A stretch of DNA of 64,000 nucleotides, taken from positions 310,001-374,000 of the forward strand of contig NZ_JASJOU010000007.1 of NCBI RefSeq assembly GCF_030068605.1, read 5' to 3'. The notes beneath the pieces are model-generated. The model was not told the DNA's origin. It made no database searches and worked only from the letters and a program-made list of their open reading frames with translations. Position numbers and translations under genes: made by a program. Each line of letters begins with the position of its first letter. The stretch's first letter is position 1. Below, one piece after another: positions 1 through 64,000 of this stretch. Source of the DNA: Xanthocytophaga agilis (GTDB lineage: Bacteria > Bacteroidota > Bacteroidia > Cytophagales > 172606-1).

Positions 1-264
1 CAGATTGGCAGCTTTTAAGACAGCTTTGATATTCTCAAGGGTCTGGGTTGTCTCCTGTTCAATACCACCTTCTACCAGTTTACGGGTTTTAGGATCTACA
101 CCTGTCTGCCCTGCTCCAAAGAAAAATCCATTAGCAATTACTCCCTGACTATATGGACCTACAGGTAGTGGGGCTTCTTCTGTTTTCACAATTTTTTTTT
201 GTGCAAATACCGCTGATGTACTTAGAACAGTAATAAAGAAAATCAGAAAGGGAATCTTTTTCAT
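1..264 (-). CDS. RidA/YjgF-family protein, exported (C-terminus cut by window edge)
   Basis: The first 88 codons run from an ATG at 264 down to base 1, so the C-terminal part lies outside the window. The N-terminus is a signal peptide (MKKIPFLIFFITVLSTSAVFA, then Q). The mature part carries the RidA/YER057c/UK114 start, with PLPVGPYSQGV and then GAGQTGVDP. RidA proteins hydrolyse reactive enamine/imine intermediates, usually in the cytoplasm. A signal peptide points to a periplasmic member of the superfamily whose substrate cannot be read from sequence. The catalytic Arg region is beyond the edge. It diverges from the TPR gene at 325 with about 60 bp between them. Confidence 0.85.
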   Translation of the reverse strand, partial: MKKIPFLIFFITVLSTSAVFAQKKIVKTEEAPLPVGPYSQGVIANGFFFGAGQTGVDPKTRKLVEGGIEQETTQTLENIKAVLKAANL

Positions 265-324
265 AGGTTTGTACGTTGGGTTTTGTTATAGAAATACAAT
301 TTATATTGCTTAAAATCATCTGAA

Positions 325-1458
325 ATGATCAGACTGTCTCAAAAGTATTATTTTTTTGTAATTATATTCTCATTCCTGTTATCTCCTGTACAAGCACAGA
401 TCCTTCAGGATAATGAAGTTCAGCAGTGGATTCATGAAGGACTTGACAAAATGTACAATTTTGAGTTTGCAGAAGCCAACCCCATCTTTGAGAAAATTCG
501 CCAACGTTATCCCCAGCATCCAGTATATCCCATGTTAAAATCGCTGGAAACAACATGGAAAAATATTCCGATAGGAGAAAATAAAAATGTGATTGCTACC
601 CACAGAGCCTATCTCAATGAAGTTATCAAACGGGCAGAAGTGCTGCTTGATAAAAATGATAAAGATCCGGAAGGCGTATTTTTTGCGATGGCAGCTCATG
701 GATTTCTGGCATTAAGCCACTCAGAAAGCGATGAAATGACATCCGCAGTTAATGAAGCTCGCAAAACATATGGACACCTGAAAGACGGTATGAAAATGCT
801 CAACCAATATGCCGATTTTTATTCTCCGGTAGGTGTATATAACTATTATGTTGTGAAGTATCCGGAAACACATCCTGTTGTCAAGCCTTTTATGATTTTC
901 TTTGCAGATGGTGACAAAGCATTGGGATTGAAACAACTGGAAATTGGTAGTCAGAAAGGTATATTTACCAAAGTGGAGGCACTTTTCTTTCTGCTTCATA
1001 TCTATATAAAACATGAATATCAGGCTGGTAAGGCCTTAGCCTGTACTCAGCAACTTATTACCCGTTATCCTAATAATATTATTTTTGCCATGCGTCATGC
1101 TGAAATGCTGCTTGCCAATGGCCGATATGATGAGGCTGAACCCTTTATAACACAGGTAGGACAAAACAAGGATAAAGTTTTTCAAAGTACAGTTGCAGTA
1201 TTCAATGGCATTATTCAGGAGAAACAGACAAAGAATTTACCTCAGGCAAAGATCTATTATCTGAAGGCTACTACTATGAACGCTCTTAATGTGCGTTATA
1301 ACAATGACTTTCTGGCTATGGCCTATGCAGGTTTGGCACGGATTGCCATAACTGAAGGAAAGAAAGATATTGCAAAAACCAACTACAAAAAATGTCTGGA
1401 ACTTGCAGAATATGATAGCACTATTGCAGAAGCCAAAAATTATATGAAGAAGAATTAG
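325..1458 (+). CDS. Exported TPR-like repeat protein, function unknown
   Basis: This 377-residue protein has a signal peptide (hydrophobic residues about 9-24, ending VQAQ). The rest is helical with TPR-like spacing, for example the N-terminal stretch around FEFAEANPIFEKIRQRYP, a middle segment LITRYPNNIIFAMRHAEMLLA and a C-terminal unit around AGLARIAITEGKKDIAKTNY. No catalytic motif is visible. A scaffold or adaptor role in the periplasm is an inference from the repeats only. The yigZ gene follows 43 bp downstream on the same strand, so the two may be co-transcribed. Confidence 0.75.
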   Translation: MIRLSQKYYFFVIIFSFLLSPVQAQILQDNEVQQWIHEGLDKMYNFEFAEANPIFEKIRQRYPQHPVYPMLKSLETTWKNIPIGENKNVIATHRAYLNEVIKRAEVLLDKNDKDPEGVFFAMAAHGFLALSHSESDEMTSAVNEARKTYGHLKDGMKMLNQYADFYSPVGVYNYYVVKYPETHPVVKPFMIFFADGDKALGLKQLEIGSQKGIFTKVEALFFLLHIYIKHEYQAGKALACTQQLITRYPNNIIFAMRHAEMLLANGRYDEAEPFITQVGQNKDKVFQSTVAVFNGIIQEKQTKNLPQAKIYYLKATTMNALNVRYNNDFLAMAYAGLARIAITEGKKDIAKTNYKKCLELAEYDSTIAEAKNYMKKN

Positions 1459-1501
1459 AATTCGCCGGAAGGCTCCTAAACCTGAATGTAAACCAATCAC
1501 T

Positions 1502-2101
1502 ATGTCAGATACCTATCTTACCATTGCTGCACCAGCGGAAGGATTATACAAAGAAAAAGGGAGCAAGTTTCTGGCATTTGCCTATCCGGTTCGTACGGAA
1601 GATGAGGTTAAAACTCATCTTGCCCAACTTCGTAAAACATACTTTGATGCCCGACATCATTGCTATGCCTATATTTTGGGTGCTGACAAAACCAAGTACA
1701 GAGCAAATGATGATGGAGAACCTAATCACTCAGCTGGAGATCCGATTCTGGGCCAGATCCGTTCCCGCAATCTGACAGATGTACTGGTGGTAGTAGTGCG
1801 TTATTTTGGTGGAATAAAGCTGGGAGTTAGTGGTCTGATCCAGGCGTATCGTACCTCAGCTTCTGAGGCATTGGAGACTGCACAGATTATAGAAAAGATT
1901 GTGACGATGCCTTTTTCCATACAGTTTACCTATGAACAGATGAATCAAGTAATGAAGCTTCTGAAAGACTACGATGCAGAGATTCTTTCACAAGACTTTC
2001 AACTAGTTTGCAACCTTACAGCAGCTGTTCGCAAAAATCATTACACAGAGTTACTGGGTAAATTTACCTTCCAACAGATAGAAGTTCTTCAAGAACTTTG
2101 A
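1502..2101 (+). CDS. yigZ: YigZ/IMPACT family protein
   Basis: This 199-residue protein matches the UPF0029/IMPACT family over its N-terminal domain: RHHCYAYILG, then DDGEPNHSAGDPIL, then VVVVRYFGGIKLGVSGL (about residues 50-115). The C-terminal about 70 residues fit the ferredoxin-like DUF1949 domain usual in bacterial YigZ. The eukaryotic relative regulates translation through GCN1; the bacterial role is not firmly known. Its 3' end overlaps the convergent gene at 2089 by 13 bp, so the two transcripts have complementary tails. Confidence 0.9.
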   Translation: MSDTYLTIAAPAEGLYKEKGSKFLAFAYPVRTEDEVKTHLAQLRKTYFDARHHCYAYILGADKTKYRANDDGEPNHSAGDPILGQIRSRNLTDVLVVVVRYFGGIKLGVSGLIQAYRTSASEALETAQIIEKIVTMPFSIQFTYEQMNQVMKLLKDYDAEILSQDFQLVCNLTAAVRKNHYTELLGKFTFQQIEVLQEL

Positions 2102-3591
2102 ACTAACTCAAGCAACACATCATAGTATTTACGTTTCAGCCATTTAGCCTTGAGCCATGCATAAAAGTGCATAGCCTGCAAATCTTCCTGCTCTACAGGT
2201 AAAAATACAAAAGCAGCCTCTACTTTCTGATGGAATACATCATCTGTAAAAGTTTCCGGATGCTCTACCAGCTCTTTCACAAATTGCATATACATCCGGA
2301 TATTACGTGAACGCTTAAGAAGCGCCTCAAACGTAGTCTCTATAGACCGGATTTTATTTACGACCAGATCTATATTTCCAAACTCATACTGGATAATCAA
2401 TTCACTCAGATTCTTCCTTAACACCCATTCCATTCCCATTTTCTTCTGACACCACTGATCTGAGTGAGGAATAGTTAGTAGTAAGCGACTTGCTTTGCCA
2501 TACTCCTCTTGTTGAAAATAGTAAAAGGCAAGGTTGATCTGTGCATTCAACTGATCCTTAATAGATAGCGATTTCCCCTGGTTCTTCAGCAACTCCTCAA
2601 GCAATACTATAGCAGCATCTCGTTTGGTATCATACATATAATTGGCTGCCATTAACATCACATACTTCGGATAAAATTGCCCCCAATAACTTTTCTGAGA
2701 ATCCTGTAACAAAGCATACAATTGTGTCAGATATACTGTAGACTCCTCAAATTTCCGATTACGATATAATGTCTGCGCAATCATATACAACATCCGAAGC
2801 TGGATATATCCATGTCTTAATTCAAACGTAGTTGCGTTGTACTGTTGAATAACATACGGTTCAAATGCATAATAGTCCTTCCGTACCAGTACTACACTTC
2901 GGGCAATATTGACTAGTTTATACAACATTGCCGGACGTTTGCTTATAACAGTGGTCAACTGATACTGCGCTAGAATGGTTGATATAATAGATTCAAAGTC
3001 AGGCACTGCCCCGGTTTGTCGGGCCTGACTCAACTGTTTGGTAATCAAAGCTTGTGCAATCACAGCCCGTTCTTCTTCTTCACAGAGAGGTTTATTCTGG
3101 TTACGCTTTTCTATAATAGATTCCAATGGATCGGCAAATTCACTATCAGATTTTTCAAGTTGAAAATGGTAGATAGTATTTAATAAATCAAAGTGATCAT
3201 TTCGTATAGCTATCTTTTCAGCTTTACGAAGCATATGCCAGGCCGTTTTTTCTACTCCCCGATCAAACAGATATCTTGCCAAAGCCAGTAACTCAGACAC
3301 GGAAGCAGTTGCAGATAAATCAAACTCTCTGCTCTTCAGCAAAATAAAATCTGCCAGTTGTCGCATCAATCTCTTTCGCAATGCATGATAGGCCACCAGA
3401 TTAGGTTTCTTTCCATACAAATACATGGGGATGGATTTCTCCTTGTCTGGCAGATTTTGTTTTTCTGCGAGCAATCGAAACAAGTCAATATCCTTTCGCT
3501 CTTGCTTTGATTTCAAACGCTGCAGGTAAGCCGTGAAGTCCTTCTGATGTTCTGAAGGCATAGCCTCTATAATACTTTCCAAATTGTCCAT
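2089..3591 (-). CDS. Large helical repeat protein, function unknown
   Basis: The predicted product is a 500-residue, almost wholly alpha-helical protein with no signal peptide or membrane segment. Degenerate TPR-like helix pairs recur in the second half, for example the segments around QTLYRNRKFEESTVYLTQL and YYFQQEEYGKASRLLL. I do not recognise a named family or catalytic motif. It starts with an ATG at 3591 and ends inside the last codons of the convergent yigZ gene. A cytoplasmic scaffold role is only an inference from the repeat architecture. Confidence 0.75.
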   Translation of the reverse strand: MDNLESIIEAMPSEHQKDFTAYLQRLKSKQERKDIDLFRLLAEKQNLPDKEKSIPMYLYGKKPNLVAYHALRKRLMRQLADFILLKSREFDLSATASVSELLALARYLFDRGVEKTAWHMLRKAEKIAIRNDHFDLLNTIYHFQLEKSDSEFADPLESIIEKRNQNKPLCEEEERAVIAQALITKQLSQARQTGAVPDFESIISTILAQYQLTTVISKRPAMLYKLVNIARSVVLVRKDYYAFEPYVIQQYNATTFELRHGYIQLRMLYMIAQTLYRNRKFEESTVYLTQLYALLQDSQKSYWGQFYPKYVMLMAANYMYDTKRDAAIVLLEELLKNQGKSLSIKDQLNAQINLAFYYFQQEEYGKASRLLLTIPHSDQWCQKKMGMEWVLRKNLSELIIQYEFGNIDLVVNKIRSIETTFEALLKRSRNIRMYMQFVKELVEHPETFTDDVFHQKVEAAFVFLPVEQEDLQAMHFYAWLKAKWLKRKYYDVLLELVQSS

Positions 3592-3721
3592 GAAATTACA
3601 AGTAAAACACGAATATAAAGCAATAGTTTTAAAGTCCTTTTCACAATCACCAATACACTGTATATCAATTATTTAAATTATTTTACAAAATATTAAAAAG
3701 TCCTTTTTGTAGAGAATTCCG

Positions 3722-3754
3722 TTTGATTTAGGGTATCCACACAGTATATCTTTG
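3722..3754 (+). promoter_or_regulatory. Bacteroidota-type promoter for the YiaA/B-like gene
   Basis: A -33 TTTG at 3722-3725 is followed after 21 bases by TATCTTTG at 3747-3754. This fits the Bacteroidota primary-sigma consensus TTTG-N19-21-TAnnTTTG. The start codon is at 3781, which would give a leader of about 20 nt. It is the cleanest promoter match I found in the window. Confidence 0.7.
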
Positions 3755-3780
3755 AATCGTTAACTAAAAACACACACAAA

Positions 3781-4029
3781 ATGGAATCTAAAAACACAGT
3801 AGTCAATAAACCCACTCCAATGTACCGTTTTCAGGTATGGTCATCTTTTGTTTTATCTTTCTCATTGATGGTAATTGGTATTTATCATCTGCCAGTAGAG
3901 ATATGGATCAAAGGATATTTAATTATGGGTATTATATTTACCGTTGGTTCTTGCTTTACGCTTGCTAAAACGATCCGAGATGACTTCGAATCGGAAAAAA
4001 TAGAAGGCAAAAAGTATGAGAATTCCTGA
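3781..4029 (+). CDS. YiaA/YiaB-like small inner-membrane protein
   Basis: This 82-residue protein has two hydrophobic helices (about residues 18-40 and 45-65) followed by the pattern TLAKTIRDDFE, matching the end of the YiaAB two-helix unit (compare [11 protein letters not shown] in the full YiaA encoded at 44915). It holds a single two-helix unit. The function of the family is unknown. The upstream promoter at 3722-3754 is strong, and the MFS gene begins 127 bp downstream. Confidence is lower than for the 44915 gene because the first helix is divergent. Confidence 0.7.
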   Translation: MESKNTVVNKPTPMYRFQVWSSFVLSFSLMVIGIYHLPVEIWIKGYLIMGIIFTVGSCFTLAKTIRDDFESEKIEGKKYENS

Positions 4030-4070
4030 AAAAGATGCTTCTTATCAGCCTTATATATCTTAGTGTCAGG

Positions 4071-4090
4071 TTCCTCCGCAAATGGAGGAA
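4071..4090 (+). terminator. Short hairpin after the YiaA/B-like gene
   Basis: TTCCTCC and GGAGGAA (4071-4077 and 4084-4090) pair around a 6-base loop and are followed by TTCTT. Outer GTCAG/CTGAC arms (4065-4069, 4096-4100) may extend it. The T-tract is weak, so terminator function is uncertain. Confidence 0.35.
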
Positions 4091-4156
4091 TTCTTCTGAC
4101 CCAGGAAATACATCTTTGACAAGCAAGACAGAAGCAAGGAGTTAAACTATCCTGAT

Positions 4157-5509
4157 ATGAAAACAATCCAACTGCCGGAAAAAAACAATCCTAAAGTGCT
4201 CAATGCCTGGTGTAGTTATGACTGGGCCAATTCAGTCTATAATCTGACTGTTACCTCAGCGATCTTCCCTATTTATTACAATGGTGTCACTTCGGCAGCA
4301 CCTCCAGATGGTTTTGGAAAAAATGCGAATGGAGAGACAATGATCGATTTTCTAGGCTTGACATTTGACAGCCAGGTATTGTACTCTTATGCTATCTCAG
4401 CATCCTTTCTGGTAATTGTTTTTCTGGCACCTATTCTGTCAGGTATAGCAGATTATAGTGGAAAGAAAAAGAGTTTTATGCAGTTTTTCACCTATCTGGG
4501 ATCAATAGCCTGTCTGGGACTTTTCTTCTTTAAGGGACTTAATATTGAATATGGCATTCTATGTGCCTTTCTGGCAAGTATAGGATATGCAGGCTCTCTT
4601 GTATTTTACAATGGCTTCTTACCCCAAATTGCTACACCTGATAGGATGGACAAAGTTTCAGCTCGTGGTTATTCGATGGGATACATTGGCAGTGTTATAC
4701 TCTTGGTGCTTAATTTAGTCATGATATTCTTTCATGAAACCTTTGGCTTAGCAACAAGGGAGATTGCTACCCGCACATCTTTTCTGACAGTAGGTATCTG
4801 GTGGATTGGATTTTCACAGATTGCCTTCTATTATCTGAAAGATATTCCTACCAATCATTCCATAAGTACGGGATTACTAACTAAAGGATTTGACGAACTA
4901 AAGAAGGTATTTGCAAAAGTAAGAGCTTCCCAACATACATTCCGGTACCTGTTAGGTTTCTTCTTCTGGTCGATGGGAGTACAAAGTATTATGCTAATGG
5001 CCCCTTTTTTTGGAGAACGGACTATTGGAATGGAAGGCACAGAAATGATTGCGATTGTTTTGATCCTGCAATTAGTAGCTATACCTGGAGCTATTGCCTT
5101 TTCACGAATCGCGATGAAAGTAAGTAATACAACAGCTATACTAATTGCCATTATACTTTGGATAGGCATTTGTGTAGCAGCTTATTTTATCACAACCAAA
5201 ACAGAGTTTTATATCTTGGCAGGTTTCGTAGGAATTGTGATGGGAGCAATCCAATCGGTATCACGAAGTACCTATGCACAATTGATCCCTCAAACTACAA
5301 CAGACACCGCATCATACTTTAGTTTGTACGATGTTACTGAAAAACTAGCGATTGTTATTGGTACCTTTACCTATGGACGTGTACTGGAAATCAGCCACAA
5401 TGTACGTCTTAGCGCATTGAGTATGGGAATATTCTTTATAGCTGGAGGTATATTTCTTGTGTTTGCACGCCTTCCTCGTCGGGTAAGTGATGCGGTAGCA
5501 AGTAATTAA
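4157..5509 (+). CDS. MFS transporter, UMF1 (Atg22-like) family
   Basis: This 450-residue membrane protein has about 12 hydrophobic segments. The N-terminal NAWCSYDWANSVYNLTV is the hallmark of the UMF1/Atg22-like branch of the major facilitator superfamily. A large extracytoplasmic loop between the first two helices (about residues 45-75) is also typical. Members are annotated as permeases, and some relatives export amino acids; the substrate here is unknown. It stands alone between the YiaA/B-like gene and ppa. Confidence 0.85.
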   Translation: MKTIQLPEKNNPKVLNAWCSYDWANSVYNLTVTSAIFPIYYNGVTSAAPPDGFGKNANGETMIDFLGLTFDSQVLYSYAISASFLVIVFLAPILSGIADYSGKKKSFMQFFTYLGSIACLGLFFFKGLNIEYGILCAFLASIGYAGSLVFYNGFLPQIATPDRMDKVSARGYSMGYIGSVILLVLNLVMIFFHETFGLATREIATRTSFLTVGIWWIGFSQIAFYYLKDIPTNHSISTGLLTKGFDELKKVFAKVRASQHTFRYLLGFFFWSMGVQSIMLMAPFFGERTIGMEGTEMIAIVLILQLVAIPGAIAFSRIAMKVSNTTAILIAIILWIGICVAAYFITTKTEFYILAGFVGIVMGAIQSVSRSTYAQLIPQTTTDTASYFSLYDVTEKLAIVIGTFTYGRVLEISHNVRLSALSMGIFFIAGGIFLVFARLPRRVSDAVASN

Positions 5510-5717
5510 AAGATGAAACTACTTTGCAGATACCATAGAAACAAGAGATATTTGCAGCCTGAAATGCAAAACGGTAGCCTAAAAAATATTTTTGCAAAAG
5601 ACTAGCTATAAACGAAAGCATTAGCAAATGTGTCTATCGGGAGGCTGTTTACCATTTCGGGCTTTTTGCTATCAATAACAATCAGAAATTTCACAATTCC
5701 ACATTAACCATCAAAAC

Positions 5718-6266
5718 ATGAGTAACCAATCGAATCCTTGGCATGCTGTATCTTATGGCTCCAATTCGCCAGTAACTGTAAACGGTATCATTGAAATCCC
5801 TAAAGGAAGCAAAGCCAAATATGAACTGGACAAAGAAAGTGGTCTGTTGATTCTTGACCGTGTGTTATTCTCCGCAGTACACTATCCTGCCAATTATGGA
5901 TTCATTCCACAAACCTATTGCGATGATCATGATCCTCTGGATATACTGGTTATATCTCAAGTTGATTTTCCATCTCTGTGTCTGGTAGAAGCTAAAGTAA
6001 TCGGAGTAATGCGTATGATTGATCAGGGAGAAGCAGATGACAAAATTATCGCTGTAGCTCAACATGATGTGTCTGTTAATCACATTGATGACATTGACCA
6101 CTTGCCTCCACACACACTGGTTGAAATGCGTCGTTTCTTTGAAGACTACAAGAAACTTGAGCATAAAGCAGTTGTGGTAGAACACTTCCTGGGCAAAAAA
6201 GAAGCATACAAAATCATTGAAGATGCTATTGCTCTGTATCGCGAAACATTCGGACAACCTGCATAA
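5718..6266 (+). CDS. ppa: Inorganic pyrophosphatase (family I)
   Basis: This soluble 182-residue enzyme hydrolyses diphosphate to phosphate and pulls biosynthetic reactions forward in the cytoplasm. Family I marks are [14 protein letters not shown] (about 27-40), [13 protein letters not shown] (55-67) and the metal-binding D70-H71-D72-P-L-D75. His at position 71 is unusual: the family signature prefers Ser, Gly, Asp or Asn there, but the three metal-binding Asp residues are kept. Length is normal. It is followed by a long hairpin at 6295-6353. Confidence 0.95.
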
Positions 6267-6294
6267 TTTAGTATTCAGCTTGTAAATACCAACC

Positions 6295-6353
6295 AATTCA
6301 CAGGAAATAAGAATATCACATATTCACCCCATTATTCTTATTTTCTGTGAATT
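6295..6353 (+). other. Long 20-bp hairpin downstream of ppa
   Basis: Arms 6295-6314 and 6334-6353 pair over 20 bases with one mismatch, which would be G-U in the plus-strand RNA. The loop is 19 bases. No T-tract follows on either strand, so this is not a standard intrinsic terminator. It may stabilise the ppa 3' end or be an RNA processing site. Confidence 0.6.
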
Positions 6354-6416
6354 CTACTCTCACCCAACGTACCTCTCTTTTTATACTTTGAAGTAACCGT
6401 TAACCCCACTACTCAC

Positions 6417-7766
6417 GTGTACTTCCTACTCAAACTCATCGCTCGCCTTGCCCTTAGAGTCTTTTTTCGTAAGATTCATGTTCAGGGGCTCACTGAAATT
6501 CCTGTGAATGGACCTTTGCTGGTTGCAGCCAACCACCCCAATACCTTCATGGACCCTATCCTGATAGCTGTATATCTCAAACAGGACATTTATTTCCTAG
6601 CCAATGGCTCGATCTTTAAAAATCCTATAGTTGCCTGGTTTTTAAAGAAACTTCATATGATACCTATATACCGGAAAAAGGATGTAGGAGCAGGTGAAAA
6701 AGTAAACAACAGTGCTACCTTCTCTAAGTGTTTCGAATTTTTACGTAAGAAAGGCACACTGTTAATATTTCCGGAAGGAACCAGCGAGCACGAACGTCGG
6801 TTAAGGCCTCTCAAAACAGGTACAGCCCGCATTGCATTAGGTGCTGAGGCTTCTGCCAACTTTGAACTGGGTGTAAAGATTCTGCCGGTAGGATTGACCT
6901 ATACTGATCCCAAACATTTTCAAAGCGAGGTTTTTGTACACTTTGCTACTCCTATCGATGTACAAGCCTATAAAGAACACTATCAGCAAGAGGAGTTTGC
7001 TACAGTGGATGCCTTAACAGAGGAACTCCGTCAGCGACTTGAGCACCATACTATTACTACCAGCAATGAAGAACATGACCTGCTGGTACATAATATTGAA
7101 AAGTTATATAAGAACCGTTTGATTGATGAATTGGAAATTTCTCCTGACCCATCCAGAGAAAACTTTCTGATTACAAAAGGGATTGCAGAAGCTGTAACTT
7201 ATTATGAAACCAATCAGCCTCAACGCTTTTTAGCGATCCGGCAAAAAATTCAGGAGTATGTCAATCTGCTTAACAAGCTGGGTCTGGATGAAGAAACTAT
7301 AACTCGGAAAAACCAATTTGTACATCGGCTTACACGGGGAATATTTCTGGTGCTGGGCTTTCCAATCTATTTGTATGGACTGATATTCAATTATCTGCCT
7401 TATATTCTACCATCCAAGATTGCAGGATGGATCTCAAAGGACGTAACCTATAGGGCACCTCTGATGATGATCACCGGAATAATTACTTTTACTGGATTTT
7501 ATATAGCTGAAATATATTATTTCTATCAGAGGATACCTTTACTATGGCCAACTATCCTTTTCGCTCTGAGCTTACCTGTCAGTGGATTTATCTGCTGGTA
7601 TTACTGGTTATTGGCTGAGGATTCCTATGAAAGCTGGTCATTCCGGAGGCTATCTCAGAAACGCAAAACACAGATTACTCATTTACTTACTGAACGTAAA
7701 GAAATCTTTGTCTTACTGGAAGAAGCGAAACAAGAATATCTTGGTACGATAAAAGCCGAATCATAG
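6417..7766 (+). CDS. Lysophospholipid acyltransferase (PlsC family)
   Basis: This 449-residue protein starts with a GTG at 6417. The PlsC domain covers about residues 1-210. Motif I (AANHPNTFMDP, the HX4D catalytic pair at about H39 and D44) and motif III (FPEGTSEHERRL) are intact. Two or more hydrophobic helices lie at about 310-400. The expected reaction is acyl transfer to lysophosphatidate in membrane lipid synthesis. The C-terminal membrane extension is longer than in a minimal PlsC (about 240 residues), so the acceptor could differ. It ends 3 bp before the convergent DUF2520 gene. Confidence 0.85.
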   Translation: MYFLLKLIARLALRVFFRKIHVQGLTEIPVNGPLLVAANHPNTFMDPILIAVYLKQDIYFLANGSIFKNPIVAWFLKKLHMIPIYRKKDVGAGEKVNNSATFSKCFEFLRKKGTLLIFPEGTSEHERRLRPLKTGTARIALGAEASANFELGVKILPVGLTYTDPKHFQSEVFVHFATPIDVQAYKEHYQQEEFATVDALTEELRQRLEHHTITTSNEEHDLLVHNIEKLYKNRLIDELEISPDPSRENFLITKGIAEAVTYYETNQPQRFLAIRQKIQEYVNLLNKLGLDEETITRKNQFVHRLTRGIFLVLGFPIYLYGLIFNYLPYILPSKIAGWISKDVTYRAPLMMITGIITFTGFYIAEIYYFYQRIPLLWPTILFALSLPVSGFICWYYWLLAEDSYESWSFRRLSQKRKTQITHLLTERKEIFVLLEEAKQEYLGTIKAES

Positions 7767-7769
7767 GTA

Positions 7770-8546
7770 CTATCCTTTGCTCATATCCTGTATACTTTCT
7801 GTCAATAACCTATAGATTCGTTGTTGTAACGGGTAATCTTTCAGATAGCGTACATGATTAGCAATTGTTTGTTCGTCGCCTCGTATGGCAGGTCCGGTTT
7901 GAACAGTAGCAGGATTATCAACAGCTAATGCTTTTGTAAACGTTTCTTCGATAAGGGGTTTGAGCAGAGAAAACTCTAACCCTTCACGTTCAACAATATT
8001 ACGAGCTACAGCCATCAGGTGATTGGAGAAATTACAGGCAAATACAGCTCCAACATGCAGTATCTTCCGTTCGTCAGAGCTAACCAGGTATACTGTTTTG
8101 CTGATGCTTTGTGCCAGTGCCACAATGTATTCTTCTGTTCTATCATTACTGGCTTCTAAACAAAACGGTACCTTCTGAACATCTACATGCCTGCTTTTAC
8201 TAAATGTCTGTAAGGGATAAAAAACTCCCCGATCAGGAAAAGGTCGCAAGGTAGATAATGGCAATGTTCCAGAGGTATGACACAAGATAGCACCTTCCGG
8301 AAGGATACAGCTGTCAGCAATCCGTTCTACGGCATCATCAGGAATGGTAATGAAAAAAATATCTGCATCACTAGCTGTAAAGTCAAGTGTATTTACAGCC
8401 TGCGCATCGTATAGATTTCGTGTCAATTCTTTTGCATGACGTATATCACGGCTATATACCTGCCGTATGGAGTGCCCTGCATCTTCCAGAGCCTGTGCTA
8501 AATGCCAGGCAACATTGCCAGCACCAATAAAGGAGAGTTTTGCCAC
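7770..8546 (-). CDS. Rossmann-fold DUF2520 protein (putative NADP-dependent oxidoreductase)
   Basis: The 258-residue product begins with a dinucleotide-binding loop, FIGAGNVAWHLAQAL (about 6-20), as in the F420/NADP oxidoreductase-like Rossmann family. The C-terminal half (HVGAVFACNFSNHL through GPAIRGDEQTI) matches DUF2520, which resembles the helical dimerisation domain of pyrroline-5-carboxylate reductase and ketopantoate reductase. The substrate is unknown. It is convergent with the acyltransferase gene, with 3 bp between stop codons. Confidence 0.85.
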   Translation of the reverse strand: MAKLSFIGAGNVAWHLAQALEDAGHSIRQVYSRDIRHAKELTRNLYDAQAVNTLDFTASDADIFFITIPDDAVERIADSCILPEGAILCHTSGTLPLSTLRPFPDRGVFYPLQTFSKSRHVDVQKVPFCLEASNDRTEEYIVALAQSISKTVYLVSSDERKILHVGAVFACNFSNHLMAVARNIVEREGLEFSLLKPLIEETFTKALAVDNPATVQTGPAIRGDEQTIANHVRYLKDYPLQQRIYRLLTESIQDMSKG

Positions 8547-8607
8547 TTTGTATTTCTTTCAAATTTCAATGTACAAATAAATCAAAGTTTGGTATAAGTA
8601 GAAAAAC

Positions 8608-8651
8608 AATCCCCTCCTGAATTTCTGTGTTAAGAGCTTCAGGAGGGGATT
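8608..8651 (-). terminator. Intrinsic terminator of the GLPGLI gene
   Basis: A perfect 14-bp stem (8608-8621 with 8638-8651) with a 16-base loop is followed on the minus strand by TTGTTTTTC. It lies just past the stop codon of the minus-strand gene at 8672. Confidence 0.8.
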
Positions 8652-8671
8652 CAAACTGTCAACTTTTTATT

Positions 8672-9412
8672 CTAGTACCTAATCATCCAATAGGGATTAC
8701 GTTCTTCTTTTATTTTTTCTTTGATGAACTTATCAAGCATCTTTTCATACGCAGTCTCTGTTAACTTAGTTCCTTTCATCTTTTTAGGCAAATCCAGTTC
8801 CTGAGTCAGCTTTTTATTTTCAATACGGGAAGCTTCAATGGTGACAGTCCCATCGTTGATATCCAGAGCCAGAATCATTCCGGGGAGCCCATATGAACGT
8901 TCCGGACCAATATTAGAAGGAATATCCTGTGCAAACCAGGCAACAATCTTTTGCTTCTTCACTGTATCTTCTTTCATTGCCTTCATACAAATATGTCCGG
9001 CCACATCCTTCAGGTCATTCATAATCTTCCAGTTTTGTGTACCAAGCGAGTCTTCAATGATATACGTTTTTCCTACCATCTCAATAATATCTACCATTGT
9101 ATTCTTCTCAAAATCACGTTTTACCACATATTGTTCCTTGCGCCAGTCATAGCCAGAAGATTCAGCCGGCTTTTCATCCGAATAGGTATACTTGCTTGAT
9201 TTGTCATTAAAGTATAACACCATATACTCTTTCCAGTCATCGCGCCCGCCCCACATATAGGCATTCCGTTCTTTTTCCTGTTTGCTCAGAAATGTAAGCT
9301 GATTGATCATTTTAGTCCAGTAGGTAGTTCGGGTATAGTGTACGATTCCTTCCTGCTGGGCGGATGCAGCAACGGATAAAAGCAGTGTAAACAAGAGCAC
9401 TAATTTCTTCAT
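8672..9412 (-). CDS. GLPGLI family protein
   Basis: This 246-residue protein has a signal peptide (MKKLVLLFTLLLSVAASAQ). The family's namesake motif appears as SYGLPGMILALD (about 175-186). GLPGLI proteins are exported Bacteroidota proteins of unknown function, very often encoded beside TonB-type outer-membrane beta-barrel proteins, as here: the receptor gene lies 53 bp upstream on the same strand. Joint transcription and a shared envelope role are likely, but no ligand can be named. Confidence 0.9.
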   Translation of the reverse strand: MKKLVLLFTLLLSVAASAQQEGIVHYTRTTYWTKMINQLTFLSKQEKERNAYMWGGRDDWKEYMVLYFNDKSSKYTYSDEKPAESSGYDWRKEQYVVKRDFEKNTMVDIIEMVGKTYIIEDSLGTQNWKIMNDLKDVAGHICMKAMKEDTVKKQKIVAWFAQDIPSNIGPERSYGLPGMILALDINDGTVTIEASRIENKKLTQELDLPKKMKGTKLTETAYEKMLDKFIKEKIKEERNPYWMIRY

Positions 9413-9465
9413 AGAGATGTAAGCAGATAAATATGTAAATAGTATGAATCTATATCAAATAGCTA

Positions 9466-12267
9466 TTACCAGCCACCATTGTTTTTCACCTTATCAGAAT
9501 AACCACGTACATTATAGGAGATACTTAGCATAAAGTAGCGGGCTAATGTCAATGCAGTTTGCTGAGTAATAATATTTTGTGAGCCATTTTGTGTAATACT
9601 TCTTCGTTTATTCAAAATATCAAAGGCAGCCAGTCGCATTTCTACTTTGTTATCCTTCAGGAAAAGGCGACGTATGGAGGCATTGAAAATAGGAATATCC
9701 TGATTGAAGTTAAACCGATCATTCTGATAGGAAGTATAGTTTAGATTACTTTCCAGGAAAAACTTCTTGGCAAAATTCCATTTCAGAGAAACATCTGCTC
9801 CTTTTCTCCAGATCTCCTGGTTCTGACGTTCTTCAATAGAATAATTAATTGTGTTGAAGTTAAGATTGCCACTCAATGTCATCAATAGCTTTTCATTTGG
9901 AGTCACAGTAAAACCAAGCCGCCCATTGTAACTATTATTGTTAGTTTCATTACGAATGCCATTGATAAATAGAGGAGTGGCACTTCTATTATATCCGGCA
10001 CTCAGATTAAGGGTTAGTTTGGTTTTGATAATTGGCTTTCCAGCATATAGTGATGTACCAAAGCTACTACCTCCCGAAATATTCTCAGGACGTGTAAATG
10101 TCACCAGAGAGTCATTAATAGTTTGGTTGTACACTACCCGACTCATATAATAACTATAATTGACTGAGAGATTAATATTGGTAAAAGTAGAAGGGTCAAA
10201 TTTGTAGAAGAAGGCGTTCAACTGGTGACTTTTTTCAGGAGAAAGATCTGGATTACCAGTAATAATGTAATAGGGATTATTGTTATTTACTACTGGCTGG
10301 AGATCATTCAGTTGGGGAGCCTGTACATTTAGTGAATAACCTGTACTAAAATACATATTATTCTTCATTTCAATATCAACTCCCACATTTGGTGTCCAGG
10401 CTGTAAAATTGCGTCTGATCTGACTACGATTCTCATCTGAAGCACTGTTAGCAAACTTTCCCTCCAAATCGTATCGTAATCCAGCCATACCCAAAGATAT
10501 ATTTATGCCAGAGTATGAATATCGTAGACTGGTACCCAGTCGATTGTAATAAATCTGATTGGTATAATAGGCACTCAAACTATCCATACGGGCATCATTC
10601 TGCAAACGATTAAAAGCATCTTTACTTACTTCTCTGAAATCAGAACTAAAGTTATAGAATGTCTCCCAGTAAAACTTCTTACTCAAAGGTTCTAAAAATA
10701 AAGCACTTGTCTTTAACTGACTCTGCTTGTTGTTATTATCATTGAGTTGTCCAAGTGCCCTGATCTGATCATTGGGATCTAACGCAGTGAGATAACGGGT
10801 AAGTGAGTTTAGATTTTCATTTCCATTGGATGAGCTGGCATTAAAGCCACCACTCCAGGCAAAACTACGTCCTTTCTTTTTAAAACGATGGCGATAGATA
10901 ACCGCACTGGTTAATGTAAATGAATTGAGCGTTGTTCCATTATTTATTTGTACCGCACTCCCTAGCCCTTGTCGTTCTGTCAGATAACTTTGTTGTTGAC
11001 TATCTGTAACATCAGAGTTACTAAATCGGAGATTCCCCTTGGCAATAAGGGTATTGCTGGAATCAAGCATTTGTTCTATACGCATACCGATGCTATGATT
11101 ACCCCGAAAATCAACTTTCCTGGTAGTATCTGTTGTAAAGAAAGACGAAGAATCTAATAAAGTTTGTTTATTGGTAAACTGATCCAGGTTTAACCGGGTT
11201 TGGTTATAGAAGTAGCTGGTGCTGAACTTTGTTTTCTGGTGTGTATAGTTATAATTTACTCCTGCTCCGGCATTTTTAGTAAAGCCCCGTCCATCGAAAT
11301 TATTCAGAATGCCACCGCCATCCGAAAAGTAGTATATCATGCCTCCCCCAAATCCAAAGTCACCATTGTCATAATTGTTAAAAGAGTTATTCCCTTTAAA
11401 CTCACCATAGTCTTCCCAGTTTACACCTGTTTCGTTAATATTATTTCCATATCCAATGACAGAGAACTGCTCTTTTTTATTAAATCGGTTGTAATTACCA
11501 CGAGCAGCCCAACGTTCTTTAGTTCCTCCTGCTAACGTAATTTTTCCAAAAGACCCTTTCTTAAATTCATCTTTCAGTTCCAGGTTCATTACCTTTTCGC
11601 GTTTGCCATCATCTACTCCTGTTAACTTAGACTGTTCTGATTTGTCATTGTATACTTGAATCTTTGACAATGTTTCTGCACCCAGGTTTTTAGTTGCAGC
11701 TTTCGGATCATCCCCAAAGAAAGTTTTTCCATCTACTGTCACTCGTTTAATATCTTTTCCTTGAGCTTTGATGTTTCCATCGCCATCGACTTCAATTCCA
11801 GGTAGTCGACGCAGAAGGTCTTCCACTGTTGAACCAGGAGGAACACGAAATGAAGCTGCATTGTATTCAATAGTATCTCCTTTGATGCTTAGTGGGGCAC
11901 GCGCAGCCTTGATAACCACTTCGATTAGCTCTTTGGCAATAGGTTTGACTTTTAGACTTCCCAGATCATTTACATCTGTAGCAGAGACAGAAATAGTTTG
12001 CTGGTAAGGTAAGTAGCCAACATAGGATATTTTTAGAATATATGGGGCATTCTTAACATTCTTGAATTCAAAAGTTCCTTTTTCGTCTGAGCGGGAAAAA
12101 TTTACCAGAGCAGAATCTTTGGGTTGTAATAACATGACAGTTGCAGCAGGCAATACAGCTCCGGCAGTATCATGTATAATTCCTTTAATAGTCACTCGCG
12201 TAGGGGCTTGAGCCTGAACCAACAGACAAAGCAATCCCATACACAACGTAAGTAGTGTTTTTTGCAT
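9466..12267 (-). CDS. Outer-membrane beta-barrel / TonB-dependent receptor-like protein
   Basis: I chose the ATG at 12267 because it puts the signal peptide (MQKTLLTLCMGLLCLLVQAQA) at the N-terminus; an upstream in-frame ATG at 12297 would add ten odd residues. The 933-residue protein has a CarboxypepD_reg-like domain (about 25-110), a plug-like region with VTVDGKTFFGDDPKAATKNL and a long beta-barrel. This is the Bacteroidota outer-membrane beta-barrel group related to TonB-dependent receptors. The substrate is unknown. It forms a two-gene unit with the GLPGLI gene. Confidence 0.85.
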   Translation of the reverse strand: MQKTLLTLCMGLLCLLVQAQAPTRVTIKGIIHDTAGAVLPAATVMLLQPKDSALVNFSRSDEKGTFEFKNVKNAPYILKISYVGYLPYQQTISVSATDVNDLGSLKVKPIAKELIEVVIKAARAPLSIKGDTIEYNAASFRVPPGSTVEDLLRRLPGIEVDGDGNIKAQGKDIKRVTVDGKTFFGDDPKAATKNLGAETLSKIQVYNDKSEQSKLTGVDDGKREKVMNLELKDEFKKGSFGKITLAGGTKERWAARGNYNRFNKKEQFSVIGYGNNINETGVNWEDYGEFKGNNSFNNYDNGDFGFGGGMIYYFSDGGGILNNFDGRGFTKNAGAGVNYNYTHQKTKFSTSYFYNQTRLNLDQFTNKQTLLDSSSFFTTDTTRKVDFRGNHSIGMRIEQMLDSSNTLIAKGNLRFSNSDVTDSQQQSYLTERQGLGSAVQINNGTTLNSFTLTSAVIYRHRFKKKGRSFAWSGGFNASSSNGNENLNSLTRYLTALDPNDQIRALGQLNDNNNKQSQLKTSALFLEPLSKKFYWETFYNFSSDFREVSKDAFNRLQNDARMDSLSAYYTNQIYYNRLGTSLRYSYSGINISLGMAGLRYDLEGKFANSASDENRSQIRRNFTAWTPNVGVDIEMKNNMYFSTGYSLNVQAPQLNDLQPVVNNNNPYYIITGNPDLSPEKSHQLNAFFYKFDPSTFTNINLSVNYSYYMSRVVYNQTINDSLVTFTRPENISGGSSFGTSLYAGKPIIKTKLTLNLSAGYNRSATPLFINGIRNETNNNSYNGRLGFTVTPNEKLLMTLSGNLNFNTINYSIEERQNQEIWRKGADVSLKWNFAKKFFLESNLNYTSYQNDRFNFNQDIPIFNASIRRLFLKDNKVEMRLAAFDILNKRRSITQNGSQNIITQQTALTLARYFMLSISYNVRGYSDKVKNNGGW

Positions 12268-12584
12268 ACAACAGAGATGGTGAAAGTGGATAAACAAATA
12301 TATAACTATATTTTTAGTTATATAGTATATTATTGAAAAAAAATATTCTACAGATACATTTATTTATAAGCATAAAGACAGACTAGAGAAAAATAAAAAT
12401 AGGTGAGAGAAATAAACCTATCAAAAACCATGCTGAAATGCTAATAATCAGTAGTCAATTACTGAAAAACTGATATTTTCAAAAAAATAGTTTGTATACT
12501 CAAACTACTCAAGTAACATATCAGAAATACAATTACTATTCAGATGCAGAAAAAAGAGAAAAGTTGCAAACTCCTGTAAAAAAA
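12268..12584. other. AT-rich intergenic stretch
   Basis: This stretch lies between the receptor start codon and the ccmF terminator. It is A/T-rich with no convincing reading frame. It should hold the minus-strand promoter of the receptor gene, but I see no clean TAnnTTTG box. Confidence 0.4.
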
Positions 12585-12620
12585 TTAGCGGGTGAAATCT
12601 AAAAAGATTCCACCCGCTAA
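12585..12620 (-). terminator. Intrinsic terminator of the ccm operon
   Basis: A 16-bp GC-rich stem (12585-12600 with 12605-12620, one position G-U in the RNA) has a 4-base loop and is followed on the minus strand by a run of T. It lies about 30 bp beyond the ccmF stop codon and closes the ccm transcript. Confidence 0.9.
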
Positions 12621-12651
12621 GTCATAGGGGCAAAAGAAGTAAATTAACCTC

Positions 12652-15177
12652 TTATCGTTTCCACCGGAAGATAGAGATTACAAACCCTATCAGCATTACA
12701 ATAGATCCAATCCAAAGAATATTTATATAGGGTTTTTCGATTGCTTTTAGAATAATAAAATCTTTCTGTGTACGACTTACGCCAAATGTAAACTCTCCTG
12801 TAGCAGGATTTACATTTAGGAAAGAAACACGCAGACCCAGGTCATTTATTGTCTCAGACATTTGTCCAACCATCCGATCTTTAATAACAAAGGTTGGTTG
12901 TGCAATGTATTCCTGTGTTTTACCCAAAATGCGAATGTTGGCTTTTACAGCTGCATCGGAAGAAGTTAGCACGATACCTGGTATATCTGTGACACGTGTC
13001 ACATCGTCCAATACAGCTACATAATCATTCAAATACAACGTATCGCCTTTGTGTGCTGTAAACTCTTCCGGTTTACTCCATTCTTTCTTTTCACCTGCCA
13101 TACCTGGATCATAGTTTACGAATGTATACAGATCGCGACGAGGTTCTTTCTGAATATCCGGAGAAATAGCGTATCCACCCATTTCTCCATTTTTCTGAAC
13201 CCGCGGATACAAGGTAAATACTCGTCCCTCTTCATCGCGGTATTCTACTTCATAGTACGTATTCTCCGGATACACACGTACTGTATCTCCTTTTTGATAA
13301 TATACTTTTCCTTCTTTCTCAATAGGATTTGTTGCCACAGCTCTGAAAGGAACATCAGCAGATCCCAACAACTTAGGATCTACATACCCGGGAACACCTT
13401 TTACTTCAGCCCGCTTACCCTTATAGGTCACGATATATTTATCCATACGGGTAGGTTCGTTGATCCAAAGCAATGTATTCTCTTTATTTTCTTTATTATC
13501 GTCTTTTGTAAAATCTTCCCCACGAGAATACATCAACCCAGTCATATTTAGTGAAACTACTTTTGAATAACCGGATGAAAACAGGATTCCAATCAACATC
13601 AGAGCAACACCCATGTGAGATATGGCTCCACCAGACAGCTTATATCCATTCCGGATGATCATCCATAAAATACGACCATTAACAATAAGAGAGAAAGATG
13701 CTGCATATAACAAGATAATATATTGCCACTCAGCAACTTTGGCCACACTGGCAATTAATGCAGCTAATAACAAAGCAATTAATAATGGCATGACCAACCA
13801 GTTCAACGACTTAGCTGACTCATACCGCTTCCACCAGAAAAACTGTCCAACAGCTGAAAGAATAGCAATAACAATAAAGAACCAAAGTTGAAACTGTGTA
13901 TAAAATTCAATCTGATCAGCAGGAGGAGCGACATTAGAAACGGCACCAAATAATTCAACGATTTTATTCCAGACAGGAATAGAAGTAGGAACCAATACCT
14001 GAAATGCAGCCAATCCCAGTACTGTAATTCCCATGAAGATCCAGAACTCACGGGTATATACAGCCAGTTCGGCATCGGCAGAAGGAATACGTTTCCACTC
14101 CCGGATCATCAGAACAATAGCGATGAATGTAAACACCAGCAAATAAATCAGTAACTGCCCTGATAATCCAAGATCAGTGAAAGAGTGTACAGAAGCATTG
14201 CCTAAGATACCACTACGTGTAATAAAAGTAGCGTAGAGAACCAGAATAAAAGTAGAAACAACCAATATTAGCGAAGCTTTTAACGCTGTTCCGTTTTTGC
14301 GGGCCAGTAACATGGTATGCAAACCAGCTACTAATGTCAGCCAGGGAATATATACGCCATTCTCTACAGGGTCCCAGTTCCAGTATCCACCAAAGTTTAG
14401 TGTTTCGTAGGCCCATACACCTCCCATAATAATTCCTGTCCCTAGAATAAATACGGCAAACAAGGTCCAGGGCATAGCAGGTTTAATCCACTCCGTGTAT
14501 TTTCTATACCATAGTCCAGCAATAGCAAAAGCAAAAGGTACTAATGTGGCTGCATATCCCAGGAATAAAGTAGGTGGGTGAATTACCATCCAATAATTCT
14601 GCAATAGGGCATTAAGTCCGCTTCCATCTTCAGGAATAAAGTTAGGTTGAGTTTTAAAGATAGGTGCATCACTCATAGCATCCCGCAACAGGATAAACGG
14701 AGAAGATCCAATCTTCACATTGAGCCCTGGAATTACCACACCTAAAATCATCGAAGCCAAAAATGCCTGTACCAGCATAAATACTGTCATAGCAGGTGCC
14801 TCCCACTGACGATTCGCAAAGATAAATACCAGCCCAAGCAATACATGCCAGAATATCCATAGAAGAAAACTTCCCTCCTGACCTTCCCAGAAACAAGCCA
14901 GAATATATTTGGTAGGCATGCTCAAAGAAGAGTGGTCATAGGCGTAATAGTACTCAAAGTAATGATTGATGATGATAAAGAAGAGTGTACCCACTACAGC
15001 TACTACCGCACCAAAGTGTGTAAAAAAAACGGCGCGAGAAAATCTGCGCCACTGGTTTACTTCCAGAATATCTTCTTTGCGGCTCATCTGATAATACCCA
15101 TATGCCGCAATCAGAGAAGAGATAAAAGAGAGAATAACGGCAAAATGCCCAAAGTTACCTATACCTTCGTGAATCAT
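12652..15177 (-). CDS. ccmF: Cytochrome c haem lyase subunit CcmF
   Basis: This large membrane protein (841 residues) has CcmF-type signatures: WEGQEGSFLLW (about 98-107), a conserved His in MVIHPPTLFLGY (H200) and the WWD haem-handling loop GYWNWDPVENGVYIPW (264-279). A long periplasmic segment (about 540-810) precedes a final membrane helix. CcmF ligates haem delivered by holo-CcmE to CxxCH motifs of apocytochromes at the periplasmic face. Automated annotation may name it CcsA because both share the WWD domain, but the length and the neighbouring ccmE, ccmD, ccmC and ccmB favour CcmF. It is 74 bp downstream of ccmE and last in the cluster. Confidence 0.92.
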   Translation of the reverse strand: MIHEGIGNFGHFAVILSFISSLIAAYGYYQMSRKEDILEVNQWRRFSRAVFFTHFGAVVAVVGTLFFIIINHYFEYYYAYDHSSLSMPTKYILACFWEGQEGSFLLWIFWHVLLGLVFIFANRQWEAPAMTVFMLVQAFLASMILGVVIPGLNVKIGSSPFILLRDAMSDAPIFKTQPNFIPEDGSGLNALLQNYWMVIHPPTLFLGYAATLVPFAFAIAGLWYRKYTEWIKPAMPWTLFAVFILGTGIIMGGVWAYETLNFGGYWNWDPVENGVYIPWLTLVAGLHTMLLARKNGTALKASLILVVSTFILVLYATFITRSGILGNASVHSFTDLGLSGQLLIYLLVFTFIAIVLMIREWKRIPSADAELAVYTREFWIFMGITVLGLAAFQVLVPTSIPVWNKIVELFGAVSNVAPPADQIEFYTQFQLWFFIVIAILSAVGQFFWWKRYESAKSLNWLVMPLLIALLLAALIASVAKVAEWQYIILLYAASFSLIVNGRILWMIIRNGYKLSGGAISHMGVALMLIGILFSSGYSKVVSLNMTGLMYSRGEDFTKDDNKENKENTLLWINEPTRMDKYIVTYKGKRAEVKGVPGYVDPKLLGSADVPFRAVATNPIEKEGKVYYQKGDTVRVYPENTYYEVEYRDEEGRVFTLYPRVQKNGEMGGYAISPDIQKEPRRDLYTFVNYDPGMAGEKKEWSKPEEFTAHKGDTLYLNDYVAVLDDVTRVTDIPGIVLTSSDAAVKANIRILGKTQEYIAQPTFVIKDRMVGQMSETINDLGLRVSFLNVNPATGEFTFGVSRTQKDFIILKAIEKPYINILWIGSIVMLIGFVISIFRWKR

Positions 15178-15251
15178 AATATAGTTTCAGATTTTGGATT
15201 CCGGAGGTCTGTTATCGATACATGCTACCAGAATCCAATGCAATAATTAGT

Positions 15252-15692
15252 TTATAAACTTGCCTGTGAACCGGCCTTCTCTGTTCCCTTAATTTCTGTT
15301 TCCTGATACTTGGAAGGACATTTCATCAGAATTTTCTCTGCAATAAACTCATTGTTCTGCATATGTCCAATCACCACTACCTGCTCAGATCGTTCAAAGT
15401 CCTGTGGTTTGGGATTGTCATATACAACGATTGTTTCTTTGTTATCTCTGTCGATTAATTTGAAAGTAAAGTGATTAGGATCGATTTCTGGTTGATAACT
15501 CATTTCCAGAATATTGCCGGTAGCATCTTTTTTCAGCGATCCCACCACATGTACTTTAGTAGATTTACCACTGGCAGCCATGTCAGCAGCCTCTTTGAAG
15601 GTAACATAGGTACTTACATCCTTTGTGGTTGACACAATCACAGCGATTGCCACCACGATAACAATAATGCCAATAATATGAGTAATTTTCAT
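15252..15692 (-). CDS. ccmE: Haem chaperone CcmE, Cys-type variant
   Basis: This 146-residue protein has one N-terminal membrane anchor (about residues 4-22) and an OB-fold periplasmic domain. CcmE takes haem from CcmC and passes it to CcmF. In the E. coli protein haem is bound covalently by His in an HxxxY motif; here the aligned sequence is MKCPSKY, giving C125-x3-Y129. Cys-type CcmE is known from some archaea and Desulfovibrio, so the protein is probably functional with altered haem chemistry. It sits between ccmD and ccmF. Confidence 0.9.
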   Translation of the reverse strand: MKITHIIGIIVIVVAIAVIVSTTKDVSTYVTFKEAADMAASGKSTKVHVVGSLKKDATGNILEMSYQPEIDPNHFTFKLIDRDNKETIVVYDNPKPQDFERSEQVVVIGHMQNNEFIAEKILMKCPSKYQETEIKGTEKAGSQASL

Positions 15693-15735
15693 GGGAAAAC
15701 AGGCAAGGTGTTTTATATAATACTAAAGTGAGACC

Positions 15736-15960
15736 TTATTTTTCTTTTAATTCTTTTTCTACTCTGGAGATTTTACGATCTGTAGCAAATACAAAAGCAA
15801 GCAGTCCTATCATAACTACAGCAGCAACAGCTACTACCACATAAATCATTCCATTTGCACGCATGGCATCAGCCATTTCTATATCACCTCCCGCATTCTG
15901 AGCCCATAAATTAGTGGATGCCAGTATAGCAACCAATGCAACTATTAGTTTCTTACACAT
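15736..15960 (-). CDS. ccmD: CcmD-like small membrane protein
   Basis: This 74-residue product has a signal-like N-terminus (MCKKLIVALVAILASTNLWAQ), a membrane helix (about 40-60) and a charged tail ATDRKISRVEKELKEK. CcmD is poorly conserved, so the call rests on its position between ccmC and ccmE plus size and topology. In other bacteria CcmD helps holo-CcmE leave the CcmABC complex. The extra N-terminal signal is unlike E. coli CcmD. Confidence 0.75.
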   Translation of the reverse strand: MCKKLIVALVAILASTNLWAQNAGGDIEMADAMRANGMIYVVVAVAAVVMIGLLAFVFATDRKISRVEKELKEK

Positions 15961-16010
15961 CGTATGATCTAGTATTAACTCTATTTCTAAAACTATTTTC
16001 TTTGAAAAAA

Positions 16011-16706
16011 CTATCCATTAACAGCCATTTTTTCTGATAGGGTATGCTCTACCATACGAATGCGGATACGTAGTGAAGCAATCCATAATCCTAACAAAGT
16101 CCATCCGAAAACTGCCGGATAAAATACCTTTCTTAAATTATTGTCCAAATCATAAGCGCTGAATCCTGGATTTCCACCTTGTCCCGGATGTAGAGAGTCA
16201 ACTCCTTTTAATCGTGGAAGGATATATAATAAAGGAATCAGCATCCCATAAGCAAAGATATTATAGATAGCACTGATTCTGGCACGTTGCTGCTGGTCAG
16301 GTAACGATCCCCGCAAAATCAGATACGCTAAATAAATCAGCATAGCTACAGCGGCACCATTTAATTTAGGATCTTGTACCCACCAGTCACCCCAGGTAAA
16401 ACGGGCCCAGATACTTCCTGTAGTAATTCCCAACATACCAATCACAATCCCAACATTGGCTGTTTCCACAGCAAAATCATCATTTTGAGGGGTAGGGTTG
16501 CGCAAATAGCGGATGGAGTATACAACAGAAAAAGTAAGGATGATCATCATAGCAAACCACAATGCCACATGAAAGTTCATATTGCGGATGGTTTCATGCA
16601 AGATAGGCAGTTTGGGAACAGGCATTAAAAAGCCACCTAAAATGGTGTAAAGCAACAGAATAACTGTCAGAACTTTCCACCATGATTTATAAAATAATGC
16701 TATCAT
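16011..16706 (-). CDS. ccmC: Haem exporter/handling protein CcmC
   Basis: I chose the ATG at 16706 (231 residues, MIALFYKSWWKVL); an upstream in-frame ATG at 16733 would add nine residues. The protein has about six membrane helices and a WWD-type loop, TWGDWWVQDPKLNGAAV, between helices. The conserved His residues occur in PILHETIRNMNFHVALW and in the later periplasmic loop around GVDSLHPGQGG. CcmC loads haem onto CcmE in the periplasm. It is followed after 50 bp by ccmD and preceded by the promoter at 16799-16806. Confidence 0.9.
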   Translation of the reverse strand: MIALFYKSWWKVLTVILLLYTILGGFLMPVPKLPILHETIRNMNFHVALWFAMMIILTFSVVYSIRYLRNPTPQNDDFAVETANVGIVIGMLGITTGSIWARFTWGDWWVQDPKLNGAAVAMLIYLAYLILRGSLPDQQQRARISAIYNIFAYGMLIPLLYILPRLKGVDSLHPGQGGNPGFSAYDLDNNLRKVFYPAVFGWTLLGLWIASLRIRIRMVEHTLSEKMAVNG

Positions 16707-16798
16707 AAAAGAGTATCTCAGAGAAAGGAACAACTATCAGAAGCACCAGTCAGAACAATATCTGGTAAGCGCCTGTTGTTACACAAATAAGTTGACTG

Positions 16799-16806
16799 CA
16801 AAGGTA
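16799..16806 (-). promoter_or_regulatory. Probable -7 box of the ccmCDEF operon
   Basis: On the minus strand this reads TACCTTTG followed by C, a full match to TAnnTTTG. A TTTG lies 23 bases further upstream on that strand, slightly wider than the usual 19-21. The predicted transcript would have a leader of roughly 85 nt before the ccmC ATG. Confidence 0.5.
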
Positions 16807-17080
16807 CAACCAAAATAAATGCGAAACGCCAAATAATTCAAAATCTGAAATGACAGAAATCATTTTTTGCTATTTGAAACGTAAAATATCTGAGTTCAGC
16901 TGATATTCTGGAGATTAGTAGTGGAATTGCATCTATTTTTATCTTAGAAGAATATAGACTTCAACCAAACGAACTAGCTTAGTAAAAGATTTATTTTAGA
17001 AACCATATCCCAGAAACAACTATTTCCTCATCATCCTTTGTATCAGTAAGTAAATAGAATGTTGCATAATTAAGGGCGAA
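16807..17080. other. Spacer between ccmB and ccmC
   Basis: The 374 bp between the ccmB stop and the ccmC start contain the ccm promoter box at 16799-16806 but no credible gene or strong hairpin. The gap implies that ccmB is transcribed separately from ccmCDEF. Confidence 0.4.
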
Positions 17081-17752
17081 TCAACTCTTCCACAAATAAG
17101 GAAACAACATATAGGACAAAGCTACTACAATAGCATTGAGTGCCAGTAATGTGTTCAATTCATCCATTATTACTGATCGATCCAAGCCATCCATTGCATT
17201 GCGGGAAACCTTGATGAGCATCAGTAGCATAGGCAGTATAATAGGAAAACTCAGTATAGCCATCAGAACACTATTATTTCCTGCTTTGGAAGCAATACCC
17301 GATACCATAGTCAATGTTGAGGCAAATCCAAAACTACCTAGCAGAATAGTAAAAATAAATAAGGGTTTGTCATCAACCGGATTGCCTAACATCATAGCAT
17401 AGACAAAATATCCAATTAAGGCAATCAAACTCATTAACAAGGTATTGTATATTATCTTGGAAAGAATAATAGCCTGGGGACTAGCCAACGTATAATAATA
17501 AAGTAGTCGCCCGGCACGTTCTTGCATAAAGCTCTTTGCAACAGCACTGACAGCTGTGAACAGCAAAATAATCCAGAACAAAGCATTCCAGGTAGGAGGA
17601 CTTATACCTTCATTACGAGAACTGAAGCTCAGATAACAAATCAGAACAGTACTAACAATATATAACAGCATGCCATTCAATGCATACTTTTGCCGCCATT
17701 CTAGCAGCACTTCTTTACGAATCAGATAAGCAATCTCCCTAATTACAATCAT
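17081..17752 (-). CDS. ccmB: Haem ABC-transporter permease CcmB
   Basis: Using the ATG at 17752 (223 residues, MIVIREIAYLIRKEVLLEWRQKYA) gives the usual CcmB length; a longer frame to 17875 would add 41 poorly credible residues and would run through the promoter boxes near 17.86 kb. The N-terminal KEVLLEWRQKYALNG and about six membrane helices match CcmB. CcmB works with the ATPase CcmA and with CcmC to release holo-CcmE. No ccmA lies next to it here, unlike the usual ccmAB pair. Confidence 0.9.
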   Translation of the reverse strand: MIVIREIAYLIRKEVLLEWRQKYALNGMLLYIVSTVLICYLSFSSRNEGISPPTWNALFWIILLFTAVSAVAKSFMQERAGRLLYYYTLASPQAIILSKIIYNTLLMSLIALIGYFVYAMMLGNPVDDKPLFIFTILLGSFGFASTLTMVSGIASKAGNNSVLMAILSFPIILPMLLMLIKVSRNAMDGLDRSVIMDELNTLLALNAIVVALSYMLFPYLWKS

Positions 17753-17854
17753 GGTTGGATGGAAATTTCTCTTTCTGGTATGGTTCTCTATATAGTAGTA
17801 ACAGACCAAAGCAAAACGAGAAACGAAAAACTTATTTTTTTCTAAATACTGGCG

Positions 17855-17872
17855 TAACTTTGGGCAAAGATA
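17855..17872. promoter_or_regulatory. Back-to-back divergent -7 boxes (ccmB / VWA gene)
   Basis: TAACTTTG at 17855-17862 (plus) and TATCTTTG at 17865-17872 (minus) both match TAnnTTTG and are separated by only two G residues. Together they form a near-perfect inverted repeat. The plus box would serve the VWA gene at 17939 and the minus box ccmB at 17752. I did not find good TTTG elements at the expected -33 distance for either. Confidence 0.5.
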
Positions 17873-17938
17873 CATTTTGTGAGTGAATAATAGGGATAAC
17901 TGTTAACACTCTGACAACAGACTTAACTTATTTGAAAA

Positions 17939-18970
17939 TTGACACCTGAATGGTACTCCCTTTCCTGGTTTTCACCCGAGACACTACGTAGTTTTACATG
18001 GGGTCAGAAACTCTTTTTGTACGGACTATTGCTTATCCCATTTTTATTTTCAATACGCTGGCTGTTATTTGTTCGTTTTCGGCAGAAGCTGGCGCTTACG
18101 ATGCCCGGCAAAAGGTTTTACTGGTCATTGACAAGTCTGTTACGATTTATACCAGATCTTCTGGTTTCGATGGTAGTTGCACTGATCATTATAGCATTAG
18201 CTCGTCCTCAACGTATCAATCAACGAGTTGAACTCTCCTCTATGGGTATAGATATTATGCTGGTTATGGATGTATCCCGTTCCATGCTGGCTCTTGACTT
18301 TCAACCCAACAGACTGGAAGTAGCGAAGAAGCTGGCTAAAAACTTTGTCAATAATCGTTTTCAGGACCGGATTGGCGTGGTAGTATTTGCAGGCGATGCC
18401 TATTCATTAGCTCCTTTAACAACAGACTATGATTTACTGAATCACTTGCTCGGAGATATCAATCAAAATATGATTCAGAATCCTGAAACAGCCTTGGGTA
18501 CAGCTATCGCGGTCACTATTAACCGAATGCGTGAATCGAATTCCAAATCAAAAGTTGCTATTATCATCAGTGATGGTGAAAGTGCGGCGGGTAATATAGA
18601 TCCTCTTACAGCCGCCAAGTTGGCTAAGGTTAATCAAATTAAACTATATACCATTCTGGTTGGACGTGAAGGTATGGTACAGGCAGTCAATTCTGAAGGC
18701 AAAATCGTCCAGCAAAATAATACGGTTGACGAAACCATCATGCGTGAAATATCGCGAATCGGAGATGGACGGTTTTATCGCGCTTCCAATGCAGCTGCTT
18801 TACAAAGTATTTTCAAGCAGATCGATGCCTATGAAAAAGCTCCTATTACAGAAGCACGTTACAAAGACACAGAAGACTTTTATCAGATATATCTCCGCTG
18901 GGCACTGGTGTGTTTAGTAGCCTGGATAGCAACCAAGTGTACCTTCATGAATAATATTCTGGAAGATTAA
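17939..18970 (+). CDS. BatA-like membrane protein with von Willebrand A domain
   Basis: The best start is a TTG at 17939, as no in-frame ATG precedes the first membrane segment. The 343-residue product has membrane helices at about 24-45 and 68-88, a VWA domain (about 104-290) and a C-terminal helix. The MIDAS metal site is intact: DVSRS (D111, S113, S115). This arrangement fits BatA/aerotolerance-type proteins, which usually sit with a MoxR ATPase and BatB/C/D genes; none of those is adjacent here. Its role is therefore uncertain. Confidence 0.8.
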   Translation: MTPEWYSLSWFSPETLRSFTWGQKLFLYGLLLIPFLFSIRWLLFVRFRQKLALTMPGKRFYWSLTSLLRFIPDLLVSMVVALIIIALARPQRINQRVELSSMGIDIMLVMDVSRSMLALDFQPNRLEVAKKLAKNFVNNRFQDRIGVVVFAGDAYSLAPLTTDYDLLNHLLGDINQNMIQNPETALGTAIAVTINRMRESNSKSKVAIIISDGESAAGNIDPLTAAKLAKVNQIKLYTILVGREGMVQAVNSEGKIVQQNNTVDETIMREISRIGDGRFYRASNAAALQSIFKQIDAYEKAPITEARYKDTEDFYQIYLRWALVCLVAWIATKCTFMNNILED

Positions 18971-18978
18971 CACCATTT

Positions 18979-19147
18979 ACTATCAGGCTTCTGATAGATC
19001 TCTAATCTTTATATCTATCAGATTATTTTCTTCTCAAACCAAATTCCAACCAGAACTCCGATTATCTCTTGATAGTATCAGACTTCTGATGCTCTTTTTA
19101 TTTTAACAGAGATCTGATTATTCTCTTCCACTATCAGTCCGCTGATA
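18979..19147. repeat. Array of TATCAG-N4-CTGATA palindromes
   Basis: Three imperfect palindromes lie at 18981-18996, 19076-19091 and 19132-19147, with spacers GCTT, ACTT and TCCG. Extra half-sites occur at 19016-19021 and 19112-19119. The stretches starting at 18979 and 19074 align over about 55 bases, suggesting a diverged 95-bp tandem duplication. The array fills the 300-bp gap upstream of the CoA-transferase genes, so it may be an operator array or repeat element. Confidence 0.55.
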
Positions 19148-19270
19148 CTCTTGTATAGTCACCACATCCTTTATTTATATTTTATCTGAGTTTTTAAATA
19201 TTCTTTATTTAATTTCTCTTCGTACCAACAAAAATTCTATATTGTCAGTATCATTATTTTTCTTGTTGCT

Positions 19271-19966
19271 ATGATTAATAAAGTTGTTGCCAACGCAGAT
19301 GCTGCCATTGCCGATATTTTTGATGGCGCGATACTTATGCTTGGTGGATTTGGATTATGTGGTATTCCAGAGAACTGCATTGCTGCCCTGCTACAAAAAG
19401 GAGTCAAAAATCTGACGTGTATTTCCAACAATGCAGGTGTAGACGATTTCGGGATTGGACTGATGCTCAAACAAAAGCAGGTAAAAAAAATGATTTCGTC
19501 TTACGTTGGAGAAAATGCAGAGTTTGAACGTCAGTTGCTTTCCGGTGAACTCGAAGTAGAATTGCTCCCTCAAGGCACTTTAGCAGAGCGTATTCGAGCT
19601 GGCGGTGCAGGTATCCCTGCATTTTTTACTCCGGCTGGCGTAGGTACAGAAGTAGCACAAGGAAAAGAAACTAGGGAGTTTGATGGAAAATTATATCTGA
19701 TGGAACGCTGGCTACGCGCCGATTTTTCCATTGTAAAGGCATGGAAAGGAGATACGGCAGGCAATCTGATTTACAAAGGCACAGCGCGTAACTTTAACCC
19801 AATGATGGCAACAGCAGGCAAGATTACCATTGCAGAAGTAGAAGAACTAGTACCAGCGGGTCAACTGGACCCTAACCAGATACATACTCCAGGCATTTAT
19901 GTAAAGCGGATCTTTCAAGGCTCTGACTACGAAAAACGTATTGAACAACGCACTGTCCGCAACTAA
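19271..19966 (+). CDS. scoA: 3-oxoacid CoA-transferase subunit A
   Basis: This 231-residue protein is the alpha subunit of a family I CoA-transferase. Signature regions are [13 protein letters not shown] (about 23-35), [13 protein letters not shown] (52-64) and [20 protein letters not shown] (about 111-130). With subunit B it moves CoA between succinyl-CoA or acetyl-CoA and 3-oxoacids such as acetoacetate, in ketone-body or short-chain fatty-acid use. It starts at the ATG at 19271 and is followed after 27 bp by subunit B. The palindrome array lies just upstream. Confidence 0.92.
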
Positions 19967-19993
19967 TATCTCTTCTCAGAAACCAATTAGTGT

Positions 19994-20656
19994 ATGATTG
20001 ATAAAAATGGAATAGCCAAACGAATTGCACAAGAAGTTCGAAATGGTATGTATGTAAATTTGGGTATTGGTATTCCAACACTGGTAGCCAATTACATCCC
20101 TTCCTCTATTGACGTAGTATTACAATCCGAAAATGGGTTATTGGGAATGGGACCATTCCCTTATGAAAACGAGGTAGATCCAGACTTGATCAATGCAGGT
20201 AAGCAAACTGTTACTACACTCCCAGGCTCTGCGTTATTTGATTCGGCGGCCAGTTTTGCAATGATCCGGGGAGAACATATTGACCTTACCATACTTGGCG
20301 CTATGGAAGTTTCAGAAAATGGAGATATTGCCAACTGGAAAATTCCTGGTAAGATGGTTAAAGGTATGGGTGGAGCAATGGACCTTGTTGCCTCCGCACA
20401 AAACATTATTGTAGCCATGCAGCATATCAATAAAGCAGGAGAGTCCAAACTATTGCCTCAATGTACTCTTCCTATTACAGGACTACGTTGTGTCAAAAAA
20501 ATTGTAACAGAACTAGCCGTACTGGATATATTATCAGAAGGTGGATTTAAACTTCTGGAACGTGCTCCTGGTATATCTGTCGATGAAATTCGAAACGCCA
20601 CTGCCGGAAAGTTAATCATAGAAGGAGAAATTCCTGAAATGGAAATAAACTTGTAG
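19994..20656 (+). CDS. scoB: 3-oxoacid CoA-transferase subunit B
   Basis: The 220-residue beta subunit contains the catalytic Glu in [14 protein letters not shown] (about residues 45-58), which matches the family I SENG active site where the acyl-Glu-CoA intermediate forms. GMGGAMDLV (about 125-133) is also typical. It is 27 bp downstream of subunit A and almost surely co-transcribed and co-assembled with it. Succinyl-CoA:acetoacetate is the most probable pairing, but the sequence alone does not separate this from acetate:acetoacetate transferases. Confidence 0.93.
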
Positions 20657-20788
20657 ATAGTCAGGAATCAACACATTTCTCTGCTATTTCTGCAATAATC
20701 TTTTGCTGAAAGGATTTTATGCCTATTCATCTATACATTACTTTACAAAAAACAGTATCTTGCGGGTCGCATTCAATGTAATCCACTC

Positions 20789-21754
20789 ATGTTTTTTGAT
20801 AAGGTAAAAAATAAGCAATCAGGTATTTTGCTTTATGGGATCACTCCTCCCAAAGCACAAAACACTTCAGAAAAGACACTGGAGATTTCACAAAAACGAA
20901 TTGCAAATGTACAAAGCCTGCCTATCGATGGTATGGTCATCTATGATTTGCAGGATGAGTCGAATCGTAATTCACAGGAACGTCCTTTTCCGTTTTTACC
21001 AACTATTGATGCTTATAATTATACAACCTCTTATCTGCATGAACTTGCTATTCCAAAAATAATTTATCGGTCTGTGGGCAAACTCTCAGGAGGAGAATTA
21101 TCAACCTGGATACAAGATATTCAGCAACAACCTTGTGCTATTGTTTTTGTAGGGGCTCCATCCAGAGATCAGGTAACTCAACTTAGACTGTCAGAAGCTT
21201 ATGATATATGGAATACACACAATCAGAATGCTCTGTTAGGAGGGGTTACCATCTCTGAACGACATCAGAGTGGTCGAAATGAACATTTGAAAATTGTTCA
21301 GAAGATGGAAGCAGGTTGTTCATTCTTTATTTCTCAGTGTGTATACAATGTAGAGTACACAAAAAATGTATTATCTGACTTGTATTTTTATTGTCAGTCC
21401 CATCAACGTCCACTACCTACCATTATTTTTACATTAACCACATGCGGTTCATTAAAAACAATTGATTTTATGGAATGGTTAGGCATTCACATGCCTATCT
21501 GGTTAAAAAACGAATTAGCTAACTGCCAGGATATTCTTCAACGTTCAGTAGAATTATCGTTACATATCGCCAACGAGCTGGTAGCATTCTGCAAGTACAA
21601 AGGTATTCCTTTCGGATTTAATATTGAAAGTGTTTCTATACGTAAAGACGAAATTGAAGCTTCCTTATATCTGGTAAAAGAAGTAGACAAAATATTGACA
21701 ACCAGCGGAGCCAGAATATCAACAAACTCTCTGGTTACAGATACAAGAGCATAA
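20789..21754 (+). CDS. MetF-like (methylenetetrahydrofolate reductase-type) protein
   Basis: The 321-residue product looks like an FAD-linked TIM-barrel protein of the methylenetetrahydrofolate reductase superfamily. Visible pieces are LLYGITPPKA near the N-terminus, FVGAPSRDQ (120-128), LLGGVTISERH and QKMEAGCSFFISQCVYNV. It differs from classical MetF: the LRGD-type flavin-binding motif is replaced by VGAPSRD and the C-terminal part is divergent. It may be a non-canonical folate or C1 enzyme rather than the main MetF. It is followed by a strong bidirectional terminator. Confidence 0.65.
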   Translation: MFFDKVKNKQSGILLYGITPPKAQNTSEKTLEISQKRIANVQSLPIDGMVIYDLQDESNRNSQERPFPFLPTIDAYNYTTSYLHELAIPKIIYRSVGKLSGGELSTWIQDIQQQPCAIVFVGAPSRDQVTQLRLSEAYDIWNTHNQNALLGGVTISERHQSGRNEHLKIVQKMEAGCSFFISQCVYNVEYTKNVLSDLYFYCQSHQRPLPTIIFTLTTCGSLKTIDFMEWLGIHMPIWLKNELANCQDILQRSVELSLHIANELVAFCKYKGIPFGFNIESVSIRKDEIEASLYLVKEVDKILTTSGARISTNSLVTDTRA

Positions 21755-21779
21755 AAAAAGGGCAAAATGCCCTTTTTTT
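21753..21779. terminator. Bidirectional intrinsic terminator
   Basis: A 12-bp stem (21753-21764 with 21768-21779) with a 3-base loop has an A-tract on one side and a T-tract on the other, so it works for both strands. It separates the MetF-like gene (plus) from the DUF2167 gene (minus) and overlaps both stop codons. Confidence 0.9.
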
Positions 21780-22710
21780 ATGCCTCACTGGTTGGAGTTT
21801 CGTCTGTTGCAGTCGCTAACTCTGTATCATCTTTCCTTCGACCTGTAAGCCATTTCCACAAAGCAGATACCCCACCAATAACTGCTACTGCAATTATTTT
21901 AAAAAACTTACCAACAAATGCTAGTATACCTACCTTTGCCAAAACTTTTCCTGCCACCAATCCACCTACAGTATAAGCAGCTACTTCGTCAACATCCGGG
22001 TTAAAGTCAGAGTACTTATACCCATCTGAAAACTGGACAATGTTCAACACTTTGTCTATATTCTTATTGATGACAGGCAATTCCTGCATAGAACCAATCG
22101 CATTTAACACCAATACCCCTTTACGTCCCAAAACACGGACATTATAATTCAGTGTATTCACTTCCTCATCACCAAACTTGATCTCCTTAGCCCAATGCAG
22201 GATTTTCCGATCTTCATCATAAAAAGGTTTGTTGGCCCAGCCTACAAGTTTAATCGGCTCGTATCCCTGTGCTACTCGCTCTTTGCTTGCTTCAACAATA
22301 TCATTCTGCATTTCTTCTAACAATTCTTCATAATCAATATCATCGGCATCATCATCCTTAACATAGCCCATTTCATCATATTGAATATTGAATGCCCATG
22401 CTTTGTCACCCAGTACACCTTGGTTTTCAGGCACAATTAATCCTAAGGTAGATTGTTTGGGATTACCCCACAAGTCAGTCAGTACATACTCGGCCTGCTT
22501 GGGGTCCAGGTATTTAAAACCTGTTGGAATAGTTACCTCTCCAATTCCCCCTTCCAGTTTTATTGTACCATGCTGATATTTTAGTGAATTCTCAATAGAG
22601 TCAATCTTAGCCTGATATATGGCAGTAGAGTCAACATCTGTAGCCTGACTTACCAGGGAAATAAAAAACAATAAAACTCCTCCTACTAAAGCGTAATAGT
22701 TTTTCCTCAT
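21778..22710 (-). CDS. DUF2167 membrane-anchored protein
   Basis: The ATG at 22710 (310 residues, MRKNYYALVGGVLLFFISLVSQA) places a signal peptide at the N-terminus; an in-frame start at 22746 would bury it. The body matches DUF2167, with GTIKLEGGIGEVTIPTGFKY, then LGLIVPE, then a long conserved region including KPFYDEDRKILHWAKE. One or two hydrophobic helices lie near the C-terminus (about 250-285), followed by a polar tail. The function of the family is unknown. Confidence 0.85.
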   Translation of the reverse strand: MRKNYYALVGGVLLFFISLVSQATDVDSTAIYQAKIDSIENSLKYQHGTIKLEGGIGEVTIPTGFKYLDPKQAEYVLTDLWGNPKQSTLGLIVPENQGVLGDKAWAFNIQYDEMGYVKDDDADDIDYEELLEEMQNDIVEASKERVAQGYEPIKLVGWANKPFYDEDRKILHWAKEIKFGDEEVNTLNYNVRVLGRKGVLVLNAIGSMQELPVINKNIDKVLNIVQFSDGYKYSDFNPDVDEVAAYTVGGLVAGKVLAKVGILAFVGKFFKIIAVAVIGGVSALWKWLTGRRKDDTELATATDETPTSEA

Positions 22711-22803
22711 GAAAATATAAATTTTAAAAGACAGTGATAACTTCACATTTATTCAGAAAAACGACAGGAAGTAAACAGTCATGATCATTTAAAATATTTA
22801 GAC

Positions 22804-22811
22804 TATTTTTG
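22804..22811 (+). promoter_or_regulatory. Candidate -7 box upstream of gldC
   Basis: TATTTTTG followed by TG matches TAnnTTTG. No good TTTG is present at -33. The leader to the GTG at 22881 would be about 60 nt. Confidence 0.35.
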
Positions 22812-22880
22812 TGGTTTAGCTGGTCAAATGAACCTGAGCGATTTGAATAGCGTTTAGACAAAAACCTTAACCTTATACCT

Positions 22881-23225
22881 GTGAAAAAATCAGAAATACA
22901 TTTTGATGTAGTATTAGACAATGACAGTGTTCCGGAAAAAATTCATTGGCATGCTACTGATAACCCTAATGAAGGTATTGACGAAACCAGAGCAGTTTCT
23001 ATTGCAATATGGGATATGTATCACAAAGGTACAATGAAAGTAGACCTTTGGACAAAGGAGATGCCTGTCCAGGATATGAAACAATTCTGTATTGATATTA
23101 TTGGGACACTGAGCGATACAATGCTAAGAGCTACCGGAGATGAGAAAATGTCGGATGCTATGAATGATTTGTGTCATTATTTAACAGAACTATTGAAGAA
23201 AGAAGCAGAAGAACAAGGACAATAA
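22881..23225 (+). CDS. gldC: Gliding motility protein GldC
   Basis: This 114-residue cytoplasmic protein starts with a GTG at 22881. The sequence KKSEIHFDVVLDNDSVPEKI, IHWHATDNP and the segment ISIAIWD-like VSIAIWDMYHKGTMKVDLW match GldC of gliding Bacteroidota. In Flavobacterium johnsoniae GldC supports gliding together with GldB; no gldB is adjacent here. The gene is monocistronic, followed by a terminator at 23229-23260. It is a good marker that the organism can glide. Confidence 0.9.
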   Translation: MKKSEIHFDVVLDNDSVPEKIHWHATDNPNEGIDETRAVSIAIWDMYHKGTMKVDLWTKEMPVQDMKQFCIDIIGTLSDTMLRATGDEKMSDAMNDLCHYLTELLKKEAEEQGQ

Positions 23226-23228
23226 AAA

Positions 23229-23260
23229 AACTGCCTGGCATAAGTAATTGCCAGGCAGTT
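23229..23260. terminator. Bidirectional intrinsic terminator (gldC / terC)
   Basis: A perfect 12-bp stem (23229-23240 with 23249-23260) has an 8-base loop. A-rich and T-rich flanks allow use by both gldC and the convergent TerC gene. Confidence 0.88.
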
Positions 23261-23277
23261 TTCCTTTAATCTATCTA

Positions 23278-24396
23278 TTAATAATTTTCCATCCAGGATT
23301 CGTCTTTTGTTTCTGGAGAATTTTGTGGAGGTTCTGGCTTGTCTGTGATTTCCTCTTTTTTCTGAGGAAACAACAAAGATGCGCCAATACTAATTACCAG
23401 AATAGCTAAAATAATGTAGAGTGAATATTGCGTCTTAAATCCAATCTCCTCCAGATAGTGATGTGCCAGCATCTTGCCTCCTATATACAACATCAGAAAC
23501 GATAACCCTACCTTCAGGTAATGGAACAGGTGCATGATATTGGTCAGAAAGAAAAACATAGACCGCAGACCCATAATAGCAAAGATATTGGAGAAATAAA
23601 CAATATAGGGGTCTTTGGTAATAGAAAAGACAGCAGGTACGGAGTCTACAGCAAAAATCAGGTCTGTAAACTCGATTATGAGTACAACCAAAAATAATGG
23701 AGTAAGCATTAGCTTATGGTCTTTTCTTACAAAAAAGTGATTTCCAACAAAACCTGGTGTTACAGAGAAGTATTTGGAAGCAAATTTTACGACCGGATGA
23801 TTATGTGGTTCTATCTGTTCATCTTCATTACGATTGATAAACATCCGTATTCCGGTAAATACCAGAAAGCCTCCAAACACATATAAAACCCAGTCTGCCT
23901 TCTGAATCAAGCTGCTTCCTAAAAAGATAAAGGTGAAGCGCATCACAATAGCTCCTAAGATCCCCCAGAAAAGCACTTTCTTATAGTAAATCTCCTTTAC
24001 ATTAAAAGAACTAAATATCAGCAACATGACAAAAATATTGTCCACAGACAATGCATACTCCATCAAATATCCAGTGATAAACTCAAGAGACATATTATCC
24101 ATGTACAGCCGCTTATTCAGTTCAAAGTCTGTAGTAGAAAACTTTACATGTTCTGAATACTTTTCTTTTATAGAAACAAGTTTGGCATTGGTATCTATGT
24201 CATGGATCAGATAGCCATAATTATTCAGAAATACATAAAAAGCCAGTGCAAACATTACCCACACAGCACTCCAGGCACCAGCTTCCTTAAAACTGACGAT
24301 ATGACTTTTCCTGCTGAAAACGCCCAGATCCAACAAAAGCATCCCAATAATGAATGCATTAAAAAGTAAAAAGAAGATAGCTTCGTTTGAAATCAT
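23278..24396 (-). CDS. TerC/Alx family integral membrane protein
   Basis: The 372-residue protein has eight or nine membrane helices. Family signatures are YALSVDNIFVMLLIF (about 115-129) and EFTDLIFAVDSVPAVFSIT (about 240-258), both with acidic residues inside the membrane. TerC/Alx proteins are linked to metal-ion export, particularly manganese, and to protein metalation at the membrane; tellurite resistance is the historical name only. There are no ter-operon partners nearby, so the Alx-like manganese role is more likely. Confidence 0.88.
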   Translation of the reverse strand: MISNEAIFFLLFNAFIIGMLLLDLGVFSRKSHIVSFKEAGAWSAVWVMFALAFYVFLNNYGYLIHDIDTNAKLVSIKEKYSEHVKFSTTDFELNKRLYMDNMSLEFITGYLMEYALSVDNIFVMLLIFSSFNVKEIYYKKVLFWGILGAIVMRFTFIFLGSSLIQKADWVLYVFGGFLVFTGIRMFINRNEDEQIEPHNHPVVKFASKYFSVTPGFVGNHFFVRKDHKLMLTPLFLVVLIIEFTDLIFAVDSVPAVFSITKDPYIVYFSNIFAIMGLRSMFFFLTNIMHLFHYLKVGLSFLMLYIGGKMLAHHYLEEIGFKTQYSLYIILAILVISIGASLLFPQKKEEITDKPEPPQNSPETKDESWMENY

Positions 24397-24542
24397 GCAG
24401 AAAAAATAGTTGTCGGATTAGTAAAAATAGTAAAAACTGCACTGCGATAGGTTTCTTATAATCATTTTTAGCCGAAATCTACCTCATATCCAATAAAATC
24501 CCAATCAATACATAAAATAAAAACACATGCCTGCTCAAACTA

Positions 24543-24573
24543 TTGGCGAACAAGATTGTATTCTCTAATTTTG
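24543..24573 (+). promoter_or_regulatory. Promoter abutting the glycosyltransferase start codon
   Basis: TTG at 24543-24545 and TAATTTTG at 24566-24573 are 20 bases apart and fit the Bacteroidota consensus. The ATG is at 24579, so transcription would begin at or within a few bases of the start codon. Confidence 0.6.
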
Positions 24574-24578
24574 CAGCC

Positions 24579-25319
24579 ATGTATAATAATAAAAAAGTAG
24601 TTATTGTATTACCGGCTTATAATGCCGCTCTTACATTAGAACAAACTTATCGCGAAATACCGTTTGATATTGTGGATGAAGTTGTATTGGTAGACGATGC
24701 TAGTCCCGACAATACTTTAGAAGTTGGAAAAAAGCTGGGAATTAAAACCATAATCCGACATGAACAAAATAAAGGATATGGTGGCAATCAGAAAACCTGC
24801 TATGCTACTGCTTTAAGTCTCAATGCAGATATAGTAGTAATGTTGCATCCAGACTATCAGTATACTCCCAAGCTAATTACAGCTATGGTATCCATTATTG
24901 GGAACGAATTATATCCGGTAGTGTTTGGATCCCGTATTTTGGGTAAGGGAGCTCTTAAAGGAGGTATGCCTATGTATAAATACATAGCAAACCGTTTTCT
25001 GACTCTTTCTCAAAATATCTTAATGAATCAGAAGCTATCTGAGTATCATACAGGATACCGAGCATTCTCTGGCGAAGTCTTACGGAGTATTGATTTAACC
25101 CCTAACTCTGATGACTTCATTTTTGATAATGAAATGATAGCACAGATTTTTTACAAAGGTTATGAGATTGGAGAAGTTACCTGTCCCACCAAATACTTTG
25201 AAGAAGCTTCGTCCATAAACTTTTCACGCAGTGTTACTTATGGATTGGGTGTACTTAAAGTTTCCCTGTTTTATTTCCTGACTAAGATAGGTTTGATGAA
25301 ATGGAAACTGCTGAAATAA
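24579..25319 (+). CDS. Family 2 glycosyltransferase (dolichyl-phosphate-mannose-synthase-like)
   Basis: I use the ATG at 24579 (246 residues, MYNNKKVVIVLPAYNAA); a TTG at 24543 in the same frame lies inside the promoter. The GT-A fold shows VVIVLPAYNAALTL, the VDDASPDNT nucleotide-binding segment and MLHPDYQYTPKL in place of the usual DxD. The HTGYRAFSGEVL motif and a short C-terminal hydrophobic stretch fit polyprenyl-phosphate glycosyltransferases. The donor and acceptor are unknown. It ends at a hairpin shared with the convergent EndoIII-like gene. Confidence 0.85.
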   Translation: MYNNKKVVIVLPAYNAALTLEQTYREIPFDIVDEVVLVDDASPDNTLEVGKKLGIKTIIRHEQNKGYGGNQKTCYATALSLNADIVVMLHPDYQYTPKLITAMVSIIGNELYPVVFGSRILGKGALKGGMPMYKYIANRFLTLSQNILMNQKLSEYHTGYRAFSGEVLRSIDLTPNSDDFIFDNEMIAQIFYKGYEIGEVTCPTKYFEEASSINFSRSVTYGLGVLKVSLFYFLTKIGLMKWKLLK

Positions 25320-25328
25320 TAGTTGTAC

Positions 25329-25365
25329 CAGTGGCAGACAAATGGCTTATCTTTACCTGCCACTG
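25329..25365. terminator. Hairpin between convergent genes
   Basis: CAGTGGCAG (25329-25337) pairs with CTGCCACTG (25357-25365). T-tracts are poor, so termination is only possible. Its position between two convergent stop codons fits a shared terminator. Confidence 0.4.
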
Positions 25366-25370
25366 ATCTA

Positions 25371-26117
25371 TTAATTATCAGCGGGTATGTTTTCTGATTT
25401 GTTAGTAGCTCTATGCTCCTGATACCAGTTGCAAATATTGGGCAACGGACATTGGCTACACTTAGGCTCGGCCCATTTGCAAACACGCTGTCCATGCCAA
25501 TAGAAGTGTTTGTGAAAATTAAATAATACCTTGGGGTCTTTCGGTAACAAAGACAGCAATAGAGCATGGGCTTTATCAGGAGTGATCTTTGGACCAATTA
25601 CACCTAACCGTTGTGTAACACGGTGTACATGGGTGTCTACAGGCAATACAGGTTTATGAAAGTTAAACAGCAATACCAGAGCAGCTGTTTTTAATCCTAC
25701 TCCTGGCAATGAGTACAACCACTCAAGCCCTTCTTCCAATGACATATCTTTCAAAAAACCGATATTGGCTTCTCCCCTCTCATTAAAGATCTGTGTCAGG
25801 ATCTTTTGTATATAAGCCGCCTTTGGTTCAGGAAACTGTGCTGGTGAAAGTGCTTTCACCAACTCTTCATAAGGAGCATCCCTAATCCCTTCCCAGGTCC
25901 CAAACTTTTCAAACATCCGCCAGTAAGCTTCTTCTTCATTGGCATGAGTGGTTCTATGAGATAATACTGTCGAGATTAATTCTCGCATAGGCTCTCTCCT
26001 ACTAATTAATTCCTGTTCACCATATAATGTTTGTAAGCGTAAATGAGCTTCCCATAGTTTCTGCTCCAATGTCATAGGGTCTGTAAGCAGATTATCTCTA
26101 TTTTCAATCCTTGTCAT
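25371..26117 (-). CDS. nth: Endonuclease III-like DNA glycosylase
   Basis: The 248-residue protein has the helix-hairpin-helix LPGVGLKTA with catalytic Lys143 and the catalytic Asp161 in PVDTHVHRV, 18 residues apart as in EndoIII. A [4Fe-4S] cluster site is complete: C213-x6-C220-x2-C223-x5-C229. The reaction is removal of oxidised pyrimidines plus AP-lyase strand cleavage. The usual helix with LSAQ/QTTD reads VLSHRTTHAN here, and the protein is longer than E. coli Nth (211 residues), so substrate range may differ; it may be a paralogue rather than the main Nth. Confidence 0.85.
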   Translation of the reverse strand: MTRIENRDNLLTDPMTLEQKLWEAHLRLQTLYGEQELISRREPMRELISTVLSHRTTHANEEEAYWRMFEKFGTWEGIRDAPYEELVKALSPAQFPEPKAAYIQKILTQIFNERGEANIGFLKDMSLEEGLEWLYSLPGVGLKTAALVLLFNFHKPVLPVDTHVHRVTQRLGVIGPKITPDKAHALLLSLLPKDPKVLFNFHKHFYWHGQRVCKWAEPKCSQCPLPNICNWYQEHRATNKSENIPADN

Positions 26118-26184
26118 AGCTGTCCTTTTGTAATAAGCAGATAAAAAATCATTCCTGTATCAATACATAATTCTAATAACAAAA

Positions 26185-26209
26185 AAGCCTTCCTAATAAA
26201 GGAAGGCTT
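26185..26209 (-). terminator. Terminator of the ArnT-like gene
   Basis: A 9-bp stem (26185-26193 with 26201-26209) with a 7-base loop is followed on the minus strand by TTTT. It lies about 30 bp past the stop codon of the minus-strand gene at 26237. Confidence 0.8.
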
Positions 26210-26236
26210 CCAGGATGACATTTATGAAATGGTATT

Positions 26237-27907
26237 TTACTTCTTCTTTTCGCGTTTATAAAACAGAAATCCGTTTTCCTCTCCTATTTTCTTCAATGTA
26301 TGTATTGTATCTGTTTCTGCTTCGGAAGTGATTTTGGCTACTACATAAACATCTTTATCGATATCCCCATAATATAACCAATCCATATCATGACGTTTGG
26401 GATTGGCATGGTTTGGTTCTCTAGGATAAAAATATCGGCCATAACTCCGGAATTTATGTGTTACGACATACGCATCTTTTCCCTGTTGTGCTTCATAAAA
26501 GCGCATAGCAGCATCCTGAGAGATCCCTTCGATACGACCAATATATGCTATAAGAGTTGCCAATACGAATACTGCTGTACCAGCAAAGAAGGCAATAGCC
26601 CCTTTCATAGTTTCTTCAGGCTGGTTCCGGTTCAGAAAACGAATACCTGTTACAATAGCAATAAGAAGTATTATACCAGGAATGATGCACCACAATGACC
26701 AATTGATATTGGCATCTAGGTTAGCTAAGGCAAAAGGATCTTTTTCGACAAAAGGTCTTACTAAATCAATACGCCGTCCTAAAAATGGTAGAGCGATGGT
26801 TGCAATACAATACAACGACCCTACTGCAATTAATCCAAAACGCATCCATCCATTAAAACGAATTTTACCTTCCCACATCTGGTAAATAGTTAGTGCAGTC
26901 AGGTAAGTCATCGGAAAGTAGCACATGGACGAATAGTGCACGATCTTGGATTTCACTATTGTAAATAGAATCAGTACTACCCAGAACAGAATAATCATCC
27001 AACGTTTAAAATCACGCTGATAGTTAAATTGCTGTGGGGTATTACGGAAAGCTCTAAGAGCAAAGATAGAAGCAGGGAAACAGCCTACCAGTAATACAGC
27101 AAAATGATAACCAGGAAATCCTGCATGTCCGGCGTCAGGGGTACTAAAAAGCCGGTAGTTATATTTCATGAATTCATTAATGAACCAGGGTCCATGTTGC
27201 CATGTCTCTAATCCATACCATGCCAGAGTCATGACACAGGTCATAAAACTAAACAACAGAAAATGCCAGGCATTAATGAAAAAGTAGAACCGATTCACAA
27301 GCCAGTACACAAATAAGGTAAGGCAAACAATCAGGTATGCAACGGGGCCTTTTGTAATCACTCCTACTCCAAGCAAAAAACCTCCGAATAACAGATAGCT
27401 GTATTTATTTCGGAATAGTAAAATGCCAACAAACTGGTCTTTTTTCCAGTAAAAAAGGATAATACCGAGTAAACCCAAAAATATAAACAAATTGAACCAG
27501 GGGTCTATAATACCTGATTTGAAATAGAGATGCGGCAATACTGACCCAATATATGCTCCCGCCCACAACAATCCGAAACGCACATCATATAGTTTAGCTC
27601 CAACTCTGAATAGCAATACCAGGGTTATCATACCACAAATGGCATTAGGAAACCGGGCCGCATACTCTCCAATACCAAAAAGGTGCATAGCAGCCGATTG
27701 TAGCCAGAAGAAAAAAGGAGGCTTTTCCCAGAATGGTAAAAAATCTACGTGTACCCGTAAATAATCATTTAATACAATCATCTCACGGGATATTTCAGCA
27801 AAGTTGATCTCATCCCAGTCAAACAGACGGACTCCACCCAAGAATGGAAGAAAGAACAATCCTGCCACCAGCGCGATCAGGACTGAATACAAAAGTTGTT
27901 TATTCAA
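26237..27907 (-). CDS. ArnT/PMT-like lipid-linked sugar transferase
   Basis: This 556-residue protein has about 12 membrane helices. The first periplasmic loop, RLFDWDEINFAEISREM (about 27-43), carries the acidic residues typical of GT-C glycosyltransferases such as ArnT (family GT83), and FWEKPPFFFWLQ follows. These enzymes move a sugar from an undecaprenyl-phosphate carrier to a lipid or protein in the envelope. The acceptor, for example lipid A, cannot be read from sequence. A C-terminal soluble region (about 460-556) is present. Confidence 0.85.
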   Translation of the reverse strand: MNKQLLYSVLIALVAGLFFLPFLGGVRLFDWDEINFAEISREMIVLNDYLRVHVDFLPFWEKPPFFFWLQSAAMHLFGIGEYAARFPNAICGMITLVLLFRVGAKLYDVRFGLLWAGAYIGSVLPHLYFKSGIIDPWFNLFIFLGLLGIILFYWKKDQFVGILLFRNKYSYLLFGGFLLGVGVITKGPVAYLIVCLTLFVYWLVNRFYFFINAWHFLLFSFMTCVMTLAWYGLETWQHGPWFINEFMKYNYRLFSTPDAGHAGFPGYHFAVLLVGCFPASIFALRAFRNTPQQFNYQRDFKRWMIILFWVVLILFTIVKSKIVHYSSMCYFPMTYLTALTIYQMWEGKIRFNGWMRFGLIAVGSLYCIATIALPFLGRRIDLVRPFVEKDPFALANLDANINWSLWCIIPGIILLIAIVTGIRFLNRNQPEETMKGAIAFFAGTAVFVLATLIAYIGRIEGISQDAAMRFYEAQQGKDAYVVTHKFRSYGRYFYPREPNHANPKRHDMDWLYYGDIDKDVYVVAKITSEAETDTIHTLKKIGEENGFLFYKREKKK

Positions 27908-27939
27908 GTGATGTAAGAGGTTAGCAGTTAAAATAATTA

Positions 27940-27978
27940 GGGTGTTATAAAAGGTATATTCACCCTTCTATAACACCC
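27940..27978 (-). terminator. Terminator of the 2OG oxygenase gene
   Basis: A 10-bp stem (27940-27949 with 27969-27978) has a 19-base loop that includes further complementary AAGG/CCTT. On the minus strand it is followed by TAATTATTTT. It lies 15 bp beyond the stop codon. Confidence 0.7.
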
Positions 27979-27992
27979 CAATTGGTATTCAG

Positions 27993-28850
27993 TTATTTTT
28001 TCTTTCCACTAAAGAAGTTTAATACTTTGCTCACAAAGGCATCATCAATTCCAAATGTACGCTTTACCGTTGTATATGTAGCAACCAGTTTTTTATCCAG
28101 CCAGATCAGAATGGATTTAGCACCATCCTGCGGACGAGCCTGATAATTGGTTGAACGCAACTTTGGTGTTACGGACTCTTCTGTAAAATAATACAAGGCA
28201 ATGGATTTACGGGTCATATCTTCCGGACACAATATTGGATCAGGCAACCCATGATAGGAATCTTCATCTGTGTTAAAAATTACACAACGATTGAATATAG
28301 GAGAAATCTTCTGTACCACTCCTTTCATCTGACGGTCCCATAATTCCAGATCTCCTCTGTATTCAGGCTTCCAATCTTTGTTAAGGTATACGAGTACATT
28401 GACACGTCTACGCCAGTTACGTTTGTGTGGATGTACTGTAAAATCGGCATGCACATTCAAGAAGCCATTCCGTCCCGACTGATGCAGTCCCCCACCTTCC
28501 AGCATATCATCAGGCAGCAAATTAGGAATGCCTGTTAGCTTGCTTACATACTCAACAAACTGAGGAGAGTTGAGTTCTTCAATAACAGAACGGACAAATG
28601 GAGGAAGCATGTCCATTTTATTCAATCCATGTTTCTTTTCATTTACATGGACATAGTGTATCCATCCTGCATCTTTTACAGCTGGAAATTCGGACAATGC
28701 TTCGTCAGCAGCCCATTCTTCCAGAAAGTTATCTAAAAAGATATGGGGATAAGGTGATGCCTGCTGATAGCGACGCTGGTCTTCAGGCAAAGAAGTTTTC
28801 CAGCGTTCATAGTTAAATATAGATTTTTGAGCAGTTACGGAAGTATTCAC
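27993..28850 (-). CDS. 2-oxoglutarate/Fe(II)-dependent oxygenase (prolyl 4-hydroxylase-like)
   Basis: A GTG at 28848-28850 starts this 285-residue protein. The double-stranded beta-helix core has the iron-binding triad H134-x-D136 (NVHADF) and H200 (SYHG), with R214 (MTRKSIALYY) placed to bind 2-oxoglutarate. The YRGDLELWD stretch is typical of 2OG-FeII_Oxy_3 members. Such enzymes hydroxylate proteins or small molecules; the substrate is unknown. It lies downstream of the PAP2 gene and upstream of the ArnT-like gene, all on the minus strand. Confidence 0.85.
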   Translation of the reverse strand: MNTSVTAQKSIFNYERWKTSLPEDQRRYQQASPYPHIFLDNFLEEWAADEALSEFPAVKDAGWIHYVHVNEKKHGLNKMDMLPPFVRSVIEELNSPQFVEYVSKLTGIPNLLPDDMLEGGGLHQSGRNGFLNVHADFTVHPHKRNWRRRVNVLVYLNKDWKPEYRGDLELWDRQMKGVVQKISPIFNRCVIFNTDEDSYHGLPDPILCPEDMTRKSIALYYFTEESVTPKLRSTNYQARPQDGAKSILIWLDKKLVATYTTVKRTFGIDDAFVSKVLNFFSGKKK

Positions 28851-28956
28851 GGATTAGTATAGTTTGTTTAGTAAGACACACACAAAAGTAATGCAATTTG
28901 TCAGATTAATGAGCATCCAAACTATTTTGACCTATTGTTATTCAGAAGCTCCAAGC

Positions 28957-29610
28957 TTAAAGTCGCAGAATATTCTGTTGATACCAGTTTTTGGGATTCC
29001 TTTCAAGTAACCGTTCTATAACCAGATACATCAAAACAGTACTACTTACCCCAATGAAAGATCCAGCATAAATATCTGCAAAGAAATGCTGACCCAGATA
29101 TACGCGGGAATAAGCTGCTAGAAAAGCCAAGGTAAAAAACAGAAAGCCAGACAACTGGTTCTTTAGAATAATACTCAGCAAAGAAAAGACTGCAAAAGCA
29201 GTAGTGGCATGTCCGGAAGGAAAACTATGGCTTGAATGAATTTCTAACCCTGCCACCCAATGCAATGTATAGGAAGATCCCTCGAATACAGCTTTAGGAC
29301 GTAAAACATCTGCAAATACAAGGCGTTTTAATCCTTGCGCCAGCAGTGAACTCAGAGCAAAACTACCCAAGCCAATTAATACATACCGATACCTGATAAA
29401 CAAAAACAGAATAATCACAGCAGCGAAGAAAGCTCCGTCACCTACATTTGTGAAATACTGAAAAAAGGTATCAAAGAATGGATGATTAGCTCCATTAATA
29501 ACTAGAAATATCTGGGTAGGCGACCATACTACCTGCCAGATTCCTCCTGCAATCAGAAATATTCCATACAGGACAAAGAATACTTTATTCGCTTTAAAAA
29601 CTTCTGCCAT
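28957..29610 (-). CDS. PAP2-family membrane phosphatase
   Basis: This 217-residue protein has about six membrane helices. The three phosphatase motifs are KRLVFADVLRP (K95 to R104-P105), SFPSGH (131-134 is PSGH) and SRVYLGQH (S168-R169-x5-H175). The first motif has eight residues between Lys and Arg-Pro instead of six. Likely substrates are undecaprenyl pyrophosphate, phosphatidic acid or other lipid phosphates on the outer face of the inner membrane. The neighbouring ArnT-like gene would fit an undecaprenyl-phosphate link. Confidence 0.88.
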   Translation of the reverse strand: MAEVFKANKVFFVLYGIFLIAGGIWQVVWSPTQIFLVINGANHPFFDTFFQYFTNVGDGAFFAAVIILFLFIRYRYVLIGLGSFALSSLLAQGLKRLVFADVLRPKAVFEGSSYTLHWVAGLEIHSSHSFPSGHATTAFAVFSLLSIILKNQLSGFLFFTLAFLAAYSRVYLGQHFFADIYAGSFIGVSSTVLMYLVIERLLERNPKNWYQQNILRL

Positions 29611-29730
29611 AGGGATGTTTTAAAAAACAGACGTTCAAAAATAGTGTTCTTCCTGTTATTTTTCCGTTTTAAAGGCACATTTTTTCAGTTAAGAACCAAC
29701 AAACAACCCGTATGAAAAGATATATAGTGT

Positions 29731-30168
29731 TTATTGTCCTACTATTTTCAGAATATGAAACTGCATAAAATTATCCAGTGAAGACACCCGTTTCGTGTTT
29801 TCATTAAAATTCAATGGCTTAATAAGGTATCCTGATACTCCTAGCATCTCCGTCATCTGTCGATCATAATCTTCGTAAGATGTAGTCATAATAAATACTC
29901 TGATAGAAGACAGTTCCGGGTCGGAATCACTTCTCAATATTCTGAGAAATTCGATTCCATTCATCCGCGGCATGTTTATATCCAACACGATTACATCTGG
30001 AAGAGGATCTATTTTAGGCATTCCATCACCTCTGAGCATAGCCAATGCTTCAATACCATTATAAGCAGTATATAGCTGATGCTCCATATTGAGGCTATTC
30101 AAAGAACGCTGGAAACTAATTACATCCAGTTCATCATCCTCAATCAGTAAGATAGATTTTACTTGCAT
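29731..30168 (-). CDS. Stand-alone response regulator receiver
   Basis: This 145-residue protein is a single CheY-like domain. The acidic pocket E10-D11-D12, the phospho-acceptor D63 (VIVLDINMPRMNG), T95-T96 and K117 (LIKP) are all present. It has no output domain. It starts 1 bp after the stop of the CHASE3 kinase, so the two genes form an operon and most likely a phosphorelay pair, similar to kinase/Rcp1-type receiver pairs. Confidence 0.92.
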   Translation of the reverse strand: MQVKSILLIEDDELDVISFQRSLNSLNMEHQLYTAYNGIEALAMLRGDGMPKIDPLPDVIVLDINMPRMNGIEFLRILRSDSDPELSSIRVFIMTTSYEDYDRQMTEMLGVSGYLIKPLNFNENTKRVSSLDNFMQFHILKIVGQ

Positions 30169-30169
30169 A

Positions 30170-31654
30170 TCAATTATTATTTAAACTGGTAAACTTTGGC
30201 CATGTGAACGTAAAAATAGAGCCTTCCCCCAATTGGGAGGTTAGCCATATTTCCCCTTCCTGTTCGCCAACAATTTTTTTGACAATAGACAGACCGATAC
30301 CGGTGCTTTCTGCTTCGTTTTTCTCACGCAGGGTTTGAAAAATCGTAAATATCTTTTGATGGTATTCGGGTGCAATCCCAATTCCATTATCTGCAACTGA
30401 AAACTGATAATATTCACCCACGTCAGTCCAATCTATGGTGATAATACAATCTTCTTTCTTACTATATTTTACTGCATTGCTTATCAGATTTGAGAATACC
30501 TGTTCCAGGTAAAGACGTTTGGTCTGTAATACAGGCATAGAAGATGGCAGATTTACCTTACAACTGGCAGGTACCAGCAACTCTACAATTTCCTGCACTA
30601 TCTGGCCTACATGGACAATCTCAATAGACTCTGTTTTACGACCAATACGGGCATATTGCAACAGTCCATTAATTAGACTTTCCAGTCTGATAATACGTCC
30701 ACGCATCTTTGTATGGTATTTCTTCAGTTGGTCAGATAGTTCTGACTCCAGATCTTCTTCTATCCACTGAAGAATATTGTACATTCCTCTTAAAGGAGCT
30801 TTTAAGTCGTGTGAAACCACATAGGCAAACTGATCCAGTTCCTGATTTCTTTTTGTCAAAACGGCAAAAGAATGCTGCAGTTTTTGAGACATGATATTTA
30901 AGGATCGAGACAAATGGGTCAGTTCATCATTTTCCTGATCTTTGATAACAGAAAATGTACCCTGTGATATTTTCTCAGCTAGACTTACCATACTATAGAT
31001 CCGGCGGGTGATTGTCTTAACAACAAAAAAACCGGTGATAATGGCAATGGTAATATACCCTATAGCTAACGAAGCAGAAACAAAGTTTGTGTATCGGATA
31101 GAATCACGAAGCCTCTGCTGCCTCCTGTTACGTACGTAATACTCGTATTGATCAAACTCTTTAAATTTTAACGTTATAACGTCATTTAATTGTTGACCAA
31201 CTCCCCTTCGTTGCTTCTTCTCAAAAAGCTCCATATAGACTTCTTTGCCTTTTGTAGTTTCCAGACTTTCCTGCTTGGCTTTAATGAGTGCATTGGCATA
31301 TTCTATCCATTCGGTATGTAACATGGCAATTGAATCCAGACAACGCAACTGCTCTGCATTACCTTTCACAATTTCCCTTTCTTCCCGAAATATGGGAGGT
31401 ATTTCTTTAAGGCCTGCATAATAGGAATCCAAAAAAGTCTCTTTCTCGGCAAGAAGATATCCTCGCAAACCACTCTGCATCTGGATGATGCTTTTGTGCA
31501 GTCTGTTTGAGTTACGCAAAATGGTTTCGGAACGGGAAAGAAATTCCATGTTACGAATTACCTTATTAGATAACTGATAATTTACGATCAGATCCACAAT
31601 CGCAAAAAATATGACAAACCCAAAACCTATATATATCTTCTGGGAAATTTTCAT
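30170..31654 (-). CDS. Sensor histidine kinase with CHASE3 and HAMP
   Basis: The ATG at 31654 (494 residues, MKISQKIYIGFGFVIFFAIV) puts a membrane helix at the N-terminus; an in-frame ATG at 31702 would add 16 residues. The order is helix 1, periplasmic CHASE3-type four-helix sensor (about 35-175, with LRGYLLAEKETFLDSYY), helix 2 (about 190-212), HAMP, HisKA with VVSHDLKAPLRG, and HATPase with SNLISNAVKYSKKE, VADNGIGIAPEY and TGIGLSIVKK. All catalytic boxes are intact. It partners the receiver gene 1 bp downstream. Confidence 0.92.
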   Translation of the reverse strand: MKISQKIYIGFGFVIFFAIVDLIVNYQLSNKVIRNMEFLSRSETILRNSNRLHKSIIQMQSGLRGYLLAEKETFLDSYYAGLKEIPPIFREEREIVKGNAEQLRCLDSIAMLHTEWIEYANALIKAKQESLETTKGKEVYMELFEKKQRRGVGQQLNDVITLKFKEFDQYEYYVRNRRQQRLRDSIRYTNFVSASLAIGYITIAIITGFFVVKTITRRIYSMVSLAEKISQGTFSVIKDQENDELTHLSRSLNIMSQKLQHSFAVLTKRNQELDQFAYVVSHDLKAPLRGMYNILQWIEEDLESELSDQLKKYHTKMRGRIIRLESLINGLLQYARIGRKTESIEIVHVGQIVQEIVELLVPASCKVNLPSSMPVLQTKRLYLEQVFSNLISNAVKYSKKEDCIITIDWTDVGEYYQFSVADNGIGIAPEYHQKIFTIFQTLREKNEAESTGIGLSIVKKIVGEQEGEIWLTSQLGEGSIFTFTWPKFTSLNNN

Positions 31655-31910
31655 TCGAACACAGTGAGTTAAACTAGGATACAGTGTACTAAGTATGTAC
31701 ATTCTGAGTTTTCAGAATGGAAAAATGGAGAGTTTTACTGGGCTTAAATAGAGCCGATTATATTAAAACATAACTCAGCTTTTAAGAGGTGGTTACTGGC
31801 AAAGTAAAAAAATCAGGCTGATAAAACCAAAAATAGCAGAAGAAACGAAAGCAGGAAGTCTTGTTTTAGTTATAAATGCCAGGGAAACCCATTTTATATA
31901 GCAATAAAAA
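31655..31910. other. Intergenic region upstream of the CHASE3 kinase
   Basis: This stretch lies between the kinase ATG and the terminator of the Oar-like gene. It should contain the kinase promoter, but I see no clean TAnnTTTG box on the minus strand and no gene. Confidence 0.35.
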
Positions 31911-31939
31911 ATCCCCACATAGCTGAGTTATGTGGGGAT
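31911..31939 (-). terminator. Terminator of the Oar-like TonB receptor
   Basis: A perfect 11-bp stem (31911-31921 with 31929-31939) with a 7-base loop is followed on the minus strand by TTTTTTATTG. It lies about 25 bp beyond the stop codon. Confidence 0.9.
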
Positions 31940-31964
31940 ATATAAGATACTTTAAAATCACTAA

Positions 31965-34900
31965 TTAAAACAGATAACGGAGTCCTAACTGCCCCTGGAA
32001 GCGGGAGTTAAACTGATCTATTGAATAGGTAGAAGTAGGTGTTGTAAATGTATACGTTGGCTCACTGCTGTTTGTCGCAGAACGAGTCACAGTAAGACCT
32101 GTGTTGACAGATGAACTACGTGTGTTAGGAACAAAATACACAATGCCCCAGGTTTTACTTAGCAAATTGGTAAAATTGATCATGTCGAAAGATACCTGTA
32201 TGGTATGTTTACGAGTACCCGCCTTAAAGTTGAAATCCTGCATCAGACGCACATCCAGACGATTGTTCCAGGGTGTACGGGCACCATTTCGTTCAGTAAA
32301 CTGTCCCCTGCGAGAACTCAGATAGGAATTCCCATCGATAAATTTATTCAAATCCTGCCATTGTTGTGCAGCAGAAACTTTTACAGAACCATCACTATTT
32401 TTTATATCTACCATTTTAAACGAACCTGTACCTTCAGAAGGGCTAAAGTCGGATGTCTTAGGAATATAAGCCAGATCTATCTGTTGTCCGTTTCGCGTCA
32501 GATTATTACTTCCGATAACCCAGGTAAACGGAGAGCCAGATTCAGCGGTGAAAATAAATGAGATGTAAGATGTCAGTTTTTCACTCCAAGCCTTTTTATA
32601 ATTTACTGTAGCCACAATCCGGTGCCGAATGTCAAAGTTTGAATAAGTTAATTGAGGATTGTTTGGATTCAGGTTCTGATTCAACTGCCATCCGGATTCA
32701 GGAGAGTTACGAATACCATTCAGAATATCTTTTGACTGACCGTAGGTATAGGCGGCAGAGATATTTAAGCCAAATTGATATGCCTTCTGAATTTGTGCAG
32801 TCAACTGATAACGATAGCCCTTTGTTGTATTGGTTATCAGATACACACTGGAAAAGTTGTTCGATACACGTCCTCCTGTTGAACCGCCTTGTAAATACAG
32901 AGGCTGCTGTTTTTCTATATCATACGCCGCATAATAGACTGAGTCTTTCAGGTTAATCTGTTTGATCATCATATCCTGAAGTGTCTTGGTGTAGATTGCT
33001 TCCAGTGTTAATTTATATCCTTGTGGAAGATTGAAATCTATAGCCAGATTGCTACGCCACATACGTGGGAGCTTGAAGTTCTTATCAAAGATATCCAGTT
33101 CACGACGGGCATTTAACCCAGGAGCAATGCTTGAATTAACAGACGGAAACGTGGTTGGATTCAGTAATGAGTAGGACTGACCTGAAGAAGTCTGCCCTGT
33201 TAGAGGTAGAGATGTGAACGAACCAGAATAGGTTGGCTGTGCATCAAATGCGCCAAAGTTTACGCCGTTGTTCACATATGAATAGCCAAGCCATGCAAAA
33301 GGAATGCGGCCTGTGAAGATGCCTGATCCACCTCTCAATACAATAGATTGATTTCCTTTTACATCATAGTTAAAACCAATACGTGGCGAAATATATACCT
33401 GTCCGAAATACTTATTACTGATAGAAGAAACCGTATGTCCAAATGTATAAGTCGGATTACCTGTTGTTGTGGTACCTGTTTGTGTGTCCAATACAGAGGA
33501 AGTATAAGCATCCGGGAAAATAGCATGGGCATCTGTCGGTGGAGTATTTGGTACAGTAGTCATATCTGCACGCAAACCGTAGGTAAGTGTAAAGCGACTA
33601 TTTATAGTAAACTCATCCTGTGCATACAAGCTGAACATATTTACTTTGTAATGAGCAGGTGAGTTATTCAGGTTATAATCACGTGAATTATCTCCACTCA
33701 AACTATAAATAGCACGCAAACGAGCTGGCTGATCATTCAGGAATTGTTGTACGCTATTATAATCATAACGTCCATTCCAGGAATTGATGAAGTTGTATTT
33801 GATGGAATATAACTCATTGTGTGTTCCAAATGTCAGACTGTGATTTCCGAGAAACCATTTGAAATTATCTGTGATTTCAAATGTTTGCTGACGCATGTTA
33901 AAAATACCCGCTTCCCGGTTTGTTCCCAGTAATACTGTACCACTCCCCGTTGTAGTTGGATCTGAACCTACATTATTAATCTGAATTTGTGGAAAAATAA
34001 TACCTACAGGATTCCGACGATCCTTTATATCGGTATACCCTATGATCAGGTTATTGCTGATGAGATTGCTAAAACGGCTTTTCAGTTCTGCGACTGTGCT
34101 TATGTTTGTGTTCTTCTGCACAAAGTCGTAATTACCAAACTGAAATTCTGATGAACCTCTCTCCAGATTGGTTGCTTCTGAGATAACTGTATTATTTCGT
34201 AAAGCCAGCTGATGCTTGCTGGTAATATTCCAGTCAATCCTGTTAAAGAACTTATTGCTATTTGCATAAATAGAATAATCACCTGTAGCACCTGGATCAT
34301 ATCCATAATTGGTGATCAGCTTATTGCGAATAGCATCGGCAGTAGCTTGAGACATAAAATAATTTGGAGAACCAGCAGGAAAAAACTGAGGAACCTGATT
34401 TCGGGCTATTTCTTCATTGGTAAAGAAGAAGAGCTTATCTTTTATGATGGGAAATCCAATCCGGAAACCTGTCTGGTAATCATGGTATGCACTGCTGATT
34501 TTTCCGTCATTTACACGATCGCTTCCTTTGTAATGCCCGGTAATGGCAGAACTTCGACCAAATGCATAGACAGATCCAGTCACTTCATTCGAACCACTAC
34601 GTGATACAGCATTTACACTACCTCCTGTAAAGTTACCAATACTCACATCATACGGAGCAATCTGAACCTGCACTTCCTGTACTGCATCCAGACTAAAGGA
34701 ATTGGATCGGGTACTACTACCAGGCTGATTGGCAGTACCACTTAATCCCCCCAATGAAGGACTAAATCCAATCGCATCATTATTAATGGCTCCATCCAGA
34801 GTAATGTTGTTATACCGAAAATTTGTACCTGCGAAAGAGTTATTGCTTGACTGAGGAGTAAGACGCGTAAAATCAGAGAAACTTCTGGATAAAGTAGGCA

Positions 34901-35327
34901 AAGTCTGAATTTGTTCCTTGCTTACTCCAATAGCAGCTCCGATTTTGGCTTGCCCTGCACTGGAAATAACTTTCACTTCTTCTAGTTGCGTTGATTCATC
35001 CTGTAAGATGAAGTCTATTTTCTGCTTTTCGCCTAATTGCAGATAAATATTTTCCCGTTTTTCAGCCTTGAAACTCACAAAGGTGATTGTCAGTTCATAA
35101 GGCCCGCCAGGAGTCAGGTTTACAAAGTTATAGCGCCCATCAGCATTGGTTAATGCACCTAACTGGCGATTAGTAGGCTTATGAACTAAAGAAACAGTAG
35201 CACCTGGTAATACTTCACCATTTTTATCTGTGATGCGCCCGCTTAAAGATGAACTAGTAGTTTGTGCAAAAAGAGTCACGTTTACTGCACATACTATGTA
35301 CAGTAAAACAAACGTAAAGAATTTCAT
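31965..35327 (-). CDS. Oar-like TonB-dependent receptor
   Basis: The 1120-residue protein has a signal peptide (MKFFTFVLLYIVCAVNVTLFAQ), a carboxypeptidase-regulatory-like beta-sandwich (about 26-110, SGRITDKNGEVLPGATV), a plug region with NNITLDGAINND and RSGSNEVTGSVYAFGRSS, and a very long barrel ending in GQLGLRYLF, a normal outer-membrane C-terminus with Phe last. It resembles the Oar group of myxobacteria and Bacteroidota. The substrate is unknown. No SusD partner is present, so a polysaccharide-uptake role is not supported. Confidence 0.88.
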   Translation of the reverse strand: MKFFTFVLLYIVCAVNVTLFAQTTSSSLSGRITDKNGEVLPGATVSLVHKPTNRQLGALTNADGRYNFVNLTPGGPYELTITFVSFKAEKRENIYLQLGEKQKIDFILQDESTQLEEVKVISSAGQAKIGAAIGVSKEQIQTLPTLSRSFSDFTRLTPQSSNNSFAGTNFRYNNITLDGAINNDAIGFSPSLGGLSGTANQPGSSTRSNSFSLDAVQEVQVQIAPYDVSIGNFTGGSVNAVSRSGSNEVTGSVYAFGRSSAITGHYKGSDRVNDGKISSAYHDYQTGFRIGFPIIKDKLFFFTNEEIARNQVPQFFPAGSPNYFMSQATADAIRNKLITNYGYDPGATGDYSIYANSNKFFNRIDWNITSKHQLALRNNTVISEATNLERGSSEFQFGNYDFVQKNTNISTVAELKSRFSNLISNNLIIGYTDIKDRRNPVGIIFPQIQINNVGSDPTTTGSGTVLLGTNREAGIFNMRQQTFEITDNFKWFLGNHSLTFGTHNELYSIKYNFINSWNGRYDYNSVQQFLNDQPARLRAIYSLSGDNSRDYNLNNSPAHYKVNMFSLYAQDEFTINSRFTLTYGLRADMTTVPNTPPTDAHAIFPDAYTSSVLDTQTGTTTTGNPTYTFGHTVSSISNKYFGQVYISPRIGFNYDVKGNQSIVLRGGSGIFTGRIPFAWLGYSYVNNGVNFGAFDAQPTYSGSFTSLPLTGQTSSGQSYSLLNPTTFPSVNSSIAPGLNARRELDIFDKNFKLPRMWRSNLAIDFNLPQGYKLTLEAIYTKTLQDMMIKQINLKDSVYYAAYDIEKQQPLYLQGGSTGGRVSNNFSSVYLITNTTKGYRYQLTAQIQKAYQFGLNISAAYTYGQSKDILNGIRNSPESGWQLNQNLNPNNPQLTYSNFDIRHRIVATVNYKKAWSEKLTSYISFIFTAESGSPFTWVIGSNNLTRNGQQIDLAYIPKTSDFSPSEGTGSFKMVDIKNSDGSVKVSAAQQWQDLNKFIDGNSYLSSRRGQFTERNGARTPWNNRLDVRLMQDFNFKAGTRKHTIQVSFDMINFTNLLSKTWGIVYFVPNTRSSSVNTGLTVTRSATNSSEPTYTFTTPTSTYSIDQFNSRFQGQLGLRYLF

Positions 35328-35468
35328 ATAAAATGAATAGAAGTTGTAGCTGTGGGTAACAGTTACATAAGGAATAGCTAAGAATACACTTACCTGTGCA
35401 CCCTTTTATGAGAGGCTAGAGCGAATGATTTTTGAGTATGTGAGGCCAGCGAAATTGTTATTTCGGGG

Positions 35469-35476
35469 CAAAGCTA
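35469..35476 (-). promoter_or_regulatory. -7 box of the Oar-like receptor gene
   Basis: The minus strand reads TAGCTTTG followed by C, matching TAnnTTTG. A TTG lies about 17 bases upstream, shorter than usual. The leader to the ATG at 35327 would be about 135 nt. Confidence 0.5.
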
Positions 35477-35578
35477 CATCAGCAAAACTAACTCAATGTG
35501 TCCCGAATATTACTAAATTGTTAATCGCCAGCTTAAAGGTGTCTTTCTATATCTTATATAGATAGGTACAAAAAAAAT

Positions 35579-35611
35579 GCTATCAAAGGAGGTTATCATT
35601 CCTTTGATAGC
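35579..35611 (-). terminator. Terminator of treY
   Basis: A perfect 12-bp stem (35579-35590 with 35600-35611) with a 9-base loop is followed on the minus strand by ATTTTTTTT. It closes the trehalose gene group. Confidence 0.92.
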
Positions 35612-35634
35612 TAATATACTACTATATGAGTTTC

Positions 35635-38343
35635 TTATTTCCTGATCCAACATCCAATTGGAAACACTGACAATAACTCCCCTATTGGCTGTCGGGAAGA
35701 TAAGTGAATAGATGTATGTGTAAAAATATTTACATATTCTACTGTGTCACTTTCTTCAGGCCAACCCAGATAGGTATCTTCCCACACGTCAGTTCCAACA
35801 GGCAAACATCCGGATTCACATAAACTGACAACCTCTAATGGAAATACTACCAATGCTATCTGGGACTTCCATTCCCGAATAAAAGCAGTTACTTTACGGG
35901 CATGTTTTCCAGCTGTCAATATAGGTTTGTATACACCCTGTAAAAACAACTCAGGGTATTGTCGTCTTAACAATAATAGTTTATGCAATACAAATAATTT
36001 AAGCGAAGGATCCAGTACATTTTTAAGCTTTTCCTGAAGATAAATTGGATTGTCCATCTCTGTTACTATATTTTTCAGCACCTGCTTTCTGGTCTGATAG
36101 TTTACAGGTCGTCTGTTATCGGGATCAACCATACTAAAGTCCCATAATTCTGTTCCCTGATAGGTATCCGGAACGCCTGGCGCCGTAAGCCGAATCAGTG
36201 TTTGTATAAGTGAATAAACAGCCCCATACTTTGCCACTCTTTGCACAAATGGAACAAAAGAATGCATAAATGCCTGATTACTCAGCAGGTTATCGACAAA
36301 CTCAATTGCTTTACCTTCATACACTATATCTGGTGCAGACCAATTGGTATGTACTTTGGCTTCCTTCATTACTTTGGTAATATACTCCTTTAGACGACTG
36401 TGATAATTTTCGTTCTCCGGATCTATATGCACAGGATAGGTTCCTACTAGTGTTTGATACAAAAAATATTCATCATTAGGATCAGGTATCACAAGCCCTC
36501 CTTCTGAAAATCGAAACCCTTCTGCAATTTTCTGCCATTCCAAAACCTTTGCTTTCCATTCTTCCACTATCTCACTCAACACATTGATACGTAACCGCAC
36601 ATCTTCACCTCGTTTGGTATCATGAGTTGCGGTGGCATTTAATGTGGTAAGAGGACGCTTCTGCATCTCCTGATGGAATTGATATGTATTTACATTCTCT
36701 TCTATATGGGGAGTGTCACCTACTTCATTACGGGAAATTAATAAATTGTACATATAAAATGTTGTATCCTCGACTCCTTTAGCCATCAATGGCCCTGTAA
36801 ATTGTTGCGTACGCATTAAAAAACGTAATTCTTTTGAGGTTGCTTCAATAGGTTCTGGCGCCAGTATCGGACGTAGTTCTTCAAATACATTATCCAGTGC
36901 AGGAGCTTTTGCTTTTGCTTTAGCCTGTTCAAAAACCAATTTGAGTTGTTTGGCATTATCTTCAGACAGAGTTTTCTCATCCAGATATAATCGGTACACA
37001 GAAAAAGAGACCATCCAGTAAGCCAATACCTGGCGATAGTTACTACGCATTTCATCTGTAATAGAATACTCAGGAAATAGCTGCACCAGTTGTTCTGTCA
37101 GATTGTCTAATTCACCACCCATATGGTGAATCAGCATAAACAATTTTTTTCTATATACAGCTTCCTCAAAATCGTAGGCCAGCACATGTACCTGAGAATA
37201 GAATTCAGAGAGTGCTTCAATAGATTTATCACTTACCAGAAGGCGGTTCACCAACGACAAAAAATCATATCCTGTCGTCCCTTGTACTTTCCAATCAGAG
37301 GGAATATATTCATTAGGGGCCAGAATCTTTTCTACCACAACATAGGTATCCTCACCTACCAGCTCGTGCAAGCAATCCAGATAGGCTTTGGGTGCGTACA
37401 AACCATCTATATGGTCTATCCGCAATGCTTGAATAATATCCTTATCTATTAAGGATTTTATATATTTATGATAATGAGCAAAAGTTTGCTCACTTTCCAT
37501 ACGCAGACAAATCAATTCATTAACGGTAAAAAAACGTCTGTAATTCATACTCTTGTCAGCTTCTTGCCAGGCAGCAAGGCAAAAATTCTGAGTTTTTAGT
37601 AAATCCAGCGTTTTAGTAGTATGTCCGGAATACTCTCTTAGCACTTTTAAGTTTGTATCCTTCTGAAAAAAAGAATCAAGCTCTGCTTTAAACTGCTCCC
37701 AACTAGTGAGATCCAGCTTCTGATCAGGTTGAATAGCAGCAAATTCTTGTGCAGATTGTATAAAATAATCAGGTACAACTACAGCAGATTGAATTTCGTT
37801 TATCTGACTCAATACAGACGCATACTGCCGGAAATCAATAGGAAAACTATGTTCATAATACTGTAAATGTAGTCCCTTTGCATCATATGTAAGTGTAAGT
37901 TCTCCTTCTACTACTAATTCTTCCAGAGGTTTAGATAATAATGGCATCATAAGTTGTCCGGTATATTTAGGATGGTGCCAGTTGATATCAAAAAAGGTAT
38001 AGTAAGGCGAAAAAGGTCCTTTTTCCAGTACATCATACAACCAAACATTACTAGTTTGAGAAGACATATGGTTAGGCACTATATCCTGGAGCCATGTCAT
38101 CCGATGTTCATGCAACCACTCACTTATCTCAATCAGGTCCTCTTCTGTACCTAGTTCCGGATTAATGCGATGAGGATTTAATACATCATATCCATGTGTA
38201 CTACCTGGTACTGCTTCAAAAAAAGGAGAAGCATAGACAGTAGTAATTCCCAGTTGATGAAGATAAGGTAATATTTCTTTCAGATGTCGGAGTGTAAATT
38301 CACGATGCAACTGTACACGATAAGTTGAAACAGGTATGTTCAT
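35635..38343 (-). CDS. treY: Maltooligosyltrehalose synthase
   Basis: This GH13 enzyme (902 residues) converts the reducing-end alpha-1,4 bond of maltodextrins to alpha-1,1, giving maltooligosyltrehalose. It begins with PVSTYRVQLHREFTL, typical of TreY. The likely nucleophile is D310 (QALRIDHIDGL), the acid/base E338 (VVVEKIL) and the third carboxylate lies in NATATHDTKRGEDVR. It is longer than the archaeal enzyme (about 720 residues). It lies 56 bp downstream of treZ on the same strand. Expected location is the cytoplasm, with no signal peptide. Confidence 0.95.
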   Translation of the reverse strand: MNIPVSTYRVQLHREFTLRHLKEILPYLHQLGITTVYASPFFEAVPGSTHGYDVLNPHRINPELGTEEDLIEISEWLHEHRMTWLQDIVPNHMSSQTSNVWLYDVLEKGPFSPYYTFFDINWHHPKYTGQLMMPLLSKPLEELVVEGELTLTYDAKGLHLQYYEHSFPIDFRQYASVLSQINEIQSAVVVPDYFIQSAQEFAAIQPDQKLDLTSWEQFKAELDSFFQKDTNLKVLREYSGHTTKTLDLLKTQNFCLAAWQEADKSMNYRRFFTVNELICLRMESEQTFAHYHKYIKSLIDKDIIQALRIDHIDGLYAPKAYLDCLHELVGEDTYVVVEKILAPNEYIPSDWKVQGTTGYDFLSLVNRLLVSDKSIEALSEFYSQVHVLAYDFEEAVYRKKLFMLIHHMGGELDNLTEQLVQLFPEYSITDEMRSNYRQVLAYWMVSFSVYRLYLDEKTLSEDNAKQLKLVFEQAKAKAKAPALDNVFEELRPILAPEPIEATSKELRFLMRTQQFTGPLMAKGVEDTTFYMYNLLISRNEVGDTPHIEENVNTYQFHQEMQKRPLTTLNATATHDTKRGEDVRLRINVLSEIVEEWKAKVLEWQKIAEGFRFSEGGLVIPDPNDEYFLYQTLVGTYPVHIDPENENYHSRLKEYITKVMKEAKVHTNWSAPDIVYEGKAIEFVDNLLSNQAFMHSFVPFVQRVAKYGAVYSLIQTLIRLTAPGVPDTYQGTELWDFSMVDPDNRRPVNYQTRKQVLKNIVTEMDNPIYLQEKLKNVLDPSLKLFVLHKLLLLRRQYPELFLQGVYKPILTAGKHARKVTAFIREWKSQIALVVFPLEVVSLCESGCLPVGTDVWEDTYLGWPEESDTVEYVNIFTHTSIHLSSRQPIGELLSVFPIGCWIRK

Positions 38344-38399
38344 ACACAGTAAAAAATTTCAGTTTTTTTTGCAGAATTGATGTTTTACTAAAGGGCAGA

Positions 38400-40256
38400 T
38401 TACATAGCTATCTTTTTTTGATTGGAAAGATCACATTGATAGACTAAAAAGCTTTCTGCAGGTAATGAAACTGTGACAGGGTCTGTCAAAGAAATTCCAT
38501 CGGTATCTTCTCGGCCAAAGAGTTGTGAATCCAGCACTAGCTCCCAGGTTCCTTCAGGTAATGCAATTTCATTGATAGACTTTCCAAAATTAGCTATACA
38601 TAAGAGTACACAGTCTTCAGGTGTAATAGGATCTTGAGACCAAAGTAGTACAGCATCCTTTTCAATCCAGCTCTTTACATTCTCCCGATTAAAATTGCGG
38701 AATACAGGATGGCTTTTGCGTATCTGAATTAATTTGCGATAATAGTTCCACATCTCCAGATGTTCTCCTTCCTGATATTTCCAGGAAAGCTTAGACTGAA
38801 AAAAGGTATCCTCGCTTTGCGGGTCCAGATATTCCATTCCTTCTTTTTGAAAGCCCATAAACTCTTTCTTTCTACCTTCTCTGACCGCCTGTATCAGTTC
38901 CAGATCATAATGGCTGATGAAATAATAAAAAGGATTAGTCTCCGCGTATTCTTCACCCATAAATAAAAGTGGGACATACGGCGATAACAAATACGTTCCG
39001 GCAACAACTTTCAACATATCGAAGGAGACTTGTGTGGAAAGTCTATCACTTAGCAATCGATTTCCTACCTGATCATGGTTCTGAGAGAAGACTACAAAGC
39101 GACTATAGTCATATGCCTGTGCAGGTACACCATGTGTACGTTTCCGATAATTTGAATAAGTTCCATTATATACATATGTTTGTTCGAATGCCTTTTGTAA
39201 ATGTGTAATTTCTCCAAAATCAGCATAGTAGTGTCCACGGTCGTTTGTAGCCAGGGTACGCAACGCATGATGAAAATTATCCAGCCATTGGCCATCAAAT
39301 CCATATCCACACTGGTCAAACGAACGTAACACCGTTACATCATTGAGATCCCGTTCTGCCACCAGTACATAGTGTTTTCCGTTTCGCTCTCTCAAAGCTT
39401 TTACTTCTTCAGACAACTCCATCAGAAAATGCTTTGCACCAAAATCCAGAATATGATCGGTAGCATCCAAACGCAGAGCATCGATATGACATTCATCGAG
39501 CCACATCAAGGCATTTTCAATGAAATAGTTACGGACCTCGTCGGAATGCGGTTCATCAAAATTAAAAGGATGCCCCCAAACAGGATTATACTTGGTACTA
39601 AAATAGGGGCCATAATGATGCATACAACTTCCTTCTGGACCAATGTGATTGTAAACCACATCCAAAAACACAGCTATCCCTTTCTGGTGACAAGCATCCA
39701 CTAACCTCTTTAAGCCATCAGGCCCACCATAGGAATTTTGAGCAGCAAATGGAAATACACCATCATATCCCCAGTTACGATTGCCGGAGAATTGTGCAAC
39801 AGGCATTAGCTCAATTGTATTGATACCTAACTCTAGCAAATAATCAAGCTTCTCAATAATAGTATCAAATGTCCCTTCAGATGTAAAAGTCCCTACATGC
39901 AGTTCATAAATAATCATTTCACTGAGAGGCCTTCCTTTCCATTGCTGGTCATACCACTCAAAAGATTGACTGGCAATAACCTCTGATAATTCCTGAACAC
40001 CACCAGGTTGAGAACGGGATGCAGGATCAGGATAAGCCTGGCTATCGTCTAATTTATATCCATATCGGTCTCCTATAGTTACATCCTCTACTTCAAGGGT
40101 CCAATAACCAAAGTCCTCGGACTTCATAGGCAAAATCCGTTTTCCTATTTCTTGATCGGAAGAAGTTATCTCAAGCTCAACTTTACTTACTAAAGGAGCC
40201 CACACAGTAAAAGAACCTTTTCCGTTATTCCAGAATGCGCCTATAGGCTTACGCAT
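38400..40256 (-). CDS. treZ: Maltooligosyltrehalose trehalohydrolase
   Basis: This GH13 enzyme (618 residues) cuts trehalose from maltooligosyltrehalose. An N-terminal E-set/CBM48-like domain (about 1-95) precedes the barrel. Catalytic residues are D264 (ALRLDATDHI), E301 (VLVAERD) and D395 (FSQNHDQVGN). The NWGYDGVFPFA and VVYNHIGPEG regions are family-typical. It sits between treX and treY; the hairpin at 40302-40321 separates it from treX. Confidence 0.95.
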   Translation of the reverse strand: MRKPIGAFWNNGKGSFTVWAPLVSKVELEITSSDQEIGKRILPMKSEDFGYWTLEVEDVTIGDRYGYKLDDSQAYPDPASRSQPGGVQELSEVIASQSFEWYDQQWKGRPLSEMIIYELHVGTFTSEGTFDTIIEKLDYLLELGINTIELMPVAQFSGNRNWGYDGVFPFAAQNSYGGPDGLKRLVDACHQKGIAVFLDVVYNHIGPEGSCMHHYGPYFSTKYNPVWGHPFNFDEPHSDEVRNYFIENALMWLDECHIDALRLDATDHILDFGAKHFLMELSEEVKALRERNGKHYVLVAERDLNDVTVLRSFDQCGYGFDGQWLDNFHHALRTLATNDRGHYYADFGEITHLQKAFEQTYVYNGTYSNYRKRTHGVPAQAYDYSRFVVFSQNHDQVGNRLLSDRLSTQVSFDMLKVVAGTYLLSPYVPLLFMGEEYAETNPFYYFISHYDLELIQAVREGRKKEFMGFQKEGMEYLDPQSEDTFFQSKLSWKYQEGEHLEMWNYYRKLIQIRKSHPVFRNFNRENVKSWIEKDAVLLWSQDPITPEDCVLLCIANFGKSINEIALPEGTWELVLDSQLFGREDTDGISLTDPVTVSLPAESFLVYQCDLSNQKKIAM

Positions 40257-40301
40257 GACTTATATCTGTTTTTCTTGGTCAACACTAAATAAAAAAGAAT
40301 G

Positions 40302-40321
40302 CTATCCTGCTAGCAGGATAG
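40302..40321 (-). terminator. Palindromic terminator between treX and treZ
   Basis: This 20-base perfect palindrome can form a hairpin with a small loop and is followed on the minus strand by CATTCTTTTTT. It would end or reduce transcription after treX, so treZY may depend on read-through or a separate promoter. Confidence 0.65.
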
Positions 40322-40390
40322 ACATTCAGAAATTTGAATTGCTTGTATTTATGTAAAATCGGTAATGACTTTGACTTTATATCTCATAAC

Positions 40391-42595
40391 CTAAGCAGGC
40401 TGACAGAACAGCATAAATGACCGGGCAGCCAGTTGAACCACAGTACCACATGCTACTTGTTTGGAAGGTTTAACACCACCTGCATCTGTATCAATCCACA
40501 AATGCCAGGCAGGTTCATTCTTTTTACCAGGTAATACAAAGGGAACCGTTTCATGATGGCTATTAAACAATAAAAGCAAAATGTCTCCTTTTACATGTTG
40601 TCCTTTTTCATCATATTCATCCATCACCTGGCCATTTAGCAACATCCCAGTGCACTTGGTCAGTCCATTATTCCACTCTTCTTCTGTCATATCCTCGCCA
40701 TTTGGAGTAAGCCAGCGAATATCTGCTATGTGACTACCATGGATGGGACGCCCGGTAAAAAACTTGCGGCGATGAAGCATTGGATTTTCTTTCCGGATGC
40801 GAATCAGTTCCCGAACAAACTCAAACTGTTTCTTTTGATCATCTGTCCAGTTCCAGTTAAACCAGCTAATTTCATTGTCTTGACAATAAGCATTATTGTT
40901 CCCATTCTGTGTACGTCCATATTCATCACCACTACAGATCATGGGCACACCCTGGCTAAGTAGTAAAGTAGATAAAAAGTTACGCTTCTGTTTTTCACGA
41001 AGTGCAATTATGTCTTTATCATCGGTTGGTCCTTCTGCACCACAGTTCCAGCTTTCGTTTTCATTATGTCCATCCCGATTTTCCTCTCCATTCGCGTCAT
41101 TGTGTTTTTCATTATAGCTTACCAAATCATGTAGTGTAAAACCATCATGTGCTACAATAAAATTGACACTGGCACTTGGTAGCCGACCATTTGTCTGGTA
41201 TAAATCACTACTACCACTCAAACGATAGGCCAGTTCAGCAATCTGACTTTCGTCACCTTTCCAGAATTTGCGTACGCAATCTCTGTATTTGCCATTCCAT
41301 TCAGCCCATTGCACAGGGAAATTACCTACCTGATAGCCTCCTTCACCAATATCCCATGGTTCTGCGATCAGTTTTACTTGTGAAATGATTGGGTCCTGGT
41401 GAATTGTATCTAGGAAATTAGAAAGCTTACCGACTTCATATAAGCCTCTCGCCAGAGCCGGAGCCAGATCAAACCGGAAACCATCCACGTGCATCTCTGT
41501 AACCCAATACCGAAGGCTATCCATAACCAGCTGTAAGCTACGAGGATGCAGCATGTTTAATGTATTACCGGTACCTGTGAAATCATTATAGTATAGAGGA
41601 TTGTCCTCGACCAATCGGTAATATGCTTGGTTGTCAATGCCTTTGAAGGACAATATGGGACCAAAATGATTGCCTTCTGCTGTATGATTGTATACTACAT
41701 CCAGTATCACCTCAATACCAGCCTTATGCAGATCCTTAATCATCTGCTTAAATTCTGTTACCTGACCATACGGCTCAGTAGAAGAAGCATATTCCCGATG
41801 GGGAGCAAAAAAACCTATGGTATTATATCCCCAATAGTTACGTAAACCCTTCTCCTGTAAATGACTATCCTGAACAAACTGATGTACAGGCATCAGTTCT
41901 ACTGTCGTAATTCCGAGCTTCTTCAGATATTCAATTGACTCAGGTGCAGCCACTCCAGCATAAGAGCCTTTGATATTTTCAGAAATAGAGGGATGTTGTA
42001 CAGTAAAACCTTTTACATGCAATTCATAGATAATAGTGTCCTGCATAGGAATAGCAGGTTTCTCATCCTCCCCCCAATCAAATGCAGAATCAATTACTAC
42101 TGATTTCATAGTATGTTCAGCATTATCCTCAGTATTGGCATCCTGATATCTATCTTCTTTATCAGATAATATATTGTATCCAAACATGGAAGGATCCCAG
42201 TTTATATCCCCCCAGATTGCTTTGGCATAAGGATCCAATAAAAGTTTGGAAGGATTAAACAACAAGCCATTTTCAGGATCAAAAGGACCATATAACCGAT
42301 ATCCATATAATTGTCCTGGCTTAATATGAGGCAGATAAATATGCCATACATAATCTGTCTGCTCGGTAATACGGATACGTGTAGTTTCTTTTGAAGGATT
42401 GTTTATATCAAACAAACACAATTCAACAGCTTCTGCATGTTCGCTAAACAACGCAAAGTTGACACCTTTGCCGTCATAGGTAGCTCCTAGCGGATAGGGC
42501 TTACCTAACCAGCTATGAGGAGTTGAAAAAAATTGCTTATTATGAGTAAGGGAAAAAGCTTCAGATTCAGCAACGGAGCTTGTATCGGTTTGCAT
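40391..42595 (-). CDS. glgX: Glycogen debranching enzyme (TreX/GlgX)
   Basis: This 734-residue GH13 debranching enzyme hydrolyses alpha-1,6 branches of glycogen or maltodextrin and supplies linear chains to TreY. An N-terminal CBM48 domain (about 28-140) is followed by the barrel, with D376 nucleophile (DGFRFDLA), E412 acid/base (LIAEPWDIGEGGYQVG) and D484 (VAHDGFTL). The GSSDLYQTNGR region is characteristic of the GlgX/TreX isoamylase group. Context with treZ and treY favours the TreX role. A hairpin sits 8 bp before the ATG. Confidence 0.95.
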   Translation of the reverse strand: MQTDTSSVAESEAFSLTHNKQFFSTPHSWLGKPYPLGATYDGKGVNFALFSEHAEAVELCLFDINNPSKETTRIRITEQTDYVWHIYLPHIKPGQLYGYRLYGPFDPENGLLFNPSKLLLDPYAKAIWGDINWDPSMFGYNILSDKEDRYQDANTEDNAEHTMKSVVIDSAFDWGEDEKPAIPMQDTIIYELHVKGFTVQHPSISENIKGSYAGVAAPESIEYLKKLGITTVELMPVHQFVQDSHLQEKGLRNYWGYNTIGFFAPHREYASSTEPYGQVTEFKQMIKDLHKAGIEVILDVVYNHTAEGNHFGPILSFKGIDNQAYYRLVEDNPLYYNDFTGTGNTLNMLHPRSLQLVMDSLRYWVTEMHVDGFRFDLAPALARGLYEVGKLSNFLDTIHQDPIISQVKLIAEPWDIGEGGYQVGNFPVQWAEWNGKYRDCVRKFWKGDESQIAELAYRLSGSSDLYQTNGRLPSASVNFIVAHDGFTLHDLVSYNEKHNDANGEENRDGHNENESWNCGAEGPTDDKDIIALREKQKRNFLSTLLLSQGVPMICSGDEYGRTQNGNNNAYCQDNEISWFNWNWTDDQKKQFEFVRELIRIRKENPMLHRRKFFTGRPIHGSHIADIRWLTPNGEDMTEEEWNNGLTKCTGMLLNGQVMDEYDEKGQHVKGDILLLLFNSHHETVPFVLPGKKNEPAWHLWIDTDAGGVKPSKQVACGTVVQLAARSFMLFCQPA

Positions 42596-42603
42596 AAAAA
42601 ATA

Positions 42604-42627
42604 GGATTAGTGAATCATTCCTAATCC
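42604..42627 (-). promoter_or_regulatory. Hairpin immediately upstream of treX/glgX
   Basis: GGATTAG (42604-42610) and CTAATCC (42621-42627) pair around a 10-base loop that itself contains GAATcATTC. On the minus strand the stem is followed by TATTTTTT and then the ATG at 42595. It could be the terminator of the upstream AraC gene, an attenuator or an operator. Confidence 0.5.
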
Positions 42628-42748
42628 CTAAATTTCTATGCCTAATAAGAGTAGATCCTATGCCTTTATATTACTGTATATTTTTTATTCCATCCAAACC
42701 CTTTTAATTGATAATCAGCTTTTCAAGTGCTCTATACTTTTTGATCAG

Positions 42749-43564
42749 TTACATTCTGGAAATAGTTTTCTGTTTTTTATCCTGAATCAAGTGTGCAGGG
42801 CGTTGACCACACACTTCCAGAAAAGTATTACTAAAAGTAGCCAGGCTATCATATCCTACCTGAAGTGCAACCTGTGATACATTATCTTCTCCATTTTCAA
42901 TAAGTTCCAGTGCTTTTAACATTCGTGCTACTTTGCAGTATCCGGAGAAAGGCATTCCCAGATGCATGGAAAACAAACGGGTTAAGCTACGTTCCGAATA
43001 TCCGAAATGTTGAGCCAGAAACGAAATGTTGATTTTTTCTTCCAGGTTATTTTGTATATATACAAGTATTTGCGCCAGTCCTTCGTGTTTTGTAGCAGGG
43101 AGATACGTTTGATGAGAATGATTCATCTCCCCAGATAAGATATCTGCTATACTTTGCAGGAACGTTTTTTCCTGATTAGTTTCTTCATTTAGAAAATGCC
43201 ACTTCTCTGAATACCGAATCATCTCTCGCAGCAATGGAGAAACAGCAAAAACGGACATTTTTTCAAAAACAGGCATATTTAATATTTCTGGCGGAAAGGC
43301 AATACTATGTAGTATGAGATCCGGACTATGAGACCACATTTCATGCAGGGTATTGGAAGGGATCCAGACTGCATGCCATCCTGGTAGTAAAAACTGTTTT
43401 TCGGCAATACGTAAATGAATAAATCCATTTTCTGCATACACTAACTGCCCTCTGTCATGAAGATGCCAATCAGAGTGAAACCTCCCCAAAAGCTCATGGT
43501 ATACAAAAGCAGGTTTTGAAACAGTAGCACTTACAGTACTACAGGATATAGATTGTAAAGACAT
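42749..43564 (-). CDS. AraC-family transcriptional regulator
   Basis: I use the ATG at 43564 (271 residues, MSLQSISCSTVSA); a frame-open start at 43639 lies in the divergent promoter region. An N-terminal cupin ligand-binding domain (HLHDRGQLVYAENGFIHL, then PGWHAVWIPSNTLHEMW) is followed by two HTH motifs in the C-terminal about 100 residues (ISFLAQHFGYSERSLTRLF and VSQVALQVGYDSLATFSNTF). It diverges from the SnoaL-like gene at 43712, which is a plausible target, and is followed 153 bp downstream by treX. The ligand is unknown. Confidence 0.9.
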   Translation of the reverse strand: MSLQSISCSTVSATVSKPAFVYHELLGRFHSDWHLHDRGQLVYAENGFIHLRIAEKQFLLPGWHAVWIPSNTLHEMWSHSPDLILHSIAFPPEILNMPVFEKMSVFAVSPLLREMIRYSEKWHFLNEETNQEKTFLQSIADILSGEMNHSHQTYLPATKHEGLAQILVYIQNNLEEKINISFLAQHFGYSERSLTRLFSMHLGMPFSGYCKVARMLKALELIENGEDNVSQVALQVGYDSLATFSNTFLEVCGQRPAHLIQDKKQKTISRM

Positions 43565-43711
43565 GGCGGATATGAATAAATCTTTGTCGTTTGCGAACAA
43601 GCCAGACAAATCAGATGAAGGTACTTTTGCTGCTACCAAAACTAGTATTTTTATGGATATAGTAAAAGTACTATTTTCAATCTTATTGTATTATTTTAAA
43701 TTATTCATTCT

Positions 43712-44122
43712 ATGACAGTTGTGCATCCGAATCTTTTCCTGATCAACCAATTTTTCCAAGCATATGTGCAAGATGATCACAATACTATTGCTCAGATCCT
43801 TTCAAAAGATATTCGTTGGGTTGTTCCCGGTAAACATCCACTTAGTGGTACAAAAAACGGAATAGAAGAAGTGTTACACTACTTTGCTCAACTTTCCAAA
43901 TCAGCTTTCCAAGCGGAACCTATTGTGTTGGGAGTCAATGACCAGTTTGTAATTGATTGTCATCGTAACTGGAGTAATCGTTCAGATGGTATTAACTTTA
44001 AAGGAATGTCATGTCTTCTTTGGAAAATAGAAGGCGAGAAAATTACAGAAGTGTATAATTTTCCTGAAGACCAGCATTATGTAGACCAGTTTTTTACTGC
44101 TGTCTATAGCAAACTTATATGA
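43712..44122 (+). CDS. SnoaL-like / NTF2-fold protein
   Basis: The 136-residue protein has the NTF2-like cone fold pattern: a helical start (FLINQFFQAYVQDDHNTIAQ), DIRWVVPGKHPLSGTKNGIEEV and C-terminal strands ending EGEKITEVYNFPEDQHYVDQFF. This is the SnoaL/ketosteroid-isomerase-like superfamily, which includes small-molecule isomerases and binding proteins; no specific activity can be assigned. It is divergent from the AraC gene with about 147 bp between, a common regulator-target layout. Confidence 0.85.
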   Translation: MTVVHPNLFLINQFFQAYVQDDHNTIAQILSKDIRWVVPGKHPLSGTKNGIEEVLHYFAQLSKSAFQAEPIVLGVNDQFVIDCHRNWSNRSDGINFKGMSCLLWKIEGEKITEVYNFPEDQHYVDQFFTAVYSKLI

Positions 44123-44346
44123 GTGCAAGACATGATAACTCTTTCATCTTGGTAATGTAAAGTGGTACATGTTGTTAAAGGTTTCCACTTTACCAGTATG
44201 ACAATGGTTACAGAGTTTATATAAAAAATTAACATGAATGGTAGATTTCAGCCATACCAAATGTAGTACTGGCAATCAGATTAATAATAGCTGGAAGCCA
44301 AGTTCTCAAACTTTCAAGTACCAATTGTTGAAAGCTTAAAAGCTAT

Positions 44347-44391
44347 AAAGTAGTATCTGCATTGTTTGACGAATAGTGCAGGTACTACTTT
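44347..44391 (-). terminator. Long hairpin after the 84-residue gene
   Basis: Arms 44347-44361 and 44377-44391 pair over 15 bases with one G-U-type mismatch and a 15-base loop. It begins 12 bp beyond the stop of the minus-strand gene at 44404. The following sequence, TATAGCTTTT, is only moderately T-rich. Confidence 0.5.
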
Positions 44392-44403
44392 ACACAACCA
44401 ATC

Positions 44404-44658
44404 CTACTTCAAAGGCAAAAAAGTAGATGTTCTAGGCAATGTCGATTGATTCCAGATACATGCCAGTGAGGCAATTTCGTCATCAATCTCACTATAAAAA
44501 GTCATAGACCGTTCATACAAAGATGTAGCATAATCTTTCAGATACTGCTCTATCTCCTCCTTAGACTGTTGTGTCAAAGCTGCATTCACAGCAGCAGTAA
44601 TAATTATTCCAGTCTCATGATGAGAGTCATCGAATAGTTTTTGAATTGTTATCTCCAT
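44404..44658 (-). CDS. Small protein of unknown function
   Basis: This 84-residue protein (MEITIQKLFDDSHHETGI) is mainly helical, acidic in the middle (SKEEIEQYLKDYATSLYERS) and has no membrane segment or known motif. I do not recognise a family. Codon usage looks like that of its neighbours and the ORF ends before a hairpin, so it is probably a real gene. It is isolated, with about 280 bp of non-coding sequence on either side. Confidence 0.5.
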   Translation of the reverse strand: MEITIQKLFDDSHHETGIIITAAVNAALTQQSKEEIEQYLKDYATSLYERSMTFYSEIDDEIASLACIWNQSTLPRTSTFLPLK

Positions 44659-44914
44659 AGCATTGTAGTGAGGACAATAAATATACCAGCTAAATAATCA
44701 TACTCTAGTACAAATAGAGTATGATATCTGAAGTAATAATAACATATCTATTACAAAACATCAAATAGTAACACTTATAATACCAACAACATCTCTCAGT
44801 AAGTAATATTCCATCTCGTAATCAGGCAATTACTACCGACATTTCCATACATATGCAATTTATATACATTTTAAGCTTTTATTGTTTATTTTCTCTACTT
44901 TCGATCATCAATAG

Positions 44915-45421
44915 ATGGGAGTAACCAGAAAATCCAGTAAAAGAGTATGGGGCGAAACCGAAAAGCCAAAGAGTAGGAATAATCTAACTCAAAACAAAGT
45001 GAATCAAAATCAACCAGTACAGCAACAAACTTCATTTGCTTTTGTTGCTGCATCATGGGTAGCTCTTATTGCAGGCGTTATAGCATACAACGTCGGATTG
45101 TGGAATGCCCAGATGGCGTTAAATGAAAAAGGATATTATTTTACAGTATTAATGTATGGATTGTTTTCAGCCGTATCTGTGCAAAAGAGTGTACGAGATA
45201 GGCTAGAAGGTATACCTGTAACAGCTATTTATTATGGGCTAAGCTGGTTTTCTACCTTGTTGGCAATATTATTATTAACAGTAGGTTTATGGAATGCGAC
45301 TCTTACACTAAGTGAAAAGGGATTTTATGGCATCTCCTTCCTTCTTAGCTTGTTTGCAGCTATTGCTGTACAAAAGAATACCCGTGATACTCAAAAAGTT
45401 GATCAGCCAACAAATTCTTAA
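44915..45421 (+). CDS. yiaA: YiaA family inner-membrane protein
   Basis: This 168-residue protein has a polar N-terminus followed by two tandem YiaAB units, each with two membrane helices: [19 protein letters not shown]...VQKSVRD (about 60-100) and [19 protein letters not shown]...VQKNTRD (about 120-160). The internal repeat is clear. The function is unknown; E. coli YiaA is an uncharacterised inner-membrane protein. A possible -7 box TACTTTCG at 44896-44903 would give a leader of only a few bases. Confidence 0.9.
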
Positions 45422-45446
45422 CTGACAACTTGTCTTCATAAAATAG

Positions 45447-45480
45447 AGAGAAGTGGTTTTAATTATATAACCACTTCTCT
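45447..45480. terminator. Hairpin between yiaA and the cytochrome c gene
   Basis: A 12-bp stem (45447-45458 with 45469-45480) and a 10-base loop lie between the convergent yiaA and cytochrome c genes, with TCCTTTTC on one side and CTATTTTAT on the other strand. It could end both transcripts. Confidence 0.75.
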
Positions 45481-45535
45481 TCCTTTTCACCGGTCGCTCC
45501 TTTTCAATAAGGATATAGCAGGCATAAATAATAAT

Positions 45536-46537
45536 CTATTTATGAGCTATTTCACTCTTTGATGGCGAGAATCGAACAGTTGGATTTTTGACAGGTTTGA
45601 GTGTTTTCAGATAGGAATAGATTGCTCCCAGATCGTGTTCACTCATGCCACTATACATAGTCCAGGGCATAATTGTTTGCTGTTCTGCCGATTTTACGGT
45701 TTGAGCCTGATAGCCGGTAGCAGGATCATGCGCTTTAAACCGTTGGATAAAAGCTTCTCTACTCCATAAGCCCAGCCCTGTTTCATCATCAGGAGTCAGA
45801 TTCGCAGAACGTAACACACCTGTAGGCAGGCCAAATTCCACACCACCGGCAAATTCCATTCCGGGTATTAGCTTTCCTTCTTTTGTTTTCTGGGAATGGC
45901 AGTGTTCGCAGGTACCCGCATTAACCAGATAAGCGCCATAGGCTACTACATCAGAGGTATCCGGACGTTTCTGAAAGGTCGGCTTCTGAGGAATAGTATG
46001 TATAATAAAATTCATAGGAAAAGATGGCTCTGATTCAGGTACTTGATTTTTGATAGGTTTGATTGTCCGCAGATAAGCTACAAGTGCCACAATATCTGTT
46101 GAGTCCATTTTACCATAATAGGGATGAGGCATTAAAGGAAATAAAGGTTTTCCCTCACGACTTACCCCTGCTGAGATTGCCCGAAAGATCTCTCCATCTG
46201 TCCATTCTCCCAGGCCAGCAGGTGTTATGTTGCGTGCATAGTACACACCAGGTAACCCCAGCTCTTCCCCAAACCGTTCACCACCTTTTCCCATGGTCCC
46301 AGGCACCACCGGACCAGAGAATCGGGTCCAGTCACGGGTACTATGGCAGTCCATACATACATTGACATGGTTGGCAAGGTATTCGCCTCGTGCTACCAGT
46401 TCAGGAGTAGGTTTTATTTTTATCTCCGGAGCAGCACCTACATTTGGTAAACCTACCTTTACATAGATCAGCAAGCCCGTTATACAGACAACTAAGACAA
46501 TTAAAATAACTGCAAAAATTCTTAATACTTTTTTCAT
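45536..46537 (-). CDS. Membrane-anchored dihaem cytochrome c
   Basis: The 333-residue product has one N-terminal membrane anchor (about 5-26) and two cytochrome c domains with haem-binding CMDCH (C61, C64, H65) and CEHCH (C210, C213, H214). The order and spacing resemble dihaem subunits of membrane alcohol/sugar dehydrogenases and related electron-transfer proteins. Each domain retains Met residues that could be distal ligands (FPLMPHPYYGKM and PWTMYSGM). It is last in a four-gene minus-strand cluster and would be matured by the Ccm system. Confidence 0.85.
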   Translation of the reverse strand: MKKVLRIFAVILIVLVVCITGLLIYVKVGLPNVGAAPEIKIKPTPELVARGEYLANHVNVCMDCHSTRDWTRFSGPVVPGTMGKGGERFGEELGLPGVYYARNITPAGLGEWTDGEIFRAISAGVSREGKPLFPLMPHPYYGKMDSTDIVALVAYLRTIKPIKNQVPESEPSFPMNFIIHTIPQKPTFQKRPDTSDVVAYGAYLVNAGTCEHCHSQKTKEGKLIPGMEFAGGVEFGLPTGVLRSANLTPDDETGLGLWSREAFIQRFKAHDPATGYQAQTVKSAEQQTIMPWTMYSGMSEHDLGAIYSYLKTLKPVKNPTVRFSPSKSEIAHK

Positions 46538-46668
46538 AAGTGTAGTAGTTTGAAAACTTTACTGTTTACTAAAATACCGTCAGAGAGGCCGTCACTTCAA
46601 TCTGATACTCTTTCAGTCAACATTTTATAATGCCAGATTGGGTATTTTCTATGCTAGGCTGTAAATCA

Positions 46669-47130
46669 CTAAGGAGCCGGAACAAGTTTTATTACCATCT
46701 TTCGGTCTGTACCATTAATGGCTACATAGCATTCCATCACCAATGAAGAAGAAGTAAGTTCTGTAATTTCGGTTTCTCCACTAAATGCATTTCCTTGCGT
46801 CTCATTCATTGAGAGTATTTTCAGATTAGAATCGTAAGACCAGTTTCCCTGAGCAAACACTACAGGTTCATTTACGTTACATTTCAGAACTCCTCCTTCT
46901 ACTGTATATTCTCCATTATTCTTAAACCGGAAAATGTCATCTTTTTCACAGTCTTCCAGATCAGAAAATACATCTGTCCCATCAATGGTTTGAGCAAATA
47001 TCTTCCATGGAGATTTGGACAAGATAGCTGTGTAGTCTGCTTTAGGTTCATCACTACTTCCTTTACAGGCAGGCAGACTTAGGAGAATAGCCACAATCAG
47101 GCTGTATGTTAATAATGTTATCTTTTTCAT
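46669..47130 (-). CDS. Lipocalin-like lipoprotein
   Basis: The ATG at 47130 (153 residues) starts a lipoprotein signal, MKKITLLTYSLIVAILLSL then PAC, with the lipobox Cys at about residue 22. The mature part has the pattern of Bacteroidota lipocalin-like proteins: WKIFAQTIDG at the start, a Cys pair (EDCEKDDIF and LKCNVNEPV), a W in GNWSYDSNLKILSMNE and ITELTSSSLVMEC. Ligand unknown. Part of the 45.5-49 kb cluster, 98 bp after the glycosyltransferase gene. Confidence 0.75.
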   Translation of the reverse strand: MKKITLLTYSLIVAILLSLPACKGSSDEPKADYTAILSKSPWKIFAQTIDGTDVFSDLEDCEKDDIFRFKNNGEYTVEGGVLKCNVNEPVVFAQGNWSYDSNLKILSMNETQGNAFSGETEITELTSSSLVMECYVAINGTDRKMVIKLVPAP

Positions 47131-47228
47131 AGTGTAAGTAATTATTACAATTAAGTGTAGATAAAGTCTTGCCTTGGTCAATTGCCGGGCAAGACCTTAA
47201 AGAAGTAATTATGTAAATAGATATGATC

Positions 47229-48572
47229 TTAAGCTGATAGCATAGATTCTAAAGCCTGACTGGCAATGTGTCTGTTCTTATGCTGTGTTATCAAATTCAA
47301 AATGTAGCGTTCACAGGTTACATTGGTATCATATCGTCCAAACTCTTCGCCTAACTGATTTACATTTTTCTGATATGTATTGTCAGACAAAACTTTTTCG
47401 ACACTTTCTCTAACTTGACGAGGGGTGGGAGTTTCTGTTTTTAAGTTTATACCCAGTTTAAAGTATCCGATTCTGGCGTTGATTTCATTTTTACCTTCAT
47501 GTACACCCGCTACTACCATAGGCAGTCGGTTTTGCAGACTTAATAACACACCACCATATCCCCCATTGGAAACATACACATCTGCAATAGGCATAACCAT
47601 AGTAAAGTCTATAAAATCCTCGATCACAATATTTTCCTGTGGATATCGCTTTCTCAATTCCTGGGTTTTAGAACCGCCTGTTGTAACAATCAGTAAGTAT
47701 TCTGTACCTTTGAATGCTTCAAGAGTAGGAACCAAAAGTTTCTCAGCATCACGCTCTACTGTGCCTTGAGTTGCCAGGATCACCTTTTTATATCGTTTCA
47801 ATAATTCTCTGTACTTAAACTCTCCGATATTCTGTCCAGTCTGGAAGGGTAATAAAGGTCCAACAAACTTTACATGTGCACTCATATCACTGCGTTTGTA
47901 TTCAAACCCAGGAACGCCACTCTGTAAAAGCAAATCTGCCTGTTTTACACCAATATCGAAGATTGTTCCTTTTACCGGAGGAATCTGAAACTGTGCCAGT
48001 ACTTTATTATACTGTTGTGTGCTATGCTTAAATAATACGTGTGTTGCCAGAAAACGTAAAAAATCCTGTTTTCTACGTCCCCAGAAACTTGAAGAGGGAG
48101 TCAGTCCCATACCCGTTGGAGGTAAATCAACGGAAAATTCAGCCAGAGGCATAATTCCCATACTTACACAGGGCACATGCAGCTTTTCGCGTATGATCTG
48201 AGCAGCAGGAAAAGCATTGTCATAAACAAGTACCTCAAATTCAAATTCTTTATAGATTTTAAGAATATCTGCGGTGTATTCTGGTGCACGCAATACAAAT
48301 ACCTGATCAATATCAAACTTCAGCTTACTAACTATACTTTTGTATTTATGGCGCTCTGGAAATAACTCGTCTATCGTATGCTGATTCACTTCCAACGCTT
48401 TCTGAAATCTGTAATGTGGAATCTCTAACTTTTTCAGCTTCTCGGTAAATATATTACCTGTATACCACCGTACATCATGTCCTTGCTGCAAAAGATGTTT
48501 AGCTAAAGAGGTGAGTGGATTAAAATGTCCATCTAATGGCATTGTAGCAAATAATATTTTTCTGGCTTTCAT
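47229..48572 (-). CDS. UGT/MGT-type glycosyltransferase (family 1)
   Basis: This 447-residue GT-B enzyme starts with KILFATMPLDGHFNPLTSLAKHL, the acceptor domain of macrolide-glycosyltransferase-like proteins. The donor-binding C-terminal half has TQGTVERDAEKLLVPTL, then VSNGGYGGVLLSLQNRLPMV; the usual HGG of the UDP-sugar signature reads NGG here. The acceptor may be a hydrophobic natural product or lipid. It lies between the small unknown gene at 48616 and the lipocalin-like lipoprotein gene. Confidence 0.85.
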   Translation of the reverse strand: MKARKILFATMPLDGHFNPLTSLAKHLLQQGHDVRWYTGNIFTEKLKKLEIPHYRFQKALEVNQHTIDELFPERHKYKSIVSKLKFDIDQVFVLRAPEYTADILKIYKEFEFEVLVYDNAFPAAQIIREKLHVPCVSMGIMPLAEFSVDLPPTGMGLTPSSSFWGRRKQDFLRFLATHVLFKHSTQQYNKVLAQFQIPPVKGTIFDIGVKQADLLLQSGVPGFEYKRSDMSAHVKFVGPLLPFQTGQNIGEFKYRELLKRYKKVILATQGTVERDAEKLLVPTLEAFKGTEYLLIVTTGGSKTQELRKRYPQENIVIEDFIDFTMVMPIADVYVSNGGYGGVLLSLQNRLPMVVAGVHEGKNEINARIGYFKLGINLKTETPTPRQVRESVEKVLSDNTYQKNVNQLGEEFGRYDTNVTCERYILNLITQHKNRHIASQALESMLSA

Positions 48573-48615
48573 AGTTGTAGTATATGTGTGTAAAAGAAAT
48601 AGTGATGGAAATAGC

Positions 48616-49041
48616 CTATAGATGATAGAGAGCAGTCAAAGTGATGATGCAGGAAAGAGACAGACCATTCTCATAAATTTTTGTAACAGCTTTTAACGTG
48701 TCTTCTGTCAGTTCGAGAATCTTCAAGCCTGTTATAGTCTCTAATTCCTGGTCTCCAAATAATTGAATCACATTAGACAGGTCATCATACGCCCAGTTGA
48801 ACAACTGTTCATTACGTTTGCCATATTCTCCTTTCAGACGGCCATCAGGTTGAAAGATAATAATGTCATTGCGGGTTCGCTGAGGTATATGCTGCAGCAA
48901 ATCAGAAGCCTGGCCTATTCCTGTATCTAGAGCCAGAGAGGTAATCTGCCACTTTTTGCCAACAAAAGAAGGAATCTCAGCAGAGCTTGTTTCCGGCTTG
49001 ATAAGCCATGTCATGTTTTTTGTGTTTACAATAGTTGTCAT
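48616..49041 (-). CDS. Lipocalin-like cytoplasmic protein, unknown function
   Basis: This 141-residue protein has no signal peptide. Its strand pattern (KKWQITSLALDTG, then IIIFQPDGRLKGEYG, then FNWAYDDLSNVIQLFG, then LKILELTEDTLKAVTK) resembles the lipocalin-like lipoprotein at 46669, so the two may be distant homologues. The match is visual and weak. It is first in the cluster and ends 43 bp before the glycosyltransferase start. Confidence 0.6.
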   Translation of the reverse strand: MTTIVNTKNMTWLIKPETSSAEIPSFVGKKWQITSLALDTGIGQASDLLQHIPQRTRNDIIIFQPDGRLKGEYGKRNEQLFNWAYDDLSNVIQLFGDQELETITGLKILELTEDTLKAVTKIYENGLSLSCIITLTALYHL

Positions 49042-49240
49042 AGTTGTAAATGTGTAGTATTAAAACTTTGTAGAAGCTTGATATAAAGTCATTTACTAGC
49101 TTCTTCAGTAAAAATATACACACAGACAGGGATCATCAATTTACACCATGCCGAACCGTTACATTTTATGTTTTGATTGTTTCATTCTGTCTGTTAACTG
49201 TACAGAGTTTATAGGCATTCTTAACACTATGACATATAAA

Positions 49241-49278
49241 AAAATGGGTAGTATAGAACAATCTATACTACCCATTTT
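49241..49278. terminator. Bidirectional terminator after the LytTR regulator gene
   Basis: A perfect 16-bp stem (49241-49256 with 49263-49278) has a 6-base loop and A/T tracts on both sides. It lies about 20 bp beyond the stop of the minus-strand gene at 49300. Confidence 0.92.
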
Positions 49279-49299
49279 TTTATATATTTTATGATTTAC

Positions 49300-50061
49300 T
49301 TATTTGCCCATCCACTCTTTAAAATCTGAGACTTTCTCTCTACTAACCAGCACTTCCTTATCACAGACAGGCTTTAATGTCAATGCCAACCGATTACCAA
49401 AATAGTTTTGGATCTGATCAATAGTGGTTTGTGAAACAATAAAAGATCGGTTAATCCGAAAGAAGTATTTGGGATCCAGTTCAGTTTCCAACTCATCCAT
49501 AGTATAATCGACCAGAAATTTCTGATTAGAACGGGTGCGGAAGAAACAAAAGCGGTCTTCCATAAAAAAATAGGCAATATCACTGACTTCAAATGATACC
49601 AGTCGTTGTCCCTGTTTAACTAAAAACCGTTTTCGATAGTCACGGGTTTGTACCTGTAATTCTCTGATCAGCTTCTCAATATTGATCATAGAAGGCGAAG
49701 ATTGATTTTGCAGATGATTAAACTTCTGCAAACTACGCTGCAAATCTGCTTTTTGAATTGGTTTGAGAAGATAATCAATACTATTTACCTTAAAAGCCTG
49801 AATTGCATATTCATCATAGGATGTAGTAAAGATGACAGGGCTTGTCACTTCCGTCTGTTCAAAAATTTCAAAACTTTGCCCATCGGCTAGCTCTATATCC
49901 ATCAGTATCAAATCGGGTGCAGGATGCTTATCAAGCCAGCTAACAGACTCACGCACACTACCTGCCACTCCGACAATATCAATTTCCGGATCAATTTCCT
50001 GTACAGTACGCTGCAGCTTTCGCACAGCAAGATCTTCGTCTTCAATAATTAATATTTTCAT
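49300..50061 (-). CDS. LytTR-family response regulator
   Basis: The 253-residue protein has an N-terminal receiver with D55 (LILMDIELADG) as phospho-acceptor, E7-D8-E9 and K102-type LLKPIQK, and a C-terminal LytTR DNA-binding domain (about 140-250, KRFLVKQGQRLVSFEVSDIAYF and KYFFRINRSFIVS). It overlaps the upstream kinase gene by 20 bp, so translation is coupled. It is the only regulator beside three LytS-like kinases and presumably serves at least one of them. Confidence 0.93.
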   Translation of the reverse strand: MKILIIEDEDLAVRKLQRTVQEIDPEIDIVGVAGSVRESVSWLDKHPAPDLILMDIELADGQSFEIFEQTEVTSPVIFTTSYDEYAIQAFKVNSIDYLLKPIQKADLQRSLQKFNHLQNQSSPSMINIEKLIRELQVQTRDYRKRFLVKQGQRLVSFEVSDIAYFFMEDRFCFFRTRSNQKFLVDYTMDELETELDPKYFFRINRSFIVSQTTIDQIQNYFGNRLALTLKPVCDKEVLVSREKVSDFKEWMGK

Positions 50062-51094
50062 GGTTAACGCCCATTAAAGGTAAAGTTACAACACATTCAT
50101 TTTCAGTAGTTTTTATAGCAACAGAGACTTTGCCTGTCAATTCGTATTTAGCAATCAGATCTGATAATTCCTGATCTTCATCTAAAACTTTGCGTTTTTT
50201 AGGTTGTATATTATAACGGATTACCAAATCTCTTTCATCAGTTTCTATATAGAACCTCAAGGGTTGTTCTTTGGAAATTACATTCTTTTTCAACGCTACA
50301 TCTATGATATTCTGCAAAGTCAGAGGTATTAGTAAAGCAGCATTTACATCTGGTCTAACTGACAAAGAGCAAGTTATGCCTTCCCCATACCGGCTTTGCA
50401 ACAAATAGAAATAAGACCTTAGAAAATCCAGTTCTACAGACAGGGGTACCCACTCATTGGTAGTACTTCGTAGCATATACCTATACACTTTTGCCATCTC
50501 ATCAAGGAACAATTCAGCCTGCTCCGGATTATCACTGATAAGGGATGACAAAGAAGTAAGAGAATTAAAAAGAAAATGAGGATTGACCTGTGTTTTTAAT
50601 GATTCAAGTCTTTGCTGCAGTTGGGTTTTCTTTAGCTTCTCATTTTCTTTTACACGTTCCTCCCATTGTTCAAAAATATATTTCCCTTCATAAATACAGG
50701 TTGTCAGAATATTGGATACAGCCCCAAAGACCAGTGCCAGTTTTACTCTCTCCCATGATAAAGTATAATCCAAGAAACCAATGGTTTCAAAAATCCATAC
50801 AACTCCTATCTGAATTAACACTGTCAATACAATAAAAAGCCCTGCTTCCATAAGAATACGCTGAAACGCCTGTCCATAGCTGGAAAATCGATTTCGTATT
50901 GCCAGTGCAATCCTTGTAAAAACCTTAATAACGAAGAACCAGATAAGTTGCAATACAAGACTTGCCAGCAGAAATGTCTTTATATCACTGTAGTAATATT
51001 TTCTCAATAACAATGTATTCAAAACCAGGCTAACGAAAATGGATACAAACAAATTAATCCATTTATCCTGACGTGTAAACTGAGTTTCTTTCAT
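50042..51094 (-). CDS. LytS-like sensor kinase with degenerate ATP-binding site
   Basis: The 350-residue protein has about four membrane helices (1-135), a coiled-coil linker and the His_kinase domain with H173 in VNPHFLFNSLTSL. The ATP-binding N-box reads D265-V-A-L-K-K-N271 where the paralogues have ENAVKHN; the first Asn is lost. The later glycine segment GLNNI of the paralogues reads ELSDL here. It may have weak or no kinase activity, or act as a sensor in a heterodimer. It overlaps the LytTR gene by 20 bp. Confidence 0.88.
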   Translation of the reverse strand: MKETQFTRQDKWINLFVSIFVSLVLNTLLLRKYYYSDIKTFLLASLVLQLIWFFVIKVFTRIALAIRNRFSSYGQAFQRILMEAGLFIVLTVLIQIGVVWIFETIGFLDYTLSWERVKLALVFGAVSNILTTCIYEGKYIFEQWEERVKENEKLKKTQLQQRLESLKTQVNPHFLFNSLTSLSSLISDNPEQAELFLDEMAKVYRYMLRSTTNEWVPLSVELDFLRSYFYLLQSRYGEGITCSLSVRPDVNAALLIPLTLQNIIDVALKKNVISKEQPLRFYIETDERDLVIRYNIQPKKRKVLDEDQELSDLIAKYELTGKVSVAIKTTENECVVTLPLMGVNHENINY

Positions 51095-51206
51095 AGTATT
51101 TATCCAGCTGGAATTGAAGATATCAGCATTCTTCTGATCTATAAAATTCAGAGTAGGCTAATACACATTTTTAACCGACAAACTGTATAATTTTATGTTT
51201 CAATTG

Positions 51207-52274
51207 TTAATGTTGATGTGCGATATCTATTATCTTAGTATAGATATACTCATTGCCAATCAAAGGAATTCGGATGATAAAAAAGACAGCATCTGACTCG
51301 ATAACTGGTTCCGGTTGTTTAAGGAGCTGGTATTTGGTAATGATATTGTTCAATCCTACTTTGTTGGAAACTACTTTCAGATTCTTTTTCTGCACATTAT
51401 TCTGTACTACCAAATATCCTTTTTCTACATAGATCTGAATTACCAAAGGCTGATCTTTCAAAATGATGTTGTGCTTGACAGCATTCTCAAGCAAGATCTG
51501 TAAGGTTAAGGGAGGCAATAAATATTGTTCATAGCCACTTAGATTCTCTAACTTTAACTGAATACTTTCTCCATAACGGGTTTTGAGCAAATGAAAATAC
51601 GATTCTACAAACTGAAGTTCGGTTTGCAGAGAAACCAGTTCCTGTTCATTATTTCTGAGCAGATACCGATAGACATTACTCATTTCATCCAAAAACTTTT
51701 CTGCTTGTTCGGGCTGCTCGCGAATCAAAGAAGACAACGAATTTAAACTATTAAACAAAAAATGAGGATTGATCTGGCTCTTTAGTGAGTCGAATCTTTC
51801 CTGCCATTGTATATTCAGAAGTTTTTCTCTCTCATAATACACAATCTTCCATTGTTCAAATACATACAATCCCTCATAGACACCTACATATATACAATGG
51901 TAGAATATCTGAATACCTGTTGTATAGGTGTAATCTGCCAGTGTTGGCCAACCTATAGGCTGATCATTAATATACAAATGAGTAAAGTATCTGAGAAAAT
52001 AGGCTATATGTACCAATAACGGAAATGCCAGGGCAATATACTTTAGTCGTTGACGGGTACGATGAAAACCAGGATATCTCTTTTGTATTGTTAGGATCAC
52101 CCATCGAGACAGATTCCAACATATGTATCCATATATAATGGCAATCGACTGAAAGCGTATAATAAAAGGTAAGTCATGCTCAAAATATATATTCAGTCTG
52201 AAAAAGAGACTTCCTATCATGAAAACCACCAAAGGTCCTATAAGTCTCAAGGTTCGGTCTTTATATGAATTCAT
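51207..52274 (-). CDS. LytS-like sensor histidine kinase (copy A of shared catalytic block)
   Basis: The 355-residue protein has a membrane region (about 10-135) unlike its neighbours, then the His_kinase domain with H171 (INPHFLFNSLNSL) and the ATP-binding box ENAVKHN, and a short divergent tail from about residue 322. Residues 162-321 are identical to residues 171-330 of the adjacent kinase, and the DNA is nearly identical too. It overlaps the upstream kinase gene by 4 bp and lies 112 bp before the degenerate kinase. Confidence 0.92.
   Translation of the reverse strand: MNSYKDRTLRLIGPLVVFMIGSLFFRLNIYFEHDLPFIIRFQSIAIIYGYICWNLSRWVILTIQKRYPGFHRTRQRLKYIALAFPLLVHIAYFLRYFTHLYINDQPIGWPTLADYTYTTGIQIFYHCIYVGVYEGLYVFEQWKIVYYEREKLLNIQWQERFDSLKSQINPHFLFNSLNSLSSLIREQPEQAEKFLDEMSNVYRYLLRNNEQELVSLQTELQFVESYFHLLKTRYGESIQLKLENLSGYEQYLLPPLTLQILLENAVKHNIILKDQPLVIQIYVEKGYLVVQNNVQKKNLKVVSNKVGLNNIITKYQLLKQPEPVIESDAVFFIIRIPLIGNEYIYTKIIDIAHQH
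51311..51791. repeat. 481-bp direct repeat, copy A
   Basis: Bases 51311-51791 match 52354-52834 at every position I compared except one (C at 51327, T at 52370), a silent change. The copies are 1043 bp apart in the same orientation and lie inside the kinase genes at 51207 and 52271. Confidence 0.95.
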
Positions 52275-53344
52275 GAATGTATAGTAGTAAACTGCGATTC
52301 TATCAAAGGAATCATTACCTCGAAAATATTCTTTGACTCTGTTATTTTTACGTCCGGTTGTTTAAGGAGTTGGTATTTGGTAATGATATTGTTCAATCCT
52401 ACTTTGTTGGAAACTACTTTCAGATTCTTTTTCTGCACATTATTCTGTACTACCAAATATCCTTTTTCTACATAGATCTGAATTACCAAAGGCTGATCTT
52501 TCAAAATGATGTTGTGCTTGACAGCATTCTCAAGCAAGATCTGTAAGGTTAAGGGAGGCAATAAATATTGTTCATAGCCACTTAGATTCTCTAACTTTAA
52601 CTGAATACTTTCTCCATAACGGGTTTTGAGCAAATGAAAATACGATTCTACAAACTGAAGTTCGGTTTGCAGAGAAACCAGTTCCTGTTCATTATTTCTG
52701 AGCAGATACCGATAGACATTACTCATTTCATCCAAAAACTTTTCTGCTTGTTCGGGCTGCTCGCGAATCAAAGAAGACAACGAATTTAAACTATTAAACA
52801 AAAAATGAGGATTGATCTGGCTCTTTAGTGAGTCAAACTGAGTCTGTAGATTACTACGTTGCAGAGTTTCGGCTTCCTGAAGAGCAATACCATACAGATG
52901 AAAGTAGTAAATAAACTCATAGATAATACCCAAAATACAGTTGTATACTATGCCAGAAATAAAAAACAGATAGCATACAGGAAATTGTTCAGAGGTATCA
53001 CATCCGAGGAAAGCAACTGGTACTATTTCTAATTCTTTAACCAGCCCAAAACCAACCAGCCGAACAAGAAAACCACTAACAATATAGCCTGAGAAAGTGT
53101 AAATAATTCGGGGCAAAGTTTGTGCAATTTCTGAATAGTTCTTGCGAATATAGATAAGCCATACCCGTGCAACCTCCCAGGCAGCAATAAGCAGGATGAC
53201 TGCAGTCAGGTATAATTTGATCCCCAGTATCCAGTTGGTAGGATAAAGTGACGAAAACTTATATATATGAATAGGTATCGGCGCCAATGGAAGTCCAAAC
53301 ATTCTTAACCATTTATCATAAAGAGGCTCTATCCGATAACCCAT
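52271..53344 (-). CDS. LytS-like sensor histidine kinase (copy B of shared catalytic block)
   Basis: The 357-residue protein has its own N-terminal membrane region (about 35-150) with two Cys residues in an extracytoplasmic loop (FLGCDTSEQFPVCYLF). H180 lies in the NPHFLFN motif, and residues 171-330 are identical to residues 162-321 of the next gene. The tail after 331 differs again. Its stop overlaps the next start by 4 bp, so the two are translated from one message. It begins the kinase cluster. Confidence 0.92.
   Translation of the reverse strand: MGYRIEPLYDKWLRMFGLPLAPIPIHIYKFSSLYPTNWILGIKLYLTAVILLIAAWEVARVWLIYIRKNYSEIAQTLPRIIYTFSGYIVSGFLVRLVGFGLVKELEIVPVAFLGCDTSEQFPVCYLFFISGIVYNCILGIIYEFIYYFHLYGIALQEAETLQRSNLQTQFDSLKSQINPHFLFNSLNSLSSLIREQPEQAEKFLDEMSNVYRYLLRNNEQELVSLQTELQFVESYFHLLKTRYGESIQLKLENLSGYEQYLLPPLTLQILLENAVKHNIILKDQPLVIQIYVEKGYLVVQNNVQKKNLKVVSNKVGLNNIITKYQLLKQPDVKITESKNIFEVMIPLIESQFTTIHS
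52354..52834. repeat. 481-bp direct repeat, copy B
   Basis: Partner of 51311-51791. The edges fall inside codons for the linker before the NPHFLFN motif and the YQLLKQP segment near the C-terminus, so only the catalytic core is copied. Confidence 0.95.
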
Positions 53345-53592
53345 AAAAACAGGAGAAAAGATCGTATATAATTACTGATTCAATAAAGTATACAAACACT
53401 TCAATCATTATCCTACAAACATGATTTGTTTATAGGCAAATACAAACTCTCTCGTCTGGGTATACTTTATCAAATTAAAAATACTATGATTAGAGGCAAT
53501 AAGTAAATGTAAGATAGTACAAAGAGGCAAAATTGGGCCGTCAGTTGACAAAAAAGTAGTCTGAATTGTTGCGACCTATAATCTATAGGTCA

Positions 53593-53635
53593 CAATAAAA
53601 GAGAGCATTGATCAGGTCAATGCTCTCTTTTATTG
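53593..53635. terminator. Strong terminator after the NlpC/P60 gene
   Basis: A perfect 19-bp stem (53593-53611 with 53617-53635) and 5-base loop carry an internal A4/T4 run. It lies about 25 bp past the stop of the minus-strand gene at 53660. The symmetric flanks would allow termination on either strand. Confidence 0.88.
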
Positions 53636-53659
53636 TATAATGTATTTATAGAAGTGTTT

Positions 53660-54304
53660 TTATTTATCAGATGTATCTTCTCCTACAGAGTCACATGGAT
53701 CTATTAATGAAACACAATCAGCAGCGGGAGTGCAGGATTCGGCAATTTCTATAGCTGGAATTGGAAGCTCAGAATCTATCAACCGGATACTTTTTACAAA
53801 ACGCGGATTATAATATTTAGAGTCAATGGTTTCGATAGAAATTCCATTATTTACAGAAGCATGGATAAACTGGATTTTTTCTCCTTTAGCAGAAATTACA
53901 ATACCAACATGTCCGATTACTTTACTTTTGCGATTACGGCCTTTGAAGAAAATCAGATCTCCTTTCTGCATTTCGGCTGTTTCTACCTTTTTACCAACAG
54001 TAGCCTGCCCATAAGAGGTACGTGGCAGTGAAAATCCAAAACGAGAAAAGACATGTGATGTAAAGCCTGAACAATCAAATCCTTTGGCAGAATGGCCTCC
54101 TGAACGATAAGGTACGCCCAAATAATTTTTAGCGTAACTAATTAAACTATCAAGAACCAGAGGAGATTCGTCATCTTGTTTTGTACTATCAGCCGGGCCT
54201 AAATAGGCGTAAGATGAATTAGTGAAGATAGCTGCGGCTGTAGTTGATGAGCATACAAGGCAAGAAAGAAATAGTAAACCTGAAATCAGTAATAATTTTG
54301 TCAT
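53660..54304 (-). CDS. NlpC/P60 (C40) peptidase
   Basis: The ATG at 54304 (214 residues, MTKLLLISGLLFLSCLVC) begins a signal peptide; an in-frame ATG at 54355 would precede it with 17 polar residues. The C40 domain has the catalytic Cys in AKGFDCSGFTSHVF, the His in VIGHVGIVIS and a third polar residue in IQFIHASVNNG. Such enzymes cut gamma-D-Glu-diamino acid bonds in cell-wall peptides. A polar tail with several Cys residues (about 190-205) follows the domain. Confidence 0.88.
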   Translation of the reverse strand: MTKLLLISGLLFLSCLVCSSTTAAAIFTNSSYAYLGPADSTKQDDESPLVLDSLISYAKNYLGVPYRSGGHSAKGFDCSGFTSHVFSRFGFSLPRTSYGQATVGKKVETAEMQKGDLIFFKGRNRKSKVIGHVGIVISAKGEKIQFIHASVNNGISIETIDSKYYNPRFVKSIRLIDSELPIPAIEIAESCTPAADCVSLIDPCDSVGEDTSDK

Positions 54305-54564
54305 AACACCTGTTTTCAAATGATTGAGGAAGCTAAACCATCCCGGTTGCCTCACTCCTAAATACGTATTTTGCTTGCTTCGATACTAGCTGGGTTTAAA
54401 AACGTTGTAAAGTACGTAAAAGTAAAAGAGAGAGTTTCGCAGAAATGTTGATAATTTTCTACATTTTCTACAAAAGTCTTACATAGAAATGAAAAGTTTA
54501 CTCGAAGAAAGGAAGTACTTTTATAGGGCTATTTTGCTGATTAATAGATTATAGCGTAAAAAAA
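54305..54564. other. Intergenic region between the C40 and rhodanese genes
   Basis: This AT-rich stretch lies upstream of the C40 gene. It holds no credible ORF. A TACTTTAC near 54412 on the minus strand is a poor -7 candidate. Confidence 0.35.
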
Positions 54565-54581
54565 GCCTTTTATTTAAAGGC
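54565..54581 (-). terminator. Weak terminator of the rhodanese gene
   Basis: A 6-bp stem (54565-54570 with 54576-54581) is followed on the minus strand by TTTTTTT. Its short stem lowers confidence, although the T-tract is good. Confidence 0.55.
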
Positions 54582-54619
54582 CAAATATTACATAAAACAG
54601 TTTTTTCCTTTGGTTACCC

Positions 54620-54946
54620 TCAATACCACATCATAGCCTGATCTATTTCAATCGCCCAGGCGTGAAGTCCTCCCCTTAATATGGAAAGGTTAGTAAATCC
54701 ATGAGTTTTATTGAGGTATTCAAATGCTAAAGTACTCTCAATTCCATGATGGCAATAGATTATGACAGGCAAGTTTCTGGATAATTGCTCATAGTAAGAT
54801 GGCAGTTCCTCAAGCGGTATATGTATTGCCGCTTTTATATATCCATTTTTATATTCTTCCTGTTCACGCACATCCAACAATTGAAATTGCATCCCCTGAT
54901 TCATAATCTTCTTTAATTCCTGGACTGTGATTTCGTTGCCTTCCAT
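54620..54946 (-). CDS. Rhodanese-like domain protein
   Basis: A single rhodanese domain of 108 residues: LLDVREQEEYKNGYI (about 18-32), then HIPLEELPSYYEQL, then the active-site loop IIYCHHGIESTLAFEYL with Cys at about residue 70. It is cytoplasmic with no signal. Rhodanese domains transfer sulfane sulfur or act as binding modules. It stands alone, with no sulfur-metabolism neighbours, so its partner is unknown. Confidence 0.88.
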   Translation of the reverse strand: MEGNEITVQELKKIMNQGMQFQLLDVREQEEYKNGYIKAAIHIPLEELPSYYEQLSRNLPVIIYCHHGIESTLAFEYLNKTHGFTNLSILRGGLHAWAIEIDQAMMWY

Positions 54947-55092
54947 AAACCCACAATATTTATAAAATTACATTTATACAAAAAAATATTTATTATATCA
55001 TAAAAATAAATTTATTTTATGAATTTTTCAATATATTGTTTAAATAATTTTATAACAAAGTACCAGTGATCAAAGTTCTTATGTTCAATCAA

Positions 55093-55959
55093 TTAGGCAG
55101 AAAGGCTTCCACACATCATTCTAGGTTTTCCAAAAAGGTCGTGCCGAATAGTAGTATGTAATCCAAATGATTGCATGAGAGTCGATGTCTCTTGTGAAAA
55201 ATGCTCATTTAGTTCAACAAAAAGCTTTCCCCACTCTGGTAATGAAGATTGACTAAAGGATGCGATAACTTTGTAAAATAAAAGAGGATCATCATCTGGC
55301 ACAAATAAAGCCTGGTGAGGTTCATAAGCAATCACATTTGTCAGCATTTGTTCCTTTTCTGCTATTGTTACATAAGGAGGGTTGCTGATTATATAATCAA
55401 AGTATACAGGAAACTCTTCAGGAAGATTACCTGAAAGAATATCCATTTGCCGAAAATGAACTGTAACATGTTGTAACCGAGCGTTTTGCTCTGCGATAGA
55501 AATAGCACCACTCGAAATATCAATGGCCCATACTTCAGACCCAGGTATTTCTGCAGCCAGCGAAACCGCAATACACCCACTTCCTGTACCAATGTCAAGT
55601 ATACGGCAATTTTTAACGGGTGCTGATTTATACTCTTCCAGTACCCATTCTACCAGCTCTTCTGTTTCAGGGCGGGGAATCAATACATGAGAATTTACCC
55701 GAAACGTTCTTCCCCTAAATTCTGTTTCTCCTAAAATATACTGAATAGGTTCATGTCGTAACAAACGGGCAATCCAATCGTTAAAGTCTTTTGCTGCAAC
55801 ACTGGTTATGACTTTGTCTGTCACAATTGACGTTTTTGTTAATCCAAGTTTATTCTGCAACAACCAAAAAGTTATTGAACGAGCCTCTTCCGGTTCATAA
55901 ATTGAACTGATTACATGTGTAATATGATCAAATAATTGACGCGCAGAAGTGGTTAACAT
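55093..55959 (-). CDS. prmC: Release factor glutamine methyltransferase PrmC
   Basis: The ATG at 55959 (288 residues, MLTTSARQLFDHITHVI) gives the usual PrmC length; in-frame codons upstream to 56052 would add 31 residues. The N-terminal helical domain is followed by the SAM-binding ILDIGTGSGCIAVSLA and the catalytic IISNPPYV (NPPY). PrmC methylates Gln in the GGQ motif of release factors RF1 and RF2. RibD is divergent, with 97 bp between starts. Confidence 0.93.
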   Translation of the reverse strand: MLTTSARQLFDHITHVISSIYEPEEARSITFWLLQNKLGLTKTSIVTDKVITSVAAKDFNDWIARLLRHEPIQYILGETEFRGRTFRVNSHVLIPRPETEELVEWVLEEYKSAPVKNCRILDIGTGSGCIAVSLAAEIPGSEVWAIDISSGAISIAEQNARLQHVTVHFRQMDILSGNLPEEFPVYFDYIISNPPYVTIAEKEQMLTNVIAYEPHQALFVPDDDPLLFYKVIASFSQSSLPEWGKLFVELNEHFSQETSTLMQSFGLHTTIRHDLFGKPRMMCGSLSA

Positions 55960-56056
55960 GGTATAATAATTACAGTCAAGAAACAAAAATAGTATCTTTC
56001 TGCCGATAAATACTCTTAAATGTATAAAACCTTTCGATCTATAATTCAACAATCAC

Positions 56057-57139
56057 ATGATTCACAATCAGATACCAACAGACATTCATTTTATGCGACG
56101 GGCACTAGAACTAGCCAGCCTTGGCCAGGGCTCTGTAAGTCCCAATCCTATGGTTGGCTGTGTGATTGTACATAACAATCGGATTATTGGAGAGGGGTGG
56201 CATCAGAAGTATGGTTCCTGGCATGCAGAAGTAAATGCTATCCACTCTATACAAGAACATGATCTGGAGTTACTTCCTGAAAGTACTGTATATGTAACCT
56301 TGGAACCATGTACTCACTTTGGCAAAACGCCTCCCTGCTCGGATTTATTAATCGAAAAAAAAGTACGCCGTGTAGTGATTGCCAATGTAGATACAAATCC
56401 ACTAGTTGGTGGAAAAGGAATTGAAAAACTTAAGAATGCAGGTATTGAAATTACTACAGGTATTTTGGAAAAGGAAGCCAGATGGCTCAATCGTCGTTTT
56501 TTCACATTCATTGAAAAAAGCCGACCCTATATTATACTAAAGTGGGCTCAAACAGCAGATCACTTCATTGCTCGTTTAGATTTCAATTCCCGCTGGATCA
56601 GCAATGACTGGTCAAGAAGATTAGTACATAAATGGAGAGGTGAAGAGCCAGCTATTATGGTTGGCACAACTACAGCCCAATATGACAATCCTCGTCTTAA
56701 TGTCAGAGATTGGACAGGTGAAGATCCCGTACGCATTGTTATTGACCGGCATCTTCGGTTATCTCCTTCTTTACACTTATTTGATCAGACACAAACAACT
56801 TTATGCTATAACTTGAAGAAAGATGAATCCAGGGAATACATACAATACATAAAGTGTGCAAGTGAGTCCACATTTTTAGCAGAGATGATGGTAGATCTGC
56901 ATCAGCGGAAAATACAATCCGTTATTGTAGAAGGAGGAAGTAAATTTCTACAGGAACTCATTTTATCAGACCTGTGGGATGAAGTTCGTGTATTTACTTC
57001 TGATCAAACATTTGGTACTGGTATTGCCGCACCTGCATTTGGAGGGACTCTCATAGATAAAATTTCTATAAAAAAAGATCAACTATTAGTCTTCATTCCA
57101 GTTACAGATTCTTATAAACAAAGCATTTACACCAGATAA
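56057..57139 (+). CDS. ribD: Riboflavin biosynthesis protein RibD (deaminase/reductase)
   Basis: The 360-residue bifunctional enzyme has an N-terminal zinc deaminase (H56-A-E58 in WHAEVNAI, C85 and C94 in PCTHFGKTPPC) and a C-terminal DHFR-like reductase (about 145-350, with YIILKWAQTADHFIA and VEGGSKFLQELI). It deaminates and then reduces the ring-opened pyrimidine from GTP cyclohydrolase II. All metal ligands are present. It is monocistronic with a terminator at 57251-57279. Confidence 0.95.
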   Translation: MIHNQIPTDIHFMRRALELASLGQGSVSPNPMVGCVIVHNNRIIGEGWHQKYGSWHAEVNAIHSIQEHDLELLPESTVYVTLEPCTHFGKTPPCSDLLIEKKVRRVVIANVDTNPLVGGKGIEKLKNAGIEITTGILEKEARWLNRRFFTFIEKSRPYIILKWAQTADHFIARLDFNSRWISNDWSRRLVHKWRGEEPAIMVGTTTAQYDNPRLNVRDWTGEDPVRIVIDRHLRLSPSLHLFDQTQTTLCYNLKKDESREYIQYIKCASESTFLAEMMVDLHQRKIQSVIVEGGSKFLQELILSDLWDEVRVFTSDQTFGTGIAAPAFGGTLIDKISIKKDQLLVFIPVTDSYKQSIYTR

Positions 57140-57250
57140 ACAAAAAACTATTTCTTTAACTGCTTTCACCTAACATGCTAAGGCTCAATACTTGTTTGCT
57201 TATCTAGTAAAAATCTGTAACATTTGTATTAGAAAATCAGTTAAAGCCAG

Positions 57251-57279
57251 CTGTGAAACCCTGATTTCACAGTTTTTTT
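57251..57279 (+). terminator. Terminator of ribD
   Basis: An 8-bp stem (57251-57258 with 57265-57272) and a 6-base loop are followed by seven T on the plus strand. It lies about 110 bp after the ribD stop. Confidence 0.82.
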
Positions 57280-57378
57280 ATCTTTAAATCTTACTTAAAA
57301 GAGAAAAGCCCTAAATAACAAGGTTTTTGTAAGGTAAAAGATTCTATTTTACAACTATAAATCAGGAAGGACAAAATC

Positions 57379-58107
57379 ATGATTGAAAACAACAAAATAA
57401 GTATAGAAGAACGGAAAATACGGGATGCTTTTCAAGCCAGAGACTGGAATGAAATAAAGAGTAATGACTCATGGGCCGTTTTTAAGATAATGTCAGAATT
57501 TGTAGGAGGTTTTGAAAAGCTTGCCAAGATAGGTCCATGTGTGTCTATTTTTGGTTCGGCCCGTACAAAACCAGACAACCCGTATTATAAAATAGCAGAA
57601 GAAATTGCAGCGAAGCTGGTAAGACATGGGTACGGGGTTATTACAGGAGGTGGTCCTGGTATCATGGAAGCAGGTAACAAAGGGGCTTTTGAGCAAGGTG
57701 GAAAATCAGTTGGTATTAATATTGTGTTACCTTTTGAGCAAAGCAGTAATATATATATTGATCCGGATAAGCTAATCAGTTTTGATTACTTCTTTGTACG
57801 TAAAGTAATGTTTATTAAATACTCACAGGGATTTGTGGTAATGCCGGGAGGTATGGGTACACTGGACGAGTTATTTGAAGCTATTACTTTAATACAGACT
57901 GAAAAGATTGGACGTTTCCCGATTGTACTTGTCGGTAAATCATATTGGCAGGGATTACTAAACTGGATTGAAGAAGTTGTATTAGGTCAGGAACGGAATA
58001 TTAGTCCTGATGATATGCGTCTTATCAATCTGGTTGATACACCTGCAGAAGCAGTAAAAGTCATAGATGATTTTTACTCAAGGTATTTGTTGCAACCTAA
58101 CTTTTAA
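57379..58107 (+). CDS. LOG-type phosphoribohydrolase (TIGR00730 family)
   Basis: The 242-residue protein has the LOG signatures GGGPGIMEA (90-98) and PGGMGTLDE (156-164) in a Rossmann-like fold. Family members hydrolyse nucleoside 5'-monophosphates, and some (LOG) activate cytokinins; in bacteria the general role is purine-monophosphate hydrolysis. Its N-terminal extension (1-50) is longer than in minimal LOG proteins. The lytic transglycosylase gene starts 2 bp after its stop, so the two are coupled. Confidence 0.92.
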   Translation: MIENNKISIEERKIRDAFQARDWNEIKSNDSWAVFKIMSEFVGGFEKLAKIGPCVSIFGSARTKPDNPYYKIAEEIAAKLVRHGYGVITGGGPGIMEAGNKGAFEQGGKSVGINIVLPFEQSSNIYIDPDKLISFDYFFVRKVMFIKYSQGFVVMPGGMGTLDELFEAITLIQTEKIGRFPIVLVGKSYWQGLLNWIEEVVLGQERNISPDDMRLINLVDTPAEAVKVIDDFYSRYLLQPNF

Positions 58108-58109
58108 CT

Positions 58110-59108
58110 TTGAGAAAGACCCAACTTATCGCTGTTCTGATTCTGGCATTCCTTCTGGTAGGTTATGGCATTTATGTCAAACTATCAGAGGAATTTAATT
58201 TTAACTTTACATTCAATACTGGTCCTCAATTCTATTCATCAGAAAATCCCCCAGATCAAATTTATTTCGCAGGTGAAACTGTTCCTCTGGAAGACAAAAA
58301 AGTTTCCCGTCGATTTGCCAAAGAATTAAAATCACAAACGTATTGGCATCCAGCCAGAGCTGTTATGCTGGATAGAGCACATTTCTGGCTTCCACATATC
58401 ACGGCTATTCTTAAACAATACAAAGTACCAGAAGATCTGAAATATCTGGCGGTTGTAGAAAGCGGTTTACAAAATGTAGACTCTCCCAAAAATGCAGGTG
58501 GATTCTGGCAGATTATCCCACAAACAGCCCGTAACTATGGGTTAGTAATCAATGATGAGGTAGACGAACGTTACCATCCGCTTCTGGCTACTCAGGCAGC
58601 ATGCCGATATCTGCAAAGTGCCCATCTTTTGTTTAGCAGTTGGACAAATGCAGCTGCATCATACAATGCAGGCATTAATGGAATGACTCAGGCTATGTTA
58701 CGCCAGAGGAAAAGTTCGTTCTATCAACTAAAACTCAATCAGCAAACAACCGATTATATCTTCCGGATACTGGCAGTAAAACAACTTGTTGAACATCCTA
58801 AGGAATATGGGTACAAAGTAAGTCGTCACTCTACACTTAATTCCAGGATACGAATGATCAAGGTTAATAAATCTATCCCGAATCTGACAGCCTTTGCTCA
58901 ACAATATGGTATTACCTATCAGACACTTCGAAGTTATAATCCCTGGATCAAAAAGAATACCCTGACTATTAAGAAAAAAAGTTATATTTTATTAATCCCA
59001 CGCAAAAATACTCCCAAACCACCCTTACGCGCGTCCAAACCTATTGTACCAGAGACAACAGGCACGGCTTCTTCCAAACCAAAGGAGTCCAATGCCAATG
59101 AGTATTAA
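58110..59108 (+). CDS. Membrane-anchored lytic transglycosylase with LysM domain
   Basis: A TTG at 58110 is the only sensible start: it is 2 bp after the previous stop and begins a signal-anchor (MRKTQLIAVLILAFLLVGYG). The 332-residue protein has an SLT domain with catalytic E117 (VVESGLQN), GGFWQIIPQTARNYG and SYNAGING, then a LysM-type segment (about 250-300, TAFAQQYGITYQTLRSYNPWI) and a Pro/Ser-rich tail. It cleaves the MurNAc-GlcNAc bond of peptidoglycan in the periplasm, as in MltD-like enzymes. Confidence 0.9.
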   Translation: MRKTQLIAVLILAFLLVGYGIYVKLSEEFNFNFTFNTGPQFYSSENPPDQIYFAGETVPLEDKKVSRRFAKELKSQTYWHPARAVMLDRAHFWLPHITAILKQYKVPEDLKYLAVVESGLQNVDSPKNAGGFWQIIPQTARNYGLVINDEVDERYHPLLATQAACRYLQSAHLLFSSWTNAAASYNAGINGMTQAMLRQRKSSFYQLKLNQQTTDYIFRILAVKQLVEHPKEYGYKVSRHSTLNSRIRMIKVNKSIPNLTAFAQQYGITYQTLRSYNPWIKKNTLTIKKKSYILLIPRKNTPKPPLRASKPIVPETTGTASSKPKESNANEY

Positions 59109-59135
59109 TTAATCTGTATCTTGCAGATAATTTAT

Positions 59136-59154
59136 AACCTGATGGGCTCAGGTT
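59136..59154 (+). other. Small hairpin before cvfB
   Basis: AACCTGA (59136-59142) pairs with TCAGGTT (59148-59154) around a 5-base loop. It lies 28 bp after the transglycosylase stop and 20 bp before the cvfB start, with no T-tract. It may lightly separate the two genes. Confidence 0.4.
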
Positions 59155-59173
59155 TATCACATAGATTTTATTT

Positions 59174-60004
59174 ATGGCAAAAATTGGACGTTATAATCTG
59201 TTAAAGGTTATTAAGGAATTAGACTTTGGAGTTTATCTGGATGGCGGAAAAGATGGGGAAATTCTAATGCCTAAAAGGTATGTACCTGAAGATTGCAAAC
59301 CAGGTGACCGGATTGATGCATTTATCTATCTTGATTCGGAAGATAGGATCATTGCCACAACAGAAACTCCGCTGGCTCAGGTAGGAGACTTTGCTTACCT
59401 AAAGGCTGTATCTGTTAATGCAACAGGCGCTTTCCTTGACTGGGGATTACTCAAAGATCTTCTTGTCCCTTTTCGGGAGCAAAAGATGAGCATGCAGGAG
59501 GGGAAATTCTATATAGTATATGTTTATCTGGACGAAGACACCCGACGCATTGTGGCTTCGGCTAAAATAGAACAATTTCTAGACAAATCAGAACCTGAAC
59601 TGGAAGCGGGTCAATTGGTGGATTTACTGATTTATCAAAAAACAGAGCTAGGATTTAAAGCTATTATTAACAATCAATACAGCGGTATGCTGTATGATAA
59701 CGAAATATTTCAGCCTCTGACAACCGGAGACCGAATTATTGGCTATGTGAAACAGATACGGGATGATTTTAAAATTGATTTAATTTTACATAAGCCGGGT
59801 TTTGATAAAATAGAAGATATTGCAGAGAGCATTTTTATCCGACTTCAGGAAGAGGGAGGATTTATGGCAGTGACAGATAAAAGTCCAGCTGAAACAATCT
59901 ATGAACTATTCGGTATAAGCAAAAAGACCTATAAAAAAGCAGTCGGAGATTTGTACAAAAGACGCTTAATAGTTATTGAAGAAACAGGTATCCGACTAAC
60001 CTAA
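59174..60004 (+). CDS. cvfB: CvfB-family S1 RNA-binding protein
   Basis: The 276-residue protein contains tandem S1-like beta-barrel domains (about 1-65, 70-135, 145-215) and a C-terminal winged helix (about 225-276, TIYELFGISKKTYKKAVGDLYKRRLI). The segments GDRIDAFIYLDSEDRIIATT and GAFLDWGLLKDLLVPF are diagnostic of CvfB. In Staphylococcus CvfB binds RNA and affects virulence-gene expression; the role in Bacteroidota is not established. It lies 65 bp after the transglycosylase gene. Confidence 0.93.
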   Translation: MAKIGRYNLLKVIKELDFGVYLDGGKDGEILMPKRYVPEDCKPGDRIDAFIYLDSEDRIIATTETPLAQVGDFAYLKAVSVNATGAFLDWGLLKDLLVPFREQKMSMQEGKFYIVYVYLDEDTRRIVASAKIEQFLDKSEPELEAGQLVDLLIYQKTELGFKAIINNQYSGMLYDNEIFQPLTTGDRIIGYVKQIRDDFKIDLILHKPGFDKIEDIAESIFIRLQEEGGFMAVTDKSPAETIYELFGISKKTYKKAVGDLYKRRLIVIEETGIRLT

Positions 60005-60008
60005 TACA

Positions 60009-60037
60009 AGAAAAGCCAGACTTACTCTGGCTTTTCT
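60009..60037. terminator. Bidirectional terminator between cvfB and ruvC
   Basis: A perfect 12-bp stem (60009-60020 with 60026-60037) with a 5-base loop lies between the convergent cvfB and ruvC genes. A4 and T4 runs within the stem and T residues beyond support termination. Confidence 0.85.
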
Positions 60038-60072
60038 TACAATTATTTCTTATAGTTATATATTTCATCTGT

Positions 60073-60633
60073 CTATTTCACCCGATCTGGATTTTTACTG
60101 ATAAAAGCAGCCCAACTCTTGGTCTGGCTCACTTGAGTGGCACCACCCTGATAGTAGTGACACACAGCAACAGCCAGTGCATCTGTAGCATCCAGCAATT
60201 CAGGCGTTTCTTCAAATTTGAATTGTGATTTCAACATAGCAGCCACTTGCTCCTTTGAAGCGTTTCCATTTCCTGTTACTGATTGTTTTATTTTTTTAGG
60301 TGCATACTCGATAATTGGAACCTCCCTCATTAAAGCTGCAGCCATAGCCACACCCTGTGCTCTACCCAATTTTAACATTGACTGTACATTTTTTCCATGA
60401 AATGGGGCTTCAATAGCCATCTCATCAGGCAAGTATTCCTCTAATAATCCTGTAATTTTTTCAAATATTTTCTTTAATTTGATTTCCTGATTAGCATATT
60501 TACTTAGATTAATCACACCAAACTGAAGCAATTGCAATTTATTTTTTCCCTGTACCTGTAAGACACCAAATCCCATAAAACGGGTACCAGGATCAACCCC
60601 CAGAATAATACGTTCTGTTTCCAATGTTTTCAT
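60073..60633 (-). CDS. ruvC: Holliday junction resolvase RuvC
   Basis: The 186-residue nuclease has the four acidic positions expected: D14 (LGVDPGTR), Glu in [11 protein letters not shown] and two Asp in [15 protein letters not shown]. It resolves Holliday junctions as a homodimer after RuvAB branch migration. Length is normal. No ruvA or ruvB is nearby. A TATATTCG about 25-30 bp upstream of the ATG could be a variant -7 box. Confidence 0.96.
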
Positions 60634-60725
60634 GAATGCAAGTTAATATGAATTAGACGAATATAGGATGTCTGTTGAAAATTAAATCCTAGAAATTACT
60701 ATTATGGGAATCCCATAAAGACCTA

Positions 60726-60733
60726 TACATTTG
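60726..60733 (+). promoter_or_regulatory. Candidate -7 box overlapping the glycosyltransferase 5' end
   Basis: TACATTTG matches TAnnTTTG and overlaps the first possible start codon (TTG at 60731-60733) of the next gene. No TTTG is seen at -33. If real, translation must begin further down, for example at the TTG at 60758. Confidence 0.4.
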
Positions 60734-61906
60734 CATCCTAACCAGATTTCAGTTCTCTTGATTTTTGCCTATATTTTTCTCATCATTCAGATTCTGTATG
60801 CCTTATTCACACTTATCCTCTGGATAGCATGGCAGAAACTACCCCTATATAACCCAGTTACCGAGGCTATAGTCCATACGCGGATTTCTGTTATCGTTGT
60901 TGTACGAAACGAAGCATCCAATATTCTAAATCTACTAAATTCGCTAAGTCATCAAACCTATCCTAAACATCTGTTTAGTGTTTACATAGTAGATGATTAT
61001 TCTACAGACGCAACAGTCTCATTACTTAAGGACTTTCAGTCAACGTCTCCTTTTCCACTTCATATATTGGAATTAAAAAACTATTCTGCCCTTGACTCTA
61101 TAAACGGAAATTTTAAGAAAAAAGGTATTGAATGGGCTATTTCAAAATCAGATGGAGAACTGATTGCGATGACTGATGGAGACTGTCTAGTTCCACCTAA
61201 CTGGCTTACAACCATTGCCAGATTTCAGGTACAAACTAATGCACAAATGATTTGTGGGGCTGTTACATTTACCGAACCAACTATTTTTGCCAAGATACAG
61301 GCAGTCGAGTTTGCTAGTTTGATCGGTTCCGGCGCTGCAACATTACAAATGGGTATACCGACTATGTGCAATGCAGCAAATCTGGTTTTTACCAGAAGAG
61401 CATTTATCGATGTAAATGGATATAAGGACACAGCATCAACTGCAACAGGAGATGATCTGTTTCTCATGCACAAAATCCATCAGGTATATCCAACCCAGGT
61501 GCACTTCTTAAAACATCCGCAAACAATTGTTCTTACCCAGCCACAACCAGATCTTATAGCATTTTACCATCAACGCAAACGTTGGGCCAGTAAGTGGCAT
61601 CTCTATTCAGACTGGCGTGTGAGTGGTATAGCTATCTTTATTTTTGTAAGCAGCCTGAGTTTACTTACCAGCATACCTGCACTTTTCCTCAATATACTTC
61701 CAATTCTTTTCCTGATTGCAGGTATCTCACTTCGCTGGGTCAGCGAATGGTTATTTATGGGCCATATCTTATCATTCCTCAAAAAACGACATCTTATTAC
61801 CTGGATATTTCCAATACAATGGCTATATCCCATATATATTGTTTTTTTTGGTCTGACAGCTCAAAAAAAGGGATATTCATGGAAAGGAAGAAAGCTGGAT
61901 CAGTAA
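60731..61906 (+). CDS. Family 2 glycosyltransferase, membrane-bound
   Basis: The longest frame (391 residues) begins with TTG at 60731; a second TTG at 60758 would give 382 residues and avoid the promoter box at 60726-60733. An N-terminal helix (about 8-32) is followed by the GT-A domain: ISVIVVVRNEASNI, VDDYSTDATVSL, TDGDCLVPPNWL (DxD), DDLFLMHKIH and the HQRKRWASKW motif (a QxxRW-like processive signature). Three membrane helices follow (about 295-380). It resembles poly-N-acetylglucosamine/cellulose synthase-like enzymes; the product is unknown. Confidence 0.88.
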   Translation: MHPNQISVLLIFAYIFLIIQILYALFTLILWIAWQKLPLYNPVTEAIVHTRISVIVVVRNEASNILNLLNSLSHQTYPKHLFSVYIVDDYSTDATVSLLKDFQSTSPFPLHILELKNYSALDSINGNFKKKGIEWAISKSDGELIAMTDGDCLVPPNWLTTIARFQVQTNAQMICGAVTFTEPTIFAKIQAVEFASLIGSGAATLQMGIPTMCNAANLVFTRRAFIDVNGYKDTASTATGDDLFLMHKIHQVYPTQVHFLKHPQTIVLTQPQPDLIAFYHQRKRWASKWHLYSDWRVSGIAIFIFVSSLSLLTSIPALFLNILPILFLIAGISLRWVSEWLFMGHILSFLKKRHLITWIFPIQWLYPIYIVFFGLTAQKKGYSWKGRKLDQ

Positions 61907-61956
61907 GTCTGGCAGAATAAAACCCTAATAGAAGTACGCTCAACCAATAATATCTG

Positions 61957-61964
61957 TACATTTG
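61957..61964 (+). promoter_or_regulatory. Candidate -7 box for the small gene at 62002
   Basis: TACATTTG matches TAnnTTTG, 38 bp before the ATG at 62002. No clear -33 element is visible. Confidence 0.4.
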
Positions 61965-62001
61965 TAAAAATCTAATTCTATTTATATTATATCTTATCGT
62001 C

Positions 62002-62262
62002 ATGACAGATCAGGAACTGGATGTATTGGATGAACTACACTTTGTGCAATCCTTCTCCTATCTTTCAGAAAACCTTGAACTTACGGAAGAGGTGCTTAAA
62101 CAAACTTTGTATGAACTAGCACAGAAAGGTTGGATCAAAATCCTTCAGAACGTTGATGAGGAGATCCTTGTTTCAGACAGTGACTATGAAAAAAGCTATC
62201 ATACATTTTATTATCTGGCAACAAAAGAAGGCTTGCTGGCATTTCATAGTACAGGTGAGTAA
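62002..62262 (+). CDS. Small winged-helix-like protein of unknown function
   Basis: This 86-residue acidic protein (MTDQELDVLDELHFVQSFSY) has a helix-turn-helix-like pattern: LTEEVLKQTLYELAQKGWIKIL, then YYLATKEGLLAFHS. Such a pattern resembles the winged-helix fold seen in small transporter-associated or regulator domains, but I cannot name a family. It lies between the glycosyltransferase and the PP2C gene, 139 bp before the latter, and may be a partner or regulator of the phosphatase. Confidence 0.7.
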   Translation: MTDQELDVLDELHFVQSFSYLSENLELTEEVLKQTLYELAQKGWIKILQNVDEEILVSDSDYEKSYHTFYYLATKEGLLAFHSTGE

Positions 62263-62401
62263 TTTTAGCCAGTTTCTTATAATTCACAGATTATATCATA
62301 AATTACCTGGTATTCAGCGCAAACAAACAACCCTGACAGAGTTATGTAGAAGCTATACTCGATTTAATGGAAGTATAAATACGTAGGTAACCACCAGCTT
62401 A

Positions 62402-63643
62402 ATGATAACCTCTTTGGCAGAATCTCCTGAATATCAACTCCATGTTAAACAAATGGAGTTAAATTCTTTACTTGAAGTAACGCAGGCTATCAATAATAAC
62501 CTGCCAGAAGAAGCTTTGTATAAGATATACCATTTTATTTTACGAGGTAATCTTCATATCAACAAACTATTGCTCTGTATTTATCAGAACAGATGGGAAA
62601 AAAAGGCAGTATTTGGTACCACATCTTCCTTTGATCATGTACATGAAGATCTGATTGCTTTGGATCTAAAAGAAGTTACCTCTACTGAAAATGAACAAGT
62701 TCCCGCAATTTTTCAGGAGTTTGATGAAATTATACCTGTTTATCATCGTGATGCACTACTGGCGTATGTCTTTCTAAGTCAAAATCAGATAGCCTATCGG
62801 GAAGGTATTGCTACAGATACCAAGTTCATTCAAACATTAACAAACCTTATTGTCGTTGCCATTGAAAACAAAAAGCTTGCTGCTAAACAAATGGAGCAGG
62901 AAGCCTTGAACAGAGAATTACAGATTGCCAAAAGAGTACAGGAACGGCTATTTCCTAAAAAGCTTCCAGACAATCCCTATATCACTGTTAAAGCAGATTA
63001 TTTTCCTCATCAAAGTGTAAGTGGTGACTATTATGATTTTATAGCCCTTCCTGATGAGAAATACTTTGTATGTATTGCAGATGTGTCAGGTAAAGGCATT
63101 CCTGCAGCATTGTTGATGTCTAATTTTCAAGCTTCCCTTCGTATTCTAATCCGCCAGACTACAGATCTGCTACGTATTGTAAGTGAACTTAACCACACTT
63201 TATATGAAATATTGGGTGGAGAGCGGTTTATTACGGGATTTTTTGCTTTATATGACCATCGAGCTCATACCCTTACATACATTAACGCTGGTCATCATCC
63301 TCCTTTATTAATTAACGAGTCTGGAGATAATCGGTGGCTAAAAACAGGAACTACTGTAATTGGCATTTTTGATTCACTTCCTTTTATAAATTATGAAGTA
63401 GTAGAAAACGTCTCGCATTTCTTGTTATTCGGTTATACAGATGGCGTTGTAGAAGCATGCAATAGTACAGAAGAGGAATATGGAGATGAACGAATGGAGG
63501 AAGTAATCAAAGAGTTTTCACAGGAAAAGCCATCTTATTTACATCAAAAGCTGATTGAGTCTATTCATGACTTCTGTGGCAATACACCTTTTCGTGATGA
63601 TGTAACCCTACTTACATTAAAGGTTGGCAATCCCGATAAATAA
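62402..63643 (+). CDS. RsbU/SpoIIE-type PP2C serine phosphatase
   Basis: The 413-residue protein has a GAF-like sensor region (about 20-165), a coiled-coil linker (about 170-195, MEQEALNRELQIAKRVQERLFP) and a SpoIIE/PP2C domain. Metal-binding Asp residues occur in SGDYYDF, CIADVSGKGIPAALLM, FGYTDGVVEA and FRDDVTLLTL. Such enzymes dephosphorylate anti-sigma-factor antagonists in partner-switching. No STAS or HATPase anti-sigma partner is in view, so the target is unknown. Confidence 0.9.
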   Translation: MITSLAESPEYQLHVKQMELNSLLEVTQAINNNLPEEALYKIYHFILRGNLHINKLLLCIYQNRWEKKAVFGTTSSFDHVHEDLIALDLKEVTSTENEQVPAIFQEFDEIIPVYHRDALLAYVFLSQNQIAYREGIATDTKFIQTLTNLIVVAIENKKLAAKQMEQEALNRELQIAKRVQERLFPKKLPDNPYITVKADYFPHQSVSGDYYDFIALPDEKYFVCIADVSGKGIPAALLMSNFQASLRILIRQTTDLLRIVSELNHTLYEILGGERFITGFFALYDHRAHTLTYINAGHHPPLLINESGDNRWLKTGTTVIGIFDSLPFINYEVVENVSHFLLFGYTDGVVEACNSTEEEYGDERMEEVIKEFSQEKPSYLHQKLIESIHDFCGNTPFRDDVTLLTLKVGNPDK

Positions 63644-63670
63644 TCCTTTTACTTCATTACCTGTAAGCAT

Positions 63671-64000
63671 ATGCAATCAGAGTATCTGGAAAGTATCAGA
63701 AAGCAGTTTCGCTACTATAAAGATCTTGGAGATAAAGCCATGTCTCAAATAACTGAGCAAAATCTTTTTGAACAAATTAACCCTACCAGTAACTCTATTG
63801 CTATCATTGTCAATCATTTGTGGGGTAATATGTTATCCAGATGGACAGATTTTCTCACAACAGATGGTGAAAAAGAATGGAGGAACCGGGATGCAGAATT
63901 TGAAAACCATATCCAGAACAAAGATGAGCTGCTTCAAAAGTGGAATGAAGGCTGGGAATGTCTTTTCAACGCACTTACTCAATTACAGGAGGCAGATCTT
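63671..64000 (+). CDS. DUF1572/DinB-like protein (C-terminus cut by window edge)
   Basis: An ATG at 63671 opens a frame of 110 codons to the end of the window, 27 bp after the phosphatase gene. The start MQSEYLESIRKQFRYYKDLG, the segment SNSIAIIVNHLWGNMLSRWTDFL (with a conserved His) and REWRNRDAEFE-like EKEWRNRDAEFE match DUF1572 of the DinB/YfiT four-helix superfamily. Members are putative metal-dependent enzymes, often thiol transferases; this one's reaction is unknown. Confidence 0.82.
   Translation, partial: MQSEYLESIRKQFRYYKDLGDKAMSQITEQNLFEQINPTSNSIAIIVNHLWGNMLSRWTDFLTTDGEKEWRNRDAEFENHIQNKDELLQKWNEGWECLFNALTQLQEADL

Follow-up and report, generated by a model that had tools for sequence, protein, structure and literature searches.

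Introduction

The chemoreceptors Tlp2, Tlp3 and Tlp4 of Campylobacter jejuni are paralogues whose sensory regions are about 30% identical and whose signalling domains are identical (PMC9769880). Their authors write of domain duplication and divergence, and in the portions of the paper available here the term 'gene conversion' is used once, for conversion to a pseudogene (PMC9769880). In FasBCA of group A Streptococcus, two kinase-like proteins serve one regulator, and these have been proposed to form a heterodimer, with FasC as a pseudokinase partner that contributes its histidine (PMC12675982). BtsS/BtsR and YpdA/YpdB combine kinases of one output-domain class with LytTR regulators, and the two similar systems are present in the same cell (PMC5552118). 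Gene conversion has itself been described in a two-component regulatory gene, ntrX of Ehrlichia ruminantium, with a nearby partial copy as the partner (PMC9937504), and it has been remarked in general terms that recombination or gene conversion may be favoured where two-component genes are numerous (PMC4603909).

The locus described here lies in a 64,000-nucleotide stretch of Xanthocytophaga agilis DNA (the window) and comprises three tandem histidine kinases, C, B and A, beside one response regulator; B and C have almost identical catalytic cores joined to dissimilar membrane halves. It differs from each of the above. The Tlp proteins are chemoreceptors, not kinases (PMC9769880). In FasBCA no identical shared core is described in the sections of the report consulted (PMC12675982), whereas the window holds two intact, core-sharing kinases and a degenerate third. 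BtsS/BtsR and YpdA/YpdB are separate kinase-regulator pairs (PMC5552118), whereas here three kinases without a Pfam sensor match adjoin a single regulator. In E. ruminantium a parent gene and a partial inverted duplicate are involved and function is lost (PMC9937504), whereas the copies in the window are in direct order with intact frames. In the open-licence literature, as far as its text was accessible to us, we found no paper on gene conversion between sensor kinase cores, which leaves absence from print unproven. Recurrent core homogenisation in tandem histidine kinases was not found in our searches of that literature; shared signalling domains and two-component gene conversion are each already known.

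Organisation of the kinase array

The four genes are tightly packed on the minus strand in the order C, B, A, regulator (Table 1). With PF06580 scores of 83.1 (A), 91.5 (B) and 92.1 bits (C) against a curated cut-off of 25.2, all three kinases belong to the PF06580 (LytS/YehU-type) family. The regulator contains both receiver and LytTR domains and adjoins the kinase array, which makes this a LytTR two-component locus. No Pfam sensor domain scored above its cut-off in the membrane halves of A, B and C, the single sub-threshold match, in B, being to an unrelated repeat family. The membrane sensor domain of LytS-type kinases carries the model name 5TM-5TMR_LYT; it was absent from all three in a Pfam search at E 0.1, so that they are not LytS proteins in the strict sense.

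Table 1. Features of the array, numbered from the first base of the window
Feature	Coordinates	Strand	Description
Kinase C	52271..53344	(-)	357 aa, opens the array; core shared with B, membrane half and tail its own; open reading frame; PF06580, E 2.7e-26
Kinase B	51207..52274	(-)	355 aa; overlaps C by 4 bp; open reading frame; PF06580, E 4.2e-26
Kinase A	50042..51094	(-)	350 aa; candidate pseudokinase, outside the homogenised block
LytTR-type response regulator	49300..50061	(-)	overlaps A by 20 bp; PF00072 and PF04397
Shared core block in C	52353..52834	(-)	DHp plus the greater part of the ATPase domain; 482 bp that match 51310-51791 at all but one base
Shared core block in B	51310..51791	(-)	residues 161-321; H-box PHFLFN, N-box ENAVKHN, G-box VGLNN

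The structure models are of medium quality (pTM 0.46 for B, and 0.48) and were used for domain limits alone. That of B (pLDDT 77) has about four helices in the membrane half, followed by a long helix leading into the DHp domain and then the ATPase domain. The only solved relatives found by sequence at E 0.01 are 6swj/6swk. The ATP-binding N-box (ENAVKHN) and G-box (VGLNN) are intact in both B and C.

A core block shared by kinases B and C

When the two genes are compared at an offset of 1043 bp, they agree throughout the block except at one position (base C at 51327, base T at 52370), a silent CAG/CAA change at the 18th base, near the block's end. The rest of the two genes is 34% and 31% identical at the same offset on the two sides, so that the block is sharply bounded. 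The original prediction had described a catalytic block of 481 bp, starting at 51311 and with one silent difference, and had equated residues 162-321 with 171-330, between strongly different membrane regions and tails. The silent mismatch and the dissimilar flanks stand as described; the run is one base longer, starting at 51310, and its product one residue longer, the 161 identical residues being 161-321 of B and 170-330 of C. The description as catalytic also needs slight qualification. On the model of B, the block takes in the closing part of the signalling helix, the DHp helices that bear the histidine, and the ATPase domain up to and including the G-box helix. The last strands of that domain, near residues 324-337, are predicted to fall outside it.

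Comparison with Xanthocytophaga flavus

Xanthocytophaga flavus YF14B1 (locus L067) has the same array in the same surroundings, with intact overlapping frames. Its B and C cores are alike at 474 of 482 positions, and both are unlike the cores in the window. When the 482 block sites of the four genes are compared, 39 group the sequences by species, none groups them by paralogue, none is crossed and nine are changed in a single gene (one in C of the window; five in B and three in C of X. flavus). Most of the species-grouping sites (33/39) are synonymous, and the paralogues are thus closer within a genome than to their orthologues at silent sites. Outside the block the pattern is reversed: 275 sites group the sequences by paralogue and none by species, and the flanks thus keep separate orthology. 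The probability that all 275 of these sites would avoid a given stretch of 470 sites is about 10^-89, corrected for position. We conclude from this reversal that the block was homogenised in both lineages after their split. Two controls behave otherwise. Over the core of a second tandem pair (L164/L165; 462 sites), 194 sites group by paralogue, none by species, six otherwise and 262 are unvaried, and A compared with B over the whole length yields 405 paralogue-grouping, one species-grouping, three crossed and 149 other sites.

The conversion anticipated by the original prediction is supported, but as a process repeated in at least two lineages as against one recent copying. The prediction had held that relatives sharing the same core at comparable identity would speak against it. 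Taken literally, X. flavus is such a relative, but both of its copies carry a different core sequence, which points to concerted evolution and strengthens the conversion reading. Of the three genomes available for the genus, two yielded the array and the remaining one is an assembly of 72% completeness; with only two array-bearing genomes the number of homogenisation events is a minimum. A DNA search for the array in five other genomes of the family returned short matches only in four and none in one, a search that more diverged arrays would escape.

The synonymous divergence (dS) that separates the B core from the C core amounts to 0.010 for the window and 0.053 for X. flavus, compared with 0.51-0.53 between the species. 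These ratios would place the last homogenisation within about 2% (window) and 10% (X. flavus) of the species divergence; with the sensor dS of 0.12-0.23 as the clock, the figures become roughly 5-9% and 24-46%. Between the species the cores exceed the sensor halves in dS (0.12 and 0.23), an excess that has no unique explanation. Across the 12 kb at 47229-59108, compared with L067, dS runs from 0.07-0.08 (55093-56052, 53660-54355) up to 1.15 (48616-49041), a mosaic that suggests recombination between species. As neighbouring genes range from 0.07 to 1.15, a core dS of 0.51-0.53 is not locally unusual, and we do not read it as a sign of foreign origin. Five of the eight differences between the X. 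flavus B and C cores fall at the block's 5' end, at gene B positions 486-504, consistent with a start of the last tract slightly further in.

Ancestry of the sensor halves and cores

Separate quick trees were built for the sensor halves and the cores of 67 kinases from the window and 32 chosen loci, and AU tests were carried out on 63 of these, four long or distant rows having been dropped. The sensor half of B falls in a clade of 22 rows (support 99) with the third kinase of the Larkinella arrays and with kinases of Fibrella, Telluribacter and others; C is absent from this clade. That of C falls in a different group of 15 rows (support 86), which includes the first kinase of the Larkinella arrays. 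The AU test rejects a single clade of B and C sensors (p 1.6e-5), whereas in the core tree the two kinases are sisters with support 100; cores together and sensor halves apart is the outcome for which the original prediction had looked. Core trees that place B among the Larkinella B-types (p 5e-5) or C among the Larkinella C-types (p 0.0018) are likewise rejected. An exclusive sensor clade of C with the Larkinella C-types is also rejected (AU p 0.03), which counts against our reading as regards the exact orthologue of C. A sensor clade that unites B with only the Larkinella B-types does not appear in the tree, but the test does not reject it (p 0.295).

The B and C cores group with neither Larkinella type. 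Their nearest relatives in the quick tree are kinases of genome G023 and of Chitinophagaceae, several of which carry A-like sensors; as support here is only 86-91, we name no donor.

Distribution of homogenised cores

We found no third copy of the block in the same genome, where the next best matches reach 67% identity along 324 bp and 71% along 148 bp, besides a 25-bp stretch that is identical. A third donor copy was considered and rejected, since neither the genome search nor an all-against-all comparison of the 43 kinases revealed one. The latter set derives from 44 kinases, one of which was dropped for want of a recognisable H-box, and B and C form its only pair with more than 85% identity over at least 60 bp.

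The loci examined, most of them picked for their resemblance to C and so not sampled at random, contain 44 adjacent same-strand kinase pairs. The B/C pairs of the two Xanthocytophaga genomes are the only ones to stand out (98.4 and 99.6% over 485 bp). The best match in 41 others is at most 82.5% (126 bp); for the pair in L140 it is a 52-bp gene overlap only, and the L140 cores are unscored.

A second tandem kinase pair with a LytTR regulator occurs in both Xanthocytophaga genomes (L164 5185-8012 and L165 1184-4011), and its cores are not homogenised. Apart from this pair and the array itself, the kinases of the two genomes yielded no tandem pair. The regulator of the second pair is, at 68%, the best X. 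flavus DNA match to the regulator of the window after the orthologue.

Origin of the shared core

The observations are very probably accounted for by concerted evolution, in which the B/C core would be repeatedly homogenised by gene conversion beneath sensors of separate ancestry. B and C would descend from old, different sensor lineages, and the DNA of the DHp/ATPase core would have been exchanged by homologous recombination between two direct-repeat copies, that is, by intragenomic gene conversion, separately in at least two Xanthocytophaga lineages after their split. The abrupt loss of homology at the membrane half and at the tail would mean that the core alone is copied and that each kinase keeps its own input.

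Other routes to a shared core are less satisfactory. The adjacency, common strand and similar length of B and C might suggest a recent tandem duplication with fast divergence of the sensors afterwards, but the sensor trees and AU tests refute this, with B in a well-supported clade without C and the joint clade rejected, and sensor-half divergence between the species is slow; we regard it as extremely improbable. A single conversion predating the species split, followed by strong constraint on the protein, would agree with the conserved core protein and is refuted by the silent sites, since most species-grouping changes are synonymous and no block site groups by paralogue; its probability is close to nil. 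An assembly artefact, in which the repeat was collapsed or misjoined, deserves consideration because both assemblies are fragmented (66 contigs in one and about 60 in the other, with a NODE/coverage name in the title of the X. flavus contig), differences inside a 482-bp repeat can be lost when an assembler collapses it, and the one mismatch in the window lies near the block's end. A collapse, however, would not yield 39 species-specific differences common to both copies; gene order is the same in both genomes with overlapping frames intact, and X. flavus retains inner core differences at gene B positions 624 and 832. We judge an artefact very unlikely.

Two alternatives carry more weight. In unequal crossing-over, a chimeric kinase would be gained by recombination between the two cores and a copy later lost, so that the core would become homogenised with no need for non-reciprocal copying. 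Direct repeats at a spacing of 1043 bp offer a suitable substrate and the outcome would look the same, but in each genome this core occurs in two full kinases and no more, both with a sensor and tail of their own, and no third copy is left; this route seems unlikely, if conceivable. Neutral homogenisation rivals only the functional part of the conversion reading. It supposes that similarity near the H-box began the process, that identity then fed on itself and that the shared core is of no benefit. The block limits lie where homology is lost, and selection for sameness is not visible in sequence by itself; yet L164/L165, whose best match is 82.5% over 126 bp, is not homogenised, nor are the other pairs with an informative match. 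We consider neutrality a substantial possibility that falls somewhat short of probable.

Kinase A and other degenerate kinases

Kinase A keeps its H-box, but its N-box reads DVALKKN as against ENAVKHN and its G-box QELSD as against VGLNN. It is the only one of the 43 kinases of its genome to have lost the N-box asparagine, and the X. flavus copy (L067 8251-9303) is degenerate at the same places. In medium-quality models, the predicted elements of A resemble those of B; the N- and G-box motifs are lost in both species. A is a candidate pseudokinase.

An intact kinase is present in every one of 28 tandem arrays, and in 22 of them it is accompanied by one or more kinases whose N- or G-box is weakened. 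Counted by protein, such boxes occur in 22 of 73 tandem kinases as against five of 86 that stand alone; the motif rules are our own, eight of the arrays are from Larkinella and hence not independent, and the single kinases were retrieved by likeness to an intact kinase. A query with a degenerate kinase against 148 genomes of the class gave, counting best matches only and flanks of about 1.5 kb, 30 loci. Two of these contain a clearly degenerate kinase, one being A of the window, each beside a kinase with the EN..KHN box; the other 28 have one kinase apiece, with an EN..KHN box. Under the stricter rule applied to the 28 arrays, one box is weakened in four of these 28 loci (L244, L250, L261, L265) and in the second kinase of L237, so that the contrast rests on the clear losses.

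Arrays that pair an intact kinase with one that retains its histidine box but whose N- and/or G-box is decayed are those of the window (50042-51094), L067 (8251-9303), L071, L074, L075, L077-L079, L091, L097, L110, L116, L125, L131-L133, L135, L137, L138, L140, L143 and L155; L237 is a further case. Their make-up suggests that tandem LytS-type arrays of Bacteroidota may include heterodimer or pseudokinase partners, and such intact-plus-degenerate kinases render heterodimer models directly testable.

Functional implications

Paralogous kinases are held to diverge at the output interface, avoiding cross-talk. In two lineages B and C present the opposite of this usual view, the inputs staying apart while the output core is re-copied, and the pair offers a clean, datable case for asking if a shared output is selected. 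It also cautions that orthology among tandem kinases can be masked in trees of the core domain.

The adjacent LytTR regulator is the likely shared output of the array. Selection might favour or tolerate a shared core if B and C feed this one regulator, possibly via dimers with A, and an interchangeable core would then be useful; we put this at slightly less than an even chance. From the degenerate state of A and the parallel with FasBCA, we infer that B and C may be two inputs to one output, with the core kept exchangeable by conversion. A more specific proposal is speculative and, on balance, unlikely: selection would act through gene conversion to keep a single exchangeable catalytic cartridge beneath both sensors, B and C would have to be able to form mixed dimers together or with A in front of one regulator, and interface mutations would spread to both copies, which would change together. 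If this were true, the array would act as a device with two inputs and one output, its interface and partner co-evolving in concert.

Possible core exchange in other lineages

At L085 and L105 (both 8198-9247) and L091 (7047-8096), a B-type sensor half (support 99) is joined to a core that groups with C-type cores (support 92). The combination may reflect an earlier exchange of cores in Telluribacter and a Flavobacterium. In a Ferruginibacter assembly (L070 4853-7014), an overlapping kinase pair has cores that are 73.5% identical over 344 bp and very different sensor halves, and is perhaps an older case of the same homogenisation process.
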